IMG/VR virus record: IMGVR_UViG_3300031825_000040
Coordinates: 1 to 40,005 of that record
From: a virus
Length of the DNA: 40,005 nucleotides
Strand: one strand, 5' to 3'
Shown here piece by piece: positions 1 to 40,005 of this stretch. The position numbers and the translations under genes were made by a program. Positions within the stretch are counted from its first letter, which is position 1. Every line of letters begins with the position of its first letter. The notes beneath the pieces were generated by a model, which saw nothing but the letters and a program-made list of their open reading frames with translations, did not search any database and was not told the origin of the DNA.

Positions 1-70
1 AATCCTCGGGGCGGACGACTTTGCCGAGGTTGGCGCGCTCCAGTGCGTCAATGTCGATGTTGTCAGGCAT
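1..70 (-). CDS. Partial phage protein (N-terminus only)
   Basis: Only the first 23 codons are inside the window, beginning MPDNIDIDALERANLGKVVR and running off the left edge. The ATG overlaps the stop codon of the gene upstream (ATGCCTGA), and a purine-rich GGGGGA lies just before it, so it is translationally coupled and belongs to the same leftward operon. Too little is visible to assign a family. Confidence 0.55.
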   Translation of the reverse strand, partial: MPDNIDIDALERANLGKVVRPED

Positions 71-1619
71 GGCTATCCCCCTTGGCGATTGCGGCGTCCT
101 TCTGCTTGGCGCGGATGTCGCGCTCCAACTCGGCAAGGATCAGGGCGCCAGCGCGCTCCAGGTTGCGCCGGCGGTCCTTCGGCTTCCACCACTCCATATC
201 CCAGGGCCACATTGCGAGGATATGGTGTGGTGTGCCGCCGGCGCCGGAATCTTGCATTACCGAGGCATCTGGGCCGTCAAGCGCGGCCGCGGCAGCATAG
301 GTGGCAGCAGCTTGGGCGAGTTGCCCATCTGCGTGCTCGTCGTCATGCTCCGGCGTCCAGCCTTCCTCCGCGATTTGGCGGCGGCGCTCCCGCACCACGG
401 CGCGCCATGCCTCCAGCGCGTGGCGCGGCAGCTCGGTGGGCTGCTCTGCGGCCAGGACCGCCTCGCCAGCAGGCGTCAGCGACCACATGGCGGGGGCGCG
501 CTGGATGCGGGAAAGAAATCCAACGGTGGTCAGCGCGTCAAGCCAGTGTCGGCCAATATCGCAGCCCTCATCGTCTGCCGCGCACGCTTCAAACCGCTCC
601 AGCTTCTCGCGGATCAGCGTCAGCGCCTTGGCGCTCGGTTGCTCTGCGGCCAGGAGGGTGCGGGCGAATGCGATAACCGATTCACCTTCACGGTCGGTAT
701 CCCAATTCATGAACCGCTGCGCTATTTCGTGGATCCGCTCATCCGTCAGCGCCTTGGCGCTCGGTTGCGGGGCGGCGCTACGCGCGTGGGCGATGGCATC
801 CAGGCAGGCATTCCAGCCGATGCGAAAGTCCACCGACTGTTCGTAGTGCCCGGCCATATCGCCGGCCGTTTTGAAAAAATCGTAGGCGTTCGTCACCAAG
901 TCGCCCGCCGCCAGGATGCCGTCCAGCGCTGCCGAGGCGCGCCGGGCATCTGCCAGGATGTCGCCTGTATCCAGGCCGGTGTCGATCTTGTTGATCAGCT
1001 CGTACAGGGCTTGCTCGTAGGGCAGCGTGGGTTCAGGCGGCGCGGCAGGCGATGCGCTCGCTTCCTCCATGATGCTTCGCGCTGCTGCATACAGGCGCTT
1101 CATCAGCGCCTCGTGCTCATCTGGGCTATTCGGTTCCAGGTGCCACTGAATAGCCTTGGCGGCGTCCCACAGCAGCCGTGCGATGTCGCTTTCCGGCGCA
1201 GGCGATGCGCTCGGCGCAAGGGCGGCGGCCCCTGCTGCTTCGGCTCGTTGGATCGCCGCATCGCGCTGGTAGCGCATGCTCAGGCATTCGCGCTCGGCTT
1301 CCTCCAGCGCGTGCGCCCATCCGCCTACCGGCTCCGCCTGTTGCGCGCCGGCGCTCGGCTCGCCAAAAGAGCGGTTGGCCTCGGCGGCGCGCTTCATCAC
1401 ATCGGCGCTTACCCCGGCGATGCGCGTAATGGGCGGCTTGCAACCCGAGAAATCATCGCCCGGCGGGGCCGGCGGCACGGGGGCGGCAGCGAGCGCAGCG
1501 GGCCATACCGGATCGTCCCGCCTGATCGCGTCGCTTATCGCGTAGATGATGTCTTGTGTCGCTTCCACCGGCACCAGCCGCCAGCCGTCCGGAATTTCCG
1601 GATAGTTCGGATTATTCAT
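63..1619 (-). CDS. Large conserved phage protein
   Basis: This 518-residue protein begins MNNPNYPEIPDGWRLVPVEA, a start often seen in phage accessory proteins of leftward early operons, and an AAGGAG site sits 7 bases before the ATG. The centre is Ala/Pro-rich and looks like linker. The best-defined part is the C-terminal ~100 residues: an ERRRQIAEEGW..EHDDEH block followed by WPWDMEWW-KPKDRRRNLERAGALILAELER. I know this charged/aromatic block as a recurring stand-alone domain of phage proteins without a proven function. The gene overlaps the stop of the preceding gene by 8 bp. No signal peptide or membrane segment is visible. Function unknown. Confidence 0.7.
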   Translation of the reverse strand: MNNPNYPEIPDGWRLVPVEATQDIIYAISDAIRRDDPVWPAALAAAPVPPAPPGDDFSGCKPPITRIAGVSADVMKRAAEANRSFGEPSAGAQQAEPVGGWAHALEEAERECLSMRYQRDAAIQRAEAAGAAALAPSASPAPESDIARLLWDAAKAIQWHLEPNSPDEHEALMKRLYAAARSIMEEASASPAAPPEPTLPYEQALYELINKIDTGLDTGDILADARRASAALDGILAAGDLVTNAYDFFKTAGDMAGHYEQSVDFRIGWNACLDAIAHARSAAPQPSAKALTDERIHEIAQRFMNWDTDREGESVIAFARTLLAAEQPSAKALTLIREKLERFEACAADDEGCDIGRHWLDALTTVGFLSRIQRAPAMWSLTPAGEAVLAAEQPTELPRHALEAWRAVVRERRRQIAEEGWTPEHDDEHADGQLAQAAATYAAAAALDGPDASVMQDSGAGGTPHHILAMWPWDMEWWKPKDRRRNLERAGALILAELERDIRAKQKDAAIAKGDSHA

Positions 1620-2862
1620 GGCTGGCTCCTTGGGTGGAGAGCGCAGCCCGGGTGTCGCACTCGATGCAGTAGAGTTGCAGCAGATCATCCACCACGGCAG
1701 TGTCGCCAGCGTACCAGCGGCGTCCCAACTCGGTCAGATGGTCATGGAGCTGGCGCATCATCTCGGCCAGCGCTGGCTCCTTGATGCCATGCATGAGCGC
1801 CCCGCGCGCCTGCTTGAGCAGGCCGGAGTAGTCCACGCGCATGCCCTGATGGTCTTTCGCGAGCAGCGGCGCGGCCGGAGCTGCCTGGGCTGCTGGCTGC
1901 GGGGTGGCGTAGAGCGGATGCGTGCCGCTCGGCATATCGAAAGCTGCGCTCTCGGGATGCCATTCGTGTAGCGCCCCGTTGACGACCAGTTTTCCCACCT
2001 GCCGCGCATCCTCGCCGGCCTGCTGCGGGATGGCGTAGTAGGCTGTCATGCCAGGGCCGGCTTCCTTATTCAGCATGGCTCCAATGCCAGCCAAACGGTG
2101 GTCTGCCAGACGAGCTACATCCGCATCGCTGACATAGAAGGCCGGGATCGGCTGCGCATCCTCTCTGGCCTGCGGCGCGGCCACCACCAGCGGATCGCCC
2201 ATGCCGGCAGCGTAGGCATCCCTGGCACGCTGCTTGTCGCCCTTGCCGGCTGGGTCGTAGTCGCTGAACCAGGACTCGAACGAAGAATTGCCGACGTGCA
2301 GGCCCGGCGTGCTGTCGTGATATTGCGGCGCGGCACCGTAGCGGGACAGCCGTTCGACCGCATCCGCCCAGTCGTCGGCGCGCTGCGCAAGTTCGAGTCG
2401 CCGCTTGGCATATTCTTCACCCGGCACGAGATCGCTGCGCCGGCCGTCGGTCCAAGAGCGATTGAAATCCGCCTCTTCCCTCAAGTAGGCGACCAAGGAG
2501 GCCAGTGCATGGCCAGCGGTGTCGCTCGGCTGGGCCTGCGGCGTGGCCTGGGCGGCAGGGATGCCAAGCACATCGCGCGCCGCCTCCAGCGCCTCTCGTG
2601 GCGACAGCAGCCGCTCCGAATATCCGCGGCATTCCCCGAAGCACTGCCATGCCAGGGCTTGTGCGAGATCGCGCAGGACTGTGGCGTTCTGAGCCGGCCG
2701 TGCATCCTTTCCAGCGCTGGGCACCCAGCAGTCAGGGCACGGCACGCTATCTTCACCGGGGGCGTAGTAGCTCGGGCCGCCGATCATGCCATTACCGCGG
2801 CAGGTGGGGCAGTCCGGCACCGGGATGGCGCTCAGAGCGGCTTGCTTCTGTTCTTCGCTCAT
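1612..2862 (-). CDS. Phage protein with N-terminal Cys4 zinc-ribbon-like motif
   Basis: A 416-residue protein. Residues ~18-46 carry CPTC...CPDC, a spacing that could hold one zinc ion, preceded by a short acidic N-terminus. Further in are ESWFSDYDPAGKGDKQRARD and a SGTHPLYATPQP segment, both typical of modular phage proteins of unknown role. These joined blocks suggest a chimera of several small domains separated by Ala/Pro/Gln linkers. It lies in the leftward operon directly downstream of a 39-residue membrane peptide and overlaps the start of the next gene. Function unknown; the metal-binding assignment rests only on cysteine spacing. Confidence 0.7.
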   Translation of the reverse strand: MSEEQKQAALSAIPVPDCPTCRGNGMIGGPSYYAPGEDSVPCPDCWVPSAGKDARPAQNATVLRDLAQALAWQCFGECRGYSERLLSPREALEAARDVLGIPAAQATPQAQPSDTAGHALASLVAYLREEADFNRSWTDGRRSDLVPGEEYAKRRLELAQRADDWADAVERLSRYGAAPQYHDSTPGLHVGNSSFESWFSDYDPAGKGDKQRARDAYAAGMGDPLVVAAPQAREDAQPIPAFYVSDADVARLADHRLAGIGAMLNKEAGPGMTAYYAIPQQAGEDARQVGKLVVNGALHEWHPESAAFDMPSGTHPLYATPQPAAQAAPAAPLLAKDHQGMRVDYSGLLKQARGALMHGIKEPALAEMMRQLHDHLTELGRRWYAGDTAVVDDLLQLYCIECDTRAALSTQGASHE

Positions 2863-2863
2863 C

Positions 2864-2983
2864 TCAAGATTCCTCTTTCGTGCTGATCGCCTTACAGATC
2901 AGCCTGTAGTTCCCATAGGCCCCGCCCAAAAAGGCCACGATATGGGCGAGGGCGGTGATCGTCAGGACGGCAACTGGTGTCAT
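2864..2983 (-). CDS. 39-aa single-pass membrane peptide
   Basis: A short gene encoding MTPVAVLTITALAHIVAFLG and then a basic/polar tail ending KAISTKEES. Residues 3-24 are hydrophobic enough for one transmembrane helix. Its ATG overlaps the stop of the reverse-transcriptase fusion gene in an ATGA junction, and it ends one base before the next gene, so it fits the coupled operon exactly. Role unknown; its position gives no direct hint beyond co-expression. Confidence 0.55.
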   Translation of the reverse strand: MTPVAVLTITALAHIVAFLGGAYGNYRLICKAISTKEES

Positions 2984-3717
2984 TTGGCGGCCTCAGCAGC
3001 CATTGCAGTAGAGCGCCGATATGCCTTGGTCAGGCCAAAATCGACGGCATGCCCGCGGTAGCGGATGATCTTCGTCAGGCGCGCGCGGTCGGCATGGCTA
3101 CCAGTCGCCTGCCGCAGCAGGCCGAGGTAGCTGTTCGCCGCGGCATGCACCTCATGTGCCTCTATCTGCGAGAGGCGCTGCGCGCCGACGTTGACGGTGC
3201 GGCGGCGGGTGGTACGCACCCACGGGCGGATGACCTGGCCGACGAAGTCGATGCCACGGCTCACCGGCTGCAGGATGGTCTTCGTCGGGTTCAGCCGCGC
3301 GCCGAGCCGGCGCGGCAGGAACGCCTCGATGTCATCGTGCGCAGCCTTGAGCCATTGGGGCGATTCGTGTAGCAGCAGGAAGTCGTCGACGTAGCGGATG
3401 TAGTGCCGCGCGCCGAGGACATGCTTTGCGTGCTGGTCGAGCACGTCGAGATAGACGTTGGCAAAGAACTGGCTGCTCAGGTTGCCGATGGGTAGGCCGC
3501 GGTGCGTAGGCTGGTTCAGCAAGCGCTTATGCGGTGGCACGAGCGCCATGAGCGCCGGCGGCGCCTGCATGATCACGTCTTGGCGCGGGTCATGCATCAG
3601 CACCATGTCGCCCAACTGCGCTTTGTGGTCGCGTGGCATGTTGCGGGCGAGATCCATCACGACATCGAAGAGGTCGTACGCTGCCTTGTATATGGACGTT
3701 TCGGTATGCAGGCCCAT
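2980..3717 (-). pseudogene. DGR Avd-reverse transcriptase fusion, internally deleted
   Basis: One 245-codon open frame joins two unrelated parts. Residues 1 to ~37 (MGLHTETSIYKAAYDLF..., then NMPRDHKAQLG) match the start of the four-helix-bundle Avd accessory protein of diversity-generating retroelements. From ~38 on the sequence is a DGR-type reverse transcriptase starting just before motif 4: GLPIGNLSSQ at 74-83, the catalytic YVDD at 109-112, the LNPTKT motif near 142-147 and an FVGQVIRPW block. Reverse-transcriptase motifs 1-3, including the first catalytic aspartate, are absent, as are about 80 residues of Avd. Family members are usually 350-450 residues for the polymerase alone. An in-frame deletion from inside avd to inside the polymerase gene explains this and would also have removed a template repeat lying between them. 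It is read with the three target genes immediately upstream. Catalysis is unlikely, though the frame is open and could still be translated. Confidence 0.8.
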
Positions 3718-3735
3718 GGCTAAATCATTGAATGA

Positions 3736-4221
3736 CTAAAGGGATAATCTGCGGACGGCCCGAGCGCGAAACTCGAGGTCCTTGCGGTAGTCGTTCTGGT
3801 CGCCATCGCCAAAGTCCTGGCCCCACGCGTCGTCGGAGTAGCTCTCGGACTGCTCGCCAGACCAGTACCAGGCGCCCTGGAATTCCTCCTTCAGGTTGGC
3901 GTACAGGAGGGACTGCTCTCGGCGCGTCGGCAACTCACCGCCGATCGTAGTGGCCCATACCTTGGCGTCATCCCACGAGACATCCTCGGCCTCTCCATCG
4001 AGCAGAATCAGGTGATAGCTGGGCTCGCCGTCCTTGCCAAGGATCAGGCCGGCGTAGCGTTCACCCGGGCGGAGCGCCGCCAGCGTGATGGGCTCGGGCA
4101 GAGACGCTGGCGCCGGCGTGCCGAGCGCGGTGGCCAGCCAGTTCTTCACGATGACTTCCCTGGGAATGAGGACTTGTGCACCACCGACCTCGACGGACAC
4201 ACTCTCTGCGATTTGCGTCAT
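3736..4221 (-). CDS. DGR target protein 1 (DUF1566/C-type-lectin-like)
   Basis: A 161-residue protein (start chosen at MTQIAESV, preceded by GGAGCAAGCA; an upstream ATG would add four residues). The middle (RYAGLILGKDGEPSYHLILL) and the LPTRREQSLLYAN segment precede a C-terminal YWSGEQSESYS...FRARAVRR, the formylglycine-enzyme-like/C-type-lectin fold typical of DGR targets. The last 39 codons form a variable region equal in length to those of the two paralogues upstream. Asp/Asn-rich residues here replace Tyr/Phe-rich ones in target 2 at the same sites. No signal peptide is seen. It lies 18 bp upstream of the avd-RT fusion, the normal DGR order. Its ligand is unknown. Confidence 0.8.
   Translation of the reverse strand: MTQIAESVSVEVGGAQVLIPREVIVKNWLATALGTPAPASLPEPITLAALRPGERYAGLILGKDGEPSYHLILLDGEAEDVSWDDAKVWATTIGGELPTRREQSLLYANLKEEFQGAWYWSGEQSESYSDDAWGQDFGDGDQNDYRKDLEFRARAVRRLSL
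3751..3867 (-). repeat. DGR variable region VR1
   Basis: A 117-bp segment at the 3' end of target gene 1. It matches VR2 (4295-4411) and VR3 (4778-4894) without indels. The GC-rich end (gcggacggcccgagcgcg on the plus strand) is identical in all three copies and is the candidate initiation-of-mutagenic-homing region. Within the 34 codons from CAG TCC GAG to the end, differences fall only in first or second codon positions. Confidence 0.85.
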
Positions 4222-4276
4222 TGCTTGCTCCATGCGTTTTCGAAATGGAAGGCCGCTACGCAGCTGAATGATTGAA

Positions 4277-4690
4277 TTACTGAGCAGCTACCCTGCGGAC
4301 GGCCCGAGCGCGAAACTCGCCGTTCTCGGGGTAGAAGCTCTGGTAGCCATAGCCAAAGTACTGGAACCACGCGTAGCCGGAGGAGCTCTCGGACTGCTTG
4401 TTGGACCAGTAATAGTCCCGCTTGAACTCATTCGGTCGGTTCGCGCGGAGCAGGCATTGCTCGGCTGGCGTGGGGAGGTCGCCGCCCACTGAGGCCGCCC
4501 ATTCCATGGCTTTCTTCCACGTCTTGGAGACGTCGCCGGGGAGCAGGATCACGTGGTATCCAGCTCCGCCTTCATCGCCAAGAAAATGGCCGCCATAGAT
4601 CTCGCCGGCTGCAAGCGAGAGTGTGATTCCAGCGATTACCACCGTCGTTGCAATGGCCTCGGCTGCCGTATTTTCAGCAAGCTGCGTCAT
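4277..4690 (-). CDS. DGR target protein 2 (DUF1566/C-type-lectin-like)
   Basis: A 137-residue paralogue of target 1, starting MTQLAENTAAE behind GGAGCAAAAA. It shares the pattern G.IYGGHFLGDEGGAGYHVILL, then WAASVGGDLPTPAEQ, then YYWSNKQSESSS and FRARAVRR. The variable sites are dominated by Tyr, Phe and Gly (YAWFQYFGYGYQSFY), a composition common in ligand-binding faces of diversified lectin folds. There is no secretion signal. It is separated from target 1 by 55 bp without a terminator, so the three targets are probably cotranscribed from the leftward promoter. Function is inferred from the retroelement context. Confidence 0.8.
   Translation of the reverse strand: MTQLAENTAAEAIATTVVIAGITLSLAAGEIYGGHFLGDEGGAGYHVILLPGDVSKTWKKAMEWAASVGGDLPTPAEQCLLRANRPNEFKRDYYWSNKQSESSSGYAWFQYFGYGYQSFYPENGEFRARAVRRVAAQ
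4295..4411 (-). repeat. DGR variable region VR2
   Basis: Second 117-bp copy, at the 3' end of target gene 2. It aligns without gaps to VR1 and VR3. Variable codons are TCC, GGC, TAC, TTC, TAC, TAT, TAC, AGC, TTC, TAC, CCC, GAG, AAC and GGC; the corresponding codons of VR1 and VR3 end in the same third base. Confidence 0.85.
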
Positions 4691-4756
4691 TTTTTGCTCC
4701 AGATAGTTGAGAGGCGAATGGCCGCTGGCGCGGCCAGAAATGGATGAAGGACTAAA

Positions 4757-5416
4757 TTACTGAATGACCAGCATGCTGCGGACGGCCCGAGCGCGAAACT
4801 CGTTGTCCTTGCGGCAGGTGCCCTGGGTGCCAGCGCCAAAGTACTGGAGCCACGCGGTGACGGAGTAGCTCTCGGACTGCGTCGATGTCCAGTAGTAGGA
4901 CTCGCCGTCGAAAGCCTCCATGCCGCCAGCCTGGAATGCGGCAGCAGTGGTCTGGGTCGGGTTGGTTTCCGTGTACGGATAGCCGGCCGGTACGCTGCTG
5001 GGGTTGTCGCCCGAGCGGTAGACGTAGTTGCTCTCGCTGGTCGGCTTGAGATTGCGATAGATGACTTCCTTCTCGTCGCGCGCCGGCAGGTACCAGTCGT
5101 GGAGTCCGTTGATTTGCAGGCCGAGAGCCCACTTGGCGATCTCGCTACCGGCTTCGGCCATCGCCATGGTATTGGCTCGGCCGTCGAAATAGCTCACGGC
5201 GCCGCCGACGCACGCGCGGGAGGAATTCCAGGCGATGTTGTCGTGCTCGCCGCCGTCCTTGGGCGACACGATGACGATGTGGACGCCGTTTGCCTTCCGG
5301 ATCTTGCCGGCATAGAAGCCGCCACCGATGGCATCGCCGGGCTGCAGCGCGTCGGCGGCCGCTTGGTTGATGGTGGTTTGCACTGCGCTCGATTCAACTG
5401 CAGTAACTGCGTTCAT
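4757..5416 (-). CDS. DGR target protein 3, longest paralogue (DUF1566)
   Basis: A 219-residue protein, taking the ATG at 5416 (MNAVTAVESS) because AGAGGATGATC gives it better ribosome-site spacing than the ATG two codons earlier. It is the most complete of the three targets: GDAIGGGFYAGKIR, HIVIVSPKDGGEH, a DWYLPARDEKEVIYRNLKP segment (a classic DUF1566 signature) and YYWTSTQSESYS...FRARAVRS at the end. The last 39 codons are a variable region. It lacks a signal peptide. Being the first target transcribed and nearest to family consensus, it may represent the ancestral target from which the shorter two were duplicated; that is inference. Confidence 0.8.
   Translation of the reverse strand: MNAVTAVESSAVQTTINQAAADALQPGDAIGGGFYAGKIRKANGVHIVIVSPKDGGEHDNIAWNSSRACVGGAVSYFDGRANTMAMAEAGSEIAKWALGLQINGLHDWYLPARDEKEVIYRNLKPTSESNYVYRSGDNPSSVPAGYPYTETNPTQTTAAAFQAGGMEAFDGESYYWTSTQSESYSVTAWLQYFGAGTQGTCRKDNEFRARAVRSMLVIQ
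4778..4894 (-). repeat. DGR variable region VR3
   Basis: Third 117-bp copy, at the 3' end of target gene 3. The constant frame (CAGTCCGAGAGC, GCGTGG, TTTGGC, GAGTTTCGCGCTCGGGCC) is identical to VR1 and VR2, while the codons between differ. The variable residues include Val, Thr, Leu, Ala, Gly and Cys, all reachable from AAC or AAT template codons by changing only the adenines. Confidence 0.85.
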
Positions 5417-5545
5417 GATCATCCTCTGGTATGGGTGTGTGGCACTGCAAAAGGGTCGGGTACTCGCGGCTTCCTGCACATGAGGGAGGTTTCCCGCGGT
5501 GTTTATGGACTTGGGGCTGTCCTGCCGCTTTCCCCGGTTGATCGG

Positions 5546-5860
5546 TTAGGCTGCGTCCTCCAGCGGGAAAAGCGTGGGGACGTTGTCGGGTTCGCCCACC
5601 AGTTGGCCTTCGATGTCGGACATCACCATCGCGCCGTCTGCGCGCATCCACATGACTCGGGTCTCGCCGTTGGGCCCGGCCCCACGGAAGAGGCGGATAG
5701 GATGGGCGAGGATTACCGCGCGCTCACCGTCCCATTTCGGATCTGCCACGGTAAGCGGGACGGCCTGCTTCATATAGGCAATTTCCAGCTCATCCATCTT
5801 GGCTACGTCGCTGCGGCGTGCAGCTCGCGCAGCCAGGCGTTTGATTTCATCGATGGTCAT
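5546..5860 (-). CDS. Small conserved phage protein
   Basis: A 104-residue protein beginning MTIDEIKRLAARAARRSD behind GAGGAAATCGTC. It has a helical, basic N-terminus and a region rich in short beta-type segments (RVMWMRADGAMVMSDIEGQLVGEP) ending with acidic residues. It lies just downstream of the sliding clamp and upstream of the DGR targets in the leftward operon. No recognised domain, catalytic motif or membrane segment. Function unknown. Confidence 0.6.
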   Translation of the reverse strand: MTIDEIKRLAARAARRSDVAKMDELEIAYMKQAVPLTVADPKWDGERAVILAHPIRLFRGAGPNGETRVMWMRADGAMVMSDIEGQLVGEPDNVPTLFPLEDAA

Positions 5861-5874
5861 GACGATTTCCTCGG

Positions 5875-6978
5875 TTACACGCGAAGGGCAGTGAGAATGC
5901 CGCGCCAGCTGCCGTCTTGCAGCAGGTACACGGCGAGATCCTTGCCTTGCTTGCTTGACCACGAGAGTGCAACGTCTTCCGTCTTTACCTGGGCAAGCAG
6001 TCGGAGCAGGTTCGGGCCGTCGAACGAGTTCTCCAGATGCGCCTCGTCGCTACGTGATGTGATCGGCAAATCGGCGTCGACGGACTGAGTCCCGTCTGTG
6101 ATCGTGATTGCGCAGTCCCGCCCGTCTTGCTCGAAGCGGATCACGCCCTTCTCGTCGAAGACTCGGTGCAGCGGGCAAACTTGCAGGAGGTCGTCGCGCG
6201 AGAAGGTGACGAACTCGTCAGGCTGCGGAATCATTCGGCGCCAGTCGAAATAGCGCATGCCCTGGTGTCCGCAGATAATGCGCACGCCACCTCGGCTAGC
6301 GACGACATGTCGCTCATGAATCTCGAAGCGTGATGCCCCTACCTTGGCGAGTAGGTCAGCGCTATCGGCAGGAATGCACACCCCAAACTCCGGCACGGAT
6401 GTACCGAATTCGATGGGCTCAACTGCGAGGCAATTTGCGGCGAGCATGTAGCTGTCGCATGCGACCATGTGAGCCGAATGGCCATCGCATTCGAGCCATA
6501 AATTTCGCAGGACCGGCTTGTCATGGCGAAATAGCCCAGCCACTGCGAACAGGACCGACGGGATCATGTCGGTGAGGCCATGCGCATCAAACACAGCAGA
6601 GGGCTTCCCATCGAGTTTGACCTCGGGGAAGTCCTCCCCCGGTAGCGCCGGAATCGTGAGACGGCAGGCGCCGGCACGCGCGATGACCTTCTTGTCTTGG
6701 GTGGTAAAGCGGATCGTCTCGGCAGTCATGCCTACGAGGGCATTCAGCTTGTCAGCCGGCAGGCAGATGTCGATCTTTCCCGTGCCGGCATCGATGTCCG
6801 CTGGAACCGTGGACTGAACTACCACATGAGCGTCGGAGCCCGTGAGGGTCAGACTGTCACCCTTTGCATGTGCCTGCAGGCGGATATGCGTGAGGATATG
6901 CATCGGAGACTTCGACGGCGCTGCCTGGCTTGCTGCTTTGAATGCTTCGCTCAGATGCTTTCGCGTGATGGTGAGCAT
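5875..6978 (-). CDS. dnaN-like: Phage-encoded DNA polymerase III beta sliding clamp
   Basis: The 367-residue length and overall pattern match the bacterial beta clamp, a ring that holds the replicative polymerase on DNA. The N-terminal domain begins MLTITRKHLSEAFKAASQA and contains LTGSDAHVVVQSTVPADI and KIDICLPADKLNALVG. The centre has CRLTIPALPGEDFPEV, equivalent to the clamp segment with a conserved P-x-L-x-x-x-D/E-F-P. The third domain is more diverged and ends WRGILTALRV rather than the usual MPMRL-type tail, so binding of host polymerase motifs may differ. The gene lies in the leftward early operon, away from the replication initiator in the rightward operon. I am confident of the fold; whether it replaces or poisons the host clamp is unknown. 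Confidence 0.85.
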   Translation of the reverse strand: MLTITRKHLSEAFKAASQAAPSKSPMHILTHIRLQAHAKGDSLTLTGSDAHVVVQSTVPADIDAGTGKIDICLPADKLNALVGMTAETIRFTTQDKKVIARAGACRLTIPALPGEDFPEVKLDGKPSAVFDAHGLTDMIPSVLFAVAGLFRHDKPVLRNLWLECDGHSAHMVACDSYMLAANCLAVEPIEFGTSVPEFGVCIPADSADLLAKVGASRFEIHERHVVASRGGVRIICGHQGMRYFDWRRMIPQPDEFVTFSRDDLLQVCPLHRVFDEKGVIRFEQDGRDCAITITDGTQSVDADLPITSRSDEAHLENSFDGPNLLRLLAQVKTEDVALSWSSKQGKDLAVYLLQDGSWRGILTALRV

Positions 6979-6979
6979 T

Positions 6980-7216
6980 TCACTTTCCGTTGAGTTCGCT
7001 GTCGGCCAGCTGGTCGCGCATCAGGATCAAGCTGGTATGCGCATCCTGTGCCGCTTGGGTATAGAACTTGCCGTGCTCAATAGCAGCATCGAGTGCCTGG
7101 ATCATGTCGAGCGCGGTATAGGGGCGACGGCTCTGTGCTGCCGGCTCCAGTCGTGAGCGCTCGGCGAAGGCGGCGTTCTCGGCCGCAGTGCGGGCGCGGA
7201 AGTCAGGGATGGTCAT
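6980..7216 (-). CDS. Small phage protein, helical
   Basis: A 78-residue protein starting MTIPDFRARTAAENAAFAER and ending DQLADSELNGK. It is largely helical and charged, with no cysteine or membrane segment. The ATG overlaps the end of the upstream 44-codon gene by 4 bp (ATGA-type), and the stop lies one base before the clamp gene start, so its translation is coupled within the operon. No family recognised. Confidence 0.55.
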   Translation of the reverse strand: MTIPDFRARTAAENAAFAERSRLEPAAQSRRPYTALDMIQALDAAIEHGKFYTQAAQDAHTSLILMRDQLADSELNGK

Positions 7217-7347
7217 ACCGACTTCACCTGAACGTTGCGAGCCCCACAGAGGGCGGCACGGTTGATCGCGCTGGCATGGGCATCCCACCAGGTCGGGAAG
7301 ACCCCGGTATAGGCGAGCTTGCGGTTGATGAAGATACGGAAGGTCAC
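7213..7347 (-). CDS. 44-aa phage protein, GTG start
   Basis: Encodes MTFRIFINRKLAYTGVFPTW followed by WDAHASAINRAALCGARNVQVKSV. The GTG start is chosen because GGAGGC lies four bases upstream and the GTG sits just beyond the previous coding end. It has a beta-strand-like N-terminus with an aromatic patch and a short helix. Small proteins of this style with an Arg/Lys-rich strand and a WDAH-type helix are common in leftward operons of betaproteobacterial phages, but I know no function. Confidence 0.55.
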   Translation of the reverse strand: MTFRIFINRKLAYTGVFPTWWDAHASAINRAALCGARNVQVKSV

Positions 7348-7517
7348 GATTGCCTCCACAGGATGGCTGCCGGCGATTCCGGGTTGAGGGCTGCATGCAG
7401 GCCGGCGAGGAAGATCGCGCCAGTAGCCACAGCAAGCCAGAAGGCGATGGCGCGCGCGGCCGCGATGAAGCGGGCGATGCCGAGCATGCGGCGGATATGT
7501 TCGACGCGGCGGCTCAC
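7344..7517 (-). CDS. 57-aa membrane peptide, GTG start
   Basis: Encodes MSRRVEHIRRMLGIARFIAA, then a hydrophobic stretch AIAFWLAVATGAIFLAGLHA (roughly residues 23-42) and a polar tail. One transmembrane helix with a positively charged N-terminus is likely, giving an N-in topology. The GTG start overlaps the preceding gene's stop and its own end overlaps the next gene by 4 bp. Role unknown. Confidence 0.5.
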   Translation of the reverse strand: MSRRVEHIRRMLGIARFIAAARAIAFWLAVATGAIFLAGLHAALNPESPAAILWRQS

Positions 7518-7753
7518 GATGCAGCCCCGAGAGTGGCATTGAGGATGACGAGAGAGCGCTCGTGATAGCGGGTAGTACCTTCGCCCGGAACACCCTTTCG
7601 CTCGATCATTGCCAACCAGTCGCTCTTCATCGAGGTAGGCATGATGGCGATGGCGCAGAGGATGATCGCGTGGGCGTACTGCAGTTCGCGTAACAGCTCC
7701 TGCTGCTGGTTGTCGCGCGCGGCCTGGCGCATGACGGCTTGATCGGCGTTCAT
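7514..7753 (-). CDS. 79-aa phage protein
   Basis: Starts MNADQAVMRQAARDNQQQEL behind GGGAGC. The middle is an amphipathic helix (ELQYAHAIILCAIAIM) and the end reads GTTRYHERSLVILNATLGAAS. It is coupled to both neighbours by 4-bp overlaps. It could be a helical protein-protein interaction module; no family recognised. Confidence 0.5.
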   Translation of the reverse strand: MNADQAVMRQAARDNQQQELLRELQYAHAIILCAIAIMPTSMKSDWLAMIERKGVPGEGTTRYHERSLVILNATLGAAS

Positions 7754-8178
7754 GCTGCGCTCCCGGCGACACACGGGGTAGCCGCTGCCTTTTCGGCGTC
7801 GAATTGGGCGAGCCAGTCGGCGCTAATGAATATGCGGATGCGCAGCTTGCCTTTCTTGAGCACGACGATCAGGTAGCTACCGGTGCTGCGGCTCTCTTCG
7901 ACGAAGCCGATTTCGATCAACGCTCTGTAGACGCGTGGTTCGTCATTGGCGCACACGCGGAGCATGTGGCGCTCACGGTAGACCGGCTCAACCTGGTCAC
8001 CATAAAGCGTGACGCCGAGCGCCTTGAGGGCAGGCTGCTCGGCCTCGAGCAGCGCCATCGTGGCGTCGGCCCTATGCAGATCTGCCAGGCGAGCGCGATG
8101 GCGCGCCATTTCCTGGGCCACTGCCTGCTCGCGCAGGGGCATGGCCATGATCTGTTCGTGCGTGAGGTACTTCGCCAT
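7750..8178 (-). CDS. First gene of the leftward early operon
   Basis: A 142-residue protein; MAKYLTHEQIMAMP is preferred over an ATG four codons earlier because GGAGGGAG precedes it closely. The first half is a long charged helix (QEMARHRARLADLHRADATM), and the second half has short strands (YLIVVLKKGKLRIRIFIS). It is the first gene after the probable leftward promoter, which is where lambda places N, but no arginine-rich N-like motif is obvious and I do not claim antitermination. Function unknown. Confidence 0.6.
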   Translation of the reverse strand: MAKYLTHEQIMAMPLREQAVAQEMARHRARLADLHRADATMALLEAEQPALKALGVTLYGDQVEPVYRERHMLRVCANDEPRVYRALIEIGFVEESRSTGSYLIVVLKKGKLRIRIFISADWLAQFDAEKAAATPCVAGSAA

Positions 8179-8223
8179 CTCTCCCTCCATCTGTGCGGCA
8201 CCTTGGGGTGCGTCGATGGAGGA

Positions 8224-8252
8224 AGTGTAGTTAAAACTAAACGCAAGGTAAA
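8224..8252 (-). promoter_or_regulatory. Candidate leftward early promoter (PL-like)
   Basis: Read on the minus strand, TTTACC (8252-8247) and TACACT (8229-8224) are 17 bp apart. They overlap both left operators, as expected for a repressor-controlled early promoter. The predicted start near 8217 is about 40 bases before the first leftward gene. Confidence 0.55.
8225..8242. promoter_or_regulatory. Repressor operator, left site 1
   Basis: GTGTAGT-TAAA-ACTAAAC: an 18-bp inverted repeat with one mismatch to the perfect right-hand operator. It covers the -10 box of the leftward promoter. Confidence 0.65.
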
Positions 8253-8265
8253 GTAAAAACTAAAC
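8248..8265. promoter_or_regulatory. Repressor operator, left site 2
   Basis: GTAAAGT-AAAA-ACTAAAC: a second left copy with two mismatches in one arm, starting 23 bp from left site 1 (about two helical turns), suited to cooperative binding of two dimers. Confidence 0.55.
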
Positions 8266-8318
8266 TCATGGCCGGCCAAATTGTAACAGTGAGAATTTGG
8301 CTACAGCACGAAAGTGGT

Positions 8319-8729
8319 CTAAAGGGAAGGGATGGGAATGAAGCGAATCTCGCTTAGGGGAACGTACCCCAGCGATTTCTTTGTGGTAGGGACTAGAACC
8401 TGTACAACCCAAGCAACATTGTTGACGCTGCGCAGGTAGACTGCGGTGGCTGGGGATGTGATGAAGCGCCTCCCAGGCTCAAGGTTCCCGCAAGACTTGT
8501 CGGCACGCTGCTTTGTGAGCCACTCGTTGTGCGCTTGGCTATCGCCAAAGGCGAGGCCATGACTGATCTGGTTTGCGACCACCGAATCCAATGGTTTGGT
8601 GCAAACCATGACCGAATAATCCACAGATTGATAGTAAAGAGGAGGCGGTTCTGGAGCCCCTGCAGTCTCCTGTGCCGATGCGCTGGACTGGGCAAGAAGC
8701 ACCAGTAGAGATACCGCCATAAGTTTCAC
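8319..8729 (-). CDS. Exported protein co-transcribed with the repressor
   Basis: A 136-residue protein with GTG start (GGAGCAAAAT upstream). The N-terminus MKLMAVSLLVLLAQSSASAQ is a typical Sec signal peptide with a cleavage site after ASA, giving a periplasmic protein of about 116 residues with two cysteines (VMVCTKPL and DKSCGNLE), possibly disulfide-bonded. The C-terminal part (WVVQVLVPTTKKSLGYVPLS) resembles a small SH3-like barrel. It sits between repressor and left operators, in the repressor's orientation with 22 bp separation, so it should be expressed in the lysogen. Superinfection exclusion or envelope modification is a plausible role by position only. Confidence 0.65.
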   Translation of the reverse strand: MKLMAVSLLVLLAQSSASAQETAGAPEPPPLYYQSVDYSVMVCTKPLDSVVANQISHGLAFGDSQAHNEWLTKQRADKSCGNLEPGRRFITSPATAVYLRSVNNVAWVVQVLVPTTKKSLGYVPLSEIRFIPIPSL

Positions 8730-8751
8730 ATTTTGCTCCAACCGAGCTTGG

Positions 8752-9465
8752 TCATAGCACGATACGTGCCTCCCGAACAACGCCGCAGATTCTGTCGTCC
8801 TTGTGCAAGCGCATGAATCTGTCTTGCCAATCTGGGTTTAATGCCTCGAGAAACATCTCCCCCTCTATTGTGATCAATTTTTTGAACGTCGCCTCATTCC
8901 CATTGCGACGAACGATGACAAATTTTCCTGGAAGCGCTTCGAGATCCGGGTTCACAAAGATTAGTGACCCATGAGGAAATGACTGCGCGACGCCGGCTGG
9001 AGCCGTCATGGATGACCCCTTTACCCTCAGCACGAAGCCATGAGGTCCCAAGTCGACCGTCGCATAGTGCCAAAGCTGATCAGGCCCTGGCTCAAAATTT
9101 TCACCGATTTCAGTCCACATCCCCGCTTGCACCCATGAAATCTCTGGGTAGGGTCTCGATTTTAAGTCGGGCCCCGCCTCAAAATTATCCCCCTCTGTTG
9201 GGAGATTGTAAGCTTCTGCGGAAACTTTTCGATGTTCATCTTTCGTGGTGGATTCACCAATGGCCGAATCCTCGCTCTCCCTGATCGGCTGATCTAGGTA
9301 GTTCTCTCCCATCCCATATTCGCGCTCAAGGCGCCTTGCAGCCTTCTCTCCGAATGCAGAAGTGCCGTTGATGAGCTGCGAAAAATAGCTCTTTTCCTTA
9401 GTTGGGGCTGTGCGCCCTTCAAGCCACATGCGAAGGCGTGCCCGGCGGGTATCTCTGATGTCCAT
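8752..9465 (-). CDS. CI-like lysogenic repressor with S24 (LexA-type) peptidase domain
   Basis: A 237-residue protein. Residues 1-60 form a short helix-turn-helix domain (SYFSQLINGTSAFGEKAARR), residues 60-110 a flexible linker, and the rest an S24 self-cleavage domain. The probable cleavage bond is Ala114-Gly115 (WVQAGMW), the nucleophile Ser152 (VKGSSM) and the general base Lys195 (EATFKKL), so RecA-stimulated autocleavage on DNA damage is expected. It should bind the four GTTTAGT/ACTAAAC operators, repress both early promoters and keep the prophage silent. The linker repeats the motif NFE(A/P)GPD at ~94-100 and ~123-128, an odd internal duplication. Confidence 0.9.
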   Translation of the reverse strand: MDIRDTRRARLRMWLEGRTAPTKEKSYFSQLINGTSAFGEKAARRLEREYGMGENYLDQPIRESEDSAIGESTTKDEHRKVSAEAYNLPTEGDNFEAGPDLKSRPYPEISWVQAGMWTEIGENFEPGPDQLWHYATVDLGPHGFVLRVKGSSMTAPAGVAQSFPHGSLIFVNPDLEALPGKFVIVRRNGNEATFKKLITIEGEMFLEALNPDWQDRFMRLHKDDRICGVVREARIVL

Positions 9466-9472
9466 AGCGCAA

Positions 9473-9490
9473 GTTTAGTTAACTATAAAG
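9473..9490. promoter_or_regulatory. Repressor operator, right site 1
   Basis: GTTTAGT-TAAC-TATAAAG: the left arm is perfect and the right arm degenerate. It lies 8 bp upstream of the repressor start and covers TATAGT (9487-9482, minus strand), the likely -10 of the repressor promoter, which suits negative autoregulation. Confidence 0.55.
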
Positions 9491-9500
9491 AAGTGTTCAC

Positions 9501-9529
9501 TTGACCTATGGTTTAGTGGAGACTAAACT
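9501..9529 (+). promoter_or_regulatory. Candidate rightward early promoter (PR-like)
   Basis: TTGACC (9501-9506), a 17-bp spacer and TAAACT (9524-9529). The -10 box lies within the perfect operator 9511-9528. The predicted start is at about 9536, next to the Cro-like ATG at 9537. Confidence 0.65.
9511..9528. promoter_or_regulatory. Repressor operator, right site 2 (perfect)
   Basis: GTTTAGT-GGAG-ACTAAAC: a perfect 7-bp inverted repeat with a 4-bp centre, the best of the four operator copies and the natural high-affinity site for repressor or Cro. Confidence 0.75.
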
Positions 9530-9536
9530 CGGTGGC

Positions 9537-9830
9537 ATGGATCTCAAAACCTACATCTCGGCAGGTGGGCGCGGCACCGCAACAAGGTTGGCTGAGGCGC
9601 TCGGCATATCGCCATCGTATCTGTCGCAGATGACCGGTGGAACCAGCCCTATTTCTCCTGAACGTTGCGTTGCGATAGAGCGTGCGACGGCCGGTTCTGT
9701 CACTCGGAAGGAGCTTCGCCCCGATGACTGGCATCTGATCTGGCCCGAACTGATTGATGCAGTCGATCGCATGAAGGCGAGCGACGACGCCCAACCCCTT
9801 GCTGGCACATCCGATGACCCCAAGGAGTGA
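9537..9830 (+). CDS. Cro/YdaS-like antirepressor transcription factor
   Basis: A 97-residue protein starting MDLKTYISAGGRGTATRLAE. A single helix-turn-helix (ATRLAEALGISPSYLSQMTGG) and the ERCVAIERATAG.VTRKELRPDDW segment are the signature of the YdaS/Cro-like family, whose end commonly reads RPDDW..IWPEL. It is the first gene of the rightward operon, divergent from the repressor, and should compete for the same operators to favour lysis. There is little room for a leader or ribosome site between predicted transcription start and ATG. The C-terminal 30 residues are an acidic tail. Confidence 0.88.
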   Translation: MDLKTYISAGGRGTATRLAEALGISPSYLSQMTGGTSPISPERCVAIERATAGSVTRKELRPDDWHLIWPELIDAVDRMKASDDAQPLAGTSDDPKE

Positions 9831-9837
9831 ATCCCCC

Positions 9838-10110
9838 ATGAGGAAGCTATACGCAAGGTTCGTACTGTGGCTGATCCAGCCGGCGCTTGATCTGACCTTC
9901 GAGGATGAGACGGTCATCCAGTCTGTGAAGCTCGCATCAGCGGTCGTGGATGCTTCGTCTGGGACGAGCCCAATGGAGCAGCGAGCAATGATCAATACAG
10001 CCCTTTGTCGCCTTGTGGCAGGTGGCTGCACGGACCCTGAATCGATCCAGGCCGCTGCCGATGGGCTGGCGGCGGCCATGGCTGGGGAAGAGCCTACTTC
10101 TGCCGCGTAG
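9838..10110 (+). CDS. Early rightward phage protein (CII position)
   Basis: A 90-residue protein starting MRKLYARFVLWLIQPALDLT, with AAGGAG upstream at slightly long spacing. The N-terminal 17 residues form a basic hydrophobic helix that could associate with membrane. It occupies the place where lambdoid phages put cII, but no clear helix-turn-helix is visible and I do not assign that role. Confidence 0.6.
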   Translation: MRKLYARFVLWLIQPALDLTFEDETVIQSVKLASAVVDASSGTSPMEQRAMINTALCRLVAGGCTDPESIQAAADGLAAAMAGEEPTSAA

Positions 10111-10273
10111 TCAGGTACTTGGCGTAGGTCTCGATGAAGTCGGAGCAGAACTTCGCCACTGCCTCGCCATTTCCAGTATGGACACCGTTTTGATGACTTA
10201 GCAACCCTGTCTGGTGTTCCAGAACATGTTTCAGCAGATCTTTCGCTGAAGAACGTGCTTGATCGATTTCCAT
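10094..10273 (-). CDS. 59-aa convergent small protein in the early rightward region
   Basis: A short minus-strand frame encoding MEIDQARSSAKDLLKHVLEH and ending FIETYAKYLTTRQK, with AAAGGGG six bases before the ATG. The peptide is helical, histidine-rich in the middle and has natural-looking composition. It overlaps the 3' end of the plus-strand gene by 17 bp and opposes the early transcript, so it would be expressed only when rightward transcription is low, as in a lysogen. The start signal and codon use support it; no homologue is recognised. Confidence 0.5.
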   Translation of the reverse strand: MEIDQARSSAKDLLKHVLEHQTGLLSHQNGVHTGNGEAVAKFCSDFIETYAKYLTTRQK

Positions 10274-10359
10274 GTGTGCCCCTTTCGTGAGCGGTTGAGA
10301 AGGTCAGAGAGCTTGATTGTTTCATGACTGTGGGTACGCACCAATAAGAAGAATGTTTG

Positions 10360-10381
10360 CGGGGTTTGCGCCCCGTGTTTT
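10360..10381 (+). terminator. Possible early attenuator (tR1-like)
   Basis: CGGGG-tttgcg-CCCCG followed by TGTTTT. It is a short GC hairpin with a T-rich tail in the 140-bp gap after the first rightward genes, where lambda has tR1. The stem is only 5 bp, so it is weak evidence. Confidence 0.35.
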
Positions 10382-10413
10382 CGTGGCTAGGCCACATCCC
10401 AAGGATGAAAAAA

Positions 10414-10638
10414 ATGTCGCGGCGATCCGAATTTCGTAACGAAGTCAAAACCCGTCTCACAGACGAGGACTACGCAGCGCTGCAGGCGTTTCGGCAGATG
10501 AGCGGCTTCGATTCGGATTCGATGGCGCTTGCCCGTGCTGTGCGACTTGCGTTGCGTGGCGTTGTTGGAACTTTGCCTGTGGCGCTGACGGGTGTCAGTG
10601 CCGAAGTGGCCCAAGTTGGGACGCACCAGACCGCATGA
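10414..10638 (+). CDS. Ribbon-helix-helix-like small protein
   Basis: A 74-residue protein, start taken at MSRRSEFRNEVKTRLTDEDY because an ATG three codons earlier sits too close to AAGG. The sequence EFRNEVKTRLTDEDYAALQA followed by a helix (SMALARAVRLALRG) has the short strand-helix-helix pattern of Arc/MetJ-type DNA-binding proteins. It is coupled to the next gene by an ATGA overlap. Target unknown. Confidence 0.55.
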   Translation: MSRRSEFRNEVKTRLTDEDYAALQAFRQMSGFDSDSMALARAVRLALRGVVGTLPVALTGVSAEVAQVGTHQTA

Positions 10639-10871
10639 GTGAAAAGACGAAAGCACCTGATTCAGAAGGGAAAACGCTCGACGTGGCGCTTTCCACGGCG
10701 GAGGCAGCGCAAATGGTGGTTCTGGCCGGTAAGGCTGGGACGCCGATTGCCGAATACCTCGGATACCAAGTACGGGCTGGGGCCTGGGGGCATGCATATG
10801 CAATGCGTGTGGCCCGCGGAGAGTGTCCCAACCTGGGCCAAGTTGGGACAGACAGGGAGGAGGGTGAGTGA
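10635..10871 (+). CDS. 78-aa phage protein
   Basis: Begins MSEKTKAPDSEGKTLDVALS and continues AEAAQMVVLAGKAGTPIAEY. A polar N-terminus is followed by two predicted helices. It resembles the previous gene product in architecture (strand, then two helices, then a CPNLGQVGT-like end; the neighbour ends EVAQVGTHQ), so the pair may be an ancient duplication. It overlaps its neighbours at both ends (ATGA, GTGA). Confidence 0.55.
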   Translation: MSEKTKAPDSEGKTLDVALSTAEAAQMVVLAGKAGTPIAEYLGYQVRAGAWGHAYAMRVARGECPNLGQVGTDREEGE

Positions 10872-11044
10872 TTCACGAACTGATGCCACGGGCGGAGGTG
10901 CGCGCAGCTGGTGCTGAGGCATTCCGCCGCGGCAAGACCCCTGACGACAACCCGCATTGGCCGCCGGGAACGGATGCGCATGTGGAGTGGCAGTCGGGTT
11001 TCAAGGACGAGAAATACCGCGACGCGAAGCGCGTCGACGCATAG
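10868..11044 (+). CDS. Rmf/CrpP-like small protein
   Basis: A 58-residue protein with GTG start overlapping the previous stop (GTGA). The core reads AAGAEAFRRGKTPDDNPHWP and then GTDAHVEWQSGFKDE. This matches the helix-DNP(Y/H)-(H/E)xxW-x-x-G(W/F) pattern of the ribosome modulation factor/CrpP fold. Chromosomal Rmf dimerises ribosomes in stationary phase. Phages carry stand-alone versions whose role is not settled. The assignment rests on motif pattern only. Confidence 0.6.
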   Translation: MIHELMPRAEVRAAGAEAFRRGKTPDDNPHWPPGTDAHVEWQSGFKDEKYRDAKRVDA

Positions 11045-11055
11045 GGGAGAGCCTC

Positions 11056-11916
11056 ATGGCGAAGAACTCGACCGCCGTCTACGGTGCGAGCGGCAAGACG
11101 AACCTGCTGTTCTTTGACCCGGACAGTCTGGTGCTGGTGACGGACAAGACGTCGCCGCTGTATGACGAGCGCGTGCACCTGCCGGTGGACGAGAACCTGG
11201 CTCGGAACATCGACTACCAAGGCGTGCTGCAGCCCATCGCGATCAGCAAGAACCCGGAAACGGGGAAGGTGGAGGTGGCGATCGGCCGCCAGCGGACCAA
11301 GGCGGCGCGCCTGGCGAACGAGTGGCGTCGTGCCCGCGGTGTGGAGCCGATCCTGATTCCGGGATTCGTCCACCGTGGCGAACGAAGCAACGCGCTCGAC
11401 GTGATCATCGGCGAGAACGAACTGCGCCAGTCGGACACCCCCATCGGCCGCGCGGTGAAGATGCGCAACGCCATGGCGCTGGGCCGCAGCGAGGAACAAC
11501 TCGCCGTCCTGTTTGGCTGCACCACGCAGACGGTCAAGGCCACGCTGGCGCTGCTGGACTGCTGCGCTGCGGTGCAGGAAGCGGTGGAGCAGAACCAGAT
11601 CAGCGTCACCCAAGCGCGCCAACTGGTGAAGCTCGCGCCCGACGAGCAGCGGGCCAAGGTCAAGGAGCTGGTCCAGGCCGGCAACGATAAGCCGGCACGC
11701 GCCCGGGCGGCGGCGCAGCGAGAGGTGATGGGCGATGCTGCGCCGCGCATGAAAACCCGCAAGCAGGTTCTGGCTGAGCTGGAGCGCGCATCCGGCGCTC
11801 GAGCGGCGGTATTGCGCTGGGTGCTGGGCATGGAAGAGGCGGGCGAGCTTCCTGGTTTGCCTTCGGCTGTCGCGGCCGTCGATTCATTCGATGCTGCGGT
11901 CGCCAAAGCGGCATAG
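11056..11916 (+). CDS. ParB/KorB-like protein
   Basis: A 286-residue protein starting MAKNSTAVYGASGKTNLLFF, with AGGGGAG upstream. The N-terminal ParB/sulfiredoxin-type domain contains YQGVLQPIAISKN and VAIGRQRTKAARLANEW, the box known to contact nucleotide in ParB proteins. A helix-turn-helix follows at about residues 150-190 (EEQLAVLFGCTTQTVKATLA), then QISVTQARQLVKLAPDEQ. It could bind and bridge phage DNA, aid segregation or act as a transcription regulator. No ParA partner is in the window, so a classic partition system is unlikely. It lies in the early rightward operon upstream of DNA-modification and replication genes. Confidence 0.82.
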   Translation: MAKNSTAVYGASGKTNLLFFDPDSLVLVTDKTSPLYDERVHLPVDENLARNIDYQGVLQPIAISKNPETGKVEVAIGRQRTKAARLANEWRRARGVEPILIPGFVHRGERSNALDVIIGENELRQSDTPIGRAVKMRNAMALGRSEEQLAVLFGCTTQTVKATLALLDCCAAVQEAVEQNQISVTQARQLVKLAPDEQRAKVKELVQAGNDKPARARAAAQREVMGDAAPRMKTRKQVLAELERASGARAAVLRWVLGMEEAGELPGLPSAVAAVDSFDAAVAKAA

Positions 11917-11924
11917 GACACAGC

Positions 11925-12224
11925 ATGAAGGTCTATATCTCCGGCCCGATGACGGGCATCCCGAACCTGAATTTCCCGGCCTTCCATGAGGCTGCTCGCC
12001 GACTGCGCGCGGAAGGGCATCACGCCGTGAATCCGGCTGAGATCAATACCGACCCCAGCGCGGGATGGCTCGAATGCATGCGCGCTGACATCCGCGAACT
12101 GGTCACGTGCGAGGCGATCTTTCTTCTCCCTGGCTGGGAGTTGTCGCGGGGTGCGACGCTGGAGCGCCATATCGCGGAGCGATTGGGCTTCGTCATTCTG
12201 GCCGACGATGAGGTGTCAGCATGA
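11925..12224 (+). CDS. DUF4406 protein (nucleoside deoxyribosyltransferase-like fold)
   Basis: A 99-residue protein with the full signature MKVYISGPMTGIPNLNFPAF, HHAVNPAEI, ECMRADIRELV, and IFLLPGWELSRGATLE. This compact Rossmann-like family is related to nucleoside 2-deoxyribosyltransferases and is very common in phage early regions; its substrate is not established. The length is normal for the family. It is coupled to the following 22-codon frame by an ATGA overlap. Confidence 0.85.
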   Translation: MKVYISGPMTGIPNLNFPAFHEAARRLRAEGHHAVNPAEINTDPSAGWLECMRADIRELVTCEAIFLLPGWELSRGATLERHIAERLGFVILADDEVSA

Positions 12225-12289
12225 TCACGGGCCGCGCGATTCACCCTGTCCGCCGTCTGGCGCCGCATCCGCAGGGAGCACCGTTCTGA
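12221..12289 (+). CDS. 22-codon linking ORF before dam
   Basis: MITGRAIHPVRRLAPHPQGA plus PF. It starts in an ATGA overlap with the DUF4406 gene and ends in a TGATG overlap with the methylase. The exact double overlap suggests translational coupling through this stretch; a functional peptide is uncertain. Confidence 0.3.
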   Translation: MITGRAIHPVRRLAPHPQGAPF

Positions 12290-13158
12290 TGGCCGAGGTA
12301 TCCCGCCCGGCACTGAGGTATCACGGTGCCAAATTCCGACTTGCTGAATGGGTGATGGGCTATTTCCCGCCGCATACGTGTTACGTGGAGCCATTTGGCG
12401 GGGCTGCCGGTGTGCTTCTGCAGAAAGCTCGCTCGTATGCTGAGGTGTACAACGATCTGGACGGCGAGGTAGTCAACTTCTTCAGGGTGCTGCGTGATCC
12501 CGTTATGCGCGCCCAGCTTATTGAGGCATGCGCCTTCACACCCTACGCGCGGGAGGAGTTCGATCTCGCGTGGGAGCCGGCGACCGATCTGATTGAAAGC
12601 GCCCGCCGGCTGGCTATCAGAGCCCAGATGGGGTTTGGCTCTGCAGGTGCCACCAAAGGTGCTACCGGGTTCCGCATCGACACGAAGCGGGAATATGGTA
12701 CGACGCAGCAATTGTGGGCGCTCTATCCATCTGCGATCGGGGCTGCTGGGCAGCGGTTGCAGGCTGTTCTCATCGAAAACCGGCCGGCTATCGAGGTGAT
12801 GAAGCAGCACGATGGCCCTGAAACCCTGCATTTCGTTGACCCACCATACCTTCATGCCACTCGCTCGATGGGCAGTAATTGCTATTACCGGCACGAGATG
12901 GATGACGCATTGCATCTTGAATTGCTCGATGCTGTTCATGCCTTGCGCGGCATGGTGGTGCTTTGTGGATACCCATCCCAAATGTACGACGCTAGGCTTG
13001 CAGGATGGGGGCGCCACGAAAAGGCTGCGCGCATCAGCGCTGGGCGTGGAACTGCGGTGCGTACAGAGGTGTTATGGATCAATCCGGCATGCTCCACCAA
13101 ACTCAGCTTACAGGGCCGCCCCAGTCCACAGGTCAGTCTCTTCGAGGTGGCAGCATGA
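12289..13158 (+). CDS. dam-like: DNA adenine (N6) methyltransferase, Dam family
   Basis: A 289-residue protein. It shows RYHGAKFRLAEWV at the start, the AdoMet-binding PFGGAAG at 35-41 and the catalytic DPPY at 184-187, in the order of the alpha-class MT-A70-unrelated D12/Dam family. It should transfer a methyl group from AdoMet to adenine in a short site. No partner restriction gene is present, so it is an orphan methylase, likely protecting phage DNA from host restriction or altering regulation. The specificity cannot be read from the sequence. Confidence 0.9.
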   Translation: MAEVSRPALRYHGAKFRLAEWVMGYFPPHTCYVEPFGGAAGVLLQKARSYAEVYNDLDGEVVNFFRVLRDPVMRAQLIEACAFTPYAREEFDLAWEPATDLIESARRLAIRAQMGFGSAGATKGATGFRIDTKREYGTTQQLWALYPSAIGAAGQRLQAVLIENRPAIEVMKQHDGPETLHFVDPPYLHATRSMGSNCYYRHEMDDALHLELLDAVHALRGMVVLCGYPSQMYDARLAGWGRHEKAARISAGRGTAVRTEVLWINPACSTKLSLQGRPSPQVSLFEVAA

Positions 13159-13601
13159 TCGGCCGAATTTCCAGGCCGATGAAACGTGGAGCGCCTCTCC
13201 AGCGCCGCACGCCGTTGCGTGCCACGACCTGGCTGAAGCAGGCTGCCGGCTTAGTGCCGAGCCCATTCCGGAAGAAGCGAGCAAAGCGCCGGCCAGTGGC
13301 CGAGCGCCGTTTTGCCGAGGCTTGCCGCGGCGAGCCATGCTACCTCCTGATCTCCGGCGCGCCCTCGCACGACAGTGACACGGTGGTGGCCTGCCACTCG
13401 AACCAGTTGGCCCATGGCAAGGGAAAGGGGATCAAGGCGGCCGACGAAAAGACGGTACCGGGCTGCGCCTGGTGCCACCACGAGTTGGACCAGGGAAAGC
13501 GGCTGAGCAAAGAGGAGCGGCGAGCCTACTGGGACGCCGCATATGCCCGCTGGGTGCCGGTGCGTGCGCTGAAGCTGGCGGGTATGGAGGAGCGCGAATG
13601 A
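13155..13601 (+). CDS. DUF1364 protein, HNH-like
   Basis: A 148-residue protein starting MIGRISRPMKRGAPLQRRTP, a very basic N-terminus. The core VVACHSNQLAHGKGKGIKAA followed by PGCAWCHHELDQG carries the conserved Cys/His set of DUF1364, a fold related to HNH nucleases (a C-x-H-S-N strand, then CxWCHHELD). It is found near recombination or replication genes in lambdoid phages. DNA nicking or junction processing is inferred, not shown. It overlaps the methylase stop (ATGA). Confidence 0.8.
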   Translation: MIGRISRPMKRGAPLQRRTPLRATTWLKQAAGLVPSPFRKKRAKRRPVAERRFAEACRGEPCYLLISGAPSHDSDTVVACHSNQLAHGKGKGIKAADEKTVPGCAWCHHELDQGKRLSKEERRAYWDAAYARWVPVRALKLAGMEERE

Positions 13602-14647
13602 GCGCAAAGGTTACTGGAATGGTCTTCGAGCGGTACCCGGAGGGTGGTGGCGAGATGCTGCTGGCCCTTGCGCTCGCAGACCATGCCCACGACGACGGTA
13701 CCAGCATTTTCCCTTCGGTCGACCGACTTGCCGCCAAGACGCGGCAATCGCGGCGCGCCGTGCAATACCAACTCCGCCACATGGAGGAGTGCGGCTGGCT
13801 GATCCTCGTCAATGGCGGCAAGGGAGGGCGCAAGCCCGGAGCTGACTCGAAGGGACGAACACGCGAATACCGGATCAATCCTGCGTGGATGAACGGTGCA
13901 GAAATTGCGCCCTTTTCGGCAGTCCAGTCCCTCGATTCAAAGGATGCAAATTTTGCGCCGTTAGAAAGCGAGAAGGGTGCAACTGAAGACAAGAAAGGGT
14001 GCAAATCAGAACAAGAAAGGGTGCAATCTGAGACAGGAAAGGGTGCAACAGCTATTGCACCCGAATCATCAGTTAACCGTCATGAACCGTCAGTGAACCG
14101 TGGCGCGGGCGCGCCGGCAGGTCACATCACGAATCCGATGACGGGCGAGGTCAACCCCCGGCCAGTGCAGATCGCCGTCCTGTTGCGCAAGACCTACTCG
14201 ATGCCGGTCACGAGCAATTCCGCCGAGGTGCTTGAGATGACCCGGCTGGCCGTGACGGATCTCGAAATCGCCGAGCACATCGATGCCTTCCGGGTGAAGA
14301 AGCCTGGCGAGCAGCCGAATGCCCGCTACGTCCTGCGAATGATCGAATCGACGCGCAAGGCAGTGGCTGATGCTGATGCTGCGCCTGGTGTGTCGGGGGC
14401 GGCCGCCGTCGAAATCGGGGTTTGGTGGCGTTCAGCGTCCGGAATCGAGGCCAAGGGCGTCGATCTCGGTGTCAAGCGCTGTTCTGGCGAGCCGGAATGG
14501 GTTTTCAAGACGCGGGTGTTCCGTGACGCTGGCCCAGGCAAGTGGCGCGATGAGTGGGAAGCGGCGTTGCTCAAGTCCAAGAATTCGGCCTATGCCCAGG
14601 TGTTTGAGCAGTTCCATGGGCACCCGCCGGTTGAGGTACAAGCATGA
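13598..14647 (+). CDS. Replication initiator (O-like), winged-helix
   Basis: A 349-residue protein. Residues ~1-90 are a winged helix-turn-helix typical of phage replication proteins (GEMLLALALADHAHDDGTSI, SVDRLAAKTRQSRRAVQYQL). The centre (~105-170) is a low-complexity, Lys/Glu/Gln-rich linker whose DNA holds four exactly spaced 10-bp repeats. The C-terminal part (EYRINP onwards excluded) includes VLEMTRLAVTDLEIAEHIDA and a final domain ending SAYAQVFEQFHGHPPVEV. This is the lambda O layout, with the origin inside the initiator gene. No helicase, helicase loader or primase gene follows, so the C-terminal domain may recruit the host helicase directly. The start overlaps the DUF1364 stop (ATGA). 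Confidence 0.75.
   Translation: MSAKVTGMVFERYPEGGGEMLLALALADHAHDDGTSIFPSVDRLAAKTRQSRRAVQYQLRHMEECGWLILVNGGKGGRKPGADSKGRTREYRINPAWMNGAEIAPFSAVQSLDSKDANFAPLESEKGATEDKKGCKSEQERVQSETGKGATAIAPESSVNRHEPSVNRGAGAPAGHITNPMTGEVNPRPVQIAVLLRKTYSMPVTSNSAEVLEMTRLAVTDLEIAEHIDAFRVKKPGEQPNARYVLRMIESTRKAVADADAAPGVSGAAAVEIGVWWRSASGIEAKGVDLGVKRCSGEPEWVFKTRVFRDAGPGKWRDEWEAALLKSKNSAYAQVFEQFHGHPPVEVQA
13973..14048. repeat. Four 22-bp-spaced iterons, candidate replication origin
   Basis: AAGGGTGCAA occurs exactly at 13973, 13995, 14017 and 14039, a strict 22-bp period (about two helical turns), inside the initiator gene's linker region. A fifth diverged copy (AAGGATGCAA) lies at 13940. The intervening bases differ, so the period is conserved rather than a simple tandem duplication being preserved. 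Confidence 0.75.
14041..14062. repeat. Inverted iteron hairpin at the origin edge
   Basis: The last iteron's GGGTGCAA (14041-14048) is followed, after 6 bases, by its perfect inverse TTGCACCC (14055-14062), forming an 8-bp hairpin next to the iteron array. Confidence 0.6.
14075..14101. repeat. Three AACCGT repeats in helical phase
   Basis: AACCGT occurs at 14075, 14085 and 14096 (10 and 11 bp apart), directly after the iterons and their hairpin. One-turn spacing places all on the same DNA face, so this may be a second protein-binding element of the origin. Confidence 0.5.
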
Positions 14648-14895
14648 AGTGGACGCCGATGCGCCGGTTACGCGCGGCCGGCCCGCTTGAGGCGGAGACG
14701 CGAGACGAGGTTATAGGCCGTTGGCGCGGAAACCTGGTCTGGGTGCAGTACGACGAGGTTGGTTGGTACATCCGCGTCATCGATTCTCGGGGCTGCTACT
14801 CCTACGACGGCTATTGGCGCGAAAGCTACCACAAGACGGCAGAAGAAGCCGTTGCCGAGGCATTCCGTGGCGCATGTCTGCTGGAGCCAGCATGA
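14644..14895 (+). CDS. 83-aa phage protein
   Basis: Starts MKWTPMRRLRAAGPLEAETR and contains GRWRGNLVWVQYDEVGWYIR and YYSYDGYWRESYH-like aromatic segments. It is predicted to be a small beta-rich fold ending in a helix (TAEEAVAEAFRGACLL). It is coupled to the initiator by an ATGA overlap. Function unknown. Confidence 0.6.
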   Translation: MKWTPMRRLRAAGPLEAETRDEVIGRWRGNLVWVQYDEVGWYIRVIDSRGCYSYDGYWRESYHKTAEEAVAEAFRGACLLEPA

Positions 14896-14907
14896 GGGGA
14901 AAGCGCA

Positions 14908-15123
14908 ATGCGAACGGACGAAGCCTATCGGCACGAATGCGAAGTCAGGTGGTTGATCACGTTGGCACCGCCGGCGATCAAGATCTACCTGGTGGCGGTG
15001 GAGAAGCGCCGCGGATTGGAATCGGCGGAACGGCTTCGGCGCGACGCGCGGGCGGCTTGGGAGGCAAAGCACCGACTAGGCCGAGCAAGTATGGAAATCA
15101 GCGGGTCCAGCACCAGGGCATGA
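14908..15123 (+). CDS. 71-aa phage protein with RHECEVRW motif
   Basis: Starts MRTDEAYRHECEVRWLITLA behind GGGGAAAG. The RHECEVRW start, the YLVAVEKRRGLESAERLRRD middle and the WEAKHRLG end are a pattern I know from small phage proteins next to DUF1064 genes; the function is unknown. Its 3' half overlaps the DUF1064 gene in another frame. Confidence 0.6.
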   Translation: MRTDEAYRHECEVRWLITLAPPAIKIYLVAVEKRRGLESAERLRRDARAAWEAKHRLGRASMEISGSSTRA

Positions 15124-15410
15124 GTTTCGATAGCAGGCGGGAATTTGCTCGGTATCTGGAGCTGGCATTGCATGAGAGGGTTGGTCAGATCAGCGACCTG
15201 CGCCGCCAGGTGGTTTTCGAGCTCGCGCCGGCAGTGGTGATCCAGGGCAGGAAGCGGCCAGCGCTGCGGTACATCGCAGACTTCGTCTACCGCGAGGACG
15301 GCGCGGACAGAGACACAGTCGAGGATGTGAAGGGCAAGTTGACGGAAGGGTATCGCATCAAGCGGCACCTGATGGCTGTGCTCGGGTTTGAGATCAAGGA
15401 GATTCGATGA
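14937..15410 (+). CDS. DUF1064 nuclease-like protein (start uncertain)
   Basis: The conserved family core runs from PSKYGNQRVQHQGMSFDSRR through LELALHERVGQISDLRRQV to YIADFVYRED, VEDVKG and YRIKRHLMAV. The D...(E)DVK arrangement resembles a PD-(D/E)XK nuclease active site. The position suggests a RusA-like junction-processing role, which is inference. SKYGN lies upstream of the ATG at 15120, which overlaps the previous stop and would otherwise be preferred; hence a start upstream is needed. I use the ATG at 14937; a TTG at about 15057 is an alternative. The gene therefore overlaps the previous gene out of frame by at least 60 and perhaps 187 bp. Confidence 0.7.
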   Translation: MRSQVVDHVGTAGDQDLPGGGGEAPRIGIGGTASARRAGGLGGKAPTRPSKYGNQRVQHQGMSFDSRREFARYLELALHERVGQISDLRRQVVFELAPAVVIQGRKRPALRYIADFVYREDGADRDTVEDVKGKLTEGYRIKRHLMAVLGFEIKEIR

Positions 15411-15499
15411 GCGCCGGGGAGATTTGCGAAGGCTTCGTGGTTTTCATGATGGCCGTCATTGTGGGGTCGGTCCTGTGGGGTTTGATGCGCCATGAGTGA
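15407..15499 (+). CDS. 30-aa single-pass membrane peptide
   Basis: MSAGEICEGFVVFMMAVIVG plus SVLWGLMRHE. Residues 9-26 form one hydrophobic helix. It is linked by ATGA to the DUF1064 stop and overlaps the next ATG by 8 bp. Too small to assign. Confidence 0.45.
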   Translation: MSAGEICEGFVVFMMAVIVGSVLWGLMRHE

Positions 15500-15932
15500 A
15501 AACCAAGACCGGAGAATGATCGGGGAGGCGCTGCGTGCTGCTTTCCTGCGTGGTGAGGCTGTAGTGGCCGCGCATTTCGCCCAATGCCTCGGCATAAGCC
15601 GCCAGGGCGTGAGCGGTTCGCTGGAGCGTTTGGAAAAGCGCGGGCTTATACGTCGGCATCAGGGGAAGCGCACTGGCAGTGCAACGCCGCCGGTGATTTG
15701 GACATGTGTGGATGCCGCCGCGATGGAGAGCTTCGTTCCGAAACGGATGAAACGAGGTCATATGTCAGCGAGGCAGAGGTTGGCATATGAAGCTGCTCCT
15801 CTGCTGGAGGCGTGGGGTATCCGGTTGGCGGATATAGATTTGCCTGTTAGGCGTCATGTGATGTCGCGGACTGAAGACGATCTGGATGGCGATATTGAGG
15901 AGAAAGTTAGCGATATGGACCAGATTCAATGA
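15492..15932 (+). CDS. Winged-helix DNA-binding protein
   Basis: A 146-residue protein. The helix-turn-helix lies near residues 25-55 (AAHFAQCLGISRQGVSGSLE, then RLEKRGLIRRHQGKRTG), a MarR-like winged helix. The C-terminal half is helical and acidic. It sits in the late part of the early rightward operon just before the Q-like gene and may tune expression there. The regulated site is unknown. Confidence 0.65.
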   Translation: MSENQDRRMIGEALRAAFLRGEAVVAAHFAQCLGISRQGVSGSLERLEKRGLIRRHQGKRTGSATPPVIWTCVDAAAMESFVPKRMKRGHMSARQRLAYEAAPLLEAWGIRLADIDLPVRRHVMSRTEDDLDGDIEEKVSDMDQIQ

Positions 15933-16138
15933 TCCATCCTAGCTATATGTACCGACTGACTCCCGAAGAGGTCGCAATTCGACACCAGGAGGAGGCGGCG
16001 CGAGCAGACAAGGCATGTGGGGATTGTTCGAATCGATCGCCATTCAAGGATGCCGACGGGGAGAGAGAGCGAGTTTGCAAGTTCAAGCGCCGTCAGTACG
16101 GCAGACGATGCGAGTTGTTTGAGCGGGGAAACGGATGA
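15929..16138 (+). CDS. 69-aa Cys-rich phage protein
   Basis: Starts MIHPSYMYRLTPEEVAIRHQ and contains ACGDCSNRSPF, then VCKFKRRQYGRRCELFE. Four cysteines in a CxxC...C...C pattern could hold zinc. It is coupled by ATGA overlaps at both ends. No family recognised beyond this. Confidence 0.6.
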   Translation: MIHPSYMYRLTPEEVAIRHQEEAARADKACGDCSNRSPFKDADGERERVCKFKRRQYGRRCELFERGNG

Positions 16139-16575
16139 CGATAGAGGCGAGACTGGAGAACTGGGGTAGGGTGGTTAGAGACCCAAGGTGGCAGCCAAAA
16201 CACTGTGCATCTTGGGCAAAGCTGGCGACCGCTCTAAGTCGGCAGGACGATTGTGGTGCGCCTCAACAGGTTGTGCCGCTGGACGTAGAAGACGGTTGGT
16301 TGCTCGAGCAAGCTTGGCAGGCGATCCATGACCCGCTTGCGAAACGTCTCCTGCAATATCACTATGTGCACCGGCTGTCGGCCGAGTTGGTATGTCGAAT
16401 CCTAGTGCGGAAATATGGTCAGTCTCCGAATACGCTCAAACATTGGAAGGTGCGTCACGCTAAGGCCATGACGGTGATGTCGCATGTCCTGGATGGAATC
16501 CGTGCACGCGAGCTGGTCGTAACGCACGCCGACAGGCTGATCGCCGAAGTATCGGGAAGGAATGTGATGGTATGA
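16135..16575 (+). CDS. Q-like late antiterminator/regulator
   Basis: A 146-residue protein beginning MTIEARLENWGRVVRDPRWQ. LENWGRVVRD at the start, LDVEDGWLLEQAWQAI, and RLLQYHYVHRLSAELVCRIL match small Q-type antitermination proteins of lambdoid phages, whose C-terminal helices resemble sigma region 4. The strongest support is position: it ends the early operon and is followed at once by a promoter, a leader and a strong terminator that precede the head genes. It should load on RNA polymerase at the late promoter so that it reads through the terminator. Confidence 0.7.
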   Translation: MTIEARLENWGRVVRDPRWQPKHCASWAKLATALSRQDDCGAPQQVVPLDVEDGWLLEQAWQAIHDPLAKRLLQYHYVHRLSAELVCRILVRKYGQSPNTLKHWKVRHAKAMTVMSHVLDGIRARELVVTHADRLIAEVSGRNVMV

Positions 16576-16606
16576 CGGAAGCCGATGCGGAGGACCGAGT
16601 TCCAAC

Positions 16607-16635
16607 TTGCAAAATCACTAGAGTTGCATTATTCT
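16607..16635 (+). promoter_or_regulatory. Candidate late promoter (pR'-like)
   Basis: TTGCAA (16607-16612), a 17-bp spacer and TATTCT (16630-16635), 31 bp after the Q-like gene. The predicted start is near 16642. Confidence 0.55.
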
Positions 16636-16641
16636 TCGTGA

Positions 16642-16770
16642 CAGATTACTGATTGCCCATCGCGGCGTTACCGGTTCAGACCGAGACATAGCATCCCATA
16701 GGAGGGGTGCGTGTCTCTGAACGGAACGCGATGGATCCAAAGCCCGCCCGGTTCGCCGCGCGGGCTTTTT
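16642..16770 (+). ncRNA. Putative late leader RNA
   Basis: An RNA of about 129 nt would run from the late promoter to the terminator at 16739-16776, as the short transcript between pR' and tR' does in lambda. It contains an imperfect stem, GTTCAG (16674-16679) with CTGAAC (16717-16722) and AGACA (16684-16688) with TGTCT (16712-16716). Confidence 0.4.
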
Positions 16771-16776
16771 CGTTTT
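16739..16776 (+). terminator. Strong intrinsic terminator before late genes (tR'-like)
   Basis: AAAGCCCGC (16739-16747) pairs with GCGGGCTTT (16760-16768). Inside it CGG-TTCG-CCG closes a stable tetraloop, and TTTTTCGTTTT follows. It should stop transcription from the late promoter unless it is antiterminated. Confidence 0.85.
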
Positions 16777-16793
16777 CCCTTATGGAGTTGCGC

Positions 16794-17063
16794 ATGAGCA
16801 TCCTCGCATTCAAATCGGATTTCCGGAAGCTGGTCGACGCACTCGCGCGTCTTGTGGTGGTTCTTGCGGCATTGTTCTGTAAGGCATTCGCGGGCTTTTG
16901 CCGCTGGGCTTGGGGGCAGCTGCCGTCCGCAAACGCACACTTGGCTCTGTTGGGTCTGCCACGGGTTTGTGGGCTGAATGCTTTCGAGACGTTCCGCCTG
17001 CGCGCGGCGAAGCGCGGCCGCCCGACAGTGACGGCGCGCTGGCGTATGTGCCCATCCATCTGA
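16794..17063 (+). CDS. Doubtful 89-aa ORF with one membrane segment
   Basis: Starts MSILAFKSDFRKLVDALARL after GGAGTTGCGC and has a hydrophobic stretch VVVLAALFCKAFAGFCRWAW. The C-terminal half is Arg-rich and looks non-coding. It fills part of the 635-bp space between the Q-like gene and the first clear late gene. It could be a small hydrophobic late protein, but composition and lack of homology make it uncertain. The rest of this space holds only the promoter, leader and two hairpins. Confidence 0.3.
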   Translation: MSILAFKSDFRKLVDALARLVVVLAALFCKAFAGFCRWAWGQLPSANAHLALLGLPRVCGLNAFETFRLRAAKRGRPTVTARWRMCPSI

Positions 17064-17105
17064 TTTCTTCCTGGTTGTCTCCTCCCTGGCCTCTCGCCCG
17101 GGTTC

Positions 17106-17144
17106 GGGTACGGCGGCCCGCTACCTGCCGTACCCATTTCTTTT
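17106..17144 (+). terminator. Hairpin with T-rich tail
   Basis: GGGTACGGC (17106-17114) and GCCGTACCC (17127-17135) form a perfect 9-bp stem with a 12-nt loop, followed by ATTTCTTTT. It is terminator-like, 66 bp before the first late gene. Confidence 0.5.
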
Positions 17145-17210
17145 CCAGCCCCGCAGTGGCGCCCTGGGCATTGCTCCTGGTGCGATGCACATCATTGAGG
17201 TGCTAACCAC

Positions 17211-17477
17211 ATGTCCAGACAAGCTAAAACTGCGAAAACCTCGTTGCTCGGCGCTACGGTTCTCATGCGTTCTGCCGTCTGGTTGAATGGGCAGCGGGAT
17301 GTGCCTGCCATCGTGACGGGTATTGAGGAGCCAGATTTCGCTCCGGAGGATGCGATTGCTGTAGTCACGGTAACTGCTTTCCCACCGGCGGCCCCTTCGC
17401 GGTTCATCCGCGAGGTGCCTGTGTTCGCCAAAGAGCCGGCGCCGGAAATCGTGCCAGCCGCGTGGATCAGGCGGTAG
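17211..17477 (+). CDS. 88-aa late phage protein
   Basis: Starts MSRQAKTAKTSLLGATVLMR, with GAGGTG upstream. The N-terminus is basic, and a Pro/Val-rich body includes DVPAIVTGIEEPDFAPEDAI and ends VPAAWIRR. It is predicted beta-rich. It is adjacent (1 bp) to the next gene and so probably in one operon with it. No family recognised. Confidence 0.55.
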   Translation: MSRQAKTAKTSLLGATVLMRSAVWLNGQRDVPAIVTGIEEPDFAPEDAIAVVTVTAFPPAAPSRFIREVPVFAKEPAPEIVPAAWIRR

Positions 17478-17478
17478 C

Positions 17479-18102
17479 ATGATCGAGATCAATCTCAGGT
17501 CGAATGTGAGGGAGTTTCAGCGTGACCTCGACGACTTCGCCCGGAAGCAGATGCCATTTGCGACGGCGCAGGCGCTCAACGCGGTGGCCCTGAGGGTCCA
17601 AGCCAATGCAGTTGCTGACATGCAAAAGCAGTTGGACAGGCCGACGCCATTCACTCTCAAGTCTGTTGCGATGCAGCGGGCCACGAAGACGACACAACAA
17701 GCGGTAGTCTTCGTCAAGGACATTGCGGCCCGCTACCTTGAGCCCTATGAACTCGGTGGCGTGAACAAGCTGGATGGTAGGGCGCTGATCAAACCAGTGA
17801 CTCAGCGCCTCAACCAGTATGGCAACATTCCTCGCTCCACAGTGCGCCGCCTAGCGGCCCGTAAGAACGTCTTTGTCGGCAAGGTCAAGACGAAGGCGGG
17901 CACAGTAGATGGGGTGTGGCAGCGAACCAAAGCCGTACGGGGTAAGCGCGCCGGCATGAAGCTGATCGTGAAGTTCGAAGATGCACACAAGACGCTGCCG
18001 GTCCTCGGGTATAGGGCGGGTGCAAAGAAAACGGTGGCGGCCACGTTCGGGCCGGCGCTGGGAGCAGCCTACGCGAAGGCCATCAGCACTGCGAGGCGGT
18101 GA
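17479..18102 (+). CDS. Minor-tail-Z-like phage protein upstream of terminase
   Basis: A 207-residue basic protein starting MIEINLRSNVREFQRDLDDF. The blocks LARKQ-type helix (DFARKQMPFATAQALNAVAL), RYLEPYELGG, GRALIKPVTQRLNQYGNIPR and NVFVGKVKTKAGTVDGVWQR are the pattern of prophage proteins sometimes annotated as minor tail protein Z. In lambda the homologous function is at the tail side; here the gene lies before the terminase. It may be a head-tail completion protein placed at the left end of the late operon. The assignment is by pattern, moderate. Confidence 0.5.
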   Translation: MIEINLRSNVREFQRDLDDFARKQMPFATAQALNAVALRVQANAVADMQKQLDRPTPFTLKSVAMQRATKTTQQAVVFVKDIAARYLEPYELGGVNKLDGRALIKPVTQRLNQYGNIPRSTVRRLAARKNVFVGKVKTKAGTVDGVWQRTKAVRGKRAGMKLIVKFEDAHKTLPVLGYRAGAKKTVAATFGPALGAAYAKAISTARR

Positions 18103-18226
18103 GGCGCGTGGGGCCCCATTTTTTGAGCGGGTCCTTCCCTTTACTTAGTGCATCGCGGGCAATTGCGCGCCGCGATCTCACCCCAGCTATGAAGTCTGAA
18201 AGGTGTTCGCACCTGTTCGCACTTGT
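18103..18226. other. Candidate cos/packaging region
   Basis: A 124-bp gap directly before the small terminase gene. It holds GGGGCCCC near its start, an inverted repeat ATCGCGG (18152-18158)/CCGCGAT (18170-18176) and two GTTCGCAC octamers at 18205 and 18215. Lambda-type phages place cos just before the Nu1-like gene. The exact nick site cannot be told from sequence. Confidence 0.45.
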
Positions 18227-18447
18227 ATGACGACTGCCATTTCCATCCGCGAGTTTGCGCGCCGAGAAGGGTGCTCTGACACGCTGGTCCGGCGGGCTGT
18301 GAAGCAAGGCCGGCTAAGGCTTTCCGGGGATAACGGGCTCGATGCTTCGCTGGTCGGAACGGCCTGGCGCGAGTCCAATGCAAAGGGTGCGAACAGTGCG
18401 AACAAGGGTGCGAACACCCCTGCGAACAGTTCGCACCCTGTTCGCAC
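18205..18447. repeat. Array of GTGCGAAC/GTTCGCAC octamers
   Basis: Reverse-orientation copies (GTTCGCAC) lie at 18205, 18215, 18429 and 18440. Forward copies (GTGCGAAC) lie at 18387, 18396 and 18408, with a 7-base copy at 18421. Two clusters flank and enter the 5' part of the small terminase gene. They could be terminase-binding sites like the R sites of lambda cosB. Confidence 0.6.
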
Positions 18448-18844
18448 CCCGCCGCCGGCGCAGATAGCTCCGCCGGTAGAGGTGCGCGACGACGAGTCGC
18501 CCGCCGATGCGGCGCGCAGGATCGTTGATTCCGACGTGGCGCTGCTGGACTATGCAGGCGCCCTGGAGAAGAAGGAAAACTATCTCGCGCTGCTCCGGCA
18601 GCTCGAGTACGAACAGAAGGCCGGCTCACTGGTCGAGCTGGATGTCGCGTCAGCAATCCTGTTTGAGGAGTTTCGGGCACAGCGTGATGCATGGCTGAAC
18701 TGGCCTACCAGGGTAGGTCCGATTCTCGCCGCCGAGCTTGGCATCGAAGCCGATCGGGTAACGGAAGCTCTCACCGCGCATGTCCACAGTCAAATCGCCC
18801 AGCTCGGCGAGCCGGAAGCCAATTTCACGGGAGCAGAAGGCTGA
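18227..18844 (+). CDS. Terminase small subunit (Nu1-like)
   Basis: A 205-residue protein. An N-terminal helix-turn-helix (SIREFARREGCSDTLVRRAV) of the Nu1 DNA-packaging type is followed by a low-complexity linker (KGANSANKGANTPANSSHPV) encoded by the octamer array, and a helical C-terminus (YLALLRQLEYEQKAGSLVEL) for oligomerisation and large-subunit contact. It recognises the packaging site. The start is uncertain: the ATG at 18227 has no good ribosome site, and a GTG at 18203 would add eight residues. It overlaps the large subunit by 65 bp. Confidence 0.82.
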   Translation: MTTAISIREFARREGCSDTLVRRAVKQGRLRLSGDNGLDASLVGTAWRESNAKGANSANKGANTPANSSHPVRTPPPAQIAPPVEVRDDESPADAARRIVDSDVALLDYAGALEKKENYLALLRQLEYEQKAGSLVELDVASAILFEEFRAQRDAWLNWPTRVGPILAAELGIEADRVTEALTAHVHSQIAQLGEPEANFTGAEG

Positions 18845-20954
18845 ATGGCTGCGCGCGTCCGTCCACAAGGGCTGGACGCCTCCGCCGCGGATCAGCGTCC
18901 CGGACTGGGCTGACCGGTTCCGCAAGCTGGCAAAGGAGGCCGGCAGCACCTCGGGCAACTGGTCTACCTCAACTGTTGAGGTGGCGCGCGGCCCAATGCT
19001 GGCCGTCACGGAGCCTGGCGTGCACGTAATCACCACGATGGTGAGCACGCAGCTCCTGAAGACGGCGTTCCTTGAGAACGTCTTCGGCTACTTCGCCCAC
19101 CTGGATCCGTGCCCGATCCTACTGCTGCAGCCGAAGGAGGCCGCGGCGGAGCAGTTCAGCAAGGAGCGCATCAGCCCCATGATCCGGGTCACGCCGGTGC
19201 TGCGTGATCTGGTTGGGACGAGCAAGACCCGGAATGCCGATGAAACGCTGTTGTTCAAGGCGTTCCCCGGCGGCTTTCTGGCGCTGGCCGGCGCCGGTAG
19301 CCCCGACAACCTGGCACGCCGTCCGGTTCGGGTGATCCTGGCCGACGAAGTGGACAAGTATCCGGTGACCCGGGAGGGTGAGCCGATCGCGTTGGCGGAG
19401 GAGCGGACCGCGACCTTTGGCGTCAACTGGTTGTCCGTGCGTGCATGTTCTCCCACGGTGGAGGACGAGAGCCGGATCGAGGCCAGCTATAAGGACTCAG
19501 ACCAGAGGCGCGCCTCGGTCGCTTGTCCGCACTGCGGGCACAGGATGTTCCCCGACTTCTTCAAGCACGTCGACTGGGACAAGCGACGTGACGAAGGCGG
19601 GACGGTGCTTGAGCACCACCCGAAGACCGCCCGCATCGCCTGTGAGTCGTGCGGAGAGATTTGGTCGGAAGGCGATCGCTTGCGCGCCCTGCACACGGTT
19701 CGCTGGCACCAGACGCGCCCGTTCGAGTGCTGCGGAAGCAGGCATGTGCCTCTGGACGCCTATGAGCGCGCCTGGCGGGGGCCGGAAGACGAACGGGATT
19801 CGCCAGTCGACGCGGCCCTGGCCCAAGTGTGGGACTGGTGGGCGAGTGATCGCTATGCCGTGTACCGCGCCAAATGCCCCGACTGCGGGACTTGGCGGGT
19901 GGACAACGAGCATGCAGGCTTCCAGGCCAGCAAGCTGTTCAGCCCGTGGCAGAAAGACAAGCCGTCCGACATGGCAACCAAGTGGCTAGCGGCGCAAGGG
20001 GACGAGGATAGAAAGCAGACCTGGTGGAACACCCAGGCGGGCATGCCGTACCGTCCGAACGCCGGGAAGGCGCTCCGGATGGAAGCGCTGCTGGCGCGCG
20101 GTGAGCGCTGGGGTGCAGAGGTTCCGGAGGGCGTGGCTGTTGTCACGGTGGGCATCGACACCCAGGACTATCGCTTCGAGATCGAAGTGGTGGGGTGGGG
20201 GCGGAACGAGGAAAGCTGGTCAATCGCCTACGAGATCATCGAAGGCGACATGGAGACGCCTGAACCTTGGGACCATCTTGACGCTTTCCTGAATCGGATC
20301 TGGTACCGCGCGGACGGTCGGCCCTTCGAGGTGATGGCCGCTTGCATCGACTCCGGTGGCCACCACACGCAGAAGGTCTATGACTTCTCCAAGGCGCGCC
20401 TCGGTCGAAAGATATGGGCAATCAAGGGGGAGTCGGCCGTAAGCGGCAAGCGTAATCCCGTGTGGCCGGTGAAGAAGCCGACGCGCAAGACGAAGGCTTC
20501 GTTCCGACCCGTGATCATCGGCGTGAATGCGGCGAAGGACACGATCAGGAACCGGCTGCACGTCGAAGAGCATGGCCCCGGCTTCATGCACTTCCCGGGT
20601 GACCGGGACATCGGTTACTTCGAGCAACTCACCTCCGAGCGATCGGTCGTGAAGGTCGTGAATGGCCAGAAGTTCCGGGTTTGGGAGTTGCCCTCCGGGC
20701 GCGCCAACGAAGCGCTGGATTGCCGTGTGTACGCGTATGCGGCCCTGTGTGGGTTGACCCACCTGGGGCTGAAGCTGAACCGCCGCGCCGATCTGGTTTC
20801 AGTGCCACTGGAGCAGGATTCGGAAACGGGCGTGTGGATGCCGGCCACTGACGTTGAGCCTGCGCCCGTCGTGCCGGCCCCTCATCCGGCAATCGTGGCG
20901 ACGCCCGGGGAATCCAGGCCGCTGAAGAAAAAATTGACGAGTCGCCTCGCATAG
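18780..20954 (+). CDS. Terminase large subunit (GpA family)
   Basis: A 724-residue protein of lambda gpA type, the ATP-driven packaging motor and endonuclease. The N-terminal ATPase part includes STQLLKTAFLENVFGY and the Walker B segment VRVILADEVDKY with Asp189-Glu190. A Cys-rich block follows (ACPHCGHRMFP and ACESCGEIW, ~245-300; later KCPDCGTWR), typical of this family's metal-binding insertion. The C-terminal nuclease part has VGIDTQDYRFEIEV and ACIDSGGHHTQKVYDF. Length and order are normal for the family. Confidence 0.93.
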   Translation: MSTVKSPSSASRKPISREQKAEWLRASVHKGWTPPPRISVPDWADRFRKLAKEAGSTSGNWSTSTVEVARGPMLAVTEPGVHVITTMVSTQLLKTAFLENVFGYFAHLDPCPILLLQPKEAAAEQFSKERISPMIRVTPVLRDLVGTSKTRNADETLLFKAFPGGFLALAGAGSPDNLARRPVRVILADEVDKYPVTREGEPIALAEERTATFGVNWLSVRACSPTVEDESRIEASYKDSDQRRASVACPHCGHRMFPDFFKHVDWDKRRDEGGTVLEHHPKTARIACESCGEIWSEGDRLRALHTVRWHQTRPFECCGSRHVPLDAYERAWRGPEDERDSPVDAALAQVWDWWASDRYAVYRAKCPDCGTWRVDNEHAGFQASKLFSPWQKDKPSDMATKWLAAQGDEDRKQTWWNTQAGMPYRPNAGKALRMEALLARGERWGAEVPEGVAVVTVGIDTQDYRFEIEVVGWGRNEESWSIAYEIIEGDMETPEPWDHLDAFLNRIWYRADGRPFEVMAACIDSGGHHTQKVYDFSKARLGRKIWAIKGESAVSGKRNPVWPVKKPTRKTKASFRPVIIGVNAAKDTIRNRLHVEEHGPGFMHFPGDRDIGYFEQLTSERSVVKVVNGQKFRVWELPSGRANEALDCRVYAYAALCGLTHLGLKLNRRADLVSVPLEQDSETGVWMPATDVEPAPVVPAPHPAIVATPGESRPLKKKLTSRLA

Positions 20955-20962
20955 GAACGGCA

Positions 20963-21208
20963 ATGGCTATTACCGACGGAATGAGCGTGCCGGACATGCA
21001 GGCGCGGCTGGCTGCGTTGCAAGCGGCCTACTTTGACCTGTCGGCCGGCGCGAATATCGTCACAGCGACGTACAACCAAGGCGACGGCACGAAGTCCGTC
21101 ACCTATAAGCCGACAGACCTCATGCAGATCTATCGCAGCATCCTAATGCTGCAGAAGGCTCTCGGCATCATTAACTGCTACCCGCACGCACGTCGCGTCC
21201 TGTTCTGA
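20963..21208 (+). CDS. gpW-like head-tail joining protein
   Basis: An 81-residue protein starting MAITDGMSVPDMQARLAALQ, with the GDGTKSVTYKPTDLMQI hairpin and a final basic tail, the size and pattern of lambda gpW. gpW fills the portal channel after packaging so that the tail can attach. It sits between terminase and portal exactly as in lambda, overlapping the portal start (TGATG). Confidence 0.85.
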   Translation: MAITDGMSVPDMQARLAALQAAYFDLSAGANIVTATYNQGDGTKSVTYKPTDLMQIYRSILMLQKALGIINCYPHARRVLF

Positions 21209-22878
21209 TGGCATCCCTTATCGTCGATACAACGGGCAAGCCCTTCGGGGACTTGCCCGCCGGCGGTCGCGCGCGTGCCGATGCTGGATGGGGCGGCTCG
21301 GGTATTACCCAGCCTCCCTACTCGAGCCAGTTTCCATACGAAGCATCGAACGTGCAGACGCAGGAGATGGGGCAGTGGTTTCCGATCATCCGTTCGCCGG
21401 ACTCGGAAATTAACCAGTACCGCGACCGCATGGTCGCCCGCTCGCGGGACCTGTCCCGCAACGACGGCTGGGCGAATGGCGGCATCACGCGCATTCTGGA
21501 CAACACCGTCGGTGCGCATCTTCGCTTGTCCGCGAATCCGGATTGGCGGTACCTGCGGCGCCTGGCGAAGGGCTTCGGGCCGGAGTGGGCGGACGAGTTT
21601 CGGTCGGCAGTAGAAGCGCTGTGGCGCGCGTACTCCGAAGATCTGGGGCACTGGAACGATGTCTCGTGCCAGCTTTCCATGTCGCAGCAGATGCGACTGG
21701 GTTTGCGGCACAAGCTCATTGACGGAGAAGATCTCTACGTCGCGCACTGGATGCCTGAGCGCATCGGCCGGGGTGCGGCGAAGTACGCGACAGCGTTCCT
21801 GCTGGTTGATCCTGACCGGCTGTCCAACCCGTATCAGATGGTGGACACCAAGAACCTGCGAGGCGGCGTGGAGATCGATGATGATGGCGTGCCCATCGCC
21901 TATCACATCCGCAAGGCGCATCAGAACGACTGGTACAACGCAGCCGAGTCGATGGTATGGGAGCGGGTCGAACGCCACGATCCGGATGGTTGGCGCCGGG
22001 TGATCCATGACTTTGAGCGCGATCGGGCCGGCCAGAACCGCGGCATCGGAATTTTCACGCCGGTGCTCGCACACGCGAAGATGCTCGCGCGCTACTACGG
22101 CGTTGAGCTGCAGGCCGCCACGATGGCCACGATCTTCGGGACCTACGTCACCAGCCCCTTCGATCCGAAAATGATCGAAGCGGCAATGGACAGTGAAGGC
22201 GAGGAGCTCGGCTTCTACCAGGACTTGCGCGCGGATTGGTCCAAGGAGCGCCCAGCCATGCTCAACGGCGTCCGGATTCCCACGTTGGCACCCGGCGAAG
22301 CGATCAACCAAGTGCAGGCGGCACATCCGCACGACGGATTCGCGGACTTCGCGCATGAAATGCTGCGATCCATTGCGGCCGCGTTGGGGGTGTCCGCTGA
22401 GCAAATCACCCAGGACTGGAGCAAGACGAATTACTCAAGCGCGCGTGCCGCCCTGCTGGAGAGCTGGAAGACGCTGAGCCGCCGTAACGCCGAATTCAAG
22501 ATGGGTACCGCCACGCCCATCTATGCGACGTGGCTGCAGGAGGCGATTGAACGCGGCGACCTGGACGACGTGCTTCCTCGGGATGCGCCAGACTTTGTCG
22601 AGGCGGCGACTGCCTACTCTCGATGCGACTGGCTAGGCGTGGCACGGGGATGGGTGGATCCGGTCAAGGAGAAGCAGGGCGCAATCCTCGGCCTAGATGG
22701 TGGGTTGTCGACCCTCAAGCGCGAATGCGCGGAGCAGGGTCTTGACTACGAAGAAGTGATCCAACAGCGCGCGATCGAAGTCCGCATGTTCAAGGAGGCG
22801 GGTTTGCCCCCGCCGAAGTGGTTCGGCGACGGAGCGAATCCGGCGGCGACGCCTATTGAAGAACCTCAGGCTCAATGA
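21208..22878 (+). CDS. Portal protein, lambda gpB family
   Basis: A 556-residue protein. Key family segments are YEASNVQTQEMGQWFP, RARDLSRNDGWANGGITRI-like text near residue 80, GLRHKLIDGEDLYVAHWMPE and NQVQAAHPHDGFADFAHEML. Twelve copies should form the ring at one capsid vertex through which DNA enters and leaves. The last 25 residues are Pro/Ala-rich. It overlaps the protease gene by 4 bp. Confidence 0.92.
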   Translation: MASLIVDTTGKPFGDLPAGGRARADAGWGGSGITQPPYSSQFPYEASNVQTQEMGQWFPIIRSPDSEINQYRDRMVARSRDLSRNDGWANGGITRILDNTVGAHLRLSANPDWRYLRRLAKGFGPEWADEFRSAVEALWRAYSEDLGHWNDVSCQLSMSQQMRLGLRHKLIDGEDLYVAHWMPERIGRGAAKYATAFLLVDPDRLSNPYQMVDTKNLRGGVEIDDDGVPIAYHIRKAHQNDWYNAAESMVWERVERHDPDGWRRVIHDFERDRAGQNRGIGIFTPVLAHAKMLARYYGVELQAATMATIFGTYVTSPFDPKMIEAAMDSEGEELGFYQDLRADWSKERPAMLNGVRIPTLAPGEAINQVQAAHPHDGFADFAHEMLRSIAAALGVSAEQITQDWSKTNYSSARAALLESWKTLSRRNAEFKMGTATPIYATWLQEAIERGDLDDVLPRDAPDFVEAATAYSRCDWLGVARGWVDPVKEKQGAILGLDGGLSTLKRECAEQGLDYEEVIQQRAIEVRMFKEAGLPPPKWFGDGANPAATPIEEPQAQ

Positions 22879-23738
22879 ACAACCTACCATTTCTCGCTCA
22901 GCGGCTCTTCAACACCCCGCTTGCCATCACGCCGTCCAAGGCGGAGATGGTCATGGCAGCGCTTGCGGACCGCTTCGGCATCACGAAGCTCTTCCGGGCC
23001 AGCGGTGACATGCTCGCGATGAGCGAGCTCGTGGGCGCTGAGGAAGAAGAGCCGGACTATCGACACTACGACGTAGTGCACGGCGTGGCCGTCATTCCGA
23101 TCTCCGGGACGCTGGTGCACAAGTCTGGCTACATGCGCCCGACCTGCGGCATGACGGGCTACGACGGCATCCGTGCGAACCTCAGCATGGCCCTCGAGGA
23201 CCAGTCGGTGCAGGCGATCATGCTTGACATCGATAGCGGTGGCGGGGAGGTGTCTGGCTGCTTTGACCTAGTCGATGCCATCTACGGCGCGCGAGGTCAA
23301 AAGCCGATCTGGTCAGTCCTCTCGGAAAGCGCGTACTCCGCGGCCTACGCCATTGCCAGCGCGGCAGACAAGGTCGTCGTGCCCCGCACTGGTGGAACTG
23401 GCTCCGTGGGTGTGATCTGCGCACATGTCGACTTCTCCAAGGCGCTGGCCAAGGATGGCATCGCAGTGACGATGATCCACTACGGGGCGCGGAAAGCCGA
23501 CGGGAACGAGTTCAATCCGTTGTCCGAGGAAGCGCTGGCGCGCTACCAGGCAGATGTCGACAAGATGGGCGAACTGTTCGTGGCCACGGTGGCCAGGAAT
23601 CGCAAGCTTTCCGTTGCCAAGGTGCGGGGCACCGAGGCGACAACGTTTCTCGGCGCCGATGGCGTCGAGATCGGCTTCGCTGATGCCGTTATGGCGCCCG
23701 ACGAGGCATTCCGTTCCCTGCTCGCTGAGCTGGGCTGA
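22875..23738 (+). CDS. S49-family head maturation protease (gpC-like)
   Basis: A 287-residue SppA-type serine protease. VAVIPISGTLVHK and LDIDSGGGEVSGCFDLVDAI are the substrate-binding strands. The nucleophile is probably Ser155 in ESAYSAAYAIASAAD, with Lys207 (GARKADGNEFNP) as the base. It would cleave scaffold and portal/capsid tails during prohead maturation. In lambda the scaffold is made from an internal start of this gene; here the scaffold-like protein is a separate downstream gene. Confidence 0.88.
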   Translation: MNNLPFLAQRLFNTPLAITPSKAEMVMAALADRFGITKLFRASGDMLAMSELVGAEEEEPDYRHYDVVHGVAVIPISGTLVHKSGYMRPTCGMTGYDGIRANLSMALEDQSVQAIMLDIDSGGGEVSGCFDLVDAIYGARGQKPIWSVLSESAYSAAYAIASAADKVVVPRTGGTGSVGVICAHVDFSKALAKDGIAVTMIHYGARKADGNEFNPLSEEALARYQADVDKMGELFVATVARNRKLSVAKVRGTEATTFLGADGVEIGFADAVMAPDEAFRSLLAELG

Positions 23739-23764
23739 CATACCCCACCCACGAGGTACCAATT

Positions 23765-24397
23765 ATGAGTATTCGCACCCTTGCGGCGCGCGGGCTTTCG
23801 TTCGCCCATCTCGCCAGCTTCGGCAGCCGTGCATCCCGCGCGGAGGACGACAAGCCGGAGGACGACAACAAGCCCGGCGCCGCCGAAGATGATGAGCAGG
23901 AGCCGCGTGACCGCGAGGATGGTGGCGGCAACGGCTCAAAGGGCAAGAAGGGCAAGGCGGCGGAGGACGACAAGGACAAGGATCCGGGCGCCGAGGACGA
24001 CGAACTCGACGAGGACGAGGACGACAAGAAGGCCCGTCGCGCCGAAGATGACGATGCTGACCCGGATGCCGAGGACGACGAAGACGAGATGCGTGGAAAG
24101 AGCGCCGTCGCCCGTGCCCGCATCCGCGAGCAGGCCCGTTGCGCTGCCATCATGGGCTCGAAGGCTGCCGGCCGGAACGTCGAGTTGGCCGCTAACCTGG
24201 CCTTCAAGACTCGCATGACGCGGCAAGAGGCGCTGGCAATCCTGCGCAGCTCGCCCGCTGCTTCGTCGGCGTCGCAAGATCGCTCGGCACGCAACCCCCG
24301 GCTTGGCGCCGGCGCGGAGTCGCAGCGCAGCTCGTCGCAGGCGGCCGCGGCTGGCTGGGACCGCGCTTTCTCCAAGACGACTGGCAAGCGCCCGTAA
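23765..24397 (+). CDS. Acidic scaffold-like head protein
   Basis: A 210-residue protein. Residues 20-115 are almost entirely Asp/Glu/Lys with little structure (DDELDEDEDDKKARR, DADPDAEDDEDEMRG). A helical domain follows (ARIREQARCAAIMGSKAAGR, then NVELAANLAFKTRMTRQEAL), similar to C-terminal parts of lambda-family scaffolds. It ends with a Ser/Ala/Gln-rich segment and WDRAFSKT. Position between protease and decoration protein matches the Nu3 scaffold. The acidic tract may keep the inner shell away from DNA; that is inference. Confidence 0.7.
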   Translation: MSIRTLAARGLSFAHLASFGSRASRAEDDKPEDDNKPGAAEDDEQEPRDREDGGGNGSKGKKGKAAEDDKDKDPGAEDDELDEDEDDKKARRAEDDDADPDAEDDEDEMRGKSAVARARIREQARCAAIMGSKAAGRNVELAANLAFKTRMTRQEALAILRSSPAASSASQDRSARNPRLGAGAESQRSSSQAAAAGWDRAFSKTTGKRP

Positions 24398-24426
24398 CCA
24401 CCTGTCCTCAACTCTAAGGAACCCTC

Positions 24427-25074
24427 ATGAGCTACGTATCTCGCGCTCCCCTGAACGAGGCCTGGCACCCGGGCGGCTTTCTCGTCTCCCGGCCGAATGG
24501 CCATCGCCACATCGATCGCGGCACCTTCACCGGTGCCGTGAAAGTGCAGCCCGGCACCGTGATGGGCAAGAAGACAGTTGGTACGACGGCGGTCGCGGCT
24601 GCACTCGGTACCAACACCGGTAATGGCACCTTCGGTGCGATCACCGTCGGTGCCGCCCAGGCCGGCGCCTACACCGTCGAGTTCGACGACGCCACGCACT
24701 ACATCGTGGCAGATCCGGCCGGGAAGCAGGTTGGCCACGGCACCACCGGTGTCGCCTACAACGCAGGCGGCCTGGGCTTCACCATCACGGCTGGCGGTAC
24801 TGCCTTCGCCCCTGGTGACAGCTTCACGGTCACGGTCGCCGCCGGCACCGGCCTGTGGGTGCCCTGCACCAAGACCGCAACGGATGGCTCGCAGATCGCG
24901 GCCGGCATTTCCTTCGGGCTGGTCGATGCCACCCTGAATGACACGCCGGGCGCTGTGGTCGTGCGCGACTGCGAGGTGAACACGTCCGAACTGGTGTGGG
25001 ACGCATCGATGGATGCTCCAGCCAAGACGGCGGCGCTCGCCCAGCTCCTCGCGCTGAAGATCATCGGTCGCTGA
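24427..25074 (+). CDS. Head decoration protein D with inserted beta domain
   Basis: A 215-residue protein. MSYVSRAPLNEAWHPGGFLV at the start and the ASDGSQIAAGISF-like TATDGSQIAAGISFGL, with VVRDCEVNTSELVW at the end, are lambda gpD/SHP family signatures. gpD is about 110 residues; here ~95 residues (VGTTAVAAALGTNTGNGTFG to TVTVAAGTGLW) of Gly/Thr-rich beta sequence are inserted. The insert likely projects from the capsid surface. It precedes the capsid gene. Confidence 0.85.
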   Translation: MSYVSRAPLNEAWHPGGFLVSRPNGHRHIDRGTFTGAVKVQPGTVMGKKTVGTTAVAAALGTNTGNGTFGAITVGAAQAGAYTVEFDDATHYIVADPAGKQVGHGTTGVAYNAGGLGFTITAGGTAFAPGDSFTVTVAAGTGLWVPCTKTATDGSQIAAGISFGLVDATLNDTPGAVVVRDCEVNTSELVWDASMDAPAKTAALAQLLALKIIGR

Positions 25075-25098
25075 CCCTCTCTCGTACGAACCCGACAG

Positions 25099-25120
25099 GC
25101 CGCCTTCGAGGCGGCTTTTT
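25099..25120 (+). terminator. Hairpin terminator between D and E
   Basis: GCCGCC-ttcga-GGCGGC followed by TTTTT. It is a compact stable stem with a U run, just before the capsid ribosome site. It could reduce or be bypassed by antiterminated transcription, or protect the D-side RNA 3' end. Confidence 0.7.
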
Positions 25121-25139
25121 CAATTGAAGGAGCCGTTCA

Positions 25140-26177
25140 ATGGCATCGCTTGACATTTTCAACCAGGACCCGTTCTCGACCGTCAGCCTGACCGCGGCGG
25201 TCGACAAGTACCCGTACCAGCCGCAGGCGCTGGGCGAGCTGGGCATCTTCGACGACGATCCCATTCGTACCACTGCGCTGGTCGTCGAGCAGCGCCAGGG
25301 CCAGCTCGTCGTGATCCCGCTGAGCGAGCGCGGCGAGGAAGGTACCCAACGTCAGACCGAGAAGCGTCAGGCCCGCTACTTCGACGTTCCGCGACTGCGC
25401 CACTCGGACACCATTTACGCGAACGAACTGCAGAACATCCGCGCGTTCGGTACGGAGTCCGAACTGATGCAGGTGCAGGATGAAGTCGCGCGCCGGCTCG
25501 CTGGTCCGACGGGGCTGCTGAAGAACATCGAGTTCACCTGGGAATTCCAGCGCCTGGCCGCCGTTCAAGGTTTGTTCACGGACGCCGATGGCACGGTCCG
25601 CTACGACTGGTTCCAGGAGTTCGGCATCACCAAGCCGACGGAGCAGCCTTTCAACCTCGCAGCAGGAACGGCCAACTCGCTGCGCCCGCTGTGCAACCAG
25701 ATCACCCGAGCGATGTCCCGAAAGGCCCAGGGCGCGTTCACGCCGTCGACGAAGGTGTTCGCGCTGTGCGGCGACGCCTTCTATGACGCATTCGTGAATC
25801 ACCCGGACGTCATCCGCACGTTCGTGAACTGGAGCGATGCCCAGGAAATCCGTGGCGGCAACGCCGGCGGTGCGTTCCAGTCGTTCGAGTTCGGTGGCAT
25901 CCGCTGGCTTAACTATCGTGGCTCGGATGACAACTCGACGATCAAGATTGCTGATGACCAGGTGAAGTTCTTCCCTGTGGGCGCCCCTGGCGTTTTCCGT
26001 CGCGCACTGGCCCCGGGCGAGTCCTTCCAGTGGGTCAACACGCCGGGCAAGCCGATGTACGTCGTGCCGATCATGGACCGAGACCGAAACGAGTGGTGGA
26101 AGATGGAAGTGTCGAGCTACCCGCTCCACATTTGCACCCGCCCCGAGGTGCTCTTCAGCGGCCGCGCGGGTTCGTAA
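25140..26177 (+). CDS. Major capsid protein E (lambda gpE family)
   Basis: A 345-residue protein. LRHSDTIYANELQNIRAFGT, EFTWEFQRLAAVQGLFTDAD, TKVFALCGDAFYDAFVNHPD and the C-terminal FPVGAPGVFRRALAPGESFQ segment are the E-family pattern with the HK97-like fold. The length (lambda gpE is 341) is normal. GAAGGAG precedes the ATG. Confidence 0.95.
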   Translation: MASLDIFNQDPFSTVSLTAAVDKYPYQPQALGELGIFDDDPIRTTALVVEQRQGQLVVIPLSERGEEGTQRQTEKRQARYFDVPRLRHSDTIYANELQNIRAFGTESELMQVQDEVARRLAGPTGLLKNIEFTWEFQRLAAVQGLFTDADGTVRYDWFQEFGITKPTEQPFNLAAGTANSLRPLCNQITRAMSRKAQGAFTPSTKVFALCGDAFYDAFVNHPDVIRTFVNWSDAQEIRGGNAGGAFQSFEFGGIRWLNYRGSDDNSTIKIADDQVKFFPVGAPGVFRRALAPGESFQWVNTPGKPMYVVPIMDRDRNEWWKMEVSSYPLHICTRPEVLFSGRAGS

Positions 26178-26510
26178 GTGTCCGTCGACTGGAACTCGGT
26201 GGTCCTCGGGCCGCTGATGGGCGTGTTCGCTGAACCGGTGGAGTTTCGGCCAGTTGGTGGCGGCATTCCCATCAACATCGACGGTGTCTTTGATCGGGCC
26301 TACACGAGGGATGTTGCTCTGGAAGACGGCTCGATCGGCGTGACGACTGAAAGTCCAACGCTTGGCGTCCGGCTATCTGATTTCCCGAGTCCACCGAAGC
26401 AAAACGATCGGTTCTTCATCCCCAGCGCTGGTGTTACTTTTATTGTTCGCGAAGTTCGAGTGGACGGGCACGGTGGCGCCAGATGTCTGCTGAACAAGGT
26501 GTCGACATGA
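26178..26510 (+). CDS. FII-like head-tail connector, GTG start
   Basis: A 110-residue protein starting at the GTG immediately after the capsid stop codon. INIDGVFDRAYTRDVALEDG, SPTLGVRLSDFP and FIPSAGVTFIVREVRVDGHG are the fold pattern of lambda gpFII, which joins the completed head to the tail. It overlaps the next gene by 4 bp. It is the last recognisable lambda-type gene before Mu-type tail genes begin. Confidence 0.78.
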   Translation: MSVDWNSVVLGPLMGVFAEPVEFRPVGGGIPINIDGVFDRAYTRDVALEDGSIGVTTESPTLGVRLSDFPSPPKQNDRFFIPSAGVTFIVREVRVDGHGGARCLLNKVST

Positions 26511-27199
26511 CGACGACTGCGGAACTTGCTGACCTGGCGGCTCAGGCATTGGTGGGGAAAACAGAGGCCGGCGCCAATGTGTTCGCGCCGCGTGACTGGC
26601 CGACTTGGTCCGGCGAGTACCCCGTCGTGATGCTCCACGCATCGAGCGAGGAGGGTACATCGCTGGGGCGAAACGCACCGCAGTTCGACGTCACAGCGAC
26701 GATCCAGATTACTGGACGGATGCAGGCGCCGGCGCAGGATTCAGACGCCGCAGCGTCGGTACTTCAAGTCAAGCTTGAGGTGATGCGGGAGCAGATCAAG
26801 ATGGCCTTGATCAACAGCCCACAGATCATGTCGAGCCTTCAGCAGTTCCCGTTCTTCAGGTCGAAAATTGTGACGGACCCCAGCGGCGAGGAGCATCTGG
26901 GCGAACTGTCTATGGAGATCGGCATGGAGTTTTACCAGGGTCCAGAGGATTTCTATCCGATTCCAACGGTTCCGCTGGAAACCGTAAATATCCATGTCGA
27001 CACCATTGAGCCATTCGATGCGCGTGGCCAATATCCGAATCCAGCGTTTCCTGATGCTGTCCAACCTGGCGCTCCGGTGGTGCTGGGAGATGGGACGCCC
27101 GTAGTGCTTGACGATGGAGAGCAGGTAACACAAGAGCAGCGCCTTTCCGGCCCAGACGGCCGTGATGAGGGTGCGCTGACTATCACGCTTCCTCAATAG
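26507..27199 (+). CDS. Tail terminator/completion-like protein
   Basis: A 230-residue protein starting MTTTAELADLAAQALVGKTE. The first ~150 residues (WSGEYPVVMLHASSEEGTSL, DVTATIQITGRMQAPAQDSD) have the shape of small tail-terminator proteins with an added helix. A Pro-rich tail (VVLGDGTPVVLDDGEQVTQE) follows. It lies exactly at the switch from lambda-type head to Mu-type tail genes. The role is from position and general pattern. Confidence 0.55.
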   Translation: MTTTAELADLAAQALVGKTEAGANVFAPRDWPTWSGEYPVVMLHASSEEGTSLGRNAPQFDVTATIQITGRMQAPAQDSDAAASVLQVKLEVMREQIKMALINSPQIMSSLQQFPFFRSKIVTDPSGEEHLGELSMEIGMEFYQGPEDFYPIPTVPLETVNIHVDTIEPFDARGQYPNPAFPDAVQPGAPVVLGDGTPVVLDDGEQVTQEQRLSGPDGRDEGALTITLPQ

Positions 27200-27207
27200 G
27201 TGCATAC

Positions 27208-27396
27208 ATGAAAGTAAAACCAGCCCCTGGACTGAAGGTCCGAGATCCGGTGACCGGGCAGTTCATCGACGACAACCACGAAATCGATCCGACCGACTTC
27301 TACTGGAACCGTCGCCTGCGCGACGGTGATGTAGTCGAAGTCGGCACCCCGATGCAAGGCAATGCGAAACCGGCCACCGAGGGAGCTAAAGAATGA
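27208..27396 (+). CDS. DUF2635 phage protein
   Basis: A 62-residue protein with the compact DUF2635 pattern: MKVKPAPGLKVRDPVTGQFI, then FYWNRRLRDGDVV. In Mu-like phages this small protein lies just before the sheath gene, as here. It overlaps the sheath start by 4 bp (ATGA). Its function is not established. Confidence 0.8.
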   Translation: MKVKPAPGLKVRDPVTGQFIDDNHEIDPTDFYWNRRLRDGDVVEVGTPMQGNAKPATEGAKE

Positions 27397-28883
27397 CCAT
27401 TCCGTTCAAGAGCATTCCCCAGAATCTCCGCGCGCCGCTGTTCTACGCGGAGCTCGACAACACCAAGGCGAACAGCGGCTCCGGCACGCAACGCGCTCTT
27501 GTCATCGGTCAGGTGACCGCCGGCGGCACCGCGGTCCCGAACACACCGCAGATCTCTCAGGGTCCCACCGAGGCAAAGACCGTCGGTGGCCCCGGATCGA
27601 TGCTGGCGCTGATGACCGCGGCCTATCGAGCTGGCGACCCTTTTGGCGAGGTGTGGTATCTGCCGCTGGCCGACGGCCAGAGCAGCGTGGCAGCAACGGG
27701 TGCGGTCGCTTTCACGGCAGTGGCAACTGCGACCGGCGTGATGTTCCTGTACATCGCGGGCATTCTGGTCACCATGACCGTGTCGGCGACGCAAACGCAG
27801 GCTCAGCTGGCTACCGCACTGGTTGCCGCAATCAATGCGAACACCGATCTGCCGGTGACGGCGGCGGTGGATGGTACGACCGCCAGCAAAGTGAACGTGA
27901 CGGCCAAGAACAAAGGTCTGGCCGGTAACGACATCGACCTGCAGCTGAACTACCGCGGCGCTGCGAGTGGTGAGGCAACGCCTCCGGGCCTTGCCGTGAC
28001 CATTACCCAGATGGCTGGCGGCCTGGTGAACCCCGACCTGACCACTGCGCTGGCCAACCTGCTGGATAAGGAATTCGATTTCATCGCATTCCCGTACACC
28101 GACACTGCGTCGCTCGACGCGATGAAGTCGTTCCTAAGCAGCACGACGGGCCGGTGGAGCTGGAGCAAGCAGCTCTACGGTGGCGCGTACGGTGCCAAGC
28201 GCGGCACGCTGGGCGAACTGACCACGTTCGGCACGGCGCGCAACGACGAACACATGTCGATCATGGGCTTCAGCGGCTCGCCAACTCCCAGCTGGATCTG
28301 GGCGGCGAACATTGCCGCCGTCGTCGCGGTTTCTGCGCGCGCGGATGCTGCTCTGCCTCTGCAGACGCTGGCGCTTACCGCAGTGCTCGCGCCGCCGCTC
28401 ACCTCGCGCTTCGCGCTGACGGACCGCAATGTCCTGCTGTGGGACGGCGTTTCGACGTTCACGGTTGCCGCCGACGGTACGGTGCAGATCGAAAACCTGA
28501 TCGCCACCTACCAGGTCAACTCGTTTGGCCAGCCGGACGACAGCTATCTACAGGTCGAAACACTGCTCACGATCCAGTTTGTGCTGCGCGAGCTGAAGGC
28601 CGACATCACGAGCAAGTACTCGCGCGTGAAGCTGGCCGATAACGGCACGCGCTTCGCGCCCGGGTCGGCAATCGTGACGCCGAATACGATCCGCGGCAGT
28701 CAGATCGCCAAGTACCAGGATCTGGAGTATCGCGGCTACGTGCAGAAGAGCGACGTCTTCGCCAAGTCGATCATCGTCGAGAAAAATCGGCAGAACCCGA
28801 ATCGGGTGGACGTGCTCTATCCCGCGACGCTGATCAACCAGCTCCGCATCTTCGCGCTGCTGTTCCAGTTCAGCAACCAGTAA
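27393..28883 (+). CDS. Tail sheath protein (Mu gpL family)
   Basis: A 496-residue protein. MTIPFKSIPQNLRAPLFYAE and NTPQISQGPTEAKTVGGPGS start the Mu gpL-type sheath. EFDFIAFPYTDTASLDAMKS and ENLIATYQVNSFGQPDDSYL mark the middle and C-terminal handshake domains, and the end reads QLRIFALLFQF. It shows that the tail is contractile, although the head genes are lambda-type. Confidence 0.93.
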   Translation: MTIPFKSIPQNLRAPLFYAELDNTKANSGSGTQRALVIGQVTAGGTAVPNTPQISQGPTEAKTVGGPGSMLALMTAAYRAGDPFGEVWYLPLADGQSSVAATGAVAFTAVATATGVMFLYIAGILVTMTVSATQTQAQLATALVAAINANTDLPVTAAVDGTTASKVNVTAKNKGLAGNDIDLQLNYRGAASGEATPPGLAVTITQMAGGLVNPDLTTALANLLDKEFDFIAFPYTDTASLDAMKSFLSSTTGRWSWSKQLYGGAYGAKRGTLGELTTFGTARNDEHMSIMGFSGSPTPSWIWAANIAAVVAVSARADAALPLQTLALTAVLAPPLTSRFALTDRNVLLWDGVSTFTVAADGTVQIENLIATYQVNSFGQPDDSYLQVETLLTIQFVLRELKADITSKYSRVKLADNGTRFAPGSAIVTPNTIRGSQIAKYQDLEYRGYVQKSDVFAKSIIVEKNRQNPNRVDVLYPATLINQLRIFALLFQFSNQ

Positions 28884-28899
28884 CCCGATTAGCAGGGAC

Positions 28900-28928
28900 G
28901 CCGGGGGCGCCTGAGGGCGGCCCCTGGC
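28900..28928 (+). terminator. Stem-loop between sheath and tube genes
   Basis: GCCGGGGGCGCC (28900-28911) can pair with GGCGGCCCCTGGC-type sequence ending at 28928, leaving a short loop. There is no strong U run (ATTTC). Perhaps an attenuator or RNA processing hairpin adjusting sheath and tube ratios. Confidence 0.35.
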
Positions 28929-28947
28929 ATTTCAGGAGCCCTTTGAA

Positions 28948-29316
28948 ATGGCTGACAACACCAATCGCCTGGCCGGGACCGCAAATCTGTCCGTCGACGG
29001 CAAAAGCTACATGCTCGTCGCGGACTTTGAATACAACCCGTCGAAGAAGACCCGGGAAACTCTTTCCGGGATGGACGACGTTCATGGGTACAGCGAGAAG
29101 CCGCGGCCCGGATCGATCTCGGCCACCATCCGCGACTCTGGCGGGCTCACGGTGGCGGATCTCAACGACATGACGAACGTCACCATCGTTGCGGAACTGG
29201 CCAATGGCAAGACGATCATCGGCCGGAATATGTGGACCATCGAAGACCAGACCGCTAAGGCCGCAGACGCGACCATCGAAGTCAAGTGGGAAGGTCCAAG
29301 CGTTACGGAGAACTGA
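28948..29316 (+). CDS. Tail tube protein (Mu gpM family)
   Basis: A 122-residue protein starting MADNTNRLAGTANLSVDGKS, with GGAGCC upstream. ETLSGMDDVHGYSEKPRPGS and ADLNDMTNVTIVAELANGKT are the Mu-family tube pattern. Length fits the family. It forms the inner tube of the contractile tail. Confidence 0.9.
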   Translation: MADNTNRLAGTANLSVDGKSYMLVADFEYNPSKKTRETLSGMDDVHGYSEKPRPGSISATIRDSGGLTVADLNDMTNVTIVAELANGKTIIGRNMWTIEDQTAKAADATIEVKWEGPSVTEN

Positions 29317-29318
29317 GC

Positions 29319-29630
29319 ATGACAACGAATCAAACTGCAGGCCATCCGGAAGAACTGGTACTTCCCCTTCGCAAACCGGTGGTGATCGGTAAGGGGGAAG
29401 ATGCCCTCACATACGACAAGCTGACCCTGCGCGAGCCGACCGCCGGGGAGCTGGAAAAGGCGACCACCAGCACGACGAGCGACATCGGCATGAGCATCAC
29501 GCTGATTTCGCTCGTAGCAGGCGTGCCCCGCGGCGTCGCCGAGAAGATCGGCCAGCGTGACCTGAAGGAGGCGAACGAGTACCTCGCGGGTTTTACCGAG
29601 GATGGTCCGGAGCCTGGACCGACGGCGTAG
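29319..29630 (+). CDS. Tail assembly chaperone, short form (Mu gp41-like)
   Basis: A 103-residue protein starting MTTNQTAGHPEELVLPLRKP. LTYDKLTLREPTAGELEKAT and SLVAGVPRGVAEKIGQRDL match the gp41/E family. This is the product made when no frameshift occurs; it ends NEYLAGFTEDGPEPGPTA. It should coat the tape measure during tail assembly together with the frameshifted form. Confidence 0.88.
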   Translation: MTTNQTAGHPEELVLPLRKPVVIGKGEDALTYDKLTLREPTAGELEKATTSTTSDIGMSITLISLVAGVPRGVAEKIGQRDLKEANEYLAGFTEDGPEPGPTA

Positions 29631-29749
29631 CCGAGGTCACCGAGTTCTACCACTGGGGTCCGAATGAAGCGTGGTCCCTCCCACTTACCCGGCTGCGCTG
29701 GTGGAATGACCAGATGAAGCGGATCAAAAACGCAAGGGCAGAAGGCTGA
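29319..29749 (+). CDS. Tail assembly chaperone, -1 frameshift form (gp41/gp42-like)
   Basis: If ribosomes slip at GGGTTTT, translation continues at base 29594 in the -1 frame to the stop at 29747-29749, giving about 143 residues. The extension reads YRGWSGAWTDGVAEVTEFYH and then WGPNEAWSLPLTRLRWWNDQ, ending KNARAEG. VAEV-FYHW-P-E-W-L-L-RLRWW is the conserved gp42-type pattern of Mu-like phages. It has no good start codon of its own. The stop overlaps the tape-measure ATG (TGATG). Frameshifting at this place is widely conserved in tailed phages. Confidence 0.75.
29588..29594 (+). promoter_or_regulatory. -1 ribosomal slippery heptamer GGGTTTT
   Basis: In the gp41 frame the bases read G-GGT-TTT, an X-XXY-YYZ heptamer, 34 bases before the short product's stop codon. 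Slipping by -1 enters the frame that encodes the conserved gp42-like extension. Confidence 0.75.
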
Positions 29750-31602
29750 TGGCCAATACCTTCAAGATCACCATTGCGGCTGTTGACAAGGCGACCGCCA
29801 CGGTTCGCCGTGTCAATCAGTCCATGGCGAGGCTGACCAGCCCTGTCCGTGATCTGAAGCAGTCGCTGGGGGGGCTGGGCCGGGAGTTGGGCCTCAACAA
29901 GGTGAGCCAGTCGTTCGGTTCCGTTGCCAAGTCGGCGCGCGGCGCCGTCTCTGGCGTCACGGCTCTGGTGCCTGCTCTGGGCGCCATCACGGGCGCGGCA
30001 ACGGTTGCCGGCATCGCGGCACTCGCCAACAACTGGGGGAAACTCGGGTCGGAGATTGATCGGACGTCGTCGATTCTAGGTGCCTCGACGAAGGAGCTGC
30101 AGCAGTATCAGGCAGCTGCGAAGCTGGCCGGCCTGTCGGTCGAAGACATGAACGGCGGCCTGAAGTCGTTGGGCGACACCCTGGAGGACGCGGCCTACAA
30201 CCGCAACTCCCAGGCGCTGATCCTGATGAACCAGCTGGGGATTTCGCTGACCCGGACAAAGACCGGCGCGGTTGACGCCACGCGCGCACTTCGCCAGGTG
30301 GCGGAAGCTATCGCACGGCAGGGCGGCAATGTCCAGGCGCAGCGGCTCATTGCCCGCACCTTTGGGGTCGAGCAACTCCTGCCGATGCTGCAAAAGGGTG
30401 CCGCCGGGATCGAGCAGTATGTCGCCCAGGCGCGCGCGCTGGGATCGGTGATGGGCGACGACCAGATCCAGGCGGCCAAGGATTATGCCCAAAACGTCGC
30501 TAAGCTGGATCTGGCTATCGATGGTCTGAAGGCCTCGATCGGCAATGCCTTGATCCCAGTTCTGTCGCCGCTGCTCGCTCAGCTGTCCGAATGGGTGACC
30601 AAGAATCGTGACCTGATCGCCACCAAGGTCGGGGAGTTCGTCAAGGGCATTGCCGACTGGGTGAAGTCCGTCGATTGGGGGAAGGTGGCGCGCGGTATCG
30701 GCAGCTTTGTCGACGCACTGGGAGGCGTAAAAGGGGTGGCCATCGCGTTGGCGGCCATCACGTTCGCTGGCCCGATCGCCGGGGTGATCTCGCTGATCGG
30801 GCAGGTGACCAAGCTGGCAGCACTGCTGGCGCCATTGGCGGCGAACCCGGTCGTCCTGGGCATCCTCGGTATCACGTATAGCAAGAGTTTGAACCAGGGG
30901 GAGGATGCGGAGCTGGCGCGTCGCAATGGCATGCCCCCTACGATCGACGTGGGGCCTGTCCCCGGTGTCCCGAGCGGTAGTGGTGGCGCAACAGATCCCC
31001 TCGCATTCTTCCAGAACCGCGGCTGGAGCAGAGATCAGGCAGTGGGCATTGTCGCCAACCTTCAGCGGGAAAGCGAGCTCAACCCGGGTGCGGTGGGCGA
31101 CGGCGGCAACGCATACGGTGTCGCCCAGTGGCATCCCGGCCGGCAACGCAACTTCAAGAGCTGGTCCGGCAAGGACATTCGCTCGTCGACGCTCGATGAG
31201 CAGCTGGCGTTCGTCCACCACGAACTGACCGCAGGGCTTGAACGTGCCGCCGGCGATCGGCTGAAGCAGGCGAAGTCCGCTGGAGAGGCGGGTGACATCG
31301 TGTCGCGGTATTACGAGCGCCCAAAGGACGCGGACGGCGAGGCATCCAGGCGCGCCATTGCTGCAAACCAGCTGTCCGGTGGCGCGCCGATGGCGCCCGT
31401 CTACGCCTCAGGCGGTTCGGCGGCGCGGCCGCAAGCCGGTGCATCGGCGGCGCCGGCCGGTGGCGCAGTCGGCGGCAAGGTCTTGGTTGAAGTCGTGCTC
31501 GCCGGGGCCACGCAAGGCGTACGCGCCAACGTTCGTTCGAGCGGTAACGTCGAAGCGACGACGCGAGTCCGGACTTCGATGCCGACTGAAGGGGTTTCAT
31601 AG
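29749..31602 (+). CDS. Tape measure protein with C-terminal lysozyme domain
   Basis: A 617-residue protein that sets tail length; at ~0.15 nm per residue this implies a tail near 90 nm. Residues 1-270 are helical and coiled (TATVRRVNQSMARLTSPVRD). Residues ~320-380 contain hydrophobic helices (VKGVAIALAAITFAGPIAGV, KLAALLAPLAANPVVLGILG) that may insert in the host membrane. From ~415 a phage tail lysozyme domain follows (AVGIVANLQRESELNPGAVG, then YGVAQWHPGRQRNF), likely with Glu in QRESELNPG as the catalytic acid. It would open peptidoglycan during injection. Ser/Ala-rich C-terminal tail. Confidence 0.9.
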   Translation: MANTFKITIAAVDKATATVRRVNQSMARLTSPVRDLKQSLGGLGRELGLNKVSQSFGSVAKSARGAVSGVTALVPALGAITGAATVAGIAALANNWGKLGSEIDRTSSILGASTKELQQYQAAAKLAGLSVEDMNGGLKSLGDTLEDAAYNRNSQALILMNQLGISLTRTKTGAVDATRALRQVAEAIARQGGNVQAQRLIARTFGVEQLLPMLQKGAAGIEQYVAQARALGSVMGDDQIQAAKDYAQNVAKLDLAIDGLKASIGNALIPVLSPLLAQLSEWVTKNRDLIATKVGEFVKGIADWVKSVDWGKVARGIGSFVDALGGVKGVAIALAAITFAGPIAGVISLIGQVTKLAALLAPLAANPVVLGILGITYSKSLNQGEDAELARRNGMPPTIDVGPVPGVPSGSGGATDPLAFFQNRGWSRDQAVGIVANLQRESELNPGAVGDGGNAYGVAQWHPGRQRNFKSWSGKDIRSSTLDEQLAFVHHELTAGLERAAGDRLKQAKSAGEAGDIVSRYYERPKDADGEASRRAIAANQLSGGAPMAPVYASGGSAARPQAGASAAPAGGAVGGKVLVEVVLAGATQGVRANVRSSGNVEATTRVRTSMPTEGVS

Positions 31603-31604
31603 CC

Positions 31605-33038
31605 ATGGGGCAGGCAAAGATTCTGAATGCGGTCGGGAGCATCGGGGGCGTTGCCTCTGCCGCGTCCGCTCTTGCTGGCGCACTGGGTGGCGACCTTCCG
31701 GGCGATTGGCAGTCGTCGCTGCGACAGGCGTCCTACCGCGGCGTGCCATTCGGCGTCCTGGCTGGCGAGGTGACGTTTGGCCGCAAAAATGCCGTGCACC
31801 GGTACCCGAAGCGGGACGGAGTATGGGTAGAGGACATGGGCCGTGAGGCCCGGCTCTACCACCTGACCGCCTTCCTGGTCGAAAACAGCGCCGTCTATGG
31901 CGGGGGAGGGGTGGTCGGTCAGCGCGATCGGCTGATCCGGGCGTTTGAGACGGCCGGCGACGGCGAACTCGTGCACCCTACCTTGGGCCGAGTGAAAGTT
32001 TCCGCGCTTGAGGGGCATTCCCTGGAGCGCTGGGATACGGGGCGCTATTTCGAGCTCACCCTAGTCTTCATCGAGGCGGGAGAGCAGCGATTCCCGACGA
32101 ACGTAACGTCGACGGGAGACGCGCTATCCGCCGTGGCTGACTCGCTAAACGCCGAGTCCGTGCTGTCCTTCGCAAAGCAGGTCCTGAGCGCCGTGAAGCT
32201 CGGTGCCGCCGTCGTGCAGCAGGCGGTATCTACAGCACTGGGGTGGTATGTCGCGGCGGTGGGGCTAGTTCATGACGTAAAGCGATTCTTCGGTGCCGTG
32301 TCGACGCTGGCCGGAAACTTTGGCCGACTTTTTGGTGGCGGAAACTCCGGGTACTCAGCCGCCGCCAAGAAGGTGAAGCAGTCGACGACGGTCGGCGACC
32401 TGATTCGGAACGATGCCGCCGCGCGGACGGCTGTCACTCAGGCCGGTGTTGCCCTGGTGGCCGCCGCCGGCCACGTCAGCGACACAGCGACATTCGGGGC
32501 CAAGGCTCAGGGACTTGCCGCTGCGCTTGCCGCGTCTGCTGTGGATCCGGATGACCGTATCCGGCTGCTGCTCAGCCTCGGGTCGTATCAGCCGCACAGC
32601 CCAAACACGTCGTCGGCGATCGGTGTTGCCATGGCGACGATGCAGAGTGCATGCGCGGATCTGTTCCGCCGATGCGCGGTGAGCCAACTTATCCTCGCCG
32701 TGGGGGCGTTTCAGCCCCGATCGGCGGATGAGGCCTCGGCTATGACAGCTATGGTGTCTGGCGTGCTGGCCGCCGAAGCACTGCGCGCGGGCGACCAGGG
32801 CGAGGACGATGTTTATCTGCAGCTCATGGCTGCGAACAAGGCTGTTGTCGCGGATCTCAAGGCGCGGGGCGGCAACCTGGCGGTTGTGGCGGACTTCGGT
32901 TTTTCCGACAACCTGCCGGCGTTGATGCTGGCGCAGCGCATGTATCGGGATCCGTCCCGAAGCGATGACCTGATTGTGCAGGCGGATGCCGTACACCCAG
33001 CGTTTATGCCGACAAAGTTCAAGGCCTTGGCCTCCTGA
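31605..33038 (+). CDS. DNA circularization/baseplate protein (Mu gpN)
   Basis: A 477-residue protein with the N-terminal circularization-protein domain: WQSSLRQASYRGVPFGVLAG, HRYPKRDGVWVEDMGREARL and HPTLGRVKVSALEGHSLERW. The rest is largely helical and Ala-rich. In Mu it is a structural baseplate/tail hub component; the name comes from an old assay on DNA. It follows the tape measure in the usual Mu order. Confidence 0.9.
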   Translation: MGQAKILNAVGSIGGVASAASALAGALGGDLPGDWQSSLRQASYRGVPFGVLAGEVTFGRKNAVHRYPKRDGVWVEDMGREARLYHLTAFLVENSAVYGGGGVVGQRDRLIRAFETAGDGELVHPTLGRVKVSALEGHSLERWDTGRYFELTLVFIEAGEQRFPTNVTSTGDALSAVADSLNAESVLSFAKQVLSAVKLGAAVVQQAVSTALGWYVAAVGLVHDVKRFFGAVSTLAGNFGRLFGGGNSGYSAAAKKVKQSTTVGDLIRNDAAARTAVTQAGVALVAAAGHVSDTATFGAKAQGLAAALAASAVDPDDRIRLLLSLGSYQPHSPNTSSAIGVAMATMQSACADLFRRCAVSQLILAVGAFQPRSADEASAMTAMVSGVLAAEALRAGDQGEDDVYLQLMAANKAVVADLKARGGNLAVVADFGFSDNLPALMLAQRMYRDPSRSDDLIVQADAVHPAFMPTKFKALAS

Positions 33039-33041
33039 CGC

Positions 33042-34142
33042 ATGGCTGATGAAAATTCGGTAAATGAGGTGCTGCTGGTCATTGGCGACCAGCAGCGGGA
33101 GATCTCGGGCTGGAACAACGTTCGCATTACGCGTGGCATTGAGCGTCTGCCGTCCGACTTCAGTCTCACTCTGACGGAGAAGTACCCGGGTGTGGCAGAT
33201 GTCGTGGTCAACGCCGGAGACCCGTTCCAGCTCTTCCTGGGCACCGACGTGGTCATGACTGGCTATCTCGACACGCTCTCCGACGGATTCGACGCGCAGT
33301 CTCATACGGTGGCCGCAGCGGGGCGCAGCAAGTGCTCGGATCTGGTGGACTGCGCCGCCGAGTGGCCCGGCATGCAGATCGTGAACAGCGACCTGGCGCA
33401 AATCGCAACGCAACTTGTGGTTCCGTACAAGGGGCTTGGGGTCCAGTGTGACCTCACGGACCTGCCTAAGGTGCAGCAGCTCAACATCCTGCTCGGCGAA
33501 ACACCCTGGTCGATTATCGAAAGGGTTGCGCGGTACAGCGCCGCGCTGGCCTATGACAACGCGGCGGGGGATTTGGTCCTCGCGCGCGTGGGAACGGTAG
33601 AAGCGGCTGGTGGGTTCGAGGAAGGCGTCAATGTCGAGTCGGCCGGGACGGTGTTCTCGATGCTCGACCGATTTTCTGAATACATGGCGGTCCAGCAGGC
33701 GCTGGACATGCTGTCGGATCTGTCCGGTGGCAGTCTGAACGTGATCACGAAGGTGACGGACGGCGGTGTCGCGCGGCGCCGACAGCGCGTCATCATCGCC
33801 GAGAACCTGAGCGCGAGCGGGCTAGCTATTACTGAGCAGCGCGCTGTGTGGGAAATGAACCGACGAATTGCGCGTGGCGCCGCGGTGCGACTGACCACCG
33901 ATAGTTGGCGCGACGCGGCGGGGAAGCTTTGGGAACCCAATACGTTGGCCCCTGTTCACCTCCCAACGCTCAAGGTTTGGCGCGCTAAGCTGTTGATCGG
34001 TGAAGTGACCTATCGTCAGGACGACGAGGGAGAGCACGCCGATTTGCTGCTCATGCCGCCGGACGCCTTTGCGCCGCAGCCATTCTTGCTGCAACCGCAG
34101 TTTGCAGACGTGTTGGGTACGGACGTGCGGGGAATTCAATGA
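33042..34142 (+). CDS. Baseplate hub protein (Mu gpP / gp44-like)
   Basis: A 366-residue protein. NEVLLVIGDQQREISGWNNV, RGIERLPSDFSLTLTEKYPG and GDPFQLFLGTDVVMTGYLDT define the gpP/late-control-D-like hub fold. IERVARYSAALAYDNAAGDL follows. It forms the trimeric hub over the spike. The gene overlaps the spike gene by 4 bp (ATGA). Confidence 0.9.
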   Translation: MADENSVNEVLLVIGDQQREISGWNNVRITRGIERLPSDFSLTLTEKYPGVADVVVNAGDPFQLFLGTDVVMTGYLDTLSDGFDAQSHTVAAAGRSKCSDLVDCAAEWPGMQIVNSDLAQIATQLVVPYKGLGVQCDLTDLPKVQQLNILLGETPWSIIERVARYSAALAYDNAAGDLVLARVGTVEAAGGFEEGVNVESAGTVFSMLDRFSEYMAVQQALDMLSDLSGGSLNVITKVTDGGVARRRQRVIIAENLSASGLAITEQRAVWEMNRRIARGAAVRLTTDSWRDAAGKLWEPNTLAPVHLPTLKVWRAKLLIGEVTYRQDDEGEHADLLLMPPDAFAPQPFLLQPQFADVLGTDVRGIQ

Positions 34143-34729
34143 CGGCAGGTGTACTGGAGGCGCTGGCCCAGCGGGTTCGGATGATGATCGGCCGGGGCAG
34201 GGTGCGCACGGGCAGCGATGGGGCTGGCGTGCAAATGCTGCAGGTCCAGCTCGCAAGCGTGGAGACTGGCGACAACCGGCCGCGCATGGCCGAGTTTGGC
34301 TTTTCGTCGATGCCTCCGGCTGACACAGATGCCGTGGTGGTCTTCCTGGCGGGGGACCGTTCCGCCGGCGTAGTGGTGGCCACGAACCACCAGGCGTCAC
34401 GGCCACGCGGGCTGAAGCCTGGCGAGACCATCGTCTACAGCCAAGACGGTAAGAGCGTGTATTTCAGCGACGCGGGGATTGTTGTGGACGCCAAGGGGCA
34501 GTCCGTGACAGTCCAGAACGCATCTGTTGCCACGATCGAGGCGACGACCAAGATCGTGGCGGATACCCCGCTGTTCCAGTGCACGGGTGACATTCAAGAC
34601 AACTGCGAAACGAACAGTCGGACCATGAAGGAAATGCGGGACGTCTACAACTCCCACGACCACGCGGTGAGAAACGTCCAGGCAGGCGGCAGCACAGTGA
34701 CCACTGAACATCCGAATCAGACCGAATGA
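34139..34729 (+). CDS. Baseplate spike protein (Mu gp45-like) with iron-site motif
   Basis: A 196-residue protein. An OB-like N-terminal domain (MLQVQLASVETGDNRPRMAE) precedes a beta-helix and a tip. The C-terminus YNSHDHAVRNVQAGGSTVTT includes the H-x-H (His173, His175) motif which in trimeric Mu gp45 and P2 gpV holds iron at the membrane-piercing apex. Length and end are normal for gp45. Confidence 0.92.
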   Translation: MTAGVLEALAQRVRMMIGRGRVRTGSDGAGVQMLQVQLASVETGDNRPRMAEFGFSSMPPADTDAVVVFLAGDRSAGVVVATNHQASRPRGLKPGETIVYSQDGKSVYFSDAGIVVDAKGQSVTVQNASVATIEATTKIVADTPLFQCTGDIQDNCETNSRTMKEMRDVYNSHDHAVRNVQAGGSTVTTEHPNQTE

Positions 34730-35172
34730 GCGACATCACCACAGTTTGGATGGTCGAGCGATCCCAGGGGGATTGGCAGCTTTCTGGGCCCGATCTCTTG
34801 TCCGGGAACGACCTTTCGACAGCCGTGCTGCTGTCCGCCTTTACCGACCGCACGGCGAATCCCGATGACACGACTCCTGATGGCACCGGCGACCCGCGCG
34901 GGTGGTGGGGCGATCAGGGTGAGACGGTCCCGATCGGTTCGCGTCTGTGGCTTCTCGACCGCGCAAAGCAGAACGACGACACGCTGACGCGAGCGCACGA
35001 CTACCTGACGGAATGCCTGCAATGGCTGATCGACGATGGCGTAGCCGCGCGGGTAGACGTGCTGGTGGAGTGGGTGCGCATCGGCATGCTCGGCGTGAAC
35101 ATCGTCGTCCGACGGACGGACGACACAACAGAATCGGTGGCCTTCTCCTGGGCTTGGAACGGAATCTCCTGA
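34726..35172 (+). CDS. Baseplate protein (Mu gp46-like)
   Basis: A 148-residue protein. DPRGWWGDQGETVPIGSRLW, LLDRAKQNDDTLTRAHDYLT and DVLVEWVRIGMLGVNIVVRR are the gp46/gp25-like wedge pattern. It builds part of the baseplate wedge and nucleates the sheath. It overlaps the spike stop by 4 bp and precedes gp47 by 1 bp. Confidence 0.9.
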   Translation: MSDITTVWMVERSQGDWQLSGPDLLSGNDLSTAVLLSAFTDRTANPDDTTPDGTGDPRGWWGDQGETVPIGSRLWLLDRAKQNDDTLTRAHDYLTECLQWLIDDGVAARVDVLVEWVRIGMLGVNIVVRRTDDTTESVAFSWAWNGIS

Positions 35173-35173
35173 T

Positions 35174-36283
35174 ATGCCTTACGCAAGACCAACACTGAGC
35201 GAACTGCGGGCCAACGTCGCTGCCGATCAGGCGAGCGAGTTGGATGGGTCCGATCCGCTCCTGCGCTTTGCAAATCTTCGGATTCTGGGAACGACCCAGG
35301 CTGGCCTCACGCACTTGCAGTATGGCTACCTGGACTGGATCGCGAGGATGGCGGTCCCGTACACGGCCGAGGACGAGTACCTCGAGGCATGGGGAGCATT
35401 CAAGGGCGTCTATCGAAAAGACGCCACGGCAGCGGATGGCTTCGCGACCTTCAGCGGCACGGCAGGGGAAATCCCGGCTGGGTGGGGTCTGATCCGCAGC
35501 GACGGCGCGAAGTACACCGTTTCCGCTGCAGCGTCGATCAACGTTGGCGGGACGGTGCAGGTAGAGGCGACCGCCAACGATATGGGCGCTGCAGGCAACT
35601 GCGTCGTCGGAACCCAGATGTCACTGGCTTCCCCAATCCCCGGGATCCAAAGCAACGGCAGTGTTTCATCGCCGTTCACCGGCGGCGCAGACGTCGAGGA
35701 CAACGAAGCATATCGCGAGCGCGTGCTGGAGGCCTATCAGGAGCCGCCGGCAGGAGGTGACGAGTCGGACTACATCCGCTGGGCCAAGGGCGTGGCGGGT
35801 GTCACGAGGGCGTGGGTGGCCCGGAACGGGTTTGGCGCGGGCACCGTCGTGGTGTACGTCATGCTGGATCTCGCAAATGCGGGGTCGGGCGGCTTTCCGA
35901 TTGGCACAGATGGCGTGGCCACGGCCGAAACAAGAAGCGTCGTGAAGGCGACTGGGGATCAGTTGCGGGTCGCCAATGCGCTGTATAGCCTACAGCCCGT
36001 GACGGCTCTTGTGTATGCGGTGTCGGCAATCCGGGACAACATCAATTTCACGATTTCCGGATTGACCGGCGCCAGCGCGGCGACGAAGCAGGCTATCGCC
36101 GCTGCAATTTCGGACGTGTTCTTCCGAAACGGGGCGCCTGGTGGGACCGTCAACCTCTCGGACATTGAGTCGGCCATTGGTGCGGTTCCGGGCACGGCTG
36201 GGTTTGTCATTACGTCTCCCACTGGAAACATCATGAGCACGGCCGGTCATCTGCCCGTGCTTGAAACCGTAACGTATATCTGA
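35174..36283 (+). CDS. Baseplate wedge protein (Mu gp47 / gpJ family)
   Basis: A 369-residue protein. MPYARPTLSELRANVAADQA and YLDWIARMAVPYTAEDEYLE start the gpJ family, FSGTAGEIPAGWGLIRSDGA is the middle beta domain, and DNEAYRERVLEAYQEPPAGG and DYIRWAKGVAGVTRAWVARN are conserved centre motifs. It joins wedge to hub in the baseplate. Confidence 0.93.
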   Translation: MPYARPTLSELRANVAADQASELDGSDPLLRFANLRILGTTQAGLTHLQYGYLDWIARMAVPYTAEDEYLEAWGAFKGVYRKDATAADGFATFSGTAGEIPAGWGLIRSDGAKYTVSAAASINVGGTVQVEATANDMGAAGNCVVGTQMSLASPIPGIQSNGSVSSPFTGGADVEDNEAYRERVLEAYQEPPAGGDESDYIRWAKGVAGVTRAWVARNGFGAGTVVVYVMLDLANAGSGGFPIGTDGVATAETRSVVKATGDQLRVANALYSLQPVTALVYAVSAIRDNINFTISGLTGASAATKQAIAAAISDVFFRNGAPGGTVNLSDIESAIGAVPGTAGFVITSPTGNIMSTAGHLPVLETVTYI

Positions 36284-36291
36284 GGAGGCCA

Positions 36292-36888
36292 ATGCCAGCG
36301 CCGAACCTGACAGATGCCGATTTCTTGCGGGCGTTCCAGGCGTTGCTTCCGCGGGGTCGCGTTTGGAACCGGGACCCGGATTCGGCTCAGACCAAAGTCG
36401 TTGCGGGGCTGACAAAGTCCTACACCCGGCTGACTCAGCGATGCAACAACCTGCTGATCGATGCCTTCCCGGCGACCACCTATGAGTTGCTTCCAGAATG
36501 GGAGGCGACGCTAGGGCTTCCGGATCCATGCTCCGGCCCGGCGCCGTCAACACAGATGCGACGCAGCCAGGTGGTTGCGCGCATCACAAACATGGGCGGA
36601 CAGTCGGCCGCCTTTTTCATTGGCTTTGCCCAGAAGCTCGGGTACGGCATCACGATCACAAACTACGCCCCGTTCCGCTGCGGACAGAGCACGTGCGGTC
36701 AGGCGCTTGGCAATCAGGATTGGTTTTTCACCTGGTCCGTCAATTCTCCCCAGAACACCGTAGTGCGCTTCGCGGCTGGGAAATCTGCCGCCGGCGATCC
36801 GTTGGCGAGTTGGGGCAATCAAGTGCTCGAGTGCGAAATCTCGGCGATGGCGCCAGCGCACACCATTCTGCAGTTTAACTACCAGTGA
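36292..36888 (+). CDS. Tail/baseplate protein DUF2313 (Mu gp48 / gpI-like)
   Basis: A 198-residue protein starting MPAPNLTDADFLRAFQALLP. RGRVWNRDPDSAQTKVVAGL, YELLPEWEATLGLPDPC and QSAAFFIGFAQKLGYGITIT are DUF2313 signatures, and the end reads ECEISAMAPAHTILQFNYQ. It connects fibre to baseplate. AGGAGG precedes the ATG. Confidence 0.92.
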   Translation: MPAPNLTDADFLRAFQALLPRGRVWNRDPDSAQTKVVAGLTKSYTRLTQRCNNLLIDAFPATTYELLPEWEATLGLPDPCSGPAPSTQMRRSQVVARITNMGGQSAAFFIGFAQKLGYGITITNYAPFRCGQSTCGQALGNQDWFFTWSVNSPQNTVVRFAAGKSAAGDPLASWGNQVLECEISAMAPAHTILQFNYQ

Positions 36889-36894
36889 GATTCC

Positions 36895-37767
36895 ATGTAC
36901 CAGATTGACAACTCGACCGCGGCGTTGGCTCAGCCTGCTTCGACGCCGGCGGGCACTGCTGGCTTCTTCACCGATGGAAATCCAGCCAGCGGGACGGCAG
37001 CGACGATCGTCCCTGCTGAGTGGCTGAATGCCGTGATGATGGAGCTTGCGAACCTGGTGACTGGTGCTGGGCTCACGCTTAACAAGGCAAGTTTTAATCA
37101 GGTCCAGCAAGCTGTCCAAGCATATATCCACGAAGCCTCGTTTGGCCGCTACTTGGGAACTCGCGTGTTCACCGCCAGCGGTACCTACACTCCCACGTCC
37201 GGCACGACCAGCGTTATCGTGGGCGTGATTGGCGGAGGGGGATATGGTGGTGCCAGTATCGCAACTGGTGCAGGTCAAGTTAGTGTTGGTGGCGGGGGGG
37301 GCGCCGGTGGTCAAGCATGGTCGAGACTCACGTCTGGATTCTCAGGGGTGTCGATGACTATCGGCGCCGGTGGGACTGGTGGCAGTGGTGTGGGTGGTAC
37401 AACTTCATTCGGAGCACTTTTGTCAGCCGCGGGTGGCGGCGTTGGCGGACAAGGTCCTGCTTCGGCGCCACCTTACGTCACGATCAATGGATTTGGCGGG
37501 GTAGGTAGCAGCGGGAACTTGTACAACGGTAAAGGTGGCGACGGTGCATGTGGCATTGCATCCTCAACCAGTAGCTTTTGTTCAGGTGGCGGAGGGTCAT
37601 CGTTCTTCGGTTGCGGTGGCAATGGCCAGCCGACTGGATCTGGCGCCGGCGTTGCCGCGACTACTGCGGGTGGTGGTGGTGGTGGTGCATTAGCTGGCAC
37701 ATCAACCGGCGCTTTCAATGGCGGCAATGGTGCTGCTGGCGCAATCATCATCCACGAGTACGCATGA
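36895..37767 (+). CDS. Glycine-rich tail fibre / receptor-binding protein
   Basis: A 290-residue protein. Residues 1-80 (MYQIDNSTAALAQPASTPAG, IVPAEWLNAVMMELANLVTG) are the N-terminal attachment part common to short fibres. From ~95 the sequence is a Gly-rich array (SVIVGVIGGGGYGG, GGGGGAGGQAWS, GGGVGGQG) that ends NGGNGAAGAIIIHEYA, as in Gly-rich adhesin tips where loops between polyglycine helices bind the receptor. Two cysteines (SSFCSGGGGSSFFGCGG) are unusual. The DNA has an 8-G run and six GGT repeats. Confidence 0.85.
   Translation: MYQIDNSTAALAQPASTPAGTAGFFTDGNPASGTAATIVPAEWLNAVMMELANLVTGAGLTLNKASFNQVQQAVQAYIHEASFGRYLGTRVFTASGTYTPTSGTTSVIVGVIGGGGYGGASIATGAGQVSVGGGGGAGGQAWSRLTSGFSGVSMTIGAGGTGGSGVGGTTSFGALLSAAGGGVGGQGPASAPPYVTINGFGGVGSSGNLYNGKGGDGACGIASSTSSFCSGGGGSSFFGCGGNGQPTGSGAGVAATTAGGGGGGALAGTSTGAFNGGNGAAGAIIIHEYA
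37294..37301 (+). repeat. 8-G homopolymer in the fibre gene
   Basis: A run of eight G bases after GGTGGC within the Gly-rich tip region. Gain or loss of one G would frameshift the fibre, so it is a possible on/off or truncation site. Confidence 0.7.
37669..37686 (+). repeat. Six GGT trinucleotide repeats in the fibre gene
   Basis: Six identical GGT glycine codons in a row. Slippage here would change the glycine run without breaking the frame. Confidence 0.75.
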
Positions 37768-38225
37768 ACATGAAAACCTACGCACGGATCAATGATGGGC
37801 GCGTCGCCGAGATCATCGCGCCGATGACTTATGAGGTTGACTCTCCGGCAGGGGTTGAGCCGGCTTTCAAGAAAGGAGATGAAGTACCTATTGATCGCCG
37901 ATTCCCAGCGGAAATTGTCGCCTCTCTCGTCGATATACGGTCAGCAATCGTCAGCGTTGGAGACAGCTATAAGGACGGCGTGTTCGCGCCTTATGTGCTA
38001 TCGCCTCCGAGCGCGGAAGACATCCTGGTTGGAAATACTGCCATGCGAGACATGCTGCTAGGCATGGCGACAGTCCGGATCGCCCCGCTACAAGATGCGG
38101 TTGATCTCGGTGTGGCGACCGCATCCGAGACATCTGCGCTCACTGCATGGAAGCAATATCGAGTATCCGTCAACCGAGTAGACATCACTGAACTGGCGCC
38201 GATTTGGCCGGCGGAGCCGGCTTAG
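37764..38225 (+). CDS. Tail fibre assembly-like protein
   Basis: A 153-residue protein starting MNMKTYARINDGRVAEIIAP, with ATGA overlap to the fibre stop. FKKGDEVPIDRRFPAEIVAS and the C-terminal QDAVDLGVATASETSALTAW followed by KQYRVSVNRVD have the pattern of Tfa-type proteins, which end in a D-x-A...W..YR..L motif. It probably helps the fibre trimerise or remains bound to its tip. Confidence 0.75.
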   Translation: MNMKTYARINDGRVAEIIAPMTYEVDSPAGVEPAFKKGDEVPIDRRFPAEIVASLVDIRSAIVSVGDSYKDGVFAPYVLSPPSAEDILVGNTAMRDMLLGMATVRIAPLQDAVDLGVATASETSALTAWKQYRVSVNRVDITELAPIWPAEPA

Positions 38226-38237
38226 ACGTCGTAATGG

Positions 38238-39368
38238 CTAACGGGCCGCGGCAGTGCTGTCTGCCGCGGCAAAACGCTTGTGGCGTGCATCCGGAATGTA
38301 CCGGTCGCGAAGAGCCAGAAATGGCCTCTCGATGAGACTGTATGTCAGGACCGATGTCGCGATCACCAGCGTCAGGTAGCATGCAAATTCGGCTAGGCGA
38401 AGCCCGAAAGCCTGTCCGAACTCAAGGTAGTGTAGGGCGAAGTAATAGAGAGGCATGTTCGCCAGGTACATCGAATATGACCATTTCGACAGACGACCAG
38501 TGATAGACACAACAGGGCCCGGGAGTCGTAACCCCATGCCGAGCGACAGCGCACCGCAGATGCCGATTGATGCGAACGTGAGAATCAAGAAGCGGAACAC
38601 GACCTGCGACATGCCGGGGACCCCGGTTGTGAAGCCGATGAGTGGCAGCGGCAGAAAGCACACCATGATCCAGCCCATCGCCCGCAGCAGACGCGGCTGT
38701 CGAGCAGCCATGTACCAATGCGCGACGGCCAGCATCACACCCCACATCAGCGAGTCCAGACGCAACAGCGCAATCTTCCGGATGTTGCTGTCCCACGGCG
38801 CGTCTGTGATCGCGGCGTTGTATCGCAGCGCCATCGACAGGCAGAACAACGCGAGCAGCGCTGTGATCAGGGCTGCCATCGGGCGCCGCACGATCGCCCA
38901 TGCGGCAAGGAACGTCGTTGGTAAGAGCAGATAGAAGACCTCCTCGACCGCGAGGCTCCATGCTTCGGGGAAGAACGTCGGGTGCGGGGAGAGTAGGTTC
39001 TGGGCAAACACCACGTATTGCGCGACGTCGGCCTGCCTCACTGCAAGCCATCCGCCCCAGAGCATCCACAGGTTGATGGCCAGATAGAAGTAATAGTTGG
39101 GAAGCGTGCGCATCCACCGTCGGCTCATGAAGTTCAGCAGCACGCGCGGTGATCCGTCGAAGTTGTGAATAACGCCGATGAAGATCGACCCGATCAGGAA
39201 GCCGCTCAGGCAGAAAAATATCTCGACTCCCATCACACCGAAGACCGTTTGGAACGGAATGAGGCCTTCCTTGTGAAATAGCTCGAACCCATGAGACAGC
39301 ACCACCAAAGTGACGGCGATGGCTCTGCAAAGGTCTAGCCACTGGTTGCGGCCTGTCTGGACGGGCAT
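38238..39368 (-). CDS. Membrane acyltransferase (OafA-like), probable lysogenic conversion gene
   Basis: A 376-residue integral membrane protein of acyltransferase family 3. RNQWLDLCRAIAVTLVVLSH begins helix 1 with the family's conserved R...H, and FGVMGVEIFFCLSGFLIGSI is the G-V-x-x-F-F-x-x-S-G-F block. About ten helices follow, including AEAWSLAVEEVFYLLLPTTF-like W-S-L-x-x-E-x-x-Y (SLAVEEVFYLLLP). It should acetylate or otherwise acylate a surface sugar such as O-antigen. It is on the opposite strand within the fibre region, an independent unit likely expressed in the lysogen, and would block adsorption of related phages. No SGNH domain is attached. Spacing to fibre assembly gene: 12 bp, convergent. 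Confidence 0.88.
   Translation of the reverse strand: MPVQTGRNQWLDLCRAIAVTLVVLSHGFELFHKEGLIPFQTVFGVMGVEIFFCLSGFLIGSIFIGVIHNFDGSPRVLLNFMSRRWMRTLPNYYFYLAINLWMLWGGWLAVRQADVAQYVVFAQNLLSPHPTFFPEAWSLAVEEVFYLLLPTTFLAAWAIVRRPMAALITALLALFCLSMALRYNAAITDAPWDSNIRKIALLRLDSLMWGVMLAVAHWYMAARQPRLLRAMGWIMVCFLPLPLIGFTTGVPGMSQVVFRFLILTFASIGICGALSLGMGLRLPGPVVSITGRLSKWSYSMYLANMPLYYFALHYLEFGQAFGLRLAEFACYLTLVIATSVLTYSLIERPFLALRDRYIPDARHKRFAAADSTAAAR
38245..38270. repeat. Perfect 10-bp inverted repeat at convergent gene ends
   Basis: GCCGCGGCAG (38245-38254) and CTGCCGCGGC (38261-38270), loop 6 nt, inside the last codons of the acyltransferase gene and 20 bp after the fibre assembly gene. No U run on either strand. 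It may act as a bidirectional RNA-stabilising or weak termination hairpin between convergent transcripts. Confidence 0.6.
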
Positions 39369-39479
39369 TTGTATTGTAATTGTCTTGGTTCTGTATCTGC
39401 GATTCTAACTGCTTGACAGTTTTAGACACATTTCCACTGTCCGCCCTAGCGCGGGCATTTCTCTTTCTGGACCCCAGAC

Positions 39480-39896
39480 ATGGCCACTGGCAAACAACTG
39501 AAGGACTTCGACCCAGCCGCCCCAATCACCGATGCAGACGTTCTCTACGCCGCGCAGTCAGGCGCCGAGAAGAAGGTGACGGCGGCGCAGGTGGCGGCGT
39601 ATATCGTGGGCAGCCAACTCGACTTGACGCTGCTCGGCTGGGCCCAGACGCAGAACTTCCAACTGGTGAGCGGCACGCGCGACGCCAATGGCGCGCTGAC
39701 GGCGGCACAGATCGCATGGCCTGATGGCACTGCCGGCGTCTTCACCGCGGACGTGCTCAGCACCGCGTTTCCTGGTGCCATCGACGCATGGCATGCCACC
39801 TACGTGGGTGACACCACCAAGACCGTCACGCAGCCTGCTGTGACGCGAGATGCCAACGGCGCCGTGACGGCGCAGCCCGCAATTTTGATTTCGTGA
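39480..39896 (+). CDS. Fibre-region phage protein
   Basis: A 138-residue protein starting MATGKQLKDFDPAAPITDAD. The opening (KDFDPAAPITDADVLYAAQS followed by GAEKKVTAAQVAAYI) is the common short N-terminal module of phage fibre-type proteins in which a K-V/T-(A)-x-Q-(V/I)-A-x-Y-I motif precedes the body. The rest is beta-type with the repeat TRDANGALTAAQIAW / TRDANGAVTAQPAIL at both ends of a short domain. It resumes plus-strand late genes after the acyltransferase. Confidence 0.6.
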   Translation: MATGKQLKDFDPAAPITDADVLYAAQSGAEKKVTAAQVAAYIVGSQLDLTLLGWAQTQNFQLVSGTRDANGALTAAQIAWPDGTAGVFTADVLSTAFPGAIDAWHATYVGDTTKTVTQPAVTRDANGAVTAQPAILIS

Positions 39897-39904
39897 GGTG
39901 AGAG

Positions 39905-40005
39905 ATGGGATTGCTTGACCCGCCGTTTCGTCAGCCAACAAAGGTCCAGAATTGGGCGCGCAGCATGCGCAACCCGCGTTCGGTATTTCCGGTTATGGCG
40001 GCCCC
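39905..40005 (+). CDS. Partial phage protein at the right edge
   Basis: Begins MGLLDPPFRQPTKVQNWARS behind GAGGTGAGAG and runs off the window after about 33 codons. It follows the fibre-region gene by 8 bp, so it is in the same late operon. Not assignable. Confidence 0.5.
   Translation, partial: MGLLDPPFRQPTKVQNWARSMRNPRSVFPVMAA

Follow-up and report, generated by a model that had tools for sequence, protein, structure and literature searches.

Homing of the BPP-1 DGR has been reconstituted, and Avd, the template repeat (TR) and the active site of the reverse transcriptase (RT) were all found to be required (PMC12875486). In a laboratory recipient of the same phage, BPP-1ΔATR, the sequence between position 48 of avd and position 882 of brt was deleted, and the variable repeat (VR) still retrohomed when avd-TR-brt was given in trans (PMC3240598). 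Inactivated DGRs were described in the DiGReF survey, where RTs truncated by nonsense, frameshift or insertion, with the TR kept and with VRs showing A-only changes, were read as very recent cases (PMC3521204, Fig. 4). Intact DGRs, all with the order targets, avd, TR, RT, are carried by Cupriavidus sp. IDO (L083/L009), C. pauculus UM1 (L084/L014), C. basilensis (L082) and Burkholderia phage Magia; the Magia annotation flags its target as a possible DGR target.

The locus described here lies in the window, i.e., the whole stretch of 40,005 bases of viral DNA that was analysed. Its RT is 65–82% identical, in the shared part, to those of the intact Cupriavidus prophages and Magia but, unlike these loci, which have complete avd, TR and RT (open frames of 427–523 aa in Cupriavidus), it lacks all three in complete form. 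As in BPP-1ΔATR, sequence is missing from inside avd through the TR to inside the polymerase gene, with target gene and VR intact; the BPP-1 deletion was engineered, whereas that of the window is natural, concerns a DGR with three targets and has an in-frame junction. The locus can thus be regarded as a natural copy of the deletion built in laboratories for DGR homing in trans, with three diversified targets still readable. It shares with the DiGReF cases a truncated RT and VRs with A-only changes, but here one deletion appears to have taken the TR together with half of the RT and most of avd. The remnants of avd and RT are as follows.

2980..3717, minus strand: single open frame of 245 aa, ATG start (the fusion)
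3612..3717, minus strand: Avd-derived N-terminal part, residues ~1–35, first helix region only (phrog_3206; blastn)
2980..3611, minus strand: C-terminal half of a DGR RT, with motif 4, motif 5 and thumb (phrog_1423, RVT_1, 8ub7_A)
3607..3629, minus strand: deletion junction (where identity to relatives changes from avd to RT; ends of BLAST pieces)

A profile search against PHROGs matched residues 3–39 of the fusion to phrog_3206 ('Avd protein of DGR', positions 12–48 of 154, E 1.9e-5) and residues 37–230 to phrog_1423 ('Reverse transcriptase', positions 266–451, E 1.2e-50). This is in accordance with the initial annotation, in which the first ~37 residues were read as Avd and the following ones as a DGR RT entered just before motif 4. 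The avd part showed 78–79% identity by blastn to avd of the related loci L006, L003 and L005 over fusion nt 1–95; about two-thirds of the Avd length is gone, and neither a complete Avd nor another accessory protein is present. The RT-derived part spans residues ~36–240, starting just upstream of motif 4, and has 82% amino acid identity to the Cupriavidus basilensis RT. It retains motif 4 (GLPIGNLSSQ, residues 74–83, conforming to the DGR-type (I/V/L)GxxxSQ), motif 5 (YVDD) and the thumb, and is without motifs 1–3, hence without motif A and the first catalytic Asp, so that the RT is incomplete. Indeed, Pfam RVT_1 is covered at model positions 112–203 of 205 only, and the best solved RT, 8ub7_A (a BPP-1-type DGR RT chain of 328 aa), aligns with the fusion over residues 177–290 only. 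The lack of a TR, also pointed out in the initial annotation, extends from the vicinity of the RT to the whole 40,005-base record, where no full avd, second avd or second RT was found either and only three VR copies were detected. This gene is most likely a scar, and its annotation as a functional RT is to be avoided.

The window's own TR being gone, the VRs were compared with one another and with the TRs of relatives, the TR of the distant phage L003 (L003:5487-5590; same sequence in L005 and L007) serving as reference for the differences. Targets and VRs are located as follows.

3736..4233, minus strand: target gene 1, 165 aa, Lcl_C/DUF1566-like (ORF, Pfam, PHROGs)
3749..3852, minus strand: VR of target 1, 15 differences from the L003 TR, 14 at A (Fisher P 2e-7)
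4277..4690, minus strand: target gene 2, 137 aa, Lcl_C-like
4293..4396, minus strand: VR of target 2, 19 differences from the L003 TR, 18 at A (Fisher P 5e-10)
4757..5479, minus strand: target gene 3, ORF of 240 aa from GTG, likely starting at a later ATG; Lcl_C above the Pfam cut-off
4776..4879, minus strand: VR of target 3, 18 differences from the L003 TR, 17 at A (Fisher P 2e-9)

All three target genes are intact, lie upstream of the fusion and carry at their 3' end a 104-bp VR differing at TR adenines. The VRs differ from one another at 16, 16 and 18 positions, all 50 of which are A in the L003 TR, and at none of the 70 non-A positions. The sole non-A difference from the L003 TR, a C to T change at position 41 (0-based), is common to the three VRs. 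Since all mutual differences fall at A sites and the T at position 41 is found in all of them, the three VRs were written by one TR, now gone; their differing among themselves only at TR-adenine positions suggests that the DGR was active until recently.

With respect to relatives, avd DNA identity stops at fusion nt ~90–99 and RT identity begins at nt ~102–115, thus placing the breakpoint around fusion residues 33–37, a position defined to about 20 bp only. The sequence TTGGGCGAC is found at the junction (window 3615-3607), where a 4–5 bp microhomology between avd and RT, of the GGCG/GGCC type, is possible. When the window was aligned on relatives of the usual gene order, a block of ~0.99–1.03 kb was missing in most comparisons. 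Against the Cupriavidus sp. IDO locus, the BLAST pieces end at window positions 3629 and 3614, and 1,043 bases lie between them in IDO, so that 1,028 bp net are missing from the window; against the C. pauculus UM1-type prophage the net loss is about 1,000 bp. Because comparison with the syntenic intact loci reveals a single gap of ~1.0 kb, one deletion running from avd into the RT gene, as postulated in the initial annotation, would explain at once what is lost from avd, the absence of the TR and that of the RT motifs.

To evaluate how common this arrangement is, 163 related loci were compared, comprising 80 viral and 80 genomic loci from scans with the fusion and three annotated phages. In this comparison, which the initial annotation had suggested for intact avd-TR-RT loci, avd and RT occupy separate frames in 153 loci and share one frame in none, and the remaining 10 have no avd match, four of them because the locus starts inside the RT frame. 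Neither a degenerate peptide pattern spanning the junction nor a gapped pattern linking Avd MPRD to RT GLPIGN at the spacing of the fusion, which does recover the window itself, found any match in IMG/VR. Among 60 Cupriavidus genomes, eight contain a relative of the RT, always as a full frame of 427–523 residues, and none contains the fusion. The identical junction, which the initial annotation proposed to look for in other strains, was thus not encountered in the pattern scans, the 163 loci or the 60 genomes. An established Avd-RT fusion family was discarded as a candidate, no second example having emerged from these three sets, in which records nearly identical to the window may be hidden; no full-length family of this architecture was found, and the first 37 residues are Avd-like.

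These data are very probably explained by a recent loss-of-function deletion of ~1.0 kb in a standard three-target DGR, which left a non-functional in-frame Avd-RT chimera. A Cupriavidus-type temperate phage would once have borne a standard target-avd-TR-RT element with three targets, and one deletion, from about avd codon 35 to just before RT motif 4, would have taken away the TR entirely, together with two-thirds of avd and with RT motifs 1–3. The junction would be in frame by chance, so that the 245-residue chimera stays open. Since homing depends on Avd and TR as well as on the active site of the RT, diversification in cis should be dead: a chimera that has neither the first catalytic Asp nor the Avd barrel, and for which no template RNA is left, could not sustain mutagenic retrohoming in cis, and the three VRs would be frozen at their last variants. 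The frame would have stayed intact through recency and not through selection on the chimera.

One in three random deletions between two genes is in frame by chance. Of about 28 Burkholderiaceae genomes in which a close RT occurs, 3 have a truncated or frameshifted DGR RT, which puts the background rate of decay at about 10%. Given this chance, and since broken DGR RTs are not rare, the open frame needs no selective explanation; its presence, as originally described, was confirmed, but it is less surprising than first thought. Among the broken Burkholderiaceae DGR RTs, those at G317:C1:2806466-2807417 and G292:C15:338241-339277 are interrupted by a frameshift or an internal deletion. Another, at L109:5890-6627 (Paraburkholderia monticola; probably G071), is truncated at almost the same place as in the window, with homology starting near ISEPFWRALTELVLMHDP; it arose by a different event, its upstream sequence being neither avd nor RT. 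The L109 RT is not fused and no avd or target-gene match was found within that locus, which is thus uninformative on retained function.

As regards timing, none of the 66 synonymous-equivalent non-A sites has changed in any of the three VRs, setting an upper limit of about 4.5% since the last homing if non-A VR sites become free once homing stops. Non-A sites are slow while a DGR works, 69 of 70 being shared with the distant phage L003 (RT dS about 1.3). VR identity as a strict clock is weakened by this conservation of non-A TR sites between distant phages, and it was retained as an upper bound only. The TRs of L003, L005, L006 and L007 are identical or nearly so at non-A positions, with adjacent RT genes that are synonymously saturated (dS about 1.2–1.3); such near-identity across phages would reflect either a strong constraint or sequence exchange among elements. 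At columns conserved at 97% or more the RT fragment does not deviate, and its comparison with the nearest RT relative gave a dS of 0.41 and a dN/dS of 0.22. A recently inactivated DGR is recognisable by a broken RT together with VRs without non-A substitutions, and both are found here. The VRs free of non-A change and the undamaged RT fragment thus point to a recent loss, the first of two options considered in the initial annotation, and the same argument was applied in the DiGReF survey to inactivated DGRs whose VRs had changed at A only (PMC3521204). The locus provides, in this respect, a datable example of a phage losing hypermutation.

Among the other explanations, a recipient-only ('VR-only') phage, whose own machinery was lost and whose VRs are diversified in trans by the matching DGR of a co-resident prophage, the fusion being inert, appears unlikely. 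Such a route is practicable in BPP-1, which with an almost identical engineered deletion retrohomed and switched tropism when avd-TR-brt was given in trans (PMC3240598); moreover, the L003 TR, the same in L005 and L007, fits the window VRs at all non-A sites but one, and two DGR RTs do occur in one Burkholderiaceae genome (G147). However, no second DGR is present in the record, the low number of Cupriavidus genomes with such an RT (8 of 60) makes co-residence uncommon, and the T at position 41 shared by the VRs is absent from the TRs of L003, L005, L006 and L007, suggesting that the last TR to write the VRs was of their own type. It is likewise improbable that the loss of machinery is tolerated as 'cheating', with VRs open to the DGRs of other phages through near-identical TRs and an in-frame chimera that might tune that machinery. 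The locus offers a clean way to ask if the DGR of another prophage can rewrite VRs.

It is very unlikely that the chimera has been retained as a protein interfering through its binding to nucleic acid or to an intact DGR complex, and the corresponding proposal of the initial annotation, a non-catalytic job for the fusion, gained no supporting evidence. The frame is open, and the RT fragment has undeviating conserved columns and a low dN/dS, yet this conservation is equally expected under a recent deletion, and the architecture is unique among the 163 related loci, the 60 Cupriavidus genomes and the IMG/VR junction scan. The structure model suggested in the initial annotation, built with AlphaFold on 40 sequences, was poor: the C-terminal thumb part is confident (pLDDT mostly above 90) and is the only region to be so, no confident palm was obtained, and mean pLDDT (66.8) and pTM (0.40) are low, with motif 4 and much of the Avd part below 50 in pLDDT, the N-terminal prediction being weakened by an alignment that contained no Avd rows. 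Foldseek with this model retrieved no match in the PDB at E <= 0.001, and the structure was dropped as a functional guide. Furthermore, one Avd helix is not sufficient to form the Avd bundle. An assembly artefact, in which a metagenomic or prophage contig was wrongly joined and the real genome is intact, is very unlikely, even if the fusion is in one record only, as the sequence at the junction is unique avd and RT sequence away from the TR/VR repeats that confuse assemblers, its shared sequence of about 5 bp is far below usual assembly word lengths, and much of the remaining record is collinear with an isolate prophage.

The best reading is therefore a recent and ordinary loss of function, of which only the in-frame scar is unusual. 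We propose that the phage that underwent this loss is temperate, contractile-tailed and of Cupriavidus type. The closest whole phage is the C. pauculus UM1-type prophage, with a terminase 99% identical in protein, a DNA identity of about 96% over 18–34.7 kb, and ~84–96% over the structural region (window 16629-37078). This prophage carries an intact DGR (L014, L084) at the same place, beside a sliding-clamp-like gene (phrog_947); the cassette of this DGR is only ~72% identical in DNA to that of the window. Given this difference between cassette and structural region, the cassette was presumably exchanged between phages. The parent DGR locus was not recovered among the relatives, the closest phage by structural genes having a divergent DGR.

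In the RT of Magia (L162:3789-5072, QPB08726.1), residues 33–62 match the window VRs, the annotated start reading through the TR; its true start probably lies downstream of the annotated one. In the window, a DNA polymerase processivity factor (sliding clamp, phrog_947; 5875-6978) is encoded just upstream of the target genes of this temperate phage. An O-acetyltransferase gene (phrog_3333, phrog_6705; 38238-39368) adjoins the tail-fibre genes, and may possibly serve surface modification (serotype conversion).
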